A stretch of DNA of 46,142 nucleotides from an uncultured Clostridia bacterium (GTDB lineage Bacteria; Bacillota; Clostridia; Tissierellales; Peptoniphilaceae): contig CAMYBS010000009.1 in assembly GCA_947254025.1 (NCBI GenBank), forward strand, positions 1 through 46,142. The letters are read 5' to 3'. Every line of letters begins with the position of its first letter. Positions within the stretch are counted from its first letter, which is position 1. The position numbers were made by a program, and so were the translations under genes. The notes below the pieces were generated by a model. It saw only the letters and a list, made by a program, of their open reading frames with translations, was not told where the DNA came from and did no database searches. This document shows, one piece after another, positions 1 through 46,142 of this stretch.

Positions 1-44
1 TTGAGAATAAAAACCCATTTTAAATCCTAATTATGCAATTTATA

Positions 45-73
45 ATTATATAATATGTCAAGTCTAATGTCAA
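45..73 (-). promoter_or_regulatory. Sigma-A promoter reading out of the window
   Basis: On the minus strand there is a perfect TTGACA (68-73), a 17-nt spacer and TATAAT (45-50). It would drive a gene lying left of the window, divergent from the mgtC-like gene. No coding sequence for it is visible here. Confidence 0.6.
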
Positions 74-143
74 GCATTTTTTTCGATTTTTAAAAATATT
101 TTTTAATTCGCGCTGCGAAATATTTACTATTGATATATAGATA

Positions 144-152
144 TGCTATAAT
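144..152 (+). promoter_or_regulatory. Extended -10 promoter of the mgtC-like gene
   Basis: TGC followed by TATAAT (147-152) is an extended -10 element. No good -35 lies 17 nt upstream. The predicted start is about 160, which leaves a short leader with the ribosome site GGTGGTGAG before the ATG at 173. Confidence 0.5.
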
Positions 153-172
153 AAGCAAAAGGTGGTGAGCTA

Positions 173-835
173 ATGAACACATTACAAATTTTAACAAGAC
201 TTCTTCTTGCAGCTCTATTGGGTTCATTAATCGGAGTAGAACGTGAGAAGAAACATAGAGCGGCAGGTCTTAGGACGCACATCATAGTCTCTGTTGCTTC
301 TTGCCTTATCATGCTTATATCTATCGATGGCTACAAAGCTTTCTACGGAAATAATTCTTGGGATGCTACAAGATTTGCTGGTCAAGTCATAAGTGGCATA
401 GGTTTTTTAGGTGCAGGCACTATACTTCAAAAGAAGGATGTTGTTAAGGGCCTAACTACTGCTGCAACACTATGGCTATGCGCTGCCAATGGTCTTGCTG
501 TTGGTATAGGCTACTACAAGGGTGCCATCTTCGCAACTATCATCTGTCTAATTACTCTTATCAGTCTAAAGGGTATGGATGAGTTCCTGAATAAAAGATA
601 CTTAGCTAGCTACTACATGAGCTTTGCTGGCAAGAACTTTCAAAAGAGTGACTTTGAAAAGATTTGCGAGGAAGAAGGCATAGAGATTTCTTCTCTAAAC
701 ATTTTAGATGATGCGATAGATGAGATCTCCGAGATAGAGTGCACACTTTCAATCTCGGATAACTACAAGATTGACAGCCTTATAAGTAAACTTGAAGATA
801 GATTAAAGTTAATAAAGTTTCACGAGACACACTAA
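173..835 (+). CDS. MgtC/SapB family membrane protein
   Basis: A 220-residue protein. The first 130 residues form the hydrophobic MgtC/SapB domain, with the conserved run GSLIGVERE at 17-25 and GIGFLGAGTI at 75-84. About four membrane segments are predicted. Residues 145-220 form a soluble C-terminal domain of the ACT-like type found on longer MgtC relatives. Family members are linked to magnesium limitation and ATP-synthase or K+ homeostasis; the actual role here is not shown by the sequence. The start at 173 has GGTGGTGAG at a good distance. It is monocistronic between its own extended -10 promoter and a strong terminator at 841. No magnesium riboswitch is visible in the short leader. Confidence 0.85.
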   Translation: MNTLQILTRLLLAALLGSLIGVEREKKHRAAGLRTHIIVSVASCLIMLISIDGYKAFYGNNSWDATRFAGQVISGIGFLGAGTILQKKDVVKGLTTAATLWLCAANGLAVGIGYYKGAIFATIICLITLISLKGMDEFLNKRYLASYYMSFAGKNFQKSDFEKICEEEGIEISSLNILDDAIDEISEIECTLSISDNYKIDSLISKLEDRLKLIKFHETH

Positions 836-840
836 GCACG

Positions 841-863
841 GCAGCCCTAAAGGCTGCTTTTTT
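841..863 (+). terminator. Intrinsic terminator of the mgtC-like gene
   Basis: GCAGCC, a 5-nt loop and GGCTGC are followed by six T residues, six bases after the stop codon. Confidence 0.9.
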
Positions 864-919
864 ATTTGCCATAAAGTGCTTAGCGCCTTTAAATTTTTTG
901 CTAAGTATAGTTTGCGAGT

Positions 920-1006
920 TATATAGTAGGAGCCTCCCTATATAGTAGCAGCTAAGCTATATAGTAGGAGCCTCCTTATATAGTGAGACGCTTACTATAT
1001 ATTAGC
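920..1006. repeat. Tandem TATATAG units with 19-nt period
   Basis: TATATAG (last copy TATATAT) begins at 920, 939, 958, 977 and 996, so the period is exactly 19. The rest of the unit varies (for example TAGGAGCCTCC, TAGCAGCTAAGC, TGAGACGCTTAC). The array lies between the convergent terminators of the mgtC-like gene and metK. A second array of the same type lies at 40733-40837. Confidence 0.85.
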
Positions 1007-1018
1007 TCTTTACTTGCA

Positions 1019-1055
1019 TAAAAAAAAGAACTATGGGCGTAGTGCTCATAGTTCT
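1019..1055 (-). terminator. Intrinsic terminator of metK
   Basis: On the minus strand AGAACTATG (plus a G-T/C-G/G-C extension) pairs with CATAGTTCT around a 5-nt loop, followed by a run of T. It lies 20 bases after the metK stop. Confidence 0.9.
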
Positions 1056-1075
1056 ATCTTATTATATTATCTTTT

Positions 1076-2266
1076 CTATTTGTACTCTTTTAAAAGAGCC
1101 TTAATCTCATCAACTTTTTCTAATCTCTCCCAAGGAAGCTCTATATCATCACGGCCGAAGTGTCCGTAGTTACTAATCTTGTGGAAAATTGGTCTTCTTA
1201 GGTCGTAGTAGTCGATGATGAAGGCTGGACGTAGGTCGAAGACTTTTTCAACAATCTCTAGTATCTTTGCCTCATCAAGCTTCGCTGTACCGAATGTATC
1301 AACGTTAACTGATATTGGCTTTGCAACACCTATCGCGTAGCTTACTTGTATTTCGCATCTATCGCATAGTCCTGCTGCAACTAGGTTCTTAGCAACGTGT
1401 CTTACTGCGTATGATGCAGATCTATCTACCTTTGTTGCGTCCTTACCTGAGAAGGCTCCTCCGCCGTGTCTGCAGTAGCCGCCATATGTGTCAACGATAA
1501 TCTTTCTACCTGTAAGTCCTGTGTCGCCCTTTGGTCCACCTATAACGAAGCGGCCTGTTGGGTTTACGTAGATGATTGTTTCGTCGTCCATTAGCTTTGG
1601 ATCAACAACTGGCTTTATAACATTCTCTATGATGTCCTTTTTAATCTTCTCAAGACTAACGCCTTCCTTGTGTTGTGTAGAAACGACTATAGTGTGAACT
1701 CTCTTTGGCTTACCATTGTCGTACTCAACAGTTACTTGTGTCTTGCCGTCTGGTCTTAGATAGCTTAGTGTACCGTCCTTACGAACTTCTGCTAGTCTTC
1801 TTGATAATTTATGTGCTAGGTAGATGGCAAGTGGCATGTACTCCTTAGTTTCGTTGCATGCATAACCAAACATCATACCTTGGTCGCCTGCACCTATTAG
1901 GTCGTACTTATCCTTTGAATGCTCCTTAGTCTCAAGAGCCTTGTCAACGCCTAGTGCTATGTCCTTAGATTGCTCTTCGATTGATACAAGTACTGCACAG
2001 TTCTCTGCGTCGAAGCCAAACTTTCCTCTTGTATAACCTATGTCAGCTATAACTCTTCTAACAACAGCTTGCATGTCAACGTAGCAGTTTGTTGTTATCT
2101 GTCCTGATACTAAAACGTAGCCAGTTGATGCAGTAGTTTCGATTGCGCATCTCGCTTCTGGGTCCTTCTCTAGTATCGCATCTAGCAATGCATCTGAGAT
2201 TTGGTCGCAGACCTTGTCAGGATGACCTTCTGTAACAGACTCAGATGTAAATAGTTTTTTATACAT
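1076..2266 (-). CDS. metK: S-adenosylmethionine synthetase
   Basis: A 396-residue enzyme making S-adenosylmethionine from methionine and ATP in the cytoplasm. Visible signatures are GHPDK (14-18), the ATP motif [12 protein letters not shown] (125-136) and the P-loop GGGAFSGKD (268-276). Length is normal for the family. The frame stays open 53 codons further upstream, but that stretch is the riboswitch RNA. The ATG at 2266 has a perfect AGGAGG seven bases before it and begins with the family-typical [11 protein letters not shown]. The gene is alone in its transcript, controlled by the SAM-I riboswitch and terminator between 2288 and 2412, and ends at the hairpin at 1019. Confidence 0.98.
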
Positions 2267-2287
2267 AATCTTCCTCCTATAAAACAA

Positions 2288-2313
2288 TAAAAAAACCTTC
2301 ATAGCTGAAGGTT
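2288..2313 (-). terminator. Riboswitch-controlled terminator before metK
   Basis: AACCTTCA, a GCTA loop and TGAAGGTT are followed by a T run on the minus strand, between the SAM aptamer and the metK start. SAM binding upstream would favour this hairpin and stop transcription. Confidence 0.9.
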
Positions 2314-2319
2314 CGTTCT

Positions 2320-2412
2320 TCTCATCTTTCAGCTTTGCTGTAGGATTTGGCACCTTGCTCGCAGGTTGCCGGACTTCACAGGGCCTAGTCCCTCCATCAC
2401 TCTTTATGAGAC
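2320..2412 (-). ncRNA. SAM-I (S-box) riboswitch aptamer
   Basis: Read on the minus strand, the RNA has the S-box landmarks in order: a P1 5' strand TCTCAT, the conserved AGAGTGATGGAGGGACT, GGCCCTGTGAAG, CCGGCAACC, AAGGTGCCAAATCC, and the P1 3' strand GATGAGA. It lies between a consensus promoter and a terminator in front of metK, the usual S-box target. High SAM should terminate transcription. Confidence 0.97.
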
Positions 2413-2430
2413 TTATTAAGTTCACTTCAT

Positions 2431-2459
2431 ATTATATATAGTAATTAAATCTTTGTCAA
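2431..2459 (-). promoter_or_regulatory. Promoter of the metK riboswitch transcript
   Basis: TTGACA (2454-2459), a 17-nt spacer and TATAAT (2431-2436) on the minus strand. The expected start is about 15-20 nt before the S-box P1 helix. Confidence 0.9.
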
Positions 2460-2466
2460 GAACTTT

Positions 2467-3843
2467 TTAAATATTTTCTAATTCTTTCAATTCTTCGATT
2501 GCAAAGCGTTCTGCAACCTTCTTTCTCACTACCATATATGTGAAGATGTAGACTATAGTTGTCAATAACCAGGACAATGGATACGAAATGTATAAAACCC
2601 ATTGCTCATGATATTTTTGGAATATACTTAGTATCCAAAATACTCTGAAGCCGCATATGCAAACGATGGCTATGATCATAGGTGTTAGTGAGTAGCCCAT
2701 AGCACGAATGACCCCTGAGTAGACGTCCATGATGCCGCAGATAAGGTAGGTTGTCGATATAACTCCCAGCCTTAGCATGGCAATCTTAACAACTTCTGGG
2801 TTCTGTGTATATAGTCCAAGAAGAAAATTTCCTGCAAGGAAGGAGCCAACACCTAAGACAAGTCCAACGACTGACACCATGACTATGGTCTTCTTAAGTA
2901 TCTCATCAACTCTGTCAAGCTTTCTGGCTCCCATATTTTGTGAAGCGAAGGCAAGAGCAGCTTGGTATATGGCATCCATCGCCATAAAGACGAAGCCTTC
3001 GATGTTACCTGCTGCAGTGTTCGCTGCAACTACAAGCTTACCAAAGGAGTTGATTGAGGACTGTATAAGCACGTTTGATATACTAAACATCGCTCCTGTA
3101 AAGCCCGATGGCAGACCTATCCTAAGCATATCTGCAAACTTTGTCCAGTTTATCTTTAATTTGTTTAGCTTTAGATTTAGGTAGCCGTCGCTCTTCATTA
3201 AACACAAAACTATAAGCATGGCTGAGAAAGCCTCGGATATGATAGTTGCAAGAGCAACACCATCTACCGTCATCTTTAATACTAAAACGAAGTATAGGTT
3301 CAGTGCTATGTTCATCACGCCTGAGATGGCTAAGTAGTATAGCGGCCTTTTAGTGTCACCTGCCGCTCTTAGTATGGATGCGCCGAAGTTGTATAGCATA
3401 AAGCCTGGCATACCCATGAAGTAGATGCGCATATATAATGTCGCAAGATCTATAACCTCATCTGGTGTCTGTATAAGTTCGAGCATAGGCCTTGCCGAAA
3501 AGTAACCTACCAATATCATGATAAAGCCGCCGAGTAAACCAGAGAGCATCGCCGTATGTAGTGTTTCTTGTCCATCGTCATAAGAGCCTCTGCCTATCGC
3601 CTGACCCATCAGTACGCTTGCTCCTATCGATATACCGATGAAGAGGTTGATTATAAGGTTGATAAGTGGGCCAGTCGCTCCTACCGCAGCAAGTGCTTCG
3701 TCCCCTGCGTAACGACCAACAACTATAACGTCAGCTGCGTTAAAGAAGAGCTGCAAAGTAGACGATAGCATAAGTGGTATAGCAAATTTTATTAACTTCG
3801 GAAGCAGTTTACCCTCCGTCATATTTATCTCATAAGACTTCAA
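2467..3843 (-). CDS. MATE family efflux transporter
   Basis: A 458-residue integral membrane protein with about twelve hydrophobic segments and two homologous halves, as in MATE (NorM/MepA/DinF) exporters. These expel drugs or metabolites in exchange for Na+ or H+. The N-terminal region MTEGKLLPKLIKFAIPLML and the later VVGRYAGDEALAAVG match the family. The substrate cannot be read from sequence. I chose the TTG at 3843 because GAGGT lies seven bases upstream; the alternative ATG at 3822 lacks a good ribosome site. It is monocistronic, with its own promoter at 3878-3906, divergent from the pyrophosphatase gene. Confidence 0.93.
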   Translation of the reverse strand: MKSYEINMTEGKLLPKLIKFAIPLMLSSTLQLFFNAADVIVVGRYAGDEALAAVGATGPLINLIINLFIGISIGASVLMGQAIGRGSYDDGQETLHTAMLSGLLGGFIMILVGYFSARPMLELIQTPDEVIDLATLYMRIYFMGMPGFMLYNFGASILRAAGDTKRPLYYLAISGVMNIALNLYFVLVLKMTVDGVALATIISEAFSAMLIVLCLMKSDGYLNLKLNKLKINWTKFADMLRIGLPSGFTGAMFSISNVLIQSSINSFGKLVVAANTAAGNIEGFVFMAMDAIYQAALAFASQNMGARKLDRVDEILKKTIVMVSVVGLVLGVGSFLAGNFLLGLYTQNPEVVKIAMLRLGVISTTYLICGIMDVYSGVIRAMGYSLTPMIIAIVCICGFRVFWILSIFQKYHEQWVLYISYPLSWLLTTIVYIFTYMVVRKKVAERFAIEELKELENI

Positions 3844-3877
3844 AAACGTGACCTCTTTTCTTTATGTATATCATTAA

Positions 3878-3906
3878 ATTTTACTACAATCGAAATGATT
3901 TTTCAA
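3878..3906 (-). promoter_or_regulatory. Promoter of the MATE gene
   Basis: Minus-strand TTGAAA (3901-3906), 17-nt spacer, TAAAAT (3878-3883), followed by a 35-nt leader to the TTG start. Confidence 0.65.
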
Positions 3907-3953
3907 GTATTTTTTAATTAATTCATCAAATCCTTTATTTTTTCTTTTAAATG

Positions 3954-3962
3954 TGTTATAGT
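3954..3962 (+). promoter_or_regulatory. Extended -10 promoter of ppaC
   Basis: TGT followed by TATAGT (3957-3962), with no strong -35. A purine-rich GGAAGGTG ribosome site follows at 3979. Confidence 0.45.
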
Positions 3963-3991
3963 ATATGAATATAAATATGGAAGGTGATTTA

Positions 3992-5626
3992 ATGAATAAA
4001 AAAGTATATGTATCAGGTCACAAGGTGCCCGACACGGACTCCATTGCGAGTGCGATATCCTATGCCTACCTTGTCAATAGTCTTGACAAGTATGATGCAA
4101 GGCCTGTTAGACTAGGCGAGCTTAGTAAAGAGACAAAATTCGTTTTAAAATATTTTGGTGTAGAAGAGCCAAAGCTATTAACAACTATGAAGCTTAAGCT
4201 AAAGGATGTTGATCTTGATAAGGCTGTGCTTATAGATGAAGATGCCTCACTATATGAAGCGATAGGTCTTTTGCGTGAGAAGAACGCCTACGTACTTATA
4301 GTCGTTGACAAGAAGAAAAAGATGAAGGGCATCATAGGCCTTAAAGACATCACAGAGGTATACACAGACATCTTCGACGATAGAGTGCTTAGTAAGGCCG
4401 ATACTCCATTTAAAAATGTTGTAGACGTGCTTAAGGCTACTGTCATAAACGATGGATATAGAAAGCCACTTGGCCGCATGGCAATTTACGCTATGGATCC
4501 AAAGATGATTGAGAACAGAATCGAAGAAGACGATGTCGTTATACTTGGTGACAGAGAGGACGCACAGGAGGACGCAATCAAAAGAAACGTCTCTTGCCTA
4601 ATAGTCGCTGGTGGCTTCGATGTAAGTGAGAAAATTTTGTGTCTTGCAAAGGAAAAAGGCATAAGCATCATCTCTACTGAGTACGACTCCTTTATGGCAT
4701 CAAGAGTTCTACCTCTAAGTGTGCCCGTTTCCTACGCGATGACAAAGGAAGGCATCAAGACCTTCCACATACAAGACTTCGTTTCAGATGTTAAGGCTGA
4801 GATGAACAAGAACAGATTCCGCTGCTACCCAGTCCTTGATAATGATGGAAGCGTCATAAACACAGTTAGCCGCTACCACTTACTAAGTGACAAGAAAAAG
4901 AACATCATCTTAGTCGATCACAACGAAAGAACACAGTCGGTCGACGACATCGAAGAAGCAGAGATACTTGAAATCATTGACCACCATAGAGTCGCAAACG
5001 TTGAGACAAAGCTTCCACTATACTTTAGAAACGAACCGCTAGGCTCGACGGCAACCATCATTACAAAGATGTTTATTGAAAATGGCGTTGCCATCCCTAA
5101 GGACATAGCTGGACTTTTGATCTCAGCCATCATCTCAGATACGCTTCTACTTAAGTCGCCAACAAGCACTAAGACAGACGCGAAGATGATAGATTTGCTT
5201 GCACCTATAGCGGGAGTAGACCCTGATCGCTACGCCATAGAGATGTTTACAGAAGCGGCAAGCATCAAGGATGTCGCAAGTGAAGACCTCTTAAAGATGG
5301 ACGTGAAGACATTTAAGATTGCAAAGCAAAAGATACGCGTTGCTCAAGTCATGACCATGGATATGGATGAAGTGAAAAAGAGAAAGGACGACTTACTTAC
5401 TCTAATGAGAGAGACCATAGACAAGAATCAAGAAGACAGCTTCGTACTGATGATAACTGACATACTTAAGGAGTACTCACTAGTTTTAGTGCAAGGCTCG
5501 TACAAAGAAAATATCGCACAAGCCTTCGATAAAGAGCTTGTGGATAATGAGTTTACAGTCGATGGACTGCTTTCAAGAAAAAAACAAATGATTCCTAGCA
5601 TATCAAAAAAGATAGAGACTTTATAG
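3992..5626 (+). CDS. ppaC: Manganese-dependent inorganic pyrophosphatase with CBS and DRTGG domains
   Basis: A 544-residue family II pyrophosphatase of the regulated type, hydrolysing pyrophosphate in the cytoplasm. Domains in order: N-terminal DHH catalytic part with the metal motif GHKVPDTDS (9-17); CBS repeat near 60-115; DRTGG domain roughly 125-240; second CBS part 240-300; resumed DHH domain with DHNER and IIDHHR near 310-335; and a DHHA2 C-terminal domain with the substrate motif SRKKQ near the end. CBS inserts bind adenine nucleotides and regulate activity in known relatives. The start at 3992 has GGAAGGTG six bases upstream; an in-frame ATG at 3965 has no ribosome site. The coding region ends inside a strong terminator. 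Confidence 0.96.
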   Translation: MNKKVYVSGHKVPDTDSIASAISYAYLVNSLDKYDARPVRLGELSKETKFVLKYFGVEEPKLLTTMKLKLKDVDLDKAVLIDEDASLYEAIGLLREKNAYVLIVVDKKKKMKGIIGLKDITEVYTDIFDDRVLSKADTPFKNVVDVLKATVINDGYRKPLGRMAIYAMDPKMIENRIEEDDVVILGDREDAQEDAIKRNVSCLIVAGGFDVSEKILCLAKEKGISIISTEYDSFMASRVLPLSVPVSYAMTKEGIKTFHIQDFVSDVKAEMNKNRFRCYPVLDNDGSVINTVSRYHLLSDKKKNIILVDHNERTQSVDDIEEAEILEIIDHHRVANVETKLPLYFRNEPLGSTATIITKMFIENGVAIPKDIAGLLISAIISDTLLLKSPTSTKTDAKMIDLLAPIAGVDPDRYAIEMFTEAASIKDVASEDLLKMDVKTFKIAKQKIRVAQVMTMDMDEVKKRKDDLLTLMRETIDKNQEDSFVLMITDILKEYSLVLVQGSYKENIAQAFDKELVDNEFTVDGLLSRKKQMIPSISKKIETL

Positions 5627-5645
5627 TCCCTATCTTCTTTTTTTG
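5611..5645. terminator. Bidirectional terminator between ppaC and the SDR gene
   Basis: GATAGAGACT, loop TTAT, AGTCCCTATC (one mismatch), followed by a T-rich tract on the plus strand and by TTTTTTG on the minus strand. The ppaC stop codon lies in the stem-loop. Confidence 0.85.
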
Positions 5646-5664
5646 CTCATAATAGATATTTTAC

Positions 5665-6390
5665 TTATATATAGAAGCCGCCGTTGACACGAAGGACTTC
5701 TCCTGTGATGAACTTTGCGTCATCAGATGCCAAGAAGACTGCCGCCTTCGCTGCGTCCTCTGCCGAGCCTATGGCCTCAAGCGGCGTTTCATCCCTGAGC
5801 ATATCTAGTTCAGCTTCTGAATACGCCTTCATCATGTCTGTTGCTATGCAGCCCAAACTTATGGCGTTGACTCTCACACCCGATGGTGCCGCCTCTTTCG
5901 CAACTGCCTTAGTAAAGGCTATGACTGCACCCTTTGATGCGCTGTATACAGTCTCCATCGCAGCACCTGTCTCGCCCCACATGCTAGTAACGTTAATGAT
6001 GCTGCCACTGCCCTCGTGAATCATATGTTTAATGAAGGCCTTAGTCATGTTGAAGCAGCCCTTCATGTTCGTATCAAAAACCTTATCGTACTCCTCTTCG
6101 CTCGTATCTTGCACAAGCTTTGTTAGTGCTACCCCTGCATTGTTCACAAGGACATCCACCTTTTTATATCTTTTAAAAATTTCTTCTTTCATTTGGCAAA
6201 CATCTTCATAATTAGAAACATCTGCACCATAGATAAAACCCTTTGAGTACTTATTCACCTCGTCTAATGTGATCGCCGCTTCATCTATATGCTCGTTGAA
6301 ATTAATAAGAACGTCGTAGCCTTTCTTCGCAAATTCAATGGCCATGGCTCTGCCTATGCCACGCGAAGCACCACTTATAAGAGCTAACAT
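5665..6390 (-). CDS. Short-chain dehydrogenase/reductase, FabG-like
   Basis: A 241-residue classical SDR. It has the nucleotide-binding motif GASRGIG (residues 7-13), NNAG near 87, a catalytic Ser in INVTS and YSASK near 150. The C-terminal GEVLRVNGG motif resembles FabG (3-oxoacyl-ACP reductase). The usual NxxxPG after the active site reads NAISLG, so a strict FabG role is uncertain. It is not beside other fatty-acid genes; an alternative acetoacetyl- or sugar-type oxidoreductase role is possible. AAAGGAGGTAG precedes the ATG. The divergent partner is trmB. Confidence 0.85.
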   Translation of the reverse strand: MLALISGASRGIGRAMAIEFAKKGYDVLINFNEHIDEAAITLDEVNKYSKGFIYGADVSNYEDVCQMKEEIFKRYKKVDVLVNNAGVALTKLVQDTSEEEYDKVFDTNMKGCFNMTKAFIKHMIHEGSGSIINVTSMWGETGAAMETVYSASKGAVIAFTKAVAKEAAPSGVRVNAISLGCIATDMMKAYSEAELDMLRDETPLEAIGSAEDAAKAAVFLASDDAKFITGEVLRVNGGFYI

Positions 6391-6413
6391 ATGACTACCT
6401 CCTTTATGAGATA

Positions 6414-6422
6414 ATTATATCA
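6414..6422 (-). promoter_or_regulatory. Extended -10 promoter of the SDR gene
   Basis: Minus-strand TGA followed by TATAAT (6414-6419), with a weak -35. It lies 24 nt upstream of the start codon. Confidence 0.5.
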
Positions 6423-6471
6423 CAAACTTGCAATTTTGACCATCATATGCTAAACTTGTCTTGGTGATAAA

Positions 6472-7110
6472 ATGAGAATGAGAAAGAAGTGGTGGGCGCT
6501 TCCTGAACTTAAAGAGAGCCCCATCTTTAGATATAGACCTATGGAGAATAAGGGTAAGTGGAACGAAGACTTTAACAATGCGGGTCCCATCTACCTAGAG
6601 CTTGGCTCAGGTATGGGTAGCTTCATAAACTACCTTAAGAACACGTTCAAGGACAAGAACTTCGTCGGCATCGACATGGAGGAAGGCTGCCTTGTATATG
6701 CAAAGCGCATGCTCGAAGAAGAAGATGCATCAAATGTAAGGCTAGTACTTGCAGATATTAGAAACATAGACGAGTACTTTGCCGAGAGCGAGGTAGAAGA
6801 GATTTATATAAACTTCCCTAACCCTTGGCCTAAGAATAGACAGCACAAAAGAAGGCTCACATACCCTGATCAGTTAAAGATGTATAAGAAGATACTTAAG
6901 AAGGGCGGCACTATAAGGCTCAAGACCGACGATATGGGTCTATACGAAGCATCACTTAAGTACTTCGAGAGCGAAGGCTTCGAGATAATATTTAAGACAG
7001 ATGACTTGAATGTAGATGAGTTCAAAGACGACTTCATCAGTGAGTACGAGACAAAGTGGCGCTCACAAGGCGTGAATATCAAGGCGATACTAGTAAGGAA
7101 TGTAAAATGA
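6472..7110 (+). CDS. trmB: tRNA (guanine-N7-)-methyltransferase
   Basis: A 212-residue SAM-dependent enzyme that methylates G46 in the tRNA variable loop. The start MRMRKKWWA is the family signature. The SAM-binding motif LELGSGMGSF lies near 43-52, GIDME near 66-70, and the substrate and catalytic motif NFPNPWPKNRQHKRRL near 115-130. Ribosome site GGTGAT precedes the ATG. The stop overlaps the next gene's start as ATGA (7107-7110), so the two are translationally coupled, although no functional link is evident. Confidence 0.96.
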   Translation: MRMRKKWWALPELKESPIFRYRPMENKGKWNEDFNNAGPIYLELGSGMGSFINYLKNTFKDKNFVGIDMEEGCLVYAKRMLEEEDASNVRLVLADIRNIDEYFAESEVEEIYINFPNPWPKNRQHKRRLTYPDQLKMYKKILKKGGTIRLKTDDMGLYEASLKYFESEGFEIIFKTDDLNVDEFKDDFISEYETKWRSQGVNIKAILVRNVK

Positions 7111-8276
7111 AAAAGAAAATTTTAATATTTATGGCCTTTATTATGGCTGTGGCTGTCCTTATGGCATGCAAGACGAAAGATGCTGCAAACGTTGATAAGG
7201 AAGCAAAGACCATAGACAAGGCGAAAGTGATTAAAGAGACAAAGCCAATAGAAATAAAAAAACTCTCAGAGAAGACAAAAGAGCAAGTACTACTTGAAAA
7301 GATGAGTCTCGATGAAAAGATTGGCCAGCTCTTTATCGCACGCTGCCCCGAAAAGGACGCCGCGACACTTGCAAAAAAATATAATTTAGGCGGCTATATC
7401 TTATTCGGAAGAGACTTTAAAGGCAAAACAAAAGACAGCGTAGTAAAAAATATACAAGAGTGCCAAAGCGCTTCGAAGATAGCTATGTTTATAGCTGTTG
7501 ACGAAGAAGGCGGCACAGTTAATCGCGTGAGCACGAACAAAAATTTCAGAAAGGCTCCATTCGCCTCGCCGCAATATCTATACAAGCACGGCGGCATGGA
7601 GAGAATCAAAAAAGATGCGAAAGAAAAGTCAGAGCTACTAAAAAGCGTAGGCATTAATTTAAATTTTGCGCCAGTCGCAGATATTAGTGTGAATAAAAAT
7701 GACTTTATATACAAAAGAAGCTTTGCCAAGAGCCCAGCCGAAACCGCAGAATATGTAAAGAGCGTTGTAGAGGTGATGAACGAAGCACGCGTAGGCAGCG
7801 TTTTAAAGCACTTCCCAGGCTATGGCAATAACAAGGATACGCATACAGAGCTTGTTCATGACAAGAGGCCACTCGAAAAATTCGAAAAAGAAGACCTAGT
7901 GCCATTCAAGGCAGGCATAGACGCCAAAGCTAGCATGGTGCTCGTCTCACACAACATAGTAGAAGCCATGGATAAGAGTGTGCCCGCATCCATATCCCCA
8001 ATAGTTCATAAGATACTAAGAGATGAGCTTAGTTTTAAAGGCGTCATCATCACAGATGACCTAGCGATGCAAGGCATTAAAAAATTCGTAGGCAAAAAGA
8101 ACGCTGCAGTGCTTGCACTTAAGGCAGGCGCCGATATGCTTTGCTCCACAGACTTTCTTAATGACATAGAAGCCGTAAAAGCAGCCGTGGCAAGTGGCGA
8201 GATCAAAGGAAAAGACATAGACGAACACGCGTTGCGTGTTTTAAAGGCAAAAATCGATCTAGGAATAATTAAATAA
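7107..8276 (+). CDS. GH3 beta-N-acetylglucosaminidase lipoprotein, NagZ-like
   Basis: A 389-residue exported protein. MKKKILIF plus a hydrophobic stretch and the lipobox LMAC place the lipidated cysteine at residue 21, so it should sit on the outer face of the membrane. The glycoside hydrolase 3 domain follows a charged linker. Motifs are VDEEGGTV (131-138), KHFPGYG (234-240), the Asp-x-His pair used by NagZ enzymes as acid/base (D244, H246), and ITDDLAM (315-321) holding the nucleophile Asp. It likely removes N-acetylglucosamine from muropeptides during wall turnover. The start at 7107 has AAGGAA upstream and overlaps the trmB stop by four bases; earlier in-frame codons lie inside trmB. It lacks the C-terminal domain of the longest Firmicute NagZ proteins. 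Confidence 0.93.
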   Translation: MKKKILIFMAFIMAVAVLMACKTKDAANVDKEAKTIDKAKVIKETKPIEIKKLSEKTKEQVLLEKMSLDEKIGQLFIARCPEKDAATLAKKYNLGGYILFGRDFKGKTKDSVVKNIQECQSASKIAMFIAVDEEGGTVNRVSTNKNFRKAPFASPQYLYKHGGMERIKKDAKEKSELLKSVGINLNFAPVADISVNKNDFIYKRSFAKSPAETAEYVKSVVEVMNEARVGSVLKHFPGYGNNKDTHTELVHDKRPLEKFEKEDLVPFKAGIDAKASMVLVSHNIVEAMDKSVPASISPIVHKILRDELSFKGVIITDDLAMQGIKKFVGKKNAAVLALKAGADMLCSTDFLNDIEAVKAAVASGEIKGKDIDEHALRVLKAKIDLGIIK

Positions 8277-8286
8277 GCATACGAAA

Positions 8287-8311
8287 ACGGACTGATTTCA
8301 TCTCAGTCCGT
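8287..8311. terminator. Hairpin terminator between convergent genes
   Basis: ACGGACTGA and TCAGTCCGT form a perfect 9-bp stem with a 7-nt loop. An A/T-rich tract follows on the plus strand and TTTTCG on the minus strand. It probably serves both the GH3 gene and the converging Spx-like gene. Confidence 0.65.
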
Positions 8312-8322
8312 ATTTATTTGCC

Positions 8323-8670
8323 TTATGCTAAGTATTTTTTCACATCAGGACCAACAGCTACAAAAGAACCATCGTCCTTAAGAAGCATAGGTCTCTTCAC
8401 AAGCATACCATTAGTCGATAGAAGCTTGTACTTTTCGTCATCACTCATATCAGCTAGCTTGTCCTTAAGATTCATGTCCCTATAAACAAGACCCGAAGTG
8501 TTGAAGAAGCGTTTAATGTCAAGACCCGACGCCTTGTGCCATTTTTTTAGTTCCGCTTTAGTCGGAACATCCTTGTCAATCTCCCTGTAAGAGTACTTGA
8601 TGCCCTTCTCATCAAGCATCTTCTCAATACCCTTGCAAGTAGTGCATTTTTTGTATCCAATAAGAATCAT
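8323..8670 (-). CDS. Spx/MgsR/ArsC-like thioredoxin-fold protein
   Basis: A 115-residue protein of the ArsC/Spx family. It has the N-terminal thioredoxin-fold motif KKCTTCKG with Cys9 and Cys12, a central FFNTSG segment and the C-terminal KRPML motif characteristic of the family. The CxxC favours an Spx/MgsR-like redox sensor or a YffB-like reductase over a true arsenate reductase, and there are no arsenic genes nearby. It lies 12 bases after the flavin reductase stop, in the same direction, so the two probably form an operon, perhaps around redox stress. Confidence 0.87.
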   Translation of the reverse strand: MILIGYKKCTTCKGIEKMLDEKGIKYSYREIDKDVPTKAELKKWHKASGLDIKRFFNTSGLVYRDMNLKDKLADMSDDEKYKLLSTNGMLVKRPMLLKDDGSFVAVGPDVKKYLA

Positions 8671-8682
8671 ATTGCCCTCCCA

Positions 8683-9243
8683 TTACATAAGTTTACTGCC
8701 AACATCATAAGCCTTTGCAAGCTTAGCACCAAGCAAATTGTAAGAATTTTCACATGCATTGTAGAAGATAAGCTTCATCTTCTCAGTGTCGATACTGCCG
8801 TCCTCATTGATATACTCCTCGTCAATGGAGATGTTCTTGATCTCACCGATAAGGTTTTCGCTCTCCTCATCATACTTAATAAGCTCGCACTCAATAGTCA
8901 TAGGTAGATTAGTGATGATAGGCGCGTTAACAAACTCAGACTTAGAAGTTTCAAAAGAAGTCTTCGCTAGCTTGTCTTGCACCTTGTTGCCACTTACCAT
9001 GCCGATATAGTCAGCATCAACCATGTGAGCCTCATCCGCAAACGACACAGTAAACGCCTTCTCACGCATAGCGTTGATGATAGTTCTCTTGCCCTTGCCA
9101 ATATATAAAGAGACCTTAGTAAAGTCACCCAAAGTGCCATACGCCGCGTTCATAGCATTCGCCGAGCCGTCCTCATTGTATGTTCCTACAACCATGACAG
9201 GAAGAGGCACGAAAAACGATTTAACACCCATGTTTTTTCTCAT
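8683..9243 (-). CDS. Flavin reductase family (FMN-binding split barrel) protein
   Basis: A 186-residue protein. The opening segment (PVMVVGTYNEDG, then NAMNAAYGT, then KGKRTIINAMREKAFTVSF) is the FMN-binding split barrel of flavin reductase-like oxidoreductases common in anaerobes. The C-terminal part includes SYNLLGAKLAKAYDVG. The natural electron acceptor is unknown. The ATG at 9243 has AAGGAG nine bases upstream; an in-frame TTG three codons earlier sits directly on that ribosome site and is unlikely to be used. It is the first gene of the pair with the Spx-like protein. Confidence 0.9.
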   Translation of the reverse strand: MRKNMGVKSFFVPLPVMVVGTYNEDGSANAMNAAYGTLGDFTKVSLYIGKGKRTIINAMREKAFTVSFADEAHMVDADYIGMVSGNKVQDKLAKTSFETSKSEFVNAPIITNLPMTIECELIKYDEESENLIGEIKNISIDEEYINEDGSIDTEKMKLIFYNACENSYNLLGAKLAKAYDVGSKLM

Positions 9244-9264
9244 ATGAATCAACTCCTTAATTGA

Positions 9265-9294
9265 TATATACCCAATTTTTAGAATACTTGTCTA
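9265..9294 (-). promoter_or_regulatory. Promoter of the flavin reductase operon
   Basis: Minus-strand TAGACA (9289-9294), an 18-nt spacer and TATATA (9265-9270), ahead of the ATG at 9243. Confidence 0.45.
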
Positions 9295-9300
9295 AATATT

Positions 9301-9337
9301 AAAATGCCCTCCTCACTGCTTTATCCAGTAAAGAGGG
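9301..9337 (-). terminator. Terminator of the small-gene cluster
   Basis: On the minus strand CCCTCTTTACTG pairs with CAGTGAGGAGGG (12 bp including two G-U pairs) around a 7-nt loop, followed by a short T-rich tract. It lies 25 bases after the last small gene and just before the flavin reductase promoter. Confidence 0.65.
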
Positions 9338-9362
9338 TGCATATCAAAACAACGCTGTCTCT

Positions 9363-9545
9363 TTAATTTTTTTTATTTTTCCTTGCTTTTTGCTCGGCAT
9401 GCATTCTTTTCAAAAATTCTTCAGCTTCCCTCTTTTCTTCTTCGCTTACTATAGCTTTTCCTACAACTTCGCACTTAAAAGGTGCTGTAAACCTATTTTT
9501 AGATAAAAATTCAATTTCTTCTTTACTTAATTCATTTTTTGACAT
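9363..9545 (-). CDS. Small charged protein of unknown function
   Basis: 60 residues, not recognised. It is highly charged; the second half (SEEEKREAEEFLKRMHAEQK) should be helical and ends in a basic KARKNKKN tail. A single Cys lies in FKCEVVG. No membrane segment. The ATG at 9545 has AAGGAGGAG at good spacing; upstream in-frame codons have none. It is the last of four small same-direction genes leading away from the CRISPR array. An antitoxin, phage-derived or RNA-binding role are guesses only. Confidence 0.6.
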   Translation of the reverse strand: MSKNELSKEEIEFLSKNRFTAPFKCEVVGKAIVSEEEKREAEEFLKRMHAEQKARKNKKN

Positions 9546-9592
9546 AAAACTCCTCCTTAAATACAAACAATATTAAACTACTGCTTATGTGC

Positions 9593-9889
9593 TTATTCTA
9601 TAAACTTTCTCTTTTTATTAATCAAATCTATCGCTTCTTTAGTAGGAAGTGGGAGTACCTCTATAGCTTCTGCTAGCACTGTTGCGTCCATAAAAGTATC
9701 TATATAAGCTTTAGTAAGCATTGCATTTTCTTTAAACTCTTTAGGTATAAATCTATCGTTTAAATCTTTCATTATAGACTCATCCGAATGGCAATTTTTT
9801 ATGCATGCATTTATATACCTTACGATCAAGTCCCTAGGATAGCCATCATCCATTAGTTTACTGATAATATTGTCAAATATAGTTTCCAT
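9593..9889 (-). CDS. Small helical protein of unknown function
   Basis: 98 residues, not recognised. It looks all-helical (METIFDNIISKLMDDGYPRD, then VRYINACIKNC, then AKAIEVLP-like and KEAIDLINKK segments), with Cys in an INACIKNC motif and no membrane segment. The ribosome site AAAGGAG lies before the ATG. The 47-nt gap to the next gene downstream and 23-nt gap to the one upstream suggest an operon. Confidence 0.65.
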   Translation of the reverse strand: METIFDNIISKLMDDGYPRDLIVRYINACIKNCHSDESIMKDLNDRFIPKEFKENAMLTKAYIDTFMDATVLAEAIEVLPLPTKEAIDLINKKRKFIE

Positions 9890-9912
9890 ATTAACTCCTT
9901 TTTACGCACATC

Positions 9913-10089
9913 CTAAAGCATAATTACTCGCTCGCCACGAGCAATTTTTCCATCTTGCTCCTTGATAATTCTCATGTACTCATCAAATAAACCCTTAGGC
10001 GTGTCCTTCGTCAAAACGATATATTCGTAACCATGTTCAGTTTTTGCCATTTTATTTGTTAGATATGGTAGAAAATTAGGATCAAGCAT
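9913..10089 (-). CDS. 58-residue protein of unknown function
   Basis: A short gene with a strong ribosome site (GAAGGAGAAGATAAA before ATG at 10089) and a stop at 9913. The product begins MLDPNFLPYLTNKMAKTEHG and contains YEYIVLTKDTPKGLF and KIARGERVIML. It looks soluble with a mixed fold. No family recognised. It is the first of three closely spaced genes (9913, 9593, 9363) and lies 84 bases beyond the degenerate terminal CRISPR repeat. Confidence 0.65.
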   Translation of the reverse strand: MLDPNFLPYLTNKMAKTEHGYEYIVLTKDTPKGLFDEYMRIIKEQDGKIARGERVIML

Positions 10090-10173
10090 TTTATCTTCTC
10101 CTTCAAATTACAATTCATTAGCCCAAGTAATGCGCAACATCGTTTCGTGTGAAAAAATGTACAATAACTGGCG

Positions 10174-10205
10174 ATTTCAATCCACGTGCCCATGACTCTC
10201 GCGAT
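10174..10205 (-). CRISPR. Degenerate terminal CRISPR repeat
   Basis: 32 bases in register with the array repeat. The first 13 (ATTTCAATCCACG), the central CCCATG and GCGA are retained, with nine mismatches elsewhere. In transcript orientation the crRNA handle end is intact but the stem can no longer form, as is typical of an abandoned leader-distal end repeat. It lies 393 bases beyond the last intact repeat, with a gene in between. Confidence 0.85.
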
Positions 10206-10219
10206 TCTTCACATCATCC

Positions 10220-10516
10220 TTATCTTTTCTTATACTCATCTATAACTTTCTTAAAATCCTCATCATCTAACTCTAATATGTTTGCATTAGGGTCTTCAAG
10301 AATTTTTGCCGCCTTCTCAATCTCCACTTCAGGGATATTTCTATCAATTTCCTTTCCTCTCGTGAAAGTATAATCTGTATAAGATATGGTCGCCTTTCTT
10401 ATCCTTCTATCTTTCTCATCGATAGCATCTATATTGACAAACGCAAATCTTCCATCCTCTAATTCGCATAATATTCCACCATCTTCAAAGCTTCCTATTG
10501 CTTTTTTTATTTTCAA
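10220..10516 (-). CDS. Small protein of unknown function between CRISPR repeats
   Basis: 98 residues from a TTG at 10516, chosen because AAAGGA lies eight bases upstream. An overlapping ATG is in another frame. The N-terminal half looks like a small beta domain (AIGSFEDGG, then CELEDGRFAFVNIDAI, then RKATISYTDYTF); the C-terminal half is acidic and helical (EVEIEKAAKILED, then ELDDEDFKKVIDEYKK). No family recognised, no membrane segment. It lies between the degenerate repeat at 10174 and the first intact repeat at 10598, on the strand of array transcription. It could be expressed from read-through of the pre-crRNA; I see no convincing promoter of its own. Confidence 0.65.
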   Translation of the reverse strand: MKIKKAIGSFEDGGILCELEDGRFAFVNIDAIDEKDRRIRKATISYTDYTFTRGKEIDRNIPEVEIEKAAKILEDPNANILELDDEDFKKVIDEYKKR

Positions 10517-10597
10517 TCATATCGTCCTTTCTATAAATTGCACTCGTAGGTAGCAAATCTCTCCTATAACATCTCTTCCCTATTTAATTGCCCCCAT

Positions 10598-11025
10598 ATT
10601 TCAATCCACGCACCCATGTAGGGTGCGACAGAAGAAAAAGAGACACCAGAAGAGCAGGAACAGATTTCAATCCACGCACCCATGTAGGGTGCGACTTACA
10701 ATTGCTTAACAGTCAATGAGACCATAGAAATTTCAATCCACGCACCCATGTAGGGTGCGACCAAACAGCTTAAAGAGGCAATATTAGATCTAATAATTTC
10801 AATCCACGCACCCATGTAGGGTGCGACTAGTCTTTGCTTGTATACACTCGATTACATCTTTATTTCAATCCACGCACCCATGTAGGGTGCGACTGATTGC
10901 AGCCTCGTCTCCAGAGTTAATTGCTGCATTTCAATCCACGCACCCATGTAGGGTGCGACAGAAGAAAAAGAGACACCAGAAGAGCAGGAACAGATTTCAA
11001 TCCACGCACCCATGTAGGGTGTGAC
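10598..11025 (-). CRISPR. CRISPR array, leader-distal block (7 repeats)
   Basis: Repeats of 32 nt start at 10598, 10664, 10730, 10796, 10862, 10928 and 10994. All six spacers are 34 nt. All repeats are of the older variant (CCCATGTAGGG on the plus strand). The last one, next to the gene insertion, carries a further change (GGGTGTGAC for GGGTGCGAC). The spacer at 10630-10663 is repeated exactly at 10960-10993. The array is transcribed on the minus strand. Confidence 0.97.
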
Positions 11026-11049
11026 TTACTCATGCTATTCCACCCCCAA

Positions 11050-11259
11050 CTATATACACTGGCATTCTACCGTCTGTATATCATCCTCATAGAATTCAAT
11101 TAGTTGTGATTGTTTATTATTAGCTTCATTAACAATTATACTGTTTTTTTGAGGATTATTATCCTCTGCAAAAATAAAGTCAGTCACCCTTCCCTCATGT
11201 TCAGTACCATCTTTTAATTTTATTTTTACAAATTTCCCTTCGTATTCTCTAAGCTTCAT
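11050..11259 (-). CDS. LSm-like small protein encoded inside the CRISPR array
   Basis: 69 residues. The pattern GKFVKIKLKDGTEHEGRVTDF, broken here as GKFVKIKLKDG then TEHEGRVTDFIFAEDN, resembles the Sm1 motif of Sm/LSm beta-barrel proteins. IIVNE and the C-terminal IEFYEDDIQTVEC would be strands 4-5. Bacterial proteins of this size and pattern exist in Firmicutes and mobile DNA, generally uncharacterised. A ribosome site AGGGGGT lies 8 bases before ATG 11259. The gene fills a 314-nt gap between two intact repeats (ending 11025, starting 11340) and has the same direction as crRNA transcription. RNA binding is an inference from the fold resemblance. Confidence 0.75.
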   Translation of the reverse strand: MKLREYEGKFVKIKLKDGTEHEGRVTDFIFAEDNNPQKNSIIVNEANNKQSQLIEFYEDDIQTVECQCI

Positions 11260-11339
11260 TTGGTCTACCCCCTAAAATATGTGACCCAGTATTTGAGTAA
11301 ACTATTATGATATTTGTTGTATCAATCTCATTACCTTGA

Positions 11340-14300
11340 ATTTCAATCCACGCACCCATGTAGGGTGCGACCTAAATTCACAGGTTATGGCTTACCAAAA
11401 GATATATTTCAATCCACGCACCCATGTAGGGTGCGACATTATTAAATTAAGCGATTTATTAAGCGTAATATCTATTTCAATCCACGCACCCATGTAGGGT
11501 GCGACCTAAATTCACAGGTTATGGCTTACCAAAAGATATATTTCAATCCACGCACCCATGTAGGGTGCGACCGCGTCCTTGCCTCTGACTATCTCTACCT
11601 TAATGCCATTTCAATCCACGCACCCATGTAGGGTGCGACTTTTAACTTCGGTCTTTTTACCAGTTGTTTTATTTATTTCAATCCACGCACCCATGTAGGG
11701 TGCGACCGCATTAGCGCAAGACACACCACCACTACCACGAATTTCAATCCACGCACCCATGTAGGGTGCGACTCAATATGTCGATTAGTTTGCCTTCTCT
11801 AAAGTAATTTCAATCCACGCACCCATGTAGGGTGCGACCAGATGGTTTATATGCTGGAGCAAGCAGTCAAAGAGATTTCAATCCACGCACCCATGTAGGG
11901 TGCGACTATGAAAAAGTGGGCAGACACAGCCATCGAGTCGATATTTCAATCCACGCACCCATGTAGGGTGCGACTTTTTAACAATGCAGCTTTTGTAATG
12001 CTTAATCAAATTTCAATCCACGCACCCATGTAGGGTGCGACTCGTATCTTATTTTGATTTTCAAAACTTCGTCCTGTATTTCAATCCACGCACCCATGTA
12101 GGGTGCGACTTAAAAAGAAAAAAGTAGTACGAGAAGAGTTTGATTTCAATCCACGCACCCATGTAGGGTGCGACCCCTTGGCGTTCCGCCCTCCCCCCTA
12201 GGCGTACTCTTATTTCAATCCACGCACCCATGTAGGGTGCGACATGGATGATTTCTCATTCACAAAGAGAGTGACAAAAATTTCAATCCACGCACCCATG
12301 TAGGGTGCGACTCTAAATCTTGGGTGGCTTTTTTAGCTTGATTAAAAATTTCAATCCACGCACCCATGTAGGGTGCGACAGGCGTTCTTTTATGATGTGA
12401 TCTAATTCATTTAAATTTCAATCCACGCACCCATGTAGGGTGCGACTTTCAGACTTTCCAACCGCTTTTTCATTGGAAATCATTTCAATCCACGCACCCA
12501 TGTAGGGTGCGACAATACATTTCTTATATCTTGGTCCGCCTGCTCTTTATTTCAATCCACGCACCCATGTAGGGTGCGACTCAGCGACAGGCTCAAATGT
12601 CGATAAGGTCTTAAATTTCAATCCACGCACCCATGTAGGGTGCGACTCGAAAAGTATGAAGAAGATAAGAGCTATTTTGAAAAATTTCAATCCACGCACC
12701 CATGTAGGGTGCGACAGATAGGATAATTTACTTAAATTCTCTGCACTGATTATTTCAATCCACGCACCCATGTAGGGTGCGACGACAAAATAAAAGAAGA
12801 ACAGCATACTGACTTGTCGATTTCAATCCACGCACCCATGTAGGGTGCGACACATGATTATTAACAAATTTTGCGTGTGCATCGTTATTTCAATCCACGC
12901 ACCCATGTAGGGTGCGACAGCAAGGCTTAAAGGTAAGCGCTTTATATCCACATCAATTTCAATCCACGCACCCATGTAGGGTGCGACCAAAGCAGGACTT
13001 GCTCAACTTAGCGGGGGTCGGTAATTTCAATCCACGCACCCATGTAGGGTGCGACTAACACTAATACTATCTTAGGCGGTAATACTGCGAATTTCAATCC
13101 ACGCACCCATGTAGGGTGCGACAATAAGAATCCAATAGAAGCCTATTGGGAGTGGATATTTCAATCCACGCACCCATGTAGGGTGCGACCAACGGAGATA
13201 GCGAAGATGATGATGTAATTAAAATTTCAATCCACGCACCCATGTAGGGTGCGACTTTAAAGCCATCTTCGATAGCTTTATTTTCCATAATTTCAATCCA
13301 CGCACCCATGAAGGGTGCGACGACTGGTGGCGCGAATTTGAGAAAGCGTGGCCAGAGATATTTCAATCCACGCACCCATGAAGGGTGCGACGATAAACTT
13401 TTTGTATAATCTTCCTAGCAGCTAAATATTTCAATCCACGCACCCATGAAGGGTGCGACATTATGACATACTGCAAGCATTACTACCAACAGTTGCAATT
13501 TCAATCCACGCACCCATGAAGGGTGCGACATTATGACATACTGCAAGCATTACTACCAACAGTTGCAATTTCAATCCACGCACCCATGAAGGGTGCGACT
13601 TTTTTTATTTGCTCCAGCTTTAACTTTGTTTTCTGATTTCAATCCACGCACCCATGAAGGGTGCGACAGAAATACTGTGAATATATTATTGAGGTGATTA
13701 AAAATATTTCAATCCACGCACCCATGAAGGGTGCGACAGCCCAATACTACAATCAGTACAAAGCCTAATACAATTTCAATCCACGCACCCATGAAGGGTG
13801 CGACACATTGTTTGTAAATTCTATGACTTGGATTTTACTATTTCAATCCACGCACCCATGAAGGGTGCGACCTTTAAAAAGCCTGCTAGCTTTACAAGAG
13901 GAGCAAACAATTTCAATCCACGCACCCATGAAGGGTGCGACCTACTCCTCGATCAAATCTTCTTTGCCCTCTGCAATAAATTTCAATCCACGCACCCATG
14001 AAGGGTGCGACCCGTCATAATACTCGACGACTTCAAGAGCTTCATCATTTCAATCCACGCACCCATGAAGGGTGCGACCTTGCTTACAGCTTATAGGATA
14101 GGAGATTTTAAAATGATTTCAATCCACGCACCCATGAAGGGTGCGACTTTTTTAGTAATAAGGCCGTTATGGATGCATATAAATTTCAATCCACGCACCC
14201 ATGAAGGGTGCGACTTATGATTATGATTTTACAATAACGACGAGTGCAAAATTTCAATCCACGCACCCATGAAGGGTGCGACTCTTGCCAGAATAGGTCA

Positions 14301-15892
14301 AGATGTTATGTCTGGACTAATTTCAATCCACGCACCCATGAAGGGTGCGACTCTCATCCCTCTTGTTACTTTTTGCGACAACTCTTTTATTTCAATCCAC
14401 GCACCCATGAAGGGTGCGACCATATTTAGATTTAAAATATACCAAAGATACAGAATTTCAATCCACGCACCCATGAAGGGTGCGACTAAAGACTACGATG
14501 TGGAGATAAGGGAGGTTTAATATATTTCAATCCACGCACCCATGAAGGGTGCGACAGAGCTTTTTTAAAATCTCGCGATCTATACTGTAAAAATTTCAAT
14601 CCACGCACCCATGAAGGGTGCGACGATTGGCTCCGCTTGACAAAATGGAAACCAGATATTTCAATCCACGCACCCATGAAGGGTGCGACGAGCAAAACAA
14701 ACAAAGAGAGCTGGGGGTGAATTATTTCAATCCACGCACCCATGAAGGGTGCGACTTAAATCTGTACATATCGCAGTGGATCTCTTTTATATTTCAATCC
14801 ACGCACCCATGAAGGGTGCGACGAATAAGTTGTCTGATATCTGAGCAAATTGGACCCCAATTTCAATCCACGCACCCATGAAGGGTGCGACCTGCCATCC
14901 GTAAGTGCCTATCGGCGTGCTAGTTATTTCAATCCACGCACCCATGAAGGGTGCGACACCGGGAGAAGAAACAGAAGCCCAAGCTTCTATAAATTTCAAT
15001 CCACGCACCCATGAAGGGTGCGACACAACAGGTGCGATTCTTTCATATTGTTACGTAATAAATTTCAATCCACGCACCCATGAAGGGTGCGACTATCTAA
15101 GATTTGAAATAACATTTAATAGTGCCATTATTTCAATCCACGCACCCATGAAGGGTGCGACGCTATTGGTCCGTGGTTTAGTAAGGCGGTTTCTTATTTC
15201 AATCCACGCACCCATGAAGGGTGCGACAAACATTACATATAGACAATATCATTTGTTCAGTATTTCAATCCACGCACCCATGAAGGGTGCGACTCGGGGC
15301 TAATTAGCTTTACGAACTTGAAGGAAGAAATTTCAATCCACGCACCCATGAAGGGTGCGACACAGTTAGCCAATGGAAATACCGCGACAAATGGATTTCA
15401 ATCCACGCACCCATGAAGGGTGCGACAATCTCTTTGTCAATTTAATTACCACCTTTCTTTAATTTCAATCCACGCACCCATGAAGGGTGCGACATTATGA
15501 AACACACAAATTGTAATCCGTGGGATTGATTTCAATCCACGCACCCATGAAGGGTGCGACTACAATCTTTTTAGCTTTAAATTCTTTTAATCTTATTTCA
15601 ATCCACGCACCCATGAAGGGTGCGACCAACTTGCATTTTTTCTATATTTGTTCCGGATTGTATTTCAATCCACGCACCCATGAAGGGTGCGACCACCTTC
15701 ACTTGCTAGATTGTTTAGTTGTCTTCTCATTTCAATCCACGCACCCATGAAGGGTGCGACTGCGAAATTTATGCGCCAAGGCTATGTTAGCGATATTTCA
15801 ATCCACGCACCCATGAAGGGTGCGACTTTGATGATACCTGCGATCGATAAAGAAGTTAATATTTCAATCCACGCACCCATGAAGGGTGCGAC
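11340..15892 (-). CRISPR. Type I-C CRISPR array, main block (68 repeats)
   Basis: 68 repeats of 32 nt with 67 spacers of 33-38 nt. In transcript orientation the repeat is GTCGCACCC, a 5-nt loop, GGGTGCG and the handle TGGATTGAAAT, the classic I-C form with a 7-bp hairpin. Repeats from 11340 to 13224 have CCCATGTAGGG (plus strand); those from 13290 to 15861 have CCCATGAAGGG. The leader is at the high-coordinate end, beside cas1. Exact duplicate spacers occur at 11372-11405 and 11506-11539, and at 13460-13497 and 13530-13567. With the distal block there are 75 repeats and 73 spacers. Confidence 0.99.
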
Positions 15893-16038
15893 AGCTAGAT
15901 GTGCTAAAGATCTATGTTCTTGTTGCACATCTAGTGTTTATGCACACATAATTTTCATTATATACACATTTTTTGCTTAATTTTAAGCATTTTTTTCTGC
16001 GAATCCTCTTGAATTTTCATGTTCATATGAGGTTCGCA
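15893..16038 (-). promoter_or_regulatory. CRISPR leader
   Basis: 146 A/T-rich bases between cas1 and the youngest repeat. A TATAAT box (15957-15962, minus strand) can start pre-crRNA about 55-60 nt before the array. Next to the first repeat is a perfect 10-bp inverted repeat CTAGATGTGC (15895-15904) / GCACATCTAG (15925-15934). Further out is a 16-nt palindrome (974-989 of this kilobase) and, just after the cas1 stop, a hairpin pairing 15999-16008 with 16029-16037. Confidence 0.85.
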
Positions 16039-17073
16039 CTAATTTATTATAAATGGAGGATATGCCTCAAGGTCTCCTCTAATCGTCCTTGCTAAAAGCA
16101 TAGCTTGTACATATGGCAATAATCCAATCTCGATTTTTTCTTCTAGAAATGGGTGTGTAATCTCATCTTGCAAACGTTTGTTCCATATGTCTAAATATTT
16201 TTTCTTTCCATTTTCTGTAAATTCATATGAACCATTATCTTTTGCAATAAAATCTTTCTCTTCGATTTGGGATTTATTTATTAAGCTTAGCACAAATCTA
16301 TCTGCCATATATGCTCTCATCTCTTCTGATAGATCAAGCGCTAATGATTGCCTTCCAGGTCTATCTTTATGGTAAAAACCAACATATGGATCAAGGCCTA
16401 CTGTTTCTAATGCGTTTTGTACTAACACTCTAAGCATTCCATATGAAAACGACAGCATTGCATTTACGGGATCTTTTGGTGGCCTTCTGTTTCTATCTGT
16501 AAACTTAAAGTACTCTTTGCTGTTTAATATAAGGTAATCAAAATTTTTAAAGTATTCTCGCGCTGCATCTCCTTCTATACCCAAGAGTTCTGTATAGTCT
16601 TTTGCATTAAAGGCGTTTATTTTACTTTCTTTTAACTTGCTTATGGATTCCTCTACTTCTTCTTTATAAATTGTATCTTTATAATCTCTAAGGTATCTAT
16701 CAAGTACTTTTATGGAATTATACAGTTTTCCTAGCACGAATGACTTTGCGTATGAAAGCGACCTCTCGTCATTTTCCGAAATTCTAAACTGTTCTTTTCT
16801 TAGTAATACGTTTCCATTGATTACTCCTGAGACTCTTGCACAAAAATATCCTCCTAGTGTTAAAAAACTAATGCCGACATTGTTTTTCATACACATTTCT
16901 AATAGTTTAGGACTTGCTCCAACATAGTTGAAGCATACTATGTTTTCAAAGTTCTGTATTGGTGATTGGAAGACTTTACCATTGGCTTCATCTTTAACTA
17001 CTATATTGCTTCCATCTTTCGCTAAATAAATATTTTCATTTGTAATATATAGTGTGTTTAACAGCTTTCTCAT
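16039..17073 (-). CDS. cas1: CRISPR-associated integrase Cas1 (type I-C)
   Basis: A 344-residue integrase subunit that, with Cas2 and here Cas4, inserts new spacers at the leader end. The N-terminal beta domain is followed by the catalytic helical domain. Expected metal ligands are Glu167 in GIEGDAAREYF, His235 in GFYHKDRPGRQ, and the acidic cluster at Asp247/Glu250 in SLALDLSEEMR. Full length for type I-C. The start overlaps the cas4 stop as ATGA. It is the last cas gene before the leader. cas2 does not follow it, unlike in standard I-C loci. Confidence 0.98.
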   Translation of the reverse strand: MRKLLNTLYITNENIYLAKDGSNIVVKDEANGKVFQSPIQNFENIVCFNYVGASPKLLEMCMKNNVGISFLTLGGYFCARVSGVINGNVLLRKEQFRISENDERSLSYAKSFVLGKLYNSIKVLDRYLRDYKDTIYKEEVEESISKLKESKINAFNAKDYTELLGIEGDAAREYFKNFDYLILNSKEYFKFTDRNRRPPKDPVNAMLSFSYGMLRVLVQNALETVGLDPYVGFYHKDRPGRQSLALDLSEEMRAYMADRFVLSLINKSQIEEKDFIAKDNGSYEFTENGKKKYLDIWNKRLQDEITHPFLEEKIEIGLLPYVQAMLLARTIRGDLEAYPPFIIN

Positions 17074-17726
17074 TCTTCCATCACTATCCTATCAATATAA
17101 TTTATAACACTCTTTTTCTTTTTCGTGAGTTTTGGCATGCAGTAGTCAACTAAGGAACAATTTTTACAGTTGATGTTATTACTTGCTCTAGGAATCTTGT
17201 TTTGAGTAAATATCTCATACATTTGTGATACTATATCTCTTACTTCTTGCCTTAACTCATCTGTAATTTCTATTTCTAACCTTTTATTTGGGCTTTTATA
17301 ATAAAGTGCTGACTTTTTTAGTTTAATATTATGCATTTCTTCTAAACACATTATTTCCGCAACTAGTTGATAGATATCTGCCTTTGTCTTTTTTACTCTA
17401 CCTTTTTTATATTCAACTACATAAGGTAGCCACAATCCATTGTAGTTTTCTATTTCAACTCCGTTCTCATTTTTCTCATATATAACCAGGTCACAGACAC
17501 CAACTATCTTTAGTTCGTCTGACTTAACACGTAAGGATCTTTCATATATTCTGTCTTTTCTTTTTTCAAAAAAATATGGATCATCCACGTTTTCATGTAT
17601 AAGTTTGCCAAGTGTTGTATCTTTATTTTCAAACCAAATTTGTTCTAGCTCTAGAAGAGCCCACTGCCTCTTGCAAAATGTGAAGTGCTGTATTCTACTT
17701 AAGCTTAAATAGTCTTCTTCATCCAT
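17070..17726 (-). CDS. cas4: CRISPR-associated exonuclease Cas4 (type I-C)
   Basis: 218 residues. A RecB-like nuclease that trims prespacers and selects PAM-adjacent ends. Visible are Cys18 in FCKRQW, the nuclease residues Asp79 and Glu105-x-Lys107 (VEYKKGR), a QxxxE-type helix near 120, and the C-terminal iron-sulfur cysteines 187, 190 and 196 (CKNC, then DYC). All four cluster cysteines are present. It starts nine bases after the cas7 stop with a weak ribosome site, so translation is probably coupled; its end overlaps cas1 by four bases. Confidence 0.97.
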   Translation of the reverse strand: MDEEDYLSLSRIQHFTFCKRQWALLELEQIWFENKDTTLGKLIHENVDDPYFFEKRKDRIYERSLRVKSDELKIVGVCDLVIYEKNENGVEIENYNGLWLPYVVEYKKGRVKKTKADIYQLVAEIMCLEEMHNIKLKKSALYYKSPNKRLEIEITDELRQEVRDIVSQMYEIFTQNKIPRASNNINCKNCSLVDYCMPKLTKKKKSVINYIDRIVMEE

Positions 17727-17735
17727 ATATCTAAT

Positions 17736-18590
17736 TTATATACCTGTTAAATATTCTACTTTTAGGCCTTTTCCCTCATATTCTTTTAATTTTTCTTCAT
17801 TTAGTCTAATATTGTAGGATTTATAATCTTGACTATCTATCTCTGGTTTGTCAAATTCAAGTAGTTCTTTTATTTTACCGCTTGATACATTTCCTATTTC
17901 ACAATCGTGAACAAACCAGAATATATCTCTAACCATCATTGATCCATCTGGTCTAGCTGATGATGAATCATTTATAAAAAGTTCTTGTAAACATTCTTTT
18001 AGTACAGCTAAATCGTCATCTGTAAATTTGTTCTTCTTTGCAAAATTTACATTTACCGCTCCATTAACAACATATATAGCATGATTAACATAATGTTTTG
18101 AGCCCATTGTATCGGAGGATTTGCCGCCACCTTCTTTTTCCATGCTGTTAACGCTCTTTGTAATCTGCATAGTTGTAATATCTATAGGCTCAAGCGATTT
18201 AGCGATGGATATACTAACTGGTCCTCTTATGCCGACAGCTTTCTTGTCATATGTTATTACTTGTCCAAAGCTTCTAACATCAAGCCAAGTTCCACAGCAT
18301 AAATTATATGCTTCTTCATCTGTTGCTTTTTTATCTACAACGCTGCTATATCTTTTTTCAAGTGATGTAAATCCGTCATCTGACTTTTCATTGCTCTTTA
18401 CAAAGATGTTGTATCCTTTATCTTGCATTCTATTTCTAATCTTTCTTTTTATACAAACATCTGAAATTTCTCCATATCCATAAGAATCACTTCTTGGCAT
18501 GTTGCCTGCAAGCGGATCTCCATTTGGATTTGCATTATTTACTTCAATTGTCATTATGAAGTCGACCTTTTTTTCAATTACCTTACTCAT
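17736..18590 (-). CDS. cas7: Cascade backbone subunit Cas7 (Csd2, type I-C)
   Basis: 284 residues. Repeated subunits coat the crRNA spacer; each subunit folds out every sixth base of the guide. The N-terminal motif IEVNNANPNGDPLAGNMPR is the Csd2 hallmark, and later VRSFGQVI and RGPVSISIAKS also match the family. The start ATG overlaps the cas8c stop in TAATG. Expression should be controlled by the cas5c promoter at 21304-21332 and therefore by the CreR-like RNA. Confidence 0.98.
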   Translation of the reverse strand: MSKVIEKKVDFIMTIEVNNANPNGDPLAGNMPRSDSYGYGEISDVCIKRKIRNRMQDKGYNIFVKSNEKSDDGFTSLEKRYSSVVDKKATDEEAYNLCCGTWLDVRSFGQVITYDKKAVGIRGPVSISIAKSLEPIDITTMQITKSVNSMEKEGGGKSSDTMGSKHYVNHAIYVVNGAVNVNFAKKNKFTDDDLAVLKECLQELFINDSSSARPDGSMMVRDIFWFVHDCEIGNVSSGKIKELLEFDKPEIDSQDYKSYNIRLNEEKLKEYEGKGLKVEYLTGI

Positions 18591-20542
18591 TATTTTTCCT
18601 CCTTATTTATATCATTATTTTTTAAACCAAAACGTTTTTCTGCATAATAGCCATATAAAAACCTACTACTTAAAGCTTTATTGTCTTCTTTTTCTGATAT
18701 ACCAAGTTCGCCTAATTTTATAAATATATCTTCTTTCTCTCTGTCTAGCAATACTGCAAAGCCAGGATTTGTGGCCTTTAATTTGTTCATATATGTTTTA
18801 GTTTTTTCGTCTAAAACTTTTGTCATTTGTAAAGGATTTTTTGTAAATGATGTCCAATACCTATCTGCATTAGTAAGTCTTATTGCTTCACTCTTTTTTG
18901 TTTTTTCTCCGTCACCATACTTAGCTGCGTCAAAAGTCAGTCTTTCTATCATTTCATACACAGCTAATAGTCTACCATAAAGGTATGACCTATCTAAATT
19001 ATCTCTGTCAAGCATATCTTCATTTTCCTCCTTTGATGAATCTCTTAAAACCGCAAGGGATATTGACTGTAAAATATTCCATGTATTTTTATAGTTTAGC
19101 TTTTTTCTAATATTCATATCGATTGCTTTAACAATGTTCTTAGGCATCTCTTTGCCCTCTATGATTGAAATTATCATTTTTTGCAGCTGATCTTTTTTAA
19201 AGCTATCGTTATCATTAACTAGTTTCTTTTCTCTTTCTGTTCCATAAGCAGCATCTAGTATTGAAAATATACTAGGTGTCTTCCTTACCAAATTATTCTT
19301 AGCAAGTGTATAATAATAGTAAGTATTTGACCATGTTTCAAGGTTTTTATAAAGCTGTGATGTCTGAAGCTCTTTAAAGTATCTAATCGATGATCTTCCA
19401 TCGTTAACTTTTTCTAAAATTAGCGCACTATATCTTGAATCTTTAGGTACTTTATCTACACCTGTGATAAAAGAATTAGCTACTTTCTCATTTTCGCTAT
19501 AAACCGCTTTAAATGTGTCCATCGTAGCATCTTCAGCTTCAATCTTATCGATATCGAACTCATCAGACTCGTCTACGCCTGCTATGTTTGGATTTGCAGA
19601 TGTGATAAAAAGCTTCTTATCATTTCTAATGTCATCAGAAAACCAGTTAACTATATACTGCTGACCGCCGAGCCATTTAGACGAATTTTTATTGTCCATT
19701 AAATATTTTAACATTAAATGAGCTTTCTCTGATGTTTCATAGCCTATACTAATTACATCGCTACCTTCTTTAAATCTTCCGATATATGATTGTTTAACTG
19801 CAGAAATAAGTTTAGAATTACCTAAAATACCACGATGCTTGTCTACAATATAATCTTCTTTTCCTGTTATATTACATATTCCGTTCTTTGTTATAGAGTT
19901 TCTAACGTTATTAATATGAACTTGATGGAGTTTTTTGTATTTTGTTACTGAATAATCTTCAAGATTTTTAAAGTCTACTACTTCAAACTCTAAATATATC
20001 TTGTCTAATTCAAGTTTCTTTGTTGTTTCTTTATTTTTATCATTAATAAATGTATATTCTAGTATAGAGGCTTTATCGGTCAACTTTAAAACATCAACAC
20101 CTAATGCATATCTTAAAGCTTCATATATAAAATTTTCTTTTTTAATATAATTGTAAATAATTCTTATAAAATCTTTAATTTCTGTGTCTTTTTCTTCGGC
20201 TATCCAATTTTCTAGCGCATCCATATAATCCTTGTGTCTTTCTTCATTGTAAGAAGCAATATATGAGCAATTATCTACAAGCATATGCGGCATAGAGTTG
20301 CTTGTTCTATTAACTGAGTCCAAGCTTACTGGAAAGATTATTTTCTCATCTTTAACCAAAAATGAACTCTTAACAAAATTAGAATCTCTATCAATGCTTA
20401 TCTTCAATATATTTTCACCTGTAGATACTATAGAATTATGGTATAAAGGAAGTATTACTGAGTCATTACCATTGTAATTATCAACTAAACCTGCCTCGAG
20501 GGATTTATCATATGTTTTTACAAGCGAATTAATCAATGTCAT
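18590..20542 (-). CDS. cas8c: Cascade large subunit Cas8c (Csd1, type I-C)
   Basis: 650 residues, within the usual range for Cas8c, which recognises the TTC PAM and recruits Cas3. In type I-C an internal start in this gene typically makes the small subunit Cas11c; I see a candidate C-terminal region (about residues 500-650) but did not identify a decisive internal ribosome site. Segments such as WLGGQQYIVNWFSDD and NWLEEK-like helices agree with the family. The ribosome site AGGGAG overlaps the end of cas5c. The start is four bases past the cas5c stop. Confidence 0.96.
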   Translation of the reverse strand: MTLINSLVKTYDKSLEAGLVDNYNGNDSVILPLYHNSIVSTGENILKISIDRDSNFVKSSFLVKDEKIIFPVSLDSVNRTSNSMPHMLVDNCSYIASYNEERHKDYMDALENWIAEEKDTEIKDFIRIIYNYIKKENFIYEALRYALGVDVLKLTDKASILEYTFINDKNKETTKKLELDKIYLEFEVVDFKNLEDYSVTKYKKLHQVHINNVRNSITKNGICNITGKEDYIVDKHRGILGNSKLISAVKQSYIGRFKEGSDVISIGYETSEKAHLMLKYLMDNKNSSKWLGGQQYIVNWFSDDIRNDKKLFITSANPNIAGVDESDEFDIDKIEAEDATMDTFKAVYSENEKVANSFITGVDKVPKDSRYSALILEKVNDGRSSIRYFKELQTSQLYKNLETWSNTYYYYTLAKNNLVRKTPSIFSILDAAYGTEREKKLVNDNDSFKKDQLQKMIISIIEGKEMPKNIVKAIDMNIRKKLNYKNTWNILQSISLAVLRDSSKEENEDMLDRDNLDRSYLYGRLLAVYEMIERLTFDAAKYGDGEKTKKSEAIRLTNADRYWTSFTKNPLQMTKVLDEKTKTYMNKLKATNPGFAVLLDREKEDIFIKLGELGISEKEDNKALSSRFLYGYYAEKRFGLKNNDINKEEK

Positions 20543-20546
20543 TTAA

Positions 20547-21272
20547 TCATCTCCCTTCTAATTTTGCATATTCTTCATCAACCGAAAGTTCTTGCTCTGG
20601 ATATTTAAAATCATATGTTGAAAGTTCGTTTTTAACTTCACAATCTTCTTGATCTTTAAAATTAATTACGCCGTCCTTCATTACCACACTTCCAAAGTAA
20701 GAATAAAGTTTTTCTCCTGGCTTATTTGGATACTTAAAACTGTTAAACATTAGGCCAAAGAATAAAGTTTGTCCTTCGTAATAACTTGGCTTTTTTTTGT
20801 ACTCTTCTTCTGTAATTGCGTTAACATATCCTTGACACTCGCTAGCTCCAATAAAGATTGAACGCCTTCCACCTCTTTCGATAGAGCGCTGCATAATTGC
20901 TTCATGCTTTTTCATGTTTCTATCCTTTTTTAAGTCATCTCTAAATAAGTTCCACTCAAAATGGTATTTAATTAAATACTCTGGATTGACTAAGTATGTT
21001 ATGTTGCTTCTGTCTTGTTTGTAATTATCTTTCGGCACTCTAACTCCCATAGTATGTGTTCTTATTGGATTAATTACCTTGACTTCATCCACAACATTTT
21101 TAAGCACAGGTTTAAAGTAACACGCATCAAGTATACCTAAGACAGCTTGCTTTGTTATAACTGGATATGTTGCTTTTTCTCCACCGCCCTTTGTCTCTGG
21201 TGATGTTATTAAACCATAATCTCCTGTCAATCTAATGTAAAAATATTTAGATTTTTCGTTTGGACCATCCAT
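20547..21272 (-). CDS. cas5c: Cascade subunit and pre-crRNA endonuclease Cas5c (Cas5d)
   Basis: 241 residues. In type I-C this protein replaces Cas6: it cuts pre-crRNA at the base of the repeat hairpin, leaving an 11-nt 5' handle, and stays bound to it. Visible are the RAMP opening YFYIRLTGDYGLITSPE, the segment TYPVITKQAVLGILDA, the Lys-His pair in MKKHEAIMQRSIERGG (catalytic in characterised relatives) and RRSIFIGASECQGYV. I chose ATG 21272, preceded by AGGAGG at good spacing. The open frame upstream crosses the promoter. It is the first gene of the transcript cas5c-cas8c-cas7-cas4-cas1. Confidence 0.97.
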   Translation of the reverse strand: MDGPNEKSKYFYIRLTGDYGLITSPETKGGGEKATYPVITKQAVLGILDACYFKPVLKNVVDEVKVINPIRTHTMGVRVPKDNYKQDRSNITYLVNPEYLIKYHFEWNLFRDDLKKDRNMKKHEAIMQRSIERGGRRSIFIGASECQGYVNAITEEEYKKKPSYYEGQTLFFGLMFNSFKYPNKPGEKLYSYFGSVVMKDGVINFKDQEDCEVKNELSTYDFKYPEQELSVDEEYAKLEGR

Positions 21273-21303
21273 AGTATTACCTCCTTTTCTATGTTCACTT
21301 AAT

Positions 21304-21332
21304 ATTATATTATCAATAATTTTGTTTGTCAA
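21304..21332 (-). promoter_or_regulatory. Promoter of cas5c-cas8c-cas7-cas4-cas1, with a pseudo-protospacer
   Basis: Minus-strand TTGACA (21327-21332), 17-nt spacer, TATAAT (21304-21309). The plus strand here is TTC (21294-21296) followed by a sequence (from 21297) that matches the pseudo-spacer at 21416 in 16 of the first 19 positions. A 35-nt Cascade footprint from 21297 would cover the whole core promoter. Confidence 0.9.
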
Positions 21333-21371
21333 GTGTTTTTTTAAATTTAAGAATATATTTTAGTTTCTTTG

Positions 21372-21380
21372 TGGTATAAT
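21372..21380 (+). promoter_or_regulatory. Extended -10 promoter of the CreR-like RNA
   Basis: TGG followed by TATAAT (21375-21380). The expected start at about 21387 falls at the foot of the pseudo-repeat hairpin. The element TGTGGTATAAT is identical to that before cas2. Confidence 0.75.
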
Positions 21381-21386
21381 AAGTTT

Positions 21387-21461
21387 ATCGTAGTATTGAC
21401 TACGCGGATTGAAAAACTTACTATTACATTATAATAAAGGGCATTAGCTCTTTATTTTTTT
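21387..21461 (+). ncRNA. CreR-like self-regulating crRNA-like RNA
   Basis: A predicted RNA of about 75 nt. Hairpin CGTAGT (21389-21394), loop ATTG, ACTACG (21399-21404) takes the place of the repeat stem. The 11-nt handle CGGATTGAAAA (21405-21415) matches the array handle TGGATTGAAAT at 9 of 11 positions. The pseudo-spacer starts at 21416. Pseudo-spacer positions 1-5, 7-11, 13-17 and 19 match the plus strand from 21297, right after TTC, with mismatches only at 6, 12 and 18; similarity is lost from 20. An intrinsic terminator replaces the second repeat. It overlaps the 3' end of cas3 in antisense. Inference: Cas5c processes it, Cascade uses it to bind but not destroy the cas5c promoter. Cas-regulating RNAs of this logic are known for other CRISPR types. 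An antitoxin RNA of the CreTA type is less likely, as no toxin unit is seen. Confidence 0.85.
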
Positions 21462-23868
21462 CTTGATCTATGTTAAAGCCATTATCATTATAGTATTGCT
21501 TTTTAAGTAAAAGAATATCACCATCCATATACGAATCAACAAAGTCATTAAGCTTATCGTTTTCATATACATTTATAGTGTAGCTTTGCATCTCTTTTAA
21601 AAGTCTCTTTATTTTTGATATATTATAGGTTATAGTGTCTTCATTTTCTAAAAGCATCTTTAATTCATCATATTTTCCCTCATTTGATTTTCCTGTTATT
21701 GAACTTTTATAACAAACTATCATTGCCTTTGTATCATTTTTGATTAGGTTAATATTATCAGCAGCGGTTTTGAAACTTTGTCTTAAGATAGGAAAATCTT
21801 TTGTTTTTGTTCCAATATTATTAATGTTATCACTTAATAAGTCAAAAGCACTTGGCTTATCCTTTTCAATCGGATATGCCATTAAGCTTTCATACTTTGT
21901 GTAATAACGCGCAAAAAATTCATCATTTAGTTTATCAATATCTATCTCTCCAGTTTTTTTATTTAGTATAATCTCAGTTATGTCTTTTTTATATTGTATC
22001 GATTCTAAATAATTTAGGTTTTCTTCAAAGCCCATGTTAACTAATTTAACTATACCTTCTTTTAATAACCCGTATCTGTTGCATCTTCCTATAGCTTGTA
22101 TAAGAGAGTCAATGCCTGCATAGGACCTAATAAGTCTTTTAAAATCAACGTTGACCCCAGCCTCAATAAGCTGTGTCGAAACAAGCTTTACAGCTACGCC
22201 TTCTGAAAGTTTTGCTTTTATTTCATTAAGTATATCCTTTCTATGTTCTGGGCAAAAATCTGTATTTAATAAATATATATTAAAGTTATTTCCAAGATCT
22301 TCAAGTAGCATTTTGTATAAATTTCTAGCAGCTCTCTTCGTATTTAATATAATTAGGTTTGAATCCTCTGCATGTGATAATACTTCTGTCTTAATATCTA
22401 CTAAACTGCTTTTCTTACCATCATTAAAATTATATACCTTTGTCCTTTTAAATACCTTGAGCTGATTTTGACTAAGTCTTACAAGATTAGCATTTTTTGC
22501 ATAATTAAGCCTATATTTAATGTTGTCCTCATCATACTTAGGCTGAGTTGCCGTTGATAAAACTATGTTAGCTTTCATTACTGAGGATATAAAATTCATT
22601 GCAAGATTAAATAAATATGTCATCTCTATAGGAAGCGACTGCACCTCGTCAAGTATGATTACAGAGTTTATTAACGAGGAGAATCTCCTTATGTTTGTTG
22701 ACTTTCCTTTAAATAAAGTATTTATGAATTGTACTAAAGTTGTCAAAACTACTGGTGCATCAAAGCTTTCAAATAAATATTCTTTACACATATTTTCTTT
22801 ACTCTCGTCAGCACTTTCATTCTTAGTGTTGTCAAATGATGATTTATTAACTATATTTGAGTGGTATTCAAGTATACTCTTGTCTTTTAACACGTCTTTG
22901 ACTTCACTAGCATTTTGCTCTAAAACAGATAAGAACGCAGTTATATAAAAAAATCTTTTTTTACCTTTAAACTTCATTTGATTTGTAGCATATAACATGC
23001 TCAAAAGCGTTTTCCCAGCTCCAGTTGCAAGATCAAGCTTGTATATTCCATTATTATCAGTGCGGCTCCTACTGTCTACAATAGATTTTAAGTCATTTTT
23101 CACTTTATCCAGATTATTTTTAGGTTCATGAAAACTAGCATATTTCTCATCTAATCTTGCCTTATACACTTCAGCTTTTTCTTGTGCATTATACATAACT
23201 CTATCGTCAATGACTAAATCGTAAGCATTTATAGTATCAACAATGTCTGCATTTTTTAATATTGATAAAAAGAGCCTCATGTATAAAGATAAATAATAAT
23301 AATTAGCTTTATCATCAATATATTTTATCTTATCTTTAGAATTTTTATATTCAAAATATCCTCTCTTAAATATTTCTAATAAATCTACATTTAATTTTTG
23401 TTCAATCTCCTCAATATATGGTAGTACTTCATTTTTGAAGCAAATTTCATCTTCATCAAATCTAAGTCTATCTTTTAATCTGTTAGATAAATTATTGTCA
23501 ATGTCATAATAAGGAATGTCATAAATACCATGATGTGCGCTTATAACATAGGCCATGATATAGAAGTACTCCTGTATTATGTTTAGCTCAAACGAACTTT
23601 GCTTGGCGCACTTACTATATAATGACAATAAATACAACGCTCCTGCCGATGAATGATTTACTCTCTCATCAGTATTATTTATTATTTTATGTTGAAAAGC
23701 TTCACTAGCTTTTCCAATATCGTGAAGTATTCCTACAAGGTACAATGTATTTTCAAAATCTATCTCACTCGCTAAAGATTTAGCTTTATCAGCTGTATTT
23801 TTCAAATGAGTTATAAGCTCTTGCTTTTTAATTTTGCCTTCAGCATTGTCAATGTGTGCGTATTTCAT
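21424..23868 (-). CDS. cas3: CRISPR-associated nuclease-helicase Cas3
   Basis: 814 residues. The N-terminal HD nuclease has His21, His49-Asp50 in GILHDIGKA, His72 in NHSSAG and a later SAHHG. The superfamily 2 helicase follows, with Walker A ATGAGKT near 285, Walker B ILDEVQSLP near 410, STATQP, and motif VI QAIGRCNRYG near 620. It degrades DNA bound by Cascade. All key residues are present. The ATG lies nine bases after the cas2 stop, with AGGAGG overlapping that stop. The 3' end is overlapped by the antisense CreR-like RNA. It is transcribed from the cas2 promoter, separate from Cascade. Confidence 0.98.
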   Translation of the reverse strand: MKYAHIDNAEGKIKKQELITHLKNTADKAKSLASEIDFENTLYLVGILHDIGKASEAFQHKIINNTDERVNHSSAGALYLLSLYSKCAKQSSFELNIIQEYFYIMAYVISAHHGIYDIPYYDIDNNLSNRLKDRLRFDEDEICFKNEVLPYIEEIEQKLNVDLLEIFKRGYFEYKNSKDKIKYIDDKANYYYLSLYMRLFLSILKNADIVDTINAYDLVIDDRVMYNAQEKAEVYKARLDEKYASFHEPKNNLDKVKNDLKSIVDSRSRTDNNGIYKLDLATGAGKTLLSMLYATNQMKFKGKKRFFYITAFLSVLEQNASEVKDVLKDKSILEYHSNIVNKSSFDNTKNESADESKENMCKEYLFESFDAPVVLTTLVQFINTLFKGKSTNIRRFSSLINSVIILDEVQSLPIEMTYLFNLAMNFISSVMKANIVLSTATQPKYDEDNIKYRLNYAKNANLVRLSQNQLKVFKRTKVYNFNDGKKSSLVDIKTEVLSHAEDSNLIILNTKRAARNLYKMLLEDLGNNFNIYLLNTDFCPEHRKDILNEIKAKLSEGVAVKLVSTQLIEAGVNVDFKRLIRSYAGIDSLIQAIGRCNRYGLLKEGIVKLVNMGFEENLNYLESIQYKKDITEIILNKKTGEIDIDKLNDEFFARYYTKYESLMAYPIEKDKPSAFDLLSDNINNIGTKTKDFPILRQSFKTAADNINLIKNDTKAMIVCYKSSITGKSNEGKYDELKMLLENEDTITYNISKIKRLLKEMQSYTINVYENDKLNDFVDSYMDGDILLLKKQYYNDNGFNIDQEKNKELMPFIIM
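21435..21461 (+). terminator. Terminator of the CreR-like RNA
   Basis: TAAAGGGC, loop ATTA, GCTCTTTA (8 bp including one G-U) followed by seven T residues. It lies within the last codons of cas3 on the opposite strand. Confidence 0.85.
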
Positions 23869-23877
23869 AATTGCCTC

Positions 23878-24171
23878 CTAAAATATAAAAGTATCTTCCT
23901 CTGGGTTGAAGCTTGTAGTCCTACCCATCATTTCTACTTTAGGCTTCCAATTGCTTCCAAGATGATAAAATCTTATGCTATCCTTCTCTAAATCTATCTC
24001 TTTTCTTATTTTATATTTAAGCTCTTCAAACTCGGCAGGTGTTACTATGCATTCAAAAACTGAATTTTGTACCCTTTGTCCGTAGTCCTTACATACATTA
24101 GCAACTCTTCTTAACCTTGTTCTTCCTCTGCTATCCATAGTTTCAACGTCATATGTGGCAAGTATCAACAT
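23878..24171 (-). CDS. cas2: CRISPR-associated protein Cas2
   Basis: 97 residues. The ferredoxin-like fold begins MLILATYDVET with the conserved Asp8; RLRRVANVCKDYGQRVQNSVFEC is the family core helix and strand, and SIRFYHLGSNW follows, all typical of type I-C Cas2. It forms the Cas1-Cas2 integrase with the distant cas1 product. It is the first gene of its transcript (ribosome site GGGGTGA) and lies upstream of cas3. In standard I-C loci it is the last gene, after cas1, so here it has been relocated. Confidence 0.97.
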   Translation of the reverse strand: MLILATYDVETMDSRGRTRLRRVANVCKDYGQRVQNSVFECIVTPAEFEELKYKIRKEIDLEKDSIRFYHLGSNWKPKVEMMGRTTSFNPEEDTFIF

Positions 24172-24217
24172 AAAATCACCCCTATATACTAATTCGCATC
24201 CTTATATCCTTAATAAC

Positions 24218-24226
24218 ATTATACCA
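24218..24226 (-). promoter_or_regulatory. Extended -10 promoter of cas2-cas3
   Basis: Minus-strand TGG followed by TATAAT (24218-24223), within TGTGGTATAAT. It leaves a leader of about 40 nt. The -35 is weak, which may mean low or activator-dependent expression. Confidence 0.7.
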
Positions 24227-24291
24227 CATTAAAAGAGTCATTGTTTATAGAAACTATCTAAGCAGATATAATTCATTTAAATTTACCCAAT

Positions 24292-24323
24292 AAAAAATGG
24301 GCTCTGCATCGCGCAAAGCCCAT
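24292..24323 (-). terminator. Terminator of the nifS-to-gltX operon
   Basis: ATGGGCTTTGC, loop GCGAT, GCAGAGCCCAT (11 bp, one G-U), followed by six T on the minus strand. It lies 17 bases after the gltX stop and isolates the cas locus. Confidence 0.93.
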
Positions 24324-24340
24324 AGTCATTTTCCATTATT

Positions 24341-25816
24341 TTATTTAAATTTATCTAATCTCTTGAATATCTTTTCCTTACCTAATAAGTAAAGTATCCT
24401 ATCCATTTCTGGTCCGTGTACTGAGAAGGAAATCATAGCTCTGACTGGCATATAAAGGTTTTTGCCTTTGATGCCTGTCTTCTTTTGTATGCTCTTCATG
24501 AATGTCTTGGCGTAATCAAGTGTGATTTCGTCCACTGATGAAAGCTCTTCTTCGATTGCGTTTGCAAGTACTTTTGCGTTTTCTGCATTGTCACCTTCTA
24601 GGAACTCTTTTGTTTCGTCTGCAAGTGGAAGCTCTTCGAAGATGAATCTTGCCTTCTCTGGCAATTCTGTCATTAGTGAGATGGAGTCTTTAAGTGTGTC
24701 GATTAAAACTTCCATGTACTCTTTGTGTTCTTTTGCAAAGTCTTCTGTGATTAGTCCTGCCTTAATTAGTTCTTCGCTCGCTTCTTCTCTCAATACATTG
24801 ATGTCTTGATTTCTTAAGAACTGTGCGTTAACCCAATCAAGTTTGTCTTTATCAAAGATACCGCCTGTTTTAGAAACTCTTTCGAAGGAGAACTCTTTGA
24901 TTAGCTCATCCATGGTAAATATTTCTTTATTATCTTCTGGTGACCAGCCAACTAGTGCTAAGTAGTTATTTAACGCTTCTGGCAAATAGCCTTTGTCTTT
25001 GAAGTCTTCTACTGACACGTCGCCTTGTCTCTTTGATAATTTCTTTCTGTCTTTGTTAAGTACTGTTGGTAAGTGAACGTACTCTGGTTTTTCCCAGCCA
25101 AGTGCCTCGTATAAGAATACGTGCTTTGGTGTAGATGGTAGCCACTCTTCACCTCTAACGATGTGTGTGATACCCATTAGGTGGTCGTCAACTACGACTG
25201 CCATGTGATATGTTGGGAAGCCGTCTGACTTTAGTAGTACTTGATCATCTATATCTTCTGTGTTGATGGTGATGTCGCCTCTAACTACGTCGTGGAATGT
25301 TATGTCTGTATCCTTTGGTAATTTAAGTCTAACTACGTATGGCTCGCCATTTGCAACCCTTTTCTTTGCTTCGTCTAGAGGGATATTTCTACAGAAGCCA
25401 TCATACTTTGGTATAAGGCCTTTAATTTGTCTTTCTTCTCTGATTCTGTCAAGTCTTTCCTTATCGCAGAAGCAGTAGTATGCCTTGCCCTCTTCGATTA
25501 GCTGATCAACATATTTTCTGTATATATCAAGTCTTTCTGATTGTATATATGGACCGTAGTCACCTTTTTGAACTACCTTGCCATCTTCAATAAAAACGCC
25601 TTCGCTGTAATGTATGCCAGCCCAGTGAAGTGAGTTTATCAAGTTTTCTATAGCCCCTTCGACAAAACGTGTTCTGTCTGTGTCTTCGATTCTTAAGATG
25701 AAGTCTCCGCCCATCTTTTCAGCGAATAAGTAGTTATATAGCGCTGTTCTTAATGAGCCTATGTGCACAAAACCTGTTGGCGATGGTGCAAATCTTACTC
25801 TAACTTTTTTATCCAC
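24341..25816 (-). CDS. gltX: Glutamyl-tRNA synthetase
   Basis: 491 residues, class I synthetase. It has the HIGS version of the HIGH motif at 18-21 (APSPTGFVHIGS) and KLSKR for KMSKS near 250. The Rossmann catalytic core is followed by an anticodon-binding domain. It charges tRNA-Glu; in many Firmicutes lacking GlnRS it also charges tRNA-Gln. I see no evidence either way here. The start is GTG at 25816, overlapping the proS stop by eight bases (GTGGATAA), with GGAAG upstream. Last gene of the operon. Confidence 0.98.
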   Translation of the reverse strand: MDKKVRVRFAPSPTGFVHIGSLRTALYNYLFAEKMGGDFILRIEDTDRTRFVEGAIENLINSLHWAGIHYSEGVFIEDGKVVQKGDYGPYIQSERLDIYRKYVDQLIEEGKAYYCFCDKERLDRIREERQIKGLIPKYDGFCRNIPLDEAKKRVANGEPYVVRLKLPKDTDITFHDVVRGDITINTEDIDDQVLLKSDGFPTYHMAVVVDDHLMGITHIVRGEEWLPSTPKHVFLYEALGWEKPEYVHLPTVLNKDRKKLSKRQGDVSVEDFKDKGYLPEALNNYLALVGWSPEDNKEIFTMDELIKEFSFERVSKTGGIFDKDKLDWVNAQFLRNQDINVLREEASEELIKAGLITEDFAKEHKEYMEVLIDTLKDSISLMTELPEKARFIFEELPLADETKEFLEGDNAENAKVLANAIEEELSSVDEITLDYAKTFMKSIQKKTGIKGKNLYMPVRAMISFSVHGPEMDRILYLLGKEKIFKRLDKFK

Positions 25817-27530
25817 GATTATTCTTCCTTTCCTTTATATAAGCAATTATCTTGTCAATAGCTTCGCTAGCATCTATCTCTTCATTTTCCATCTCACGAC
25901 GTGTCGAGTACTCGACCTTGCCTTCGCTAGCAAGCTTACCTACTGTAATTCTAAGAGGTATACCGATTAGGTCTCTGTCGTTAAATTTAACGCCAGCTCT
26001 TTCTGCTCTGTCGTCAAGAAGCACTTCGACCTTTTCCGCCAATAGTTTTTGATATATCTCTTCAGCAAGTTTATTTTGCTCTTCATCTTTTACATTGACA
26101 ATTGTAACGATGGCTTCGTATGGACATGATGATATTGGCCAGATGATACCCTTTTCATCGTTGTTTTGCTCAACTATGGCAGATACTGTTCTTGAAATGC
26201 CAACGCCGTAGCAGCCCATCCAGAAGTATTCGTCCTTACCATTTTCATCCAAGAATGTTGCCTTCATCGACTTTGAGTACTTTTGGCCAAGTTGGAAGAT
26301 GTTTCCAACTTCGATACCTCTCTTGAACTCAAGTTTACCGCCGCACTTAGGGCATGCATCGCCCTCAGCTATCATTAGTAAATCGTCTACGAATTCAAAC
26401 TTTTCATCGTCACTAATATTATAGTTCATATAGTGATAGTCTTCTTCGTTCGCGCCTATGACAGCATTTTTGATATTCTTAACTCTCTCATCGGCGATAA
26501 GTCTGTCAGCCTTTAAGCCGATAGGACCAGTGTAGCCTGGGAAGGAACCCATGGACTTGATGTCTTCTTCGCCCATCATCTCTATCTCATGCTCTGCGCA
26601 GCCAAGATGCTTTATTAATTTTGTTAGGTTTAGTTCTCTTGATCCAGGTATGAAGACTACAATCTTTTCTCCTCTTACTACTAGGTCTACTGCCTTAAGG
26701 CATCTATCTTTTTCAACTTTTAAAAGTTTTGCTAGGTCGTCAATAGTTTTACAGCCCTTTGTCTCAACTTTTTCAAGCTCTTTTATATCTTCACTGCTAT
26801 TGTCATATTTATAAGCTACTTCTGCTTTTTCATCAGTTGCTGAGAAGTCGCAGCTGTCGCAATATGTGATCACGCCTTCACCAACATCAGAAAGTGCAGT
26901 GAACTCGTGTGACTCGTTACCACCGATGGCGCCTGAGTCGCCTCTAACTATCCTGTAATCAAGTTCAAGTCTGTCATAGATGTTTTCGTAAGCTTCCCAC
27001 ATGTTCTTGTAGCTGGCTACCATATCCTCTTGAGTCTTGTCAAAGGAGTAAGCGTCCTTCATAAGGAACTCTCTCGCTCTATTGATACCAAATCTCGGTC
27101 TCTTCTCGTCTCTGTACTTAGTTTTGATTTGGTAGATATTGATTGGAAGCTTCTTATATGAGTTCACATCGCTTCTTATAAGGTCTGTGAAAAACTCTTC
27201 AGCTGTTGGCGCAAGACAGAATTCTCTGTCGTTTCTGTCCTTTAACTTGAACATCTCTGGTCCGAAGGTATCCCATCTACCTGACTCTTCCCAAAGCTCT
27301 CTTGGCTGAACAGCACTCATGTTGATCTCTTGAGCGTCGTGTGAGTCCATCTCTTCTCTAACTATGGCCTCGATCTTTCTGATTACTCTGTAGCCAAGGT
27401 TCATGTATGAATAAATTCCTGAGGCGCTCTTCTTGATAAAGCCGCCTCTTAATAGTAACTTATGTGATGCAATCTCTGCTTCGCTAGGATCCTCTCTCAA
27501 TGTTTTAAAAAACATTTTACTCATTCTCAT
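25809..27530 (-). CDS. proS: Prolyl-tRNA synthetase, bacterial type with editing domain
   Basis: 573 residues, class II synthetase of the bacterial form. The start MRMSKMFFKTLREDPSEAE is family-typical. Motif 2 (YRDEKRPRFGINRAREFLMKD, cited in part) lies near 140-160. An inserted YbaK-like editing domain at about 225-390 removes alanine mischarged to tRNA-Pro. Motif 3 GCYGVGISRTVSAIVEQ lies near 440, and the C-terminal anticodon domain follows. AGGAGG precedes the ATG, which overlaps the end of the ABC transporter gene by 14 bases. Confidence 0.98.
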   Translation of the reverse strand: MRMSKMFFKTLREDPSEAEIASHKLLLRGGFIKKSASGIYSYMNLGYRVIRKIEAIVREEMDSHDAQEINMSAVQPRELWEESGRWDTFGPEMFKLKDRNDREFCLAPTAEEFFTDLIRSDVNSYKKLPINIYQIKTKYRDEKRPRFGINRAREFLMKDAYSFDKTQEDMVASYKNMWEAYENIYDRLELDYRIVRGDSGAIGGNESHEFTALSDVGEGVITYCDSCDFSATDEKAEVAYKYDNSSEDIKELEKVETKGCKTIDDLAKLLKVEKDRCLKAVDLVVRGEKIVVFIPGSRELNLTKLIKHLGCAEHEIEMMGEEDIKSMGSFPGYTGPIGLKADRLIADERVKNIKNAVIGANEEDYHYMNYNISDDEKFEFVDDLLMIAEGDACPKCGGKLEFKRGIEVGNIFQLGQKYSKSMKATFLDENGKDEYFWMGCYGVGISRTVSAIVEQNNDEKGIIWPISSCPYEAIVTIVNVKDEEQNKLAEEIYQKLLAEKVEVLLDDRAERAGVKFNDRDLIGIPLRITVGKLASEGKVEYSTRREMENEEIDASEAIDKIIAYIKERKNNRG

Positions 27531-29337
27531 AGCTTTTTTCCTCCTCTTGGTACTCGTAGTTTTCTTTTTGCGCGTTGAACATCTTGTAGTAAAGGCTGTC
27601 TGTCTTTTGCATTAGATTGTGATGCGTGTCAAAGTCCTCTACAGTACCGTTATTTATTAACAAAATTCTATCGCAGAATATCGACGAACTCATTCTGTGT
27701 GAGATGTATATCGATGTCTTCTCCTTAACAAGGTAGTTGAAGTTCTCGTAAATCTCCGCCTCGCTCTTCGGATCAAGTGCCGATGTTGGTTCGTCAAGTA
27801 TAACAAGCTCGCTGTCCTTGTACAAGCTTCTTGCAATTGCTAGCTTTTGGAACTGTCCTTGCGATAGTTTTTCTCCCGTTTCAGAGTAGCCCATGGAAAC
27901 TTTCGTGTCCATACCGCTACTTAACGAATTTATTTTATCATATATGTCAATATCTTTCAATACTTTCACAACTTTTTCTCTGTCGTAGTCAGTCTTTGAT
28001 GCAACAGTCTCTGCCACAGGGAAATTGTATATATTGTAGTCTTGGAACACAACTGAGATAAATTTTTGGTACTCGTCCATCTTTATCTTAGATATGTCAA
28101 GGCCATTAAGAAGTATCTCTCCCTTTGTTGGCTCGTAAAGCCTAGTCATTAACTTGATGATGGTAGTCTTACCAGCGCCATTAAGACCAACTATAGAAAT
28201 CTTTTCGCCTTTATTAATGTTAAAGGATAAATTCTTTAGAACGTAGTCTTCAGAGCTTGGATACTTAAACCACACGTCTTTAAACTCAATCGTATCAATG
28301 GACTTTGGCATCTCGTACTCATATGCTTTTGCCTTTGCTTCTGGCAAATTCATAAATCTATAGTAAGGCTCTGTCATGTTCCTCATCATAATCATGTCAA
28401 CATAGTTTTGCGAAATGATTCTAACTCTTTGGTTGAAATTAACAAAGGCCGATGTGTATAGAGCGAAGGAGCCAAGTGAGATTTGCGGTCCAAAAACGTT
28501 CGATACGGCTCTTACTGATATATAGATGTAGCTTAAAGCTCTTGATACACCGTCTAAGATACCACTGAAGAAAGCAGCAAGCGAGGAAGTTACATATACT
28601 ACTCCAGCCTTCTCGCTAATTCTATTCATTAATTTATATATTGAACCATTAACCAAGTTATGCATGGAGAATAGTTTTACGTCCATCATCTCGCTATGTC
28701 CATAAATAATATTCATGTAAGCAGAAAACTCTCTATTAACATCTTCAATTGAACCCATAAAGCTTCCCATCTTCATATTGCACCAAGCGCCTATGACGAA
28801 GTTTAGGCTCGCTACCAGAAGAAGAACAAGGCCTAAAACCCAGGAGAAGCTAAAAGCGATGACTGCTAAGAAGATTACTACAACGAATGAAACAAAAACT
28901 TCCGCCAATATCCGTACGAAGTTTGATAGAGGCGAATTAGTACTCATGATAAAGTCCGCTTGATCCTTAAGATTCATGTAGTCTTTGTTCTCAAGCATAG
29001 AATAATCAAGCTTCATAGTTTTTTCGCATATATTGTAACGAACTTGTTGATATATACCTGAAATATCGACGTTGTTAATGTAGTTGTTGACGTAGCCAGG
29101 AATTTTGGCTAAGATAACGTTTGCAAGTACCATAAGTACTACGTAAGTCACTATCTCAAAGCCTGCTCCGTTCATTATTGAGTCAATAACTAGTTTTGGT
29201 AAGAATACATTTATTAGTAAAAGTCCTGCTGATGAGAGTGAGGCGAGTAAGATTAAAAATACTGTTTTCTTGGAGTATTCCCAAATTGATTTGATCATGA
29301 AGCCATATATCTTCATATGTTCTTTAAAGTTTTTCAT
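27517..29337 (-). CDS. ABC exporter half-transporter (TMD-NBD)
   Basis: 606 residues. A six-helix membrane domain (about 1-330) is fused to an ATPase domain: Walker A GLNGAGKTT near 390, signature LSQGQFQKLAIARS near 500, Walker B LVILDEPTSALD near 520, and an H-loop in ISHRMSS. The layout matches multidrug or peptide exporters. It starts two bases after the stop of the next upstream half-transporter (29340-31121), so the two probably form a heterodimer. The substrate is unknown; there is no peptidase domain. Ribosome site GGAGG. Confidence 0.93.
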   Translation of the reverse strand: MKNFKEHMKIYGFMIKSIWEYSKKTVFLILLASLSSAGLLLINVFLPKLVIDSIMNGAGFEIVTYVVLMVLANVILAKIPGYVNNYINNVDISGIYQQVRYNICEKTMKLDYSMLENKDYMNLKDQADFIMSTNSPLSNFVRILAEVFVSFVVVIFLAVIAFSFSWVLGLVLLLVASLNFVIGAWCNMKMGSFMGSIEDVNREFSAYMNIIYGHSEMMDVKLFSMHNLVNGSIYKLMNRISEKAGVVYVTSSLAAFFSGILDGVSRALSYIYISVRAVSNVFGPQISLGSFALYTSAFVNFNQRVRIISQNYVDMIMMRNMTEPYYRFMNLPEAKAKAYEYEMPKSIDTIEFKDVWFKYPSSEDYVLKNLSFNINKGEKISIVGLNGAGKTTIIKLMTRLYEPTKGEILLNGLDISKIKMDEYQKFISVVFQDYNIYNFPVAETVASKTDYDREKVVKVLKDIDIYDKINSLSSGMDTKVSMGYSETGEKLSQGQFQKLAIARSLYKDSELVILDEPTSALDPKSEAEIYENFNYLVKEKTSIYISHRMSSSIFCDRILLINNGTVEDFDTHHNLMQKTDSLYYKMFNAQKENYEYQEEEKSYENE

Positions 29338-29339
29338 AT

Positions 29340-31121
29340 TTAGGCCTCCTCTGTATAGTATTTACCTTGTATAGTGAACATTTCGTAATATTCACCCTTC
29401 TTTTTCATAAGCTCATCGTGAGTGCCCTCTTCGAAGATCTTTCCGCCCTTTAATAAGATAATTCTATCGCAGAACTTTGTCGAAGACAGTCTGTGTGAGA
29501 TGTATATTGACGTTCTGTCCTCTCTTAAGTCATTTAGCCTGGAATAAATTTCGTGCTCAGCAAGCGCATCGAGGTTTGCTGTTGGCTCGTCAAGTATAAG
29601 TATAGGTGAGTCCTTGTACACAGCTCTCGAGATGGCAAGCTTTTGTTCTTGTCCGCCCGATAGCTCAAGAGCGTCCTTAGCTATCTCATGAGACATATTT
29701 CTTTCGTAAGCGTTTTTCTCTTCTTCGATACGTTCCTTAAGTCCCACGTCCTCAATGGCTCTCTTTGCTCTTTCTAAATCATAAGTTTCATGCATAGAAA
29801 TATTATTTCCAAGAGTATATGGATAGATATTTACCTGTTGGAATATGCAGGCAAACATCTTATATAGCTCTTCTTCCTTGAACTCGTTGATGTTTACGCC
29901 ATTAAGAAGTATCTCGCCTTCGTCTGGTCTAAATAATCTTACTAATAAATTAATTATAGTTGACTTACCCTCACCATTGTTACCAACTAGGGCGATGGTC
30001 TCGTTTTTAGCTATCTTAAAGCTTAAGTTATCAAGCACTTTCTTATCTGTATTTGGATAAGCAAAAGTAACATTTCTAAACTCAATATCAACTGCGCCAC
30101 TAAGTTTATCTCTAGTGCCATAATCTGAATTTAGCTTATCTGTATCAATCAGATCATAAAGATTTTCTACGTACAATGATTGGTTTACTACATAATATTC
30201 ATAGTCTTCTATAGCTCTATCTGCTGTAAATACAAATTGCAGCATAAGTGTTATATACATCAAAAAGCTACCAGTATCGACTGAGCCGTTTTTAAAATTA
30301 AGTATAAGTGTATAAGCAAAAATGCCCTGTGCAATGATTAAAATAATAACTGATAAAAGGCTCTTTCTAAAAGTTTTAGCTACAGCTCTTAGGTCATAGC
30401 TTTTCCTTTTATCAATAAGCTTCTTATAAGTGTTAAGTATCATGTCTTTTAAATTAAATAATCTTATCTCTTTACCAGCTTTAAAATCGCCAGCAGTTTT
30501 AGTAAAGTATCTAATGCCATCGCCTATCTTACTAAGTTCTTCCATGTTGTCAGTGACTTCAGTATTTGCCTTTCTTTGTGCATAGGCATAGCTAATTACA
30601 TATAAAAGTAAGAGGGCTCCAGTTATTGGTGATAGTACTGTAATTATTGCACCTATGAATATCATTGATAGTAGTATAGGTGCCGTTTGAGCAAAGTGTT
30701 GTAGCATTCCAACAACGCCCTGCATATCGCCAGCTGTTGCTTCAAAGGCCATGCCATATATCTTGAAGAGGGATCTATCACTTATGTATTTAAAGTCGGC
30801 AGCTGCCATCTTTTTATTTTGCTCATGCATTAGCTCAAATCTAGTTTTATTAGCAACTAGTCTTGCTTGTGATGCGCAGTAAAGGCTTACGCCCTCAACT
30901 AAGAACTCCAAGGCAAAAAATCCAAGTGAGATTAGTAAAATCCTTCTAATTGCATCTGTGCCGGGATTTTCTACGACTCCAACTATTAGCTTAGGCATTA
31001 GTGATAATACTAGTGGAGCGAAGGCCCCTAAGAGACAGGCGAATAAGATGTAAAGAATCATCCTCTTGTCTGTTCTGATCGCGTCCCCAAGCAGGCGCTT
31101 CAGTGTTTTTGTGTACTTCAT
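29340..31121 (-). CDS. ABC exporter half-transporter (TMD-NBD), partner
   Basis: 593 residues with a membrane domain then an ATPase: Walker A GNNGEGKST near 375, signature LSGGQEQKLAISRA near 485, Walker B PILILDEPTANLD near 505, H-loop ISHRLSS. Walker B glutamate and the H-loop His are present in both halves, so neither ATPase site is obviously dead. The start ATGA overlaps the thiI stop. Co-transcription with tRNA thiolation and aminoacylation genes is unexplained. Confidence 0.93.
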   Translation of the reverse strand: MKYTKTLKRLLGDAIRTDKRMILYILFACLLGAFAPLVLSLMPKLIVGVVENPGTDAIRRILLISLGFFALEFLVEGVSLYCASQARLVANKTRFELMHEQNKKMAAADFKYISDRSLFKIYGMAFEATAGDMQGVVGMLQHFAQTAPILLSMIFIGAIITVLSPITGALLLLYVISYAYAQRKANTEVTDNMEELSKIGDGIRYFTKTAGDFKAGKEIRLFNLKDMILNTYKKLIDKRKSYDLRAVAKTFRKSLLSVIILIIAQGIFAYTLILNFKNGSVDTGSFLMYITLMLQFVFTADRAIEDYEYYVVNQSLYVENLYDLIDTDKLNSDYGTRDKLSGAVDIEFRNVTFAYPNTDKKVLDNLSFKIAKNETIALVGNNGEGKSTIINLLVRLFRPDEGEILLNGVNINEFKEEELYKMFACIFQQVNIYPYTLGNNISMHETYDLERAKRAIEDVGLKERIEEEKNAYERNMSHEIAKDALELSGGQEQKLAISRAVYKDSPILILDEPTANLDALAEHEIYSRLNDLREDRTSIYISHRLSSTKFCDRIILLKGGKIFEEGTHDELMKKKGEYYEMFTIQGKYYTEEA

Positions 31122-32275
31122 AGTAATTCTCCTTTTTCATAAATATCCTCTACTATTGCGTCTATGTCAATTTTTTCTTCTTCGCGTTTAACATCAGCTA
31201 TGAGTGGTCTCGTTTGTGGATGGTCTGGCGAAAATACTGAGCAGCAGTCATCGAATGGCTCTATCGACTTTTCGTAAGTGCCTATCTTTTTCGCTATGTC
31301 AATGATGTCAAGCTTATCAAAGGCTATAAGCGGTCTAAAAATGACCATGTCTGTCGCATCCTCTATCGCTTTAATGCCGTACATTGTCTGAGATGCAACT
31401 TGACCGATATTCTCCCCTGTGATGATGGCATCGTAACCCTTGTCATGAGCGAGCTTCTTCGCAACGCGCATCATTATTCTTCTTGAAACTACTGTTGTGT
31501 AGGAAACGTTCATATTTTGATTGATGGCTGTGTATGCGTCAAGCATATTATATGAATATAATTTTATATCGCCAGTATATGCAGCGACTATATCTCTAAG
31601 GCCTTTAACCTTCTCAAGTGCTTGCAGCGAGGTAAATGGGTATGAGTGAAAATGTATTGCGTCGACCTTAACGCCGCGCTTCGCCATCATATATAGAGCG
31701 ACTGGACTGTCTATACCGCCTGATAATAGGCAAAGCGCCTTGCCGTTAGTCGCCTTTGGCATGCCGCCTAGCGCCTTGTGCTTTTCTACTGAAACGTAGG
31801 CAAATTTCCTTATATCGACATAAACTTCGTGCTCAGGACTGTGGACATCAACCTTAAGTCCGTCCGTATTTATAAGTATAGCTGCACCTATGTCTCTTGC
31901 AAGCTCCATCGAATTAAGCGGGAACTTCTTGTCCGCTCTTGTTGACGATGCCTTGAAAGTGCCTTTTAAATTTTTTTCCTTCACTAAGTCAATAGCGAGG
32001 CTTCTGATCACTTCGATGTCCTTCTCGCATCTATAAGCCTTCCTGATCCAAACTATGCCGAAGACCTTCTTCAAGGCCTCAATCGCTTTTTCAGATTTTG
32101 CATCGTCCACTTCTATAATAATCTTGCCGATATCATTATAAAGGCTGTCGTAGCCGATATCTTTTAAGTTTTTATCAATGTTTGAAATAAGTTTTTGCTC
32201 GAAGTACCTTCTGTTGCCGCCCTTTAGGTGCATCTCGCCCTCACTGATTATCAAATACACTTTATCCATCATCAT
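31118..32275 (-). CDS. thiI: tRNA 4-thiouridine sulfurtransferase ThiI
   Basis: 385 residues. N-terminal ferredoxin-like and THUMP RNA-binding domains (about 1-165) precede a PP-loop ATPase with SGGIDSPVALYMM near 185. The C-terminal DDCCSVFSP segment contains the reactive cysteine position of short ThiI. There is no rhodanese domain, as in Gram-positive ThiI, which obtains sulfur from a dedicated cysteine desulfurase. That partner is directly upstream (stop/start overlap ATGA). Function: s4U8 in tRNA; a thiamin role is less certain. Confidence 0.96.
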   Translation of the reverse strand: MMMDKVYLIISEGEMHLKGGNRRYFEQKLISNIDKNLKDIGYDSLYNDIGKIIIEVDDAKSEKAIEALKKVFGIVWIRKAYRCEKDIEVIRSLAIDLVKEKNLKGTFKASSTRADKKFPLNSMELARDIGAAILINTDGLKVDVHSPEHEVYVDIRKFAYVSVEKHKALGGMPKATNGKALCLLSGGIDSPVALYMMAKRGVKVDAIHFHSYPFTSLQALEKVKGLRDIVAAYTGDIKLYSYNMLDAYTAINQNMNVSYTTVVSRRIMMRVAKKLAHDKGYDAIITGENIGQVASQTMYGIKAIEDATDMVIFRPLIAFDKLDIIDIAKKIGTYEKSIEPFDDCCSVFSPDHPQTRPLIADVKREEEKIDIDAIVEDIYEKGELL

Positions 32276-33405
32276 TTTTTAACACTCCTAATAAATTTAA
32301 CCGCTTTTTTAATAAGCTCCGCAGCCTTCAAGACCTCTTCTTCAGTGTTCATCTCAGAAAATGACACTCTAACCGTCTCTTCAGCTTCTTTTTCACCATA
32401 GCCATAGCCTTCAAGTACTCGTCTGTGCTTCTTTTGCTTCGATGAGCAAGCAGAAGACGTTGATATATAGACCTCATCTTGCTCCAAGATGTGCACCAAG
32501 ACCTCTGCCTTGATATTATCAAAAGCTACAGACATAACATATGGCGAATAGCCCTCGCCCTCTGAGTGAAGGTGAACACCGTCAAGCTCTTTTAAGCTAG
32601 CTATCATTTTATTCTTTAAATTTTGTACATAAGCAAAATTCGCTTCCAAGTTTTTGTCAAGCACCTTAACCGCTTCAGCTAGAGCCAAGACTCCTGGCAC
32701 GTTCTCAGTTCCTGCTCTTAGAGAAAATTCTTGCTCGCCGCCATAGATAAGCGGCTTAACTAAATGGGTATCGCGTGCATAAAGGCAGCCAATGCCCTTA
32801 GGTGCGTGAACCTTGTGCCCCGACATCGACAGAAAATCAATGTTTCCTTCGCTTAAATCAATACGAAGCTTGCCAAAGGCTTGCACCGCATCAGTCGCAA
32901 AAATTATATCGGGATACAGCTTCTTTACTTCACGAGCAATGCCTTCTACGCGGGTGATGCTGCCCACTTCGTTATTAACATACATTAGTGAAACGAAGCC
33001 AAAGCTATCATCAAGCTTAGTTAAAATGTCTTCTAAAGTAATTTGTCCGTCCTTTGGATGAAGCTTTACTACTTCAAAACCATTTGCAATTAAATTGTCA
33101 ATAGGCTTGTTCATCGCTTGATGCTCGACCGCCGTCGTCAAGATTTTCTTCTTCTTTATATCCTTGATCGAATTAAGGATGATGTTGTTCGCTTCGCTAG
33201 CACAAGACGTAAAAATAATCTCTCCAGTCTTGACATTGAGAAAGTTCTTTATAGCCCTCCTCGCTTCTTCAAAGTCATTCCTTAATAAAAAGCCTGCCTT
33301 ATGTATGCTCGAAGGATTAGCGTAAGTCACTTCAAAAGCCTTCATCGCCGCCTCCATCGCCTCTTTATATACTTTTGTTGTTGCACAATTATCTAAATAA
33401 ATCAT
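32272..33405 (-). CDS. Cysteine desulfurase, NifS/NifZ-like
   Basis: 377 residues, PLP-dependent. It starts MIYLDNCATTKV, has EHQAMNKP near 100, the PLP-lysine in MSGHKVHAPKG near 205, and the mobile catalytic cysteine loop STSSACSSKQ near 325. It is of the short NifS type paired with ThiI in Firmicutes, donating persulfide sulfur for tRNA thiolation. Start ATG 33405 has GTGAGG upstream; the open frame extends further but crosses the promoter. First gene of the six-gene operon. Confidence 0.95.
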   Translation of the reverse strand: MIYLDNCATTKVYKEAMEAAMKAFEVTYANPSSIHKAGFLLRNDFEEARRAIKNFLNVKTGEIIFTSCASEANNIILNSIKDIKKKKILTTAVEHQAMNKPIDNLIANGFEVVKLHPKDGQITLEDILTKLDDSFGFVSLMYVNNEVGSITRVEGIAREVKKLYPDIIFATDAVQAFGKLRIDLSEGNIDFLSMSGHKVHAPKGIGCLYARDTHLVKPLIYGGEQEFSLRAGTENVPGVLALAEAVKVLDKNLEANFAYVQNLKNKMIASLKELDGVHLHSEGEGYSPYVMSVAFDNIKAEVLVHILEQDEVYISTSSACSSKQKKHRRVLEGYGYGEKEAEETVRVSFSEMNTEEEVLKAAELIKKAVKFIRSVKK

Positions 33406-33421
33406 AATCCTCACCACTTCT

Positions 33422-33450
33422 ATTATATTATAAAGCTGTATAAATATCAA
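33422..33450 (-). promoter_or_regulatory. Promoter of the nifS-thiI-ABC-proS-gltX operon
   Basis: Minus-strand TTGATA (33445-33450), 17-nt spacer, TATAAT (33422-33427), close to the nifS start. Confidence 0.85.
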
Positions 33451-33545
33451 TGAAAAACACATATACATAAGAAATAAAGTAAAAAGAGCATCTTCATAGA
33501 TAGATAAAAATTTGTTTGAATCTTCGAAATATTTTAATAATTAGC

Positions 33546-33574
33546 TTGAAATTAATCAATATCTGTGATAGAAT
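33546..33574 (+). promoter_or_regulatory. Promoter of the LysR regulator gene
   Basis: TTGAAA (33546-33551), 17-nt spacer, TAGAAT (33569-33574) with TGA just before it (extended -10). It is divergent from the nifS promoter; the 95 bases between the two promoters are a natural place for LysR binding. Confidence 0.8.
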
Positions 33575-33599
33575 ATCTTTATATATAGGAGGAAATTTT

Positions 33600-34505
33600 A
33601 TGGACATAAGACAAATAGAAACTTTTGTAGAGGTCGTAAGACTAGAAAGTTTCTCGAAAGCTGCAGAAAAACTATTTATAACGCAACCAACCGTGTCTAA
33701 TCACATAACAGCTCTTGAAAAGGAAGTAGGTAGCGACCTTATCGACAGAAGCGGTAGACTTTTTAGAGTTACACCATCGGGTAAGATACTATACGAGCAT
33801 GCGGAGAAAATTCTTGATCAAATCAACAACGCAAAGTACGAGATTGATGCATATGACCAAGGACTACAAGGCAAGATTAGTATACTTTCAAGTTCCATCC
33901 CGAGAGAATACATACTACCTGATCTAATCAAATCTTTCTTGGCAGAGCATCCAAAGATAAGTTTCTCTTTGCAAGGAAGTGACTCGAAGGAAGCTATCAA
34001 ACGAATACTATCATACGAGAACGACTTTGCAATCGTTGGTAAGATGACTGGCAATCCAAAGCTTGACTTCGTAAAGCTTGTGAAGGATACGAGCGTACTT
34101 ATAGTACCTAACGATAAGTTTGAAAATCTTAATAATGGTGACCAAGTTAGCTTTGAAGAGCTACTTGACGAAGACTTTATACTTAGGGAGTATGGTTCTG
34201 CCTCGCTTGAGACCATCATCAACGCTATATACCAAAGTTCTAAGGACGCAAGGAAGCTAAGGATAGTTGGCACTTGCGATGACAATGAAGCGATCAAGTC
34301 ACTTGTAAGCAAGGGCGTTGGTCTTAGCTTTATGAACAAGATTGCAATTGAGCGAGACATTAATCAGAAGAGGTTCAAGTACCTTTACATCAAGGGTGTT
34401 GACTTCTCAAGAGATTTCTACTTCTTGTATCATAGAGAGAAGCCACTTAGTCCACTAGGCAAAAGGTTTAAGGACTTTGTATTAGAGTACGTTAAAAACA
34501 TTTAA
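33600..34505 (+). CDS. LysR family transcriptional regulator
   Basis: 301 residues. The N-terminal winged helix-turn-helix reads MDIRQIETFVEVVRLESFSK then AAEKLFITQPTVSNHITALEKEVG, followed by a linker helix and a type 2 periplasmic-binding-like effector domain (90-300). It resembles LysR regulators tied to sulfur or selenium metabolism in Firmicutes, which would fit the divergent cysteine desulfurase, but the effector is not readable. ATG 33600 has AGGAGG seven bases upstream; the frame is open further but without a ribosome site. Confidence 0.92.
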   Translation: MDIRQIETFVEVVRLESFSKAAEKLFITQPTVSNHITALEKEVGSDLIDRSGRLFRVTPSGKILYEHAEKILDQINNAKYEIDAYDQGLQGKISILSSSIPREYILPDLIKSFLAEHPKISFSLQGSDSKEAIKRILSYENDFAIVGKMTGNPKLDFVKLVKDTSVLIVPNDKFENLNNGDQVSFEELLDEDFILREYGSASLETIINAIYQSSKDARKLRIVGTCDDNEAIKSLVSKGVGLSFMNKIAIERDINQKRFKYLYIKGVDFSRDFYFLYHREKPLSPLGKRFKDFVLEYVKNI

Positions 34506-34515
34506 TAGATAACTT

Positions 34516-34542
34516 AGGAGCTAGATACTTAGCTCCTTTTTT
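34516..34542 (+). terminator. Terminator of the LysR gene
   Basis: AGGAGCTA, 6-nt loop, TAGCTCCT followed by T residues, ten bases after the stop codon. Confidence 0.9.
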
Positions 34543-34639
34543 GTATCTAGATGTGGCATAAGATTACCCATGTAACAAGAAAGCATTGAATATAGAAAAG
34601 TGTTTTACTCGCTTGCGATGCTTAATGTAAACGGGCATA

Positions 34640-34668
34640 AGAAAAGCAGATGCGTGTGCATCTGCTTT
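34640..34668 (-). terminator. Terminator of the opp operon
   Basis: AAGCAGATGC, 4-nt loop, GCATCTGCTT: a perfect 10-bp stem followed on the minus strand by TTCTTATG. It lies about 280 bases after the oppF stop, so the opp transcript would carry a long structured 3' end. The interval 34543-34639 shows nothing recognisable. Confidence 0.65.
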
Positions 34669-34671
34669 ATA

Positions 34672-34744
34672 TCTTTATTCACTAATTTCGAAGAGAAAAG
34701 AAGAACCTCGTATAAAGTCCGAGAACCTTTACGCTAGGATGGAT
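34672..34744. repeat. Direct repeat copy 1 (73 bp), partial copy of a dispersed element
   Basis: Near-identical to 34777-34850 with one inserted base in the second copy. It contains the element's outer stem strand AATTTCGAA and the segment CCTCGTATAAAGTCCGAG, but lacks the matching 3' half. Confidence 0.85.
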
Positions 34745-34776
34745 AAGACGAAGAAGTCAATCCATAAGCTCAATTC

Positions 34777-34948
34777 TCTTTATTCACTAATTTCGAAGAG
34801 AAAAGAAGAACCTCGTACTAAAGTCCGAGAACCTTTACGCTAGGATGGATTCGGCGAAGTGGAGCTTTGAGGCAAGCGGAGTGTATAGGGCATACTCGAG
34901 CATTGCCGAAAAGCGAACAAGCCTAAGCCGCCATTTTAATTCGAAATT
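34777..34948 (-). repeat. Dispersed structured element, copy in the opp 3' region
   Basis: The outer stem AATTTCGAA (34789-34797) pairs exactly with TTCGAAATT (34940-34948). Inside, GGCAA (34871-34875) pairs with TTGCC (34903-34907), enclosing GTAT/ATAC. The body contains GAGGCAAGCGGAGTGTA and GAGCATTGCCGA, shared with the copy at 41014-41135. It ends two bases before the oppF stop codon and is probably transcribed as 3' UTR. Structured RNA, REP-like or MITE-like origin are all open. Confidence 0.8.
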
Positions 34949-34950
34949 TT

Positions 34951-35907
34951 TTATTTAACTAAGTGACAAGCTACAAAATGACCCGGCTCAACTTCCTTTA
35001 GTGTAGGATGTGGACCTGCACAAACATTCTCGTCTCTCATTGGGCATCTGCCGTAGAATACGCATCTGTCTGGTGGGTCGATAGGGCTTGGTACGTCGCC
35101 TTTAAGTATAATTCTTTCTTGTTTGTAGTCATATTCAGGTACAGGTATTGCTGAAAGAAGTGCCTTTGTGTATGGGTGAAGTGTGTTTTCAAATATTTGC
35201 TTGTAGTCTGCAAGCTCTACCATACGTCCAAGGTACATTACTGCAACTCTGTCTGAAAGGTGACGAACAACTGAAAGGTCGTGTGATATAAATAAATATG
35301 TTAGTCCTTTTTCCTTTTGTATGTCTTGCAATAGGTTTAGTACTTGTGCTTGTATTGATACGTCAAGTGCTGATACTGGTTCGTCAAGTACTATGAACTC
35401 AGGTCTCATTACTAGGGCTCTTGCGATACCAATTCTTTGTCTTCTACCACCGTCTAGTTCGTGTGGGTAGGAGTTCATAAGTCTCTTTTCAAGACCTACT
35501 GTCTCCATCATTTCAAGAACAACTTTTTCTATCTCTTTCTTACTATCGTAAATCTTGTTTACATAAAGTGCGTCTGCAATCAAGTCGAAAGTGTTAAGTC
35601 TTGGGTTTAGTGATGAGTATGGGTCTTGGAAAACGATTTGCATTTCGCGTCTAAGTTGGTGCATTTCCTTCTTAGTGTGACGATTAATGATGTTTTCGCC
35701 GTTAAACCATATCTCTCCACTTGTTGGTTCGTGTAGTCTAATGATGGCACGACCAGCTGTTGACTTGCCGCAACCTGACTCGCCTACAAGACCAAGAGTT
35801 TCGCCCTTCTTTATTTCAAAGTTAAGGTCTTCAACTGCGTGTAGGACGCCTTTTTTAGTCGGAAAGTACTTACATAAATGTTTTACTTCTATAAAATTTT
35901 CGCTCAT
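34951..35907 (-). CDS. oppF: Oligopeptide ABC transporter ATP-binding protein OppF
   Basis: 318 residues. Walker A GESGCGKST near 43, Q-loop FQDPYSSLNPR, signature LDGGRRQRIGIARA, Walker B FIVLDEPVSALD, H-loop SHDLSVV, and the C-terminal oligopeptide-transporter extension with CVFYGRCPMRDENVC. The signature has LDGGRRQ instead of LSGGQRQ, a variant I recall from other Firmicute OppF proteins. It energises peptide import with OppD. Last gene of oppABCDF, 12 bases after oppD. Confidence 0.95.
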   Translation of the reverse strand: MSENFIEVKHLCKYFPTKKGVLHAVEDLNFEIKKGETLGLVGESGCGKSTAGRAIIRLHEPTSGEIWFNGENIINRHTKKEMHQLRREMQIVFQDPYSSLNPRLNTFDLIADALYVNKIYDSKKEIEKVVLEMMETVGLEKRLMNSYPHELDGGRRQRIGIARALVMRPEFIVLDEPVSALDVSIQAQVLNLLQDIQKEKGLTYLFISHDLSVVRHLSDRVAVMYLGRMVELADYKQIFENTLHPYTKALLSAIPVPEYDYKQERIILKGDVPSPIDPPDRCVFYGRCPMRDENVCAGPHPTLKEVEPGHFVACHLVK

Positions 35908-35919
35908 GACTTTCCTCCT

Positions 35920-36942
35920 CTACTTATCTTCTGACTCATTCTCTGTATGAGCTTCGGCTTCTACACCCATGGCTGCGTCTTTATATAAGAAGCATTTAAC
36001 ATAGTGACCTGGGCTTACTTCGTATACTGGTGGATTTTCAGTTTTGCACATTTCCATGCACTTAGTGCATCTAGGGTGGAACTTACAGCCAGTCGGTAAG
36101 TTTGTTGGGTCTGGTGTCATACCAGGTATAACTTGAAGTCTTTCAACATCGCCAGTTAGAGTTGGTATTGATGAGAAAAGTCCTACAGTGTATGGGTGCT
36201 TCTTGTCAGTGTAGATGTCCTTTGTAGTACCGCTTTCAACAACTTCACCAGCGTAAACAACCGCTACCTTGTCAGCAATTTCAGCTATAACACCAAGGTC
36301 GTGAGTAATCATGATGATGGATGTATCAAACTTGCTCTTAAGTTCCTTCATAAGCTCCATAACTTGTGCTTGTATAGTAACGTCTAGAGCAGTAGTTGGT
36401 TCGTCCGCAATGATTATCTCAGGGTTACATGCTAGTGCCATGGCGATAACGATTCTTTGCTTCATACCACCAGAAAGTTGATGAGGATAGTCATTAACTC
36501 TCTCACGTCTAATTCCTACTAGGTCAAGCATTTCAAGAGTCTTTTCTCTTCTACCGTTCTTATCAAGTTTAGTATGTAGAGCAAGTACTTCTTCGATTTG
36601 CTTACCAATAGTCATAACAGGGTTCAAGCTTGTCATAGGATCTTGGAAGATCATAGAAATCTTTTCCCCTCTTATCTTTCTCATGTCTTTTTCTTTAGTT
36701 TTTAATATATCCTTGCCTTCAAAGTCAATCTCACCTGAGCTAATAATTCCAGGTGGATCAGGAACAAGGTTTAGTATTGCAAGAGCAGTAGTTGTCTTGC
36801 CGGCACCTGTTTCACCAACAAGGCCAAGTGTCTCCTTCTTATTAAGAGACAAGTTCATGCCATTAACGGCTTTAACGACACCTGAATCTGTGTTGAACTC
36901 AACAGATAGGTCTCTGATGTTAAGTAAATTTCCTTTTTCCAT
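35920..36942 (-). CDS. oppD: Oligopeptide ABC transporter ATP-binding protein OppD
   Basis: 340 residues. Walker A GETGAGKTT near 43, FQDPMTSLNPVM, signature LSGGMKQRIVIAMA, Walker B IIIADEPTTALD, H-loop THDLGVI, then the family C-terminal domain with the cysteine cluster CKFHPRC, C and C, which in relatives can bind an iron-sulfur cluster. It pairs with OppF. Ten bases separate it from oppC; an AGGAGGT ribosome site is present. Confidence 0.96.
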   Translation of the reverse strand: MEKGNLLNIRDLSVEFNTDSGVVKAVNGMNLSLNKKETLGLVGETGAGKTTTALAILNLVPDPPGIISSGEIDFEGKDILKTKEKDMRKIRGEKISMIFQDPMTSLNPVMTIGKQIEEVLALHTKLDKNGRREKTLEMLDLVGIRRERVNDYPHQLSGGMKQRIVIAMALACNPEIIIADEPTTALDVTIQAQVMELMKELKSKFDTSIIMITHDLGVIAEIADKVAVVYAGEVVESGTTKDIYTDKKHPYTVGLFSSIPTLTGDVERLQVIPGMTPDPTNLPTGCKFHPRCTKCMEMCKTENPPVYEVSPGHYVKCFLYKDAAMGVEAEAHTENESEDK

Positions 36943-36951
36943 AGTAACCTC

Positions 36952-37839
36952 CTACCTCTTAAGCTTAGGGTCAAGCGCATCTCTTAGACCATCGCCCATA
37001 ACGTTAAGAGCAAAGATGGTAATAACGATTGCTAAACCTGGGAACAATGTGATGTGTGGGAAGTCCATGATGTATGAACGACCATCTGATAGCATAGCGC
37101 CCCACTCTGGTGTAGGTGGTTCAAGTCCTAGTCCTATGAAGGATAGACCTGCCGCGTTAATGATTGCGTATGCAACACCTAGAGTTGCTTGAACTATGAT
37201 AGGTGCCATACAGTTTGGAATGATGTGCTTGAAGATGATTCTAAGGTCGCTTGAACCATTAGCCTTTGCAGCTTCAACAAACTCATTATCCTTTATAGTT
37301 AAAACAGAGCTTCTAACGATTCTGGCATATGCTGGAACCGAGGCTATACCTACGGCAATCATAAGGTTTGCAAGGCCTGTGCCTAGTGCGCTCATGATGG
37401 CGATAGCTAAAAGTATATCTGGTATAGCTTGAAGCACGTCTATAAATCTCATAACTAGTGTGTCGACTTTACCGCCGTAGTAACCAGTAACAGCTCCTAG
37501 TGTTACACCAAGTGCTAAGGCGATGGATACTGATATGAATCCAACCTTTAAACTGATTCTAGAACCGTAAACAACACGAGAGAATATATCACGGCCCAAG
37601 TGGTCTGTACCGAAAATGAATTGTGAGTTAGGTGTTTGGTATGTTGGACCAACCATGTCATTGAATGTATATGGTGCAACTACGTCTGCGAATATCGCAA
37701 CCAAAACAAGTATGATAAGTATAAGTAGACCTACCATAGCAAGTTTGTTTCTCTTCATTCTCTTTAAAACTTCACTAAGACCTGTTTGTCTTTTTGATTT
37801 TTTAACTGATTGTTCTTTATTCATATTTTTTTCTGCCAT
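36952..37839 (-). CDS. oppC: Oligopeptide ABC transporter permease OppC
   Basis: 295 residues. The N-terminal cytoplasmic segment rich in Lys (KKSKRQTG) is followed by one helix and then the five-helix BPD_transp_1 domain with the coupling motif EAAKANGSSDLRIIFKHIIPN. It has the family-typical GTDHLGRDIFSRVVYGSR segment of OppC/DppC. It lies eight bases from oppB. Confidence 0.96.
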   Translation of the reverse strand: MAEKNMNKEQSVKKSKRQTGLSEVLKRMKRNKLAMVGLLILIILVLVAIFADVVAPYTFNDMVGPTYQTPNSQFIFGTDHLGRDIFSRVVYGSRISLKVGFISVSIALALGVTLGAVTGYYGGKVDTLVMRFIDVLQAIPDILLAIAIMSALGTGLANLMIAVGIASVPAYARIVRSSVLTIKDNEFVEAAKANGSSDLRIIFKHIIPNCMAPIIVQATLGVAYAIINAAGLSFIGLGLEPPTPEWGAMLSDGRSYIMDFPHITLFPGLAIVITIFALNVMGDGLRDALDPKLKR

Positions 37840-37847
37840 ATCATCAC

Positions 37848-38777
37848 CTACATATATTGACTCTTAACTCTTGGATCTATGAATGTGTATAGTATGTCGA
37901 CAATTAGATTTACAAGGGCAAATGTAACTGCAACGAACAATACGCATCCCATAACAAGAGGTATGTCTCTCATCTTGATTGAATCTACCATAAGTCTGCC
38001 TATGCCAGGAATACTAAATATAACTTCAGTCATTAGTGCTCCACCCATAAGTTGTCCAAATTGTGTACCGATAACTGTTGTGATAGGTATAAGAGCGTTT
38101 GCAAGAGCATGCTTTCTGATGATAACTTTTTGATCTTGACCTTTTGCCTTAGCAGTTCTGATGTAGTCTTGTCTAATTACTTCAAGCATGGAGCTTCTTG
38201 TTTGTCTTGTGATAACAGAAACTGATTGAGCTCCTAAAGCTATCGCTGGTAGAACCCATTGATTAGGCATGTCAAAGCCTGATGCAGGTAGCCAGCCTAA
38301 CTGAACACTAAATAACATGATAAGTAGTAGTCCTAACCAGAATACTGGCATTGATATACCTATTAGGGCGAATATCATTGTCAAGTTATCGAATATACTA
38401 TATTGTTTTACAGCTGAGATGATACCTATAGGTATACCTAAGATAACAGCAAATGTTATAGCTAAAAACGCAAGTCTGATTGTTGCGCCTGCTCTGTTGC
38501 CAATTTCTTGCACAACAGGCATTCTTGTTCTGTAACTACGACCTAAGTCACCTTTAAGCACTAGGTTAGATATGTATCTACCAAATTGCGTGAAGAATGG
38601 ATCATTTAGGCCAAGTTCTTCTCTAAGTTCTGTTACTTGCTCTTCTGTGGCTGATGGGCCTAAGATGTTACGTGCAGGGTCTCCAGGTGTTATGTATAAT
38701 AACCAGAAAACGAAGAGACTTACAAGCAAGATAACAGGTATTAAATAGAGGATTCTCTTAATAATATATTTTATCAT
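37848..38777 (-). CDS. oppB: Oligopeptide ABC transporter permease OppB
   Basis: 309 residues, six-helix permease. It starts MIKYIIKRILYLIPVILLVS and has the periplasmic segment with PGDPARNILG and the coupling motif DYIRTAKAKGQDQKVIIRKHAL. It forms the membrane channel with OppC. The 75-nt gap from oppA holds a C-rich stretch (plus strand 38808-38829) but no clear terminator hairpin, so read-through from oppA is expected. Confidence 0.96.
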   Translation of the reverse strand: MIKYIIKRILYLIPVILLVSLFVFWLLYITPGDPARNILGPSATEEQVTELREELGLNDPFFTQFGRYISNLVLKGDLGRSYRTRMPVVQEIGNRAGATIRLAFLAITFAVILGIPIGIISAVKQYSIFDNLTMIFALIGISMPVFWLGLLLIMLFSVQLGWLPASGFDMPNQWVLPAIALGAQSVSVITRQTRSSMLEVIRQDYIRTAKAKGQDQKVIIRKHALANALIPITTVIGTQFGQLMGGALMTEVIFSIPGIGRLMVDSIKMRDIPLVMGCVLFVAVTFALVNLIVDILYTFIDPRVKSQYM

Positions 38778-38852
38778 AATGCCTCCGATATAATTGAACT
38801 ATGTGAGGGGGAAGATGTCCACCTCCCCCCTTCACCATTTTGTATTATTCTA

Positions 38853-40403
38853 CTATTTTACAACTACTTTGTTTAATTTGTAGTAACCAAAGCTGTTCAT
38901 TTCAAAACCTTCAACATTCTTAGATGTTGCTACAGTTAATTCTGACCAGTATTCAGGGATCCAAATTTGATTGTCAAGAATGTACTCTTGAGCTTTTCTG
39001 TAGATTTCGCCTCTCTTTGTTTCGTCAAGTTCTTGTCTAGCGTCATCTAACATCTTATCCATTTCTGGGTCTTCTAACCAGCAGTAGTTACCGCCTTCAC
39101 CCTTTGCACTTGAGTGGAAGCAAGGGAATAAGAATGCGTCTGGGTCTGGTGTATCAGAAGTCCAAGCGATTTCAAACATATCTTGTTTAGCATTCTTTAA
39201 TACGTCGTTGAATGCAGACCATTCCATAACGTTGATAGTTACGTTGATACCAACTTCTTTAAGTTGTTCTTTGATGATAGTTGCCATGTCAACACGTTGT
39301 TTTCTTTCGTTAGTAGAGATAGATGTATCAAAGCCGTTAGGATATCCTGCTTCAGCAAGAAGTGCCTTAGCCTTTTCAATGTCTCTAGTTCTAGCCTTAG
39401 TTTCTCCACCGATAGAGTATTTTAATGTTGGTGGCATTGAGTTAGATGCAGTTTTTCCTAGACCTAACCAAACCTTTGGAATTAAGTCGTCCATATCGAT
39501 AGCGTATGCTATAGCTTGACGAACCTTTGGATTGTCGAAAGGTGCCTTTTGAGTGTTGAATCCTAGGTAAGTTGTACCATAGTCAGCTGATTTTAACATA
39601 ACAAGATTTTCATCTTTTTCAACTTTTTCAACATCAAGTGGTTGTAGTTCATAAATGATATCTGCTCCACCAGTTTGAAGTTCAACTAGTCTGTTAGTTG
39701 GTTCAGGGATGATCTTGTATTCAACCTTAGCCATCTTAGCCTTTTCTCCATAGTAGTCTTCGTTTCTGCTTAGCTTGATAGCGTTAGCTTTAGACCACTC
39801 GTCAAGTTTGAATGGACCTGTACCGCAAACCTTATCAGTAGAAGTACCGTAGCTGTCTCCAGCTGCTTCAACTTCTTTTTGGCAAAGGATTGCTCCACCT
39901 GGATGCATTAATGATGAAATGATACCAGGATAAGGGAACTTAAGATTGAATCTTACAGTGTAATCATCGTCAGCCTTGATAGAATCTTCATCGATAGTAT
40001 TGAACAAGTGCTTAACGTTAGGTGCTTCACAAGCACGTTTTAATGAGAATACAACGTCTGATGCCTTCATTTCGTCACCATTGTGGAACTTAACGCCCTT
40101 TCTTAGGTGGAAAACGTATTCAGTATCAGATACCTTATCATAGCTTTCAGCTAGTAGAGGAACTTCTTCTGCTTTGTCGTTTAGTTCGAATAGACCTTCA
40201 TAAATTTGAACTAAAACTTTAGAAGATGCGTTATCGTTAGTTCCCATTGGGTCTAGTGATATAGCATCTGAGTCGTTAGCGATTACAAGTGTGTCCTTGT
40301 CGCCCTTCTTTTCTCCAGTTGACTTGTTGCCGCCACCTTTACAAGCAGTAAGTACTGTCATAACAAGCGCTAGCGCTAAAACAAGTGAAATAAACTTCTT
40401 CAT
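38853..40403 (-). CDS. oppA: Peptide-binding lipoprotein OppA/DppA (SBP family 5)
   Basis: 516 residues. The signal MKKFISLVLALALVMTVLTA ends in the lipobox LTAC with Cys21 lipidated, followed by a Gly/Lys-rich linker. The solute-binding protein family 5 domain follows: LDPMGTNDNASSKVLVQIYEGL, YVFHLRKGVKFHNGDEMKASDV (quoted in part) and VRQAIAYAIDMD. It captures peptides outside the membrane for OppBCDF; the exact ligand (di-, oligopeptide, glutathione or metal chelate) is not readable. A strong AAGGAGG ribosome site is present. First gene of its operon with a promoter about 170 bases upstream. Confidence 0.95.
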   Translation of the reverse strand: MKKFISLVLALALVMTVLTACKGGGNKSTGEKKGDKDTLVIANDSDAISLDPMGTNDNASSKVLVQIYEGLFELNDKAEEVPLLAESYDKVSDTEYVFHLRKGVKFHNGDEMKASDVVFSLKRACEAPNVKHLFNTIDEDSIKADDDYTVRFNLKFPYPGIISSLMHPGGAILCQKEVEAAGDSYGTSTDKVCGTGPFKLDEWSKANAIKLSRNEDYYGEKAKMAKVEYKIIPEPTNRLVELQTGGADIIYELQPLDVEKVEKDENLVMLKSADYGTTYLGFNTQKAPFDNPKVRQAIAYAIDMDDLIPKVWLGLGKTASNSMPPTLKYSIGGETKARTRDIEKAKALLAEAGYPNGFDTSISTNERKQRVDMATIIKEQLKEVGINVTINVMEWSAFNDVLKNAKQDMFEIAWTSDTPDPDAFLFPCFHSSAKGEGGNYCWLEDPEMDKMLDDARQELDETKRGEIYRKAQEYILDNQIWIPEYWSELTVATSKNVEGFEMNSFGYYKLNKVVVK

Positions 40404-40565
40404 AAAAACCTCCTTGCATTTCTGCGTTTGCTTAAGACCTAAGTGGTCCTAGCTAAGATTAGAGCCTATAATATGTATCGTTTAGGTGTTAAGTCATACA
40501 AGAGAGTCGGCCTATAAACTCTATTGATGCCTAACTATGCTACACTCTACTTAATCGAGACTCCT
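40404..40565 (-). promoter_or_regulatory. Long 5' leader of the opp operon
   Basis: About 160 transcribed bases between the promoter and oppA. Short hairpins are possible, for example AGGACC with GGTCTT near the start codon, and TATAGG with CCTA blocks upstream. I recognise no known riboswitch or T-box. There is no small coding region with a convincing ribosome site. Confidence 0.4.
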
Positions 40566-40571
40566 TCTTAT

Positions 40572-40600
40572 ATTATAACACCACTTACATATAATTACAA
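40572..40600 (-). promoter_or_regulatory. Promoter of the opp operon
   Basis: Minus-strand TTGTAA (40595-40600), 17-nt spacer, TATAAT (40572-40577). Between it and the repeat at 40733 (40601-40732) I see nothing recognisable. Confidence 0.75.
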
Positions 40601-40732
40601 GATTTTTTTGAGAACTCATACTTAAGTAATAGACTTCAACACTTGTAGGTGCAATCAGTCTAAAGTATATAAGTTCGTTTATATGTAGAGCCGCTACATG
40701 TATATGGCACATGGTATAGATGATGCCACACC

Positions 40733-40837
40733 TATATATAGACCCTTTACTATGTATATACTCGCTTCTTATATATAGACAGCCTTGCTATATATATATA
40801 GCCTTCTTATATATAGACTCGCTTACTATGTATATAG
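40733..40837. repeat. Second tandem TATATAG array with 19-nt period
   Basis: Units begin at 40751, 40770, 40789, 40808 and 40827 (exactly 19 apart), preceded by one at 40733 offset by one base. The variable part often contains GCCTT, CTCGCTT or GCTTAC, as in the array at 920-1006. Confidence 0.85.
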
Positions 40838-40841
40838 AGCA

Positions 40842-40873
40842 AAATAAAAGACAGCTAAGATAGTCTTAGCTGC
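40842..40873 (-). terminator. Terminator of the hut operon
   Basis: CAGCTAAGA and TCTTAGCTG form a 9-bp stem with a 3-nt loop, followed on the minus strand by TCTTTTATTTTG. It is about 260 bases after the last hut-operon gene. Confidence 0.7.
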
Positions 40874-40896
40874 CTTAATGGATTTAAAATGACTTT

Positions 40897-40930
40897 GCGA
40901 GCTGCGTGGCTCGCTTTATTTTTTTATTTT
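40897..40930 (+). terminator. Plus-strand terminator without an upstream gene
   Basis: GCGAGC, 6-nt loop, GCTCGC followed by TTTATTTTTTTATTTT on the plus strand only. No plus-strand gene precedes it. Confidence 0.7.
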
Positions 40931-40941
40931 ATAGTAAATTC

Positions 40942-41013
40942 TTTATTCGCAAATTTACTAAATCAATCCTTTTTTATTCGCAAATTTATTAGATCAATCT
41001 TTCTTTATTCACT
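40942..41013. repeat. Tandem repeat with 31-nt period
   Basis: TTTATTCGCAAATTTA units start at 40942 and 40973, with a diverged third start TTTATTCAC at 41004, exactly 31 apart. It leads into the structured element at 41014. Confidence 0.85.
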
Positions 41014-41135
41014 AGTTTTGCAGAGCAAGCGTGATGATTGCGCGACGTGGACCGACGAGGCAAACGGAATGTACAAATGTACCTGAGCATTGCCGAGGAA
41101 GGAACGAGCGCAAGGGCGCGCTTGAATGCGAAACT
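41014..41135 (-). repeat. Dispersed structured element, copy in the hut 3' region
   Basis: The outer stem AGTTTTGCA (41014-41022) pairs with TGCGAAACT (41127-41135); GGCAA (41059-41063) pairs with TTGCC (41090-41094) around GTAC/GTAC. It shares GAGGCAAACGGAATGTA and GAGCATTGCCGA with the copy at 34777-34948. It overlaps the stop codon of the LuxR-type gene. Confidence 0.8.
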
Positions 41136-41772
41136 AATTTAGGAATTTAATAGCTTGAGAGCGAGATTTCACGCCTAATTTTCTATATATGTTTCTCGCA
41201 TGTGTTTTTGTGGTTGAGACTGTTATATAAAACCTTTCGGCTATCTCTTTGTTGCTGAGTCCGTCTTTGATGCATAGTAGGATTTGCTTTTCGCGTGGGC
41301 TAAGTGTGTCGTATAAGTCTTTGTGGTCCAAAAAGTCCCCTAATTTTTGTTCCGTTTTGATGCTGAAGTTCTTTTCCTTTGACACGAGGACGTCTCCTTT
41401 TCTCATAGCAAGGAGGGCGTCGTGAAGTGCATCGCGTGTAAGCTCTTTATCCATGATGCCGTCTAAATGGAAGTCTTTTGGAGATATAATCATCTCTAGG
41501 CTTGGCTTGTTTGTCATAAGGAGTATTCTGTAGCGTCTGTTTTTAACGGCAATCTCTTGTAGATCTGTAATCCTTTTGCTCTCGTCTAGCTCATCATCGA
41601 CGTAGATAACAAAGTCTACGCTTTTCTTTGTTAGGTAGTCTTGCGCTAGGGATGCTTCTCTAAAGCTCTCTACGACGTGCATGTCACTAAAGAGTGAGAG
41701 TGAAGCTCTAAGACCTAGTGCATATATCTCGGAGCCTCCAACTATTAATACTCTATATGATTTAAGCGCCAT
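41134..41772 (-). CDS. LuxR-type regulator with atypical receiver domain
   Basis: 212 residues. Residues 157-212 are a LuxR/NarL helix-turn-helix (LSPREKQILLCIKDGLSNKE, then IAERFYITVSTTKTHARNIY). Residues 5-125 fold like a response-regulator receiver, but the usual acidic pair after strand 1 is Gly12-Gly13 (VLIVGGSEIYALGLR). An acidic residue remains near the phospho-acceptor position (Asp59/Asp60), with Thr87 and Lys109 in place. Magnesium binding and phosphorylation may therefore be altered. It overlaps hutI by 11 bases, so it is co-translated with histidine degradation and may control it. There is no histidine kinase in the window. Confidence 0.88.
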   Translation of the reverse strand: MALKSYRVLIVGGSEIYALGLRASLSLFSDMHVVESFREASLAQDYLTKKSVDFVIYVDDELDESKRITDLQEIAVKNRRYRILLMTNKPSLEMIISPKDFHLDGIMDKELTRDALHDALLAMRKGDVLVSKEKNFSIKTEQKLGDFLDHKDLYDTLSPREKQILLCIKDGLSNKEIAERFYITVSTTKTHARNIYRKLGVKSRSQAIKFLN

Positions 41773-43024
41773 AAACGACCTTTCCGCTCTTAATTACTTT
41801 GTATGTGTGGTTTATACCGAAGTGGTATACGAAATAATCAATGTTTTCGCAGTTGAAGATGGCGATGTCTGCCTTCTTACCTACTTCAAGCGAACCTATG
41901 GATTCCGATCTAAGTACGCTTGCTGCTGCGTTGATAGTTGCTGCATTGAATACTTCTTCTGGTGTCATTCTCATCTTGATTGAAGCGATTTGCATAGCTA
42001 GTTGTATGTTCTCTGATGGGCATGATCCAGGGTTGTAGTCTGTTGAGATACTTACTGGGCAGCCTTCCTTTATCATCTTTCTAGCTCTTGCGTACTTGCC
42101 TGTGTTTAGGTTGAAGGCTGTTGAAGGTAGGACGTTAGCTATAACCCCACTCTCTGCCATCGCCTTTATGCCTTCGTCTGAAGCTCCTATCAAGTGATCT
42201 GCTGAGACGCACTTTAGCTCGGCGCTTAATTCCGCTCCGCCAAAGCTAATAAGCTCGTCTGCGTGTATCTTAAGTTTAAAGCCAGCATCTCTTGATGCCT
42301 TTAAAACTCTTCTTGACTCTTCTATAGTATAAACACCGTCTTCACAGAATATGTCTGCAAACTCTGCAAGACCCTTCTTCATAACTGTAGGATTGTACTC
42401 GTTAATGACCTTATTTATAAAGGCTTCTCTGTCATTTTTGTACTCATCAGGCATAGCGTGGCATGGCATAAATGTCGATACTAAGTCGATAGGGTGGTCT
42501 TCGTTTAATTTCTTTGCAACTTCTAGCTGCTTTAGTTCTGTCTCGAAGTCTTCTATGCCGTAGCCTGACTTTGCTTCAACTGTTGTTACGCCGTAGCTAA
42601 GCATGATATCTAGTGAGTGTTTTGCCTTTTCATATAGCTCTTCAAAGCTTGCTTCTTTAGTATGCTTTTGTGTTGCGTGTATGCCGCCTCCTGCATTCAT
42701 GATGTCCATGTATGTCTTGCCGTGCAGCTTCATGGCAAGCTCGTTTTCTCTCGAGCCGCCATGAACAAGGTGTGTGTGCGAGTCTACAAGGCCTGGTGTA
42801 ACTAATTTACCTCTCGCGTCGATGACAGTAGCCTTACTCTCATCTACTCCCATAGCCTTGTACTCGTCCATAGTACCAAGTGCTTTTATCTTGTCGTCTT
42901 CTGTTATTATATATGCGTTCTTGATTACTTCTACTTCACCTTGTGACTTACCAGCTTTCACTGTGCCATGTGCCTTTGTTGCAAGAAGCGAAGATATATT
43001 TTTAATTATGACGCTTTGCTTCAT
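41762..43024 (-). CDS. hutI: Imidazolonepropionase
   Basis: 420 residues, amidohydrolase family. It opens the imidazolone ring to formiminoglutamate, the third step of histidine degradation. Metal site DSHTHLVHGGSREN near 80, LKIHADE near 250, SADHLIG near 275 and STDYNPGSCPSENIQ near 330. I chose ATG 43024, six bases after AAAGGTGG; the ATG at 43030 touches that ribosome site. The start lies inside the end of hutU (23-base overlap). Confidence 0.97.
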   Translation of the reverse strand: MKQSVIIKNISSLLATKAHGTVKAGKSQGEVEVIKNAYIITEDDKIKALGTMDEYKAMGVDESKATVIDARGKLVTPGLVDSHTHLVHGGSRENELAMKLHGKTYMDIMNAGGGIHATQKHTKEASFEELYEKAKHSLDIMLSYGVTTVEAKSGYGIEDFETELKQLEVAKKLNEDHPIDLVSTFMPCHAMPDEYKNDREAFINKVINEYNPTVMKKGLAEFADIFCEDGVYTIEESRRVLKASRDAGFKLKIHADELISFGGAELSAELKCVSADHLIGASDEGIKAMAESGVIANVLPSTAFNLNTGKYARARKMIKEGCPVSISTDYNPGSCPSENIQLAMQIASIKMRMTPEEVFNAATINAAASVLRSESIGSLEVGKKADIAIFNCENIDYFVYHFGINHTYKVIKSGKVVYGA

Positions 43025-45041
43025 ATTCATCCACCTTTGCCATTTCTTTTTCTATAATCTTGTCGTCAACTAGATAAGGAATAGTAATGTGGTCAGTGTC
43101 CTTGTGGTCCTTGTTGTATTGTATTGCTGTTTCGATTGAGTGGTCGTTTCTAGCCCAGCTTCTTCTTGCTACACCGCTCATAACGTCCCAAGGCATTGCT
43201 GCCTTTAAGATAGTGTCTACTCTGTCTGATCCGTCTAGAACCATACCGAAGCCGCCGTTGATGGACTTACCTATACCAACGCCGCCGCCGTTGTGTAGTG
43301 CAACCATGGACATACCTCTTGCGCAGTTACCTGCAAAGCATTGTGTAGCCATGTCTGCCATGATGTTTGATCCGTCTTTGATGTTTGATGTCTCTCTAAA
43401 TGGTGAGTCAGTTCCTGATACGTCGTGGTGGTCACGGCCTAGCATGATAGGGCCTACTTCACCCTTTCTTACCATGTCGTTGAACTTAAGAGCAATTTTT
43501 AGTCTACCAATTTCGTCTTGATATAGAATTCTTGCTTGAGAACCAACAACTAGTTTGTTCTTTTCAGCGTCTCTTATCCAGATGTAGTTATCAAGGTCTT
43601 GTCCTCTTCTGTCCTTGTCAATGCATTCCATAGCTGCGTGGTCAGTCTTGATTAGGTCTTCTTCCTTGTTTGATAAGCAAACCCATCTGAATGGTCCGTA
43701 GCCGTAGTCGAATAACATTGGTCCCATGATATCTTCAACATAGCTTGGGAAGATGAAGCCTTCAGACTCATCAACACCGTTCTTAGCTATCTCTTTAACG
43801 CCTGCATCGAAAACTGATTTCATGAAGGAGTTACCATAGTCAAAGAAATATGTTCCTCTATCTACTAATGTCTTAATTAATTCAAAGTGATGCTTTAATG
43901 TCTTGTCAACAAGTTTGCAGAAGCCTTCTTTGTCTTCAGCAAGCATCTTTGTTCTTTCTTCGAATGTTAAGCCTTGTGGGCAGTAACCTCCGTCGTATTG
44001 AGCGTGGCATGATGTTTGGTCAGAAAGAAGTTCTACGTGAATGTTTTTGTTTACGCAGTATTCAAGTAGGTCTACGATGTTACCATGATAAGCGATAGCT
44101 CTAGGTATCTTCTTTTCCTTTGCATCGTTTGCCCACTTAAATACTTGGTCAAGGTTGTCAGATGATTCATCGATCCAGCCTTGTTCAAGTCTTGTGTTGA
44201 TTCTTGATATATCAACTTCGGCGATGATACCAACGCCATTTGCAATCTTAGCTGCCTTACCTTGAGCACCACTCATTCCGCCTAAACCTGATGAAATGAA
44301 GATGTGGCCTCTTAAGTCGCCATCGTGTGGTACGCCTAATTTTAGACGTGCAGCGTTAAGAACTGTGTTGTATGTTCCGTGAACTATACCTTGTGGTCCA
44401 ATATACATCCAGCCGCCTGCAGTCATTTGTCCGTAGTTAGCAACACCCATTGCAACTGCTTTGTGCCAATGTTTTTGATTGTCGAACTCACCTATCATTA
44501 AAGAGTTTGTGATTATAACTCTTGGTGAAGTCTTGTGGCTTCTGAATAAGCCTAGTGGATGTCCTGATTCCATAACTAGTGTTTGTTCGTCAGTAAGATT
44601 TTCTAGGTACTTTTTAACTAGTCTGTATTGCATCCAGTTTTGCATAACTTGTCCTGTTTCGCCGTAAGTAACAAGCTCATATGGATATAGTGCTACGTCG
44701 AAATCAAGGTTGTTGTCTATCATTAGTTGTATTGCCTTACCTTCGATACATTTACCCTTGTATTCGTCGATAGGTTTAGCCTTGATATTGCCTTCAGGTC
44801 TAAATCTGTAGCCGTAGATTCTACCTCTTGTCATAAGTTCTTCCATAAACTCAGGAGCAAGTTCAGCGTGAAGCTCTTCTGGAATGTATCTAAGAGCGTT
44901 TCTTAGTGCAAGCTCGATTTCGTGCTTTGAAAGAGTTAGATCTCTAACAGGTGCTCTTCTAACCTTCGGATCAATCTTGTGCATCGGTGGCAATACTGGA
45001 TCAAGTTTGATTGTCATTGCATCTTTAATATCAAATTTCAT
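43002..45041 (-). CDS. hutU: Urocanate hydratase (long form)
   Basis: 679 residues, longer than the roughly 550-residue enzyme of proteobacteria and Bacillus but in line with the long form of clostridia and fusobacteria. NAD-binding and active-site regions: GLGGMSGAQGKAAKIANGVG near 255, DQTSCHAQYDGGYCPQG near 345, GRDHHDVSGTDSPFRETS near 545 and HNGGGVGIGKSINGG near 600. It converts urocanate to imidazolonepropionate. It lies 22 bases after hutH with AAGGAGGTCACTT before the ATG. Confidence 0.97.
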   Translation of the reverse strand: MKFDIKDAMTIKLDPVLPPMHKIDPKVRRAPVRDLTLSKHEIELALRNALRYIPEELHAELAPEFMEELMTRGRIYGYRFRPEGNIKAKPIDEYKGKCIEGKAIQLMIDNNLDFDVALYPYELVTYGETGQVMQNWMQYRLVKKYLENLTDEQTLVMESGHPLGLFRSHKTSPRVIITNSLMIGEFDNQKHWHKAVAMGVANYGQMTAGGWMYIGPQGIVHGTYNTVLNAARLKLGVPHDGDLRGHIFISSGLGGMSGAQGKAAKIANGVGIIAEVDISRINTRLEQGWIDESSDNLDQVFKWANDAKEKKIPRAIAYHGNIVDLLEYCVNKNIHVELLSDQTSCHAQYDGGYCPQGLTFEERTKMLAEDKEGFCKLVDKTLKHHFELIKTLVDRGTYFFDYGNSFMKSVFDAGVKEIAKNGVDESEGFIFPSYVEDIMGPMLFDYGYGPFRWVCLSNKEEDLIKTDHAAMECIDKDRRGQDLDNYIWIRDAEKNKLVVGSQARILYQDEIGRLKIALKFNDMVRKGEVGPIMLGRDHHDVSGTDSPFRETSNIKDGSNIMADMATQCFAGNCARGMSMVALHNGGGVGIGKSINGGFGMVLDGSDRVDTILKAAMPWDVMSGVARRSWARNDHSIETAIQYNKDHKDTDHITIPYLVDDKIIEKEMAKVDEYEAKRHN

Positions 45042-45063
45042 AAGTGACCTCCTTACTTAATAT

Positions 45064-46142
45064 CTATCTAAGTTCGCCTACAGCCTTTTCAACAGCGTTA
45101 AGAACCTTGTCATCAGCTAATAATTCTTCAGCTTTGTTGATTTCAAAGTACATAACCTTGTCTTTGTCGATGTAGTCAATTACTTTTCTTACTTCGTCAT
45201 AAGCAGCCTTAGTTCCCTTACCAAGACCCTTGTCTCCTCTTATGTCAATAGCTTGGCATGCAGCAAACATTTCCATAGCTATAACTTTTCTTGCGTTAAG
45301 GTAGATTTCCTTAGCCTTTCTTGCAGCGATAGTACCCATAGATACTAAGTCCTCTTGGTTAGCTGAAGATGGTATTGAGTCAACACTTGCTGGATGAGCA
45401 AGTACTTTGTTCTCGCTTACAAGAGCTGCTGCTGCGTATTGAACTATCATGTAGCCAGAGTTTACTCCGCCTTCCTTAACTAAGAAAGCAGGTAGTCCTT
45501 CTGATAAAGCAGGGTTAACAAGTCTTTCAAGTCTTCTTTCAGATACGTTAGCAAGCTCAGATATACCTATACCTAAAAAGTCGAATGGTAGAGCCATAGG
45601 TTCGCCGTGGAAGTTACCAGCACTGATAACTGCTTCGTCATCTGGGAAGATGATTGGATTGTCAGTAACAGAGTTGATTTCGATGTCAACTTTGTTCTTT
45701 ACATAGTTAAATGTATCCTTTGGTGCGCAGTGAATTTGTGGAACGCATCTTAGTGAGTAAGCATCTTGAACCCTCTTTTCGCCTTGGCGAGTGATGTTCT
45801 TTGATCCATCAAGAATTGCTCTTACGTTGTATGCAGTGTCATACATACCTTGATGACGTCTAACGTCAGCGATTCTTTCATCGAATGCATCAATGATACC
45901 ACCCATAGCTTCCATTGTAAGCGATGTAGCAACGTCAGCAAGCTTAGAAAGCTTCATAGCATCGTATAGAGTAAGTGTACCAACAGCAGTTAATACTTGA
46001 GTACCATTGATAAGTGCTAGACCTTCCTTACTAGTTAATTCAATAGTTTCGATGCCAGCCTTGTCCATAGCTTCCTTACCAGTCATCTTCTTGCCTTCAT
46101 AGAAAGCTTCGCCTAGACCAAGCATAGGTAGAACCATGTGAG
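45064..46142 (-). CDS. hutH: Histidine ammonia-lyase, C-terminal part (cut by window edge)
   Basis: The visible 359 codons run off the right edge; about 150 N-terminal residues, including the Ala-Ser-Gly that forms the MIO cofactor, lie outside. The visible part matches HutH: KEGLALINGTQVLTA, QDAYSLRCVPQIHG-like (QIHCAPKDTF here), EINSVTDNPIIF, SAGNFHGEP, and SIPSSANQEDLVSMG. It removes ammonia from histidine to give urocanate, the first step of the pathway completed by hutU and hutI. The apparent Met near the edge is internal, not the start. Confidence 0.96.
   Translation of the reverse strand, partial: HMVLPMLGLGEAFYEGKKMTGKEAMDKAGIETIELTSKEGLALINGTQVLTAVGTLTLYDAMKLSKLADVATSLTMEAMGGIIDAFDERIADVRRHQGMYDTAYNVRAILDGSKNITRQGEKRVQDAYSLRCVPQIHCAPKDTFNYVKNKVDIEINSVTDNPIIFPDDEAVISAGNFHGEPMALPFDFLGIGISELANVSERRLERLVNPALSEGLPAFLVKEGGVNSGYMIVQYAAAALVSENKVLAHPASVDSIPSSANQEDLVSMGTIAARKAKEIYLNARKVIAMEMFAACQAIDIRGDKGLGKGTKAAYDEVRKVIDYIDKDKVMYFEINKAEELLADDKVLNAVEKAVGELR

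Follow-up and report, generated by a model that had tools for sequence, protein, structure and literature searches.

A crRNA-like RNA gene is very probably encoded at positions 21372-21461, between cas3 and cas5c of a type I-C CRISPR-Cas locus, and its sequence predicts that the RNA guides the cell's own I-C Cascade to the cas5c promoter and represses cas5c-cas8c-cas7-cas4-cas1. The best reading, which the sequence comparisons support, is that of a CreR-like RNA through which the I-C Cascade would repress its own operon. The guide likely lets the CRISPR system lower its own production, since in 27 other genomes such a guide also matches its promoter and the two have changed in step.

The cas locus and its guide-RNA element

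The window, by which we mean the whole stretch of 46,142 nucleotides that was analysed, contains a full type I-C set consisting of cas3, cas5c, cas8c, cas7, cas4, cas1, cas2 and an array. The closest named relative found is Fenollaria massiliensis, with 99% identity in cas5c. On the minus strand the order is cas2, cas3, a gap of 151 nt, cas5c-cas8c-cas7-cas4-cas1 and then the array, with cas2 placed apart from cas1. The gap itself holds two divergent promoters, one on the minus strand leading to cas5c and one on the plus strand leading to the guide-RNA element. The features are as follows.

10174..15893, minus strand: CRISPR array, with 76 exact copies of the handle TGGATTGAAAT
16039..17073, minus strand: cas1 (TIGR03640)
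17070..17726, minus strand: cas4 (TIGR00372)
17736..18590, minus strand: cas7 (TIGR02589)
18590..20542, minus strand: cas8c (TIGR01863)
20547..21272, minus strand: cas5c (TIGR01876, scanned as a longer frame reaching 21332), with its ATG at 21272; the product is predicted to be the processing nuclease and handle binder
21280-21285, minus strand: ribosome site of cas5c, from the sequence
21294..21296, plus strand: target PAM TTC, from the sequence (TTC in 25 of 28 related targets)
21297..21315, plus strand: target site over the -10 of the cas5c promoter, from the guide match after TTC
21304..21332, minus strand: cas5c promoter, with TTGACA at 21332-21327, a 17-nt spacer and TATAAT at 21309-21304 (12 of 12 consensus positions)
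21372..21380, plus strand: extended -10 TGGTATAAT (TGG TATAAT) of the guide-RNA gene, from the sequence and also picked by a hexamer scan
21389..21404, plus strand: repeat-like hairpin, from the RNA fold
21405..21415, plus strand: 11-nt handle CGGATTGAAAA, sharing 9 of 11 positions with the array handle
21416..21434, plus strand: guide positions 1-19, identical to the target at 16 of 19
21433..21461, plus strand: intrinsic terminator, with a stem at 21433-21456 and then a T-run, overlapping the 3' end of cas3
21424..23868, minus strand: cas3 (TIGR01587 and TIGR01596), outside the operon thought to be repressed
23878..24171, minus strand: cas2 (TIGR01573), upstream of cas3

These parts had been proposed in a sequence-only reading of the same DNA, and the extended -10, the hairpin, the handle with 9 of 11 matches, the guide and the terminator were confirmed base by base. 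The coordinates that it had given for the guide, with mismatches at positions 6, 12 and 18, were exact on recomputation, and the overlap that it had described between the target and the cas5c TATAAT was borne out, the hexamer lying inside 21297-21315. The transcript is predicted to start near 21387. Folded as RNA, the segment 21383-21462 forms two hairpins with an unpaired guide between them (-15.7 kcal/mol, z -3.11), and none of 200 shuffles was as stable; the terminator is the sole one within 21200-21550 (shuffle mean 0.0). From position 9 on, the guide overlaps the 3' end of cas3 on the opposite strand, where the cas3 stop codon is at 21424-21426. Handle and hairpin mark the element as a crRNA-like unit that lies outside the array and whose handle derives from the repeat.

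At Rfam gathering scores, the whole window yielded a SAM riboswitch (RF00162, 72.9 bits, 2319-2412, minus strand) and nothing else. The far end of the array (10174-11340) is broken twice by non-repeat stretches, one of which holds a frame of 98 amino acids (10220-10516) without a Pfam match, and a spacer of about 33 nt is present twice, near 10630 and 10961.

Guide positions 1-19 equal the plus strand at 21297-21315 directly after TTC, with mismatches solely at 6, 12 and 18, so that, beside a PAM, the guide is partially complementary to the promoter that leads its own cas operon. One of the 1,835 TTC sites in the window matches the guide at 16 of 16 counted positions, and the runner-up does so at 12 of 16. 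When the guide was shuffled and scored against the five TTC sites of the gap, 16 of 16 was reached by 2 of 50,000 dinucleotide shuffles and by none of 200,000 plain shuffles; against all TTC sites of the window, none of 1,500 dinucleotide shuffles reached it. The pattern of PAM plus target (at most two mismatches) occurs once in the nearest whole genome examined (G001), at the cas5c promoter. A chance match was rejected on these shuffles, on the scores at the window TTC sites and on the random re-pairing of guides and promoters given below.

The cas5c promoter runs straight into the gene through a predicted leader of about 25 nt with a ribosome site, leaving little room for a toxin gene. This bears on the idea of a CreA-type antitoxin RNA that would hold a toxin gene down via Cascade. 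The build would suit it: the one-repeat creA of the I-B system of Haloarcula hispanica, as described in the part of PMC8501985 consulted, likewise has a single repeat-like unit and a guide with a terminator at its end, with a TTC PAM and partial complementarity to a promoter, and the combination of one repeat and terminator is for that reason not new. However, CreA represses a toxin gene, whereas the target here leads into cas5c; the guide does not target a toxin gene promoter as in CreTA and, judged from the predicted 25-nt leader, is uncoupled from a toxin gene, as is CreR. We regard the antitoxin reading as very unlikely.

Prophages are known to carry solitary I-C repeats with anti-CRISPR activity (PMC10651486), and a Racr-type repeat that traps Cas proteins in a dead complex would, like RacrIC1, be a solitary type I-C repeat-like RNA. 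Unlike the Racr RNAs, which the consulted part of that source presents as phage-borne inhibitors without a matched promoter guide, the element lies within the cas locus between cas3 and cas5c, rather than being encoded by a virus or mobile element, and its guide has a matched and covarying target, which makes this explanation exceedingly improbable. An exact scan of viral contigs for the handle plus guide, with positions 6 and 12 free, found no copies, and a plasmid search using 20500-22300 gave no match.

Occurrence and covariation among type I-C loci

The search for Cas5c covered four overlapping sets of genomes and gave a match in 28 of 199 relatives, in 33 of 249 genomes from the order, in 61 of 391 from the class and in 110 of 398 from the phylum. 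The elements of the first set were chosen by handle and place alone, which gave 17 (16 loci and the window). In all 17, the best-scoring site lay toward cas5c on the same strand and matched at 13 to 16 of 17 counted positions, and the PAM was TTC in 14, TTT in two and TAC in one. A wide scan then looked in 217 loci plus the window for isolated handles accompanied by a matched site, and returned 51 rows including duplicates. Admission demanded at least 12 of 15 core positions, and the height of the core matches is partly a product of this selection. The 51 rows were reduced to 28 loci by dropping six chance rows without TTC (L008 and its duplicate L041, L032, L071, L078 and L111), merging duplicates and adding L086, which had fallen outside the scan owing to a misplaced start codon. 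Three loci were left out of the count: L096, which has a handle and hairpin and for which a matched target was not found; L257, where a handle of 9/11 goes with a 15/15 match at TTC, the target lying beside the element without a clear cas promoter; and L218 (11/15). Also excluded were weak, partial or second Cas5c rows (G195, G305, G855, G670, G624, G956, G644, G779, G771, G695 and G667) and second Cas5c copies (G751, G845 and G904).

Counted by the end of the cas5c frame, and with the window and G001 taken as one, gap elements were present in 27 of 189 unique loci. In the set of 28 type I-C loci, which consists of 27 loci and the window, the guides differ, and each matches the promoter region of its own cas5c. 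L023 is a weak case among them. A stricter terminator search found none in seven of the 28, for four of which a looser search gave candidates.

The presence of the element follows the length of the cas3-cas5c gap. It was found in none of 125 loci with gaps shorter than 60 nt, in 1 of 17 with gaps of 60-139 nt and in 25 of 37 with gaps of at least 140 nt; in a further ten loci the gap could not be measured, and one of these has the element. Of the 12 long gaps that lack an element, some seem to be due to a misplaced start codon. The scan could detect elements elsewhere within about 1.5 kb. The association with a split operon, which the sequence-only reading had pointed out for this locus, is supported by the lack of elements in the 125 loci with the shortest gaps.

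For 40 hand-picked loci without a gap element we read the stretch upstream of cas3, which contained 11 isolated handles with at least 10 of 11 matches. At least five of the 40 (L219, L224, L229, L234 and L235) match a TTC site in their own stretch at 12 or more of 15 positions, as compared with 5 of 429 in a swap control, two of these being between the sisters L234 and L235. The target lies within or beside the promoter of the following gene in L224, L229 and L234, a gene that, from its place and sequence, we read as probably cas3. In L234 and L235 the target strand is opposite to that of the gap elements.

In a quick tree built from 186 Cas5c rows, some of them with long and unsure branches, the gap element requires 10 changes, at least seven of which are forced by well supported branches. 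It is present in 16 of the 19 rows of the window's clade and has been lost in some close sisters, namely L008, L009 and L057. L008, a close sister of L010, L011 and L015, has kept the terminator and lacks the handle; its promoter matches the sister guides at 10 of 13 positions at most, and at 9 when TTC sites are considered. In F. massiliensis 9401234 (L001, about 5900-6722), guide and target are kept and about 75 bp including the cas5c -35 and the element promoter are missing. The cas5c gene of this strain is split into two overlapping pieces, apparently by a frameshift. The locus seems to be in decay here and does not count as evidence for constraint.

When the 28 guides and promoters were re-paired at random, the best sum in 20,000 tries was 323, as compared with a real sum of 389; with TTC sites only, the corresponding values were 277 and 376. 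For the 56 locus pairs with alignable guides, which are not independent of each other, we counted 208 core differences that were paired, 6 in the guide only and 13 in the target only. Within a group of eight related loci, guides score 12-13 of 13 on their own targets and 8-11 in cross comparisons. The turnover of guide and target is uneven: L011 and L015 differ at 6 of 13 core positions in the guide and 6 of 13 in the target at a cas5c difference of 7% and with a single difference in the 30 positions of the terminator stretch, whereas L052 and L017 show no core change despite a cas5c difference of 23%. Relatives that lose the guide-promoter match while keeping the surrounding sequence would speak against the sequence-only reading; the 28 loci compared here bear the reading out, for guide and promoter correspond and vary in concert, positions 6, 12 and 18 being free.

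These changes also weigh on the notion of a functionless relic, either a decayed repeat and spacer derived from an array or an accidental self-targeting spacer. In its favour, the stem of the element differs from the array repeat, there is a single repeat only, and L008, L009 and L057 have lost the element. A relic should not, on the other hand, have a guide that changes between species together with its target, or free bases limited to those that Cascade does not read, and we consider it most improbable that the element is one.

Several observations were made in other genomes. L257 (G976) has its isolated handle at about 1708-1763 and its matched TTC site just upstream of the element itself; the guide possibly acts on its own or a neighbouring promoter. 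L032 (G047) shows two matches to Cas5c separated by about 8 kb, one of them amid many repeat-like words, perhaps two I-C cassettes in one genome. The Streptococcus satellite phage Javan145 (MK448333; L258) has a small I-C array, a degenerate repeat-spacer-repeat at about 1311-1386, between the integrase and the next gene. With positions 6 and 12 set aside, its spacer agrees at 14 of 15 positions with a site in the same phage, near 2634, which is upstream of a gene starting at 2856 and adjoins TCT, not TTC. The array region of the window is also matched by six further Streptococcus satellite phage records.

The footprint of guide-target pairing

To describe the pairing across the 28 loci, we counted matches between each guide and its own target by position. 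Positions 1-5 match in 27, 28, 28, 28 and 27 loci, positions 7-11 in 28, 26, 27, 27 and 28, and positions 13-17 in 27, 28, 25, 21 and 19, whereas positions 6, 12 and 18 match in 6 loci each. Position 19 matches in 2 and position 20 in 11 loci; pairing across the set ends near 17, and positions from 19 on are at background level. The dips at 6 and 12 were not produced by a demanded mismatch, because both positions were merely omitted from the score, and the profile was near-identical when the site was chosen on the full 17 positions, omitting one at a time. In eight loci with mutually dissimilar guides, core positions 1-5, 7-11, 13 and 14 each match in at least 7 of the 8, and positions 6, 12 and 18 in 2, 3 and 1. 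Class 1 complexes flip out each sixth guide base (PMC11127173), and the flipped bases of type I-E include positions 6, 12 and 18 (PMC5965380), according to the parts of these sources consulted. As read from the aligned pairs, the positional profile is the footprint of a type I Cascade with every sixth base flipped out.

When the site was chosen by the guide alone, the PAM was TTC in 25, TTT in 2 and TAC in 1 of the 28 loci, at a background TTC share of 2.8%. TTC and TTT are PAMs of another I-C system (PMC10865793, in part). A comparison of the array region with 50,697 phage records matched 11 records, and the one inspected was a repeat-like match. Since the spacer-based test rested on this single record, the PAM assignment is drawn from the 28 targets together with published work.

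According to the hexamer scan, 19 of the 28 loci have a -10 that overlaps guide positions 1-17. The -10 is found at about positions 34-47 in L002, L037, L066, L069 and L105, where Cascade would be a roadblock just past the start, and elsewhere or unclearly in L005, L121, L129 and L180. The mode of block would therefore differ in the nine loci where the -10 is not under positions 1-17. These nine favour the view that the guide serves as a transcript roadblock, or else directs cutting or priming (Cas3 attack, spacer uptake), rather than repressing a promoter, as do the presence of a consensus PAM and a cas3 intact by its domains. However, pairing ends near 17 across the set, and a guide cutting its own promoter would be lethal or lost; we judge this explanation very unlikely, though slightly less so than the relic and antitoxin readings.

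Proposed mechanism and relation to known systems

Under the preferred reading of promoter repression, the RNA would run from its predicted start to the terminator. To judge from the handle, Cas5c would cut at the base of the hairpin and leave the handle at 21405-21415, an 11-nt handle being established for Cas5d (PMC5965380). Cascade with this RNA would bind after TTC 21294-21296 and pair with the coding strand of cas5c at positions 1-17 except every sixth, and the complex on the -10 would keep RNA polymerase off. Pairing would stop near 17, where the terminator stem begins, and cutting by Cas3 would presumably not be licensed. An anti-CRISPR or the crRNAs of the array may draw Cascade away, upon which repression would lift and more Cascade be made, by analogy with the relief of CreR by competing crRNA and anti-CRISPRs (PMC12737573). 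The operon concerned encodes Cascade, cas4 and cas1, with cas3 and cas2 outside. An engineered I-C Cascade of Neisseria lactamica that lacks Cas3 brings about repression at a TTC target lying over a -10 by pairing to the coding strand, as the element would; unlike the element, with its natural guide paired to about 17 and cas3 present, that tool has a designed 35-nt spacer, as far as the part of PMC10865793 consulted describes it.

Reportedly, tracr-L, a long-form tracrRNA described by Workman et al. in 2021, turns Cas9 on its own promoter. The autorepression proposed here is similar in that the effector of a CRISPR operon, with a short natural guide, represses that operon; tracr-L differs in being of type II, with an unrelated effector and RNA.

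The nearest likeness is to CreR, cas-regulating RNAs of which have been described for types I-B, I-E and V-A (PMC13131331). As in the accounts given in the consulted parts of PMC13131331, PMC12737573 and PMC12948488, a crRNA-like RNA outside the array is partly complementary to a cas promoter and is expected to work together with the Cas effector and not to cut. Unlike these, the element is of type I-C with a crRNA that would be made by Cas5c instead of Cas6, consists of one repeat-like unit and a terminator at the split between cas3 and cas5c transcription, and has a predicted function. The earlier suggestion that it seems new may hold for the subtype, in that no I-C CreR was found in the open literature searched, and does not extend to the class of RNA, of which I-B, I-E and V-A members are on record; Liu et al. 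2023 or Shmakov et al. 2023 may list I-C elements. The sequence comparisons support CreR-like self-control in type I-C and widen it from one locus to a family.

More tentatively, and leaning somewhat against it as a whole, we suggest that I-C systems of Bacillota may repeatedly have acquired a private guide for autorepression, placed at the promoter that heads the Cascade operon, that of cas5c if the operon is split and the one before cas3 if it is not. Guide and target would be rewritten in lockstep, in some sisters faster than the adjoining terminator, as if the address were kept private against phage-borne guides or repeats, and the rewritings would show which bases Cascade reads in nature.

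If the proposed function is true, RNA-guided CRISPR self-control would extend to type I-C, a common subtype, with a signature in many loci. The 28 natural guide-target pairs would then be data, made by selection, on what I-C Cascade needs for binding, probably without cutting: apparently TTC and positions 1-5, 7-11 and 13-15, with little past 17. Such data could inform the design of repressors that leave Cas3 in place, and the element would predict in which I-C systems Cas production should rise once Cascade is tied up by an anti-CRISPR.
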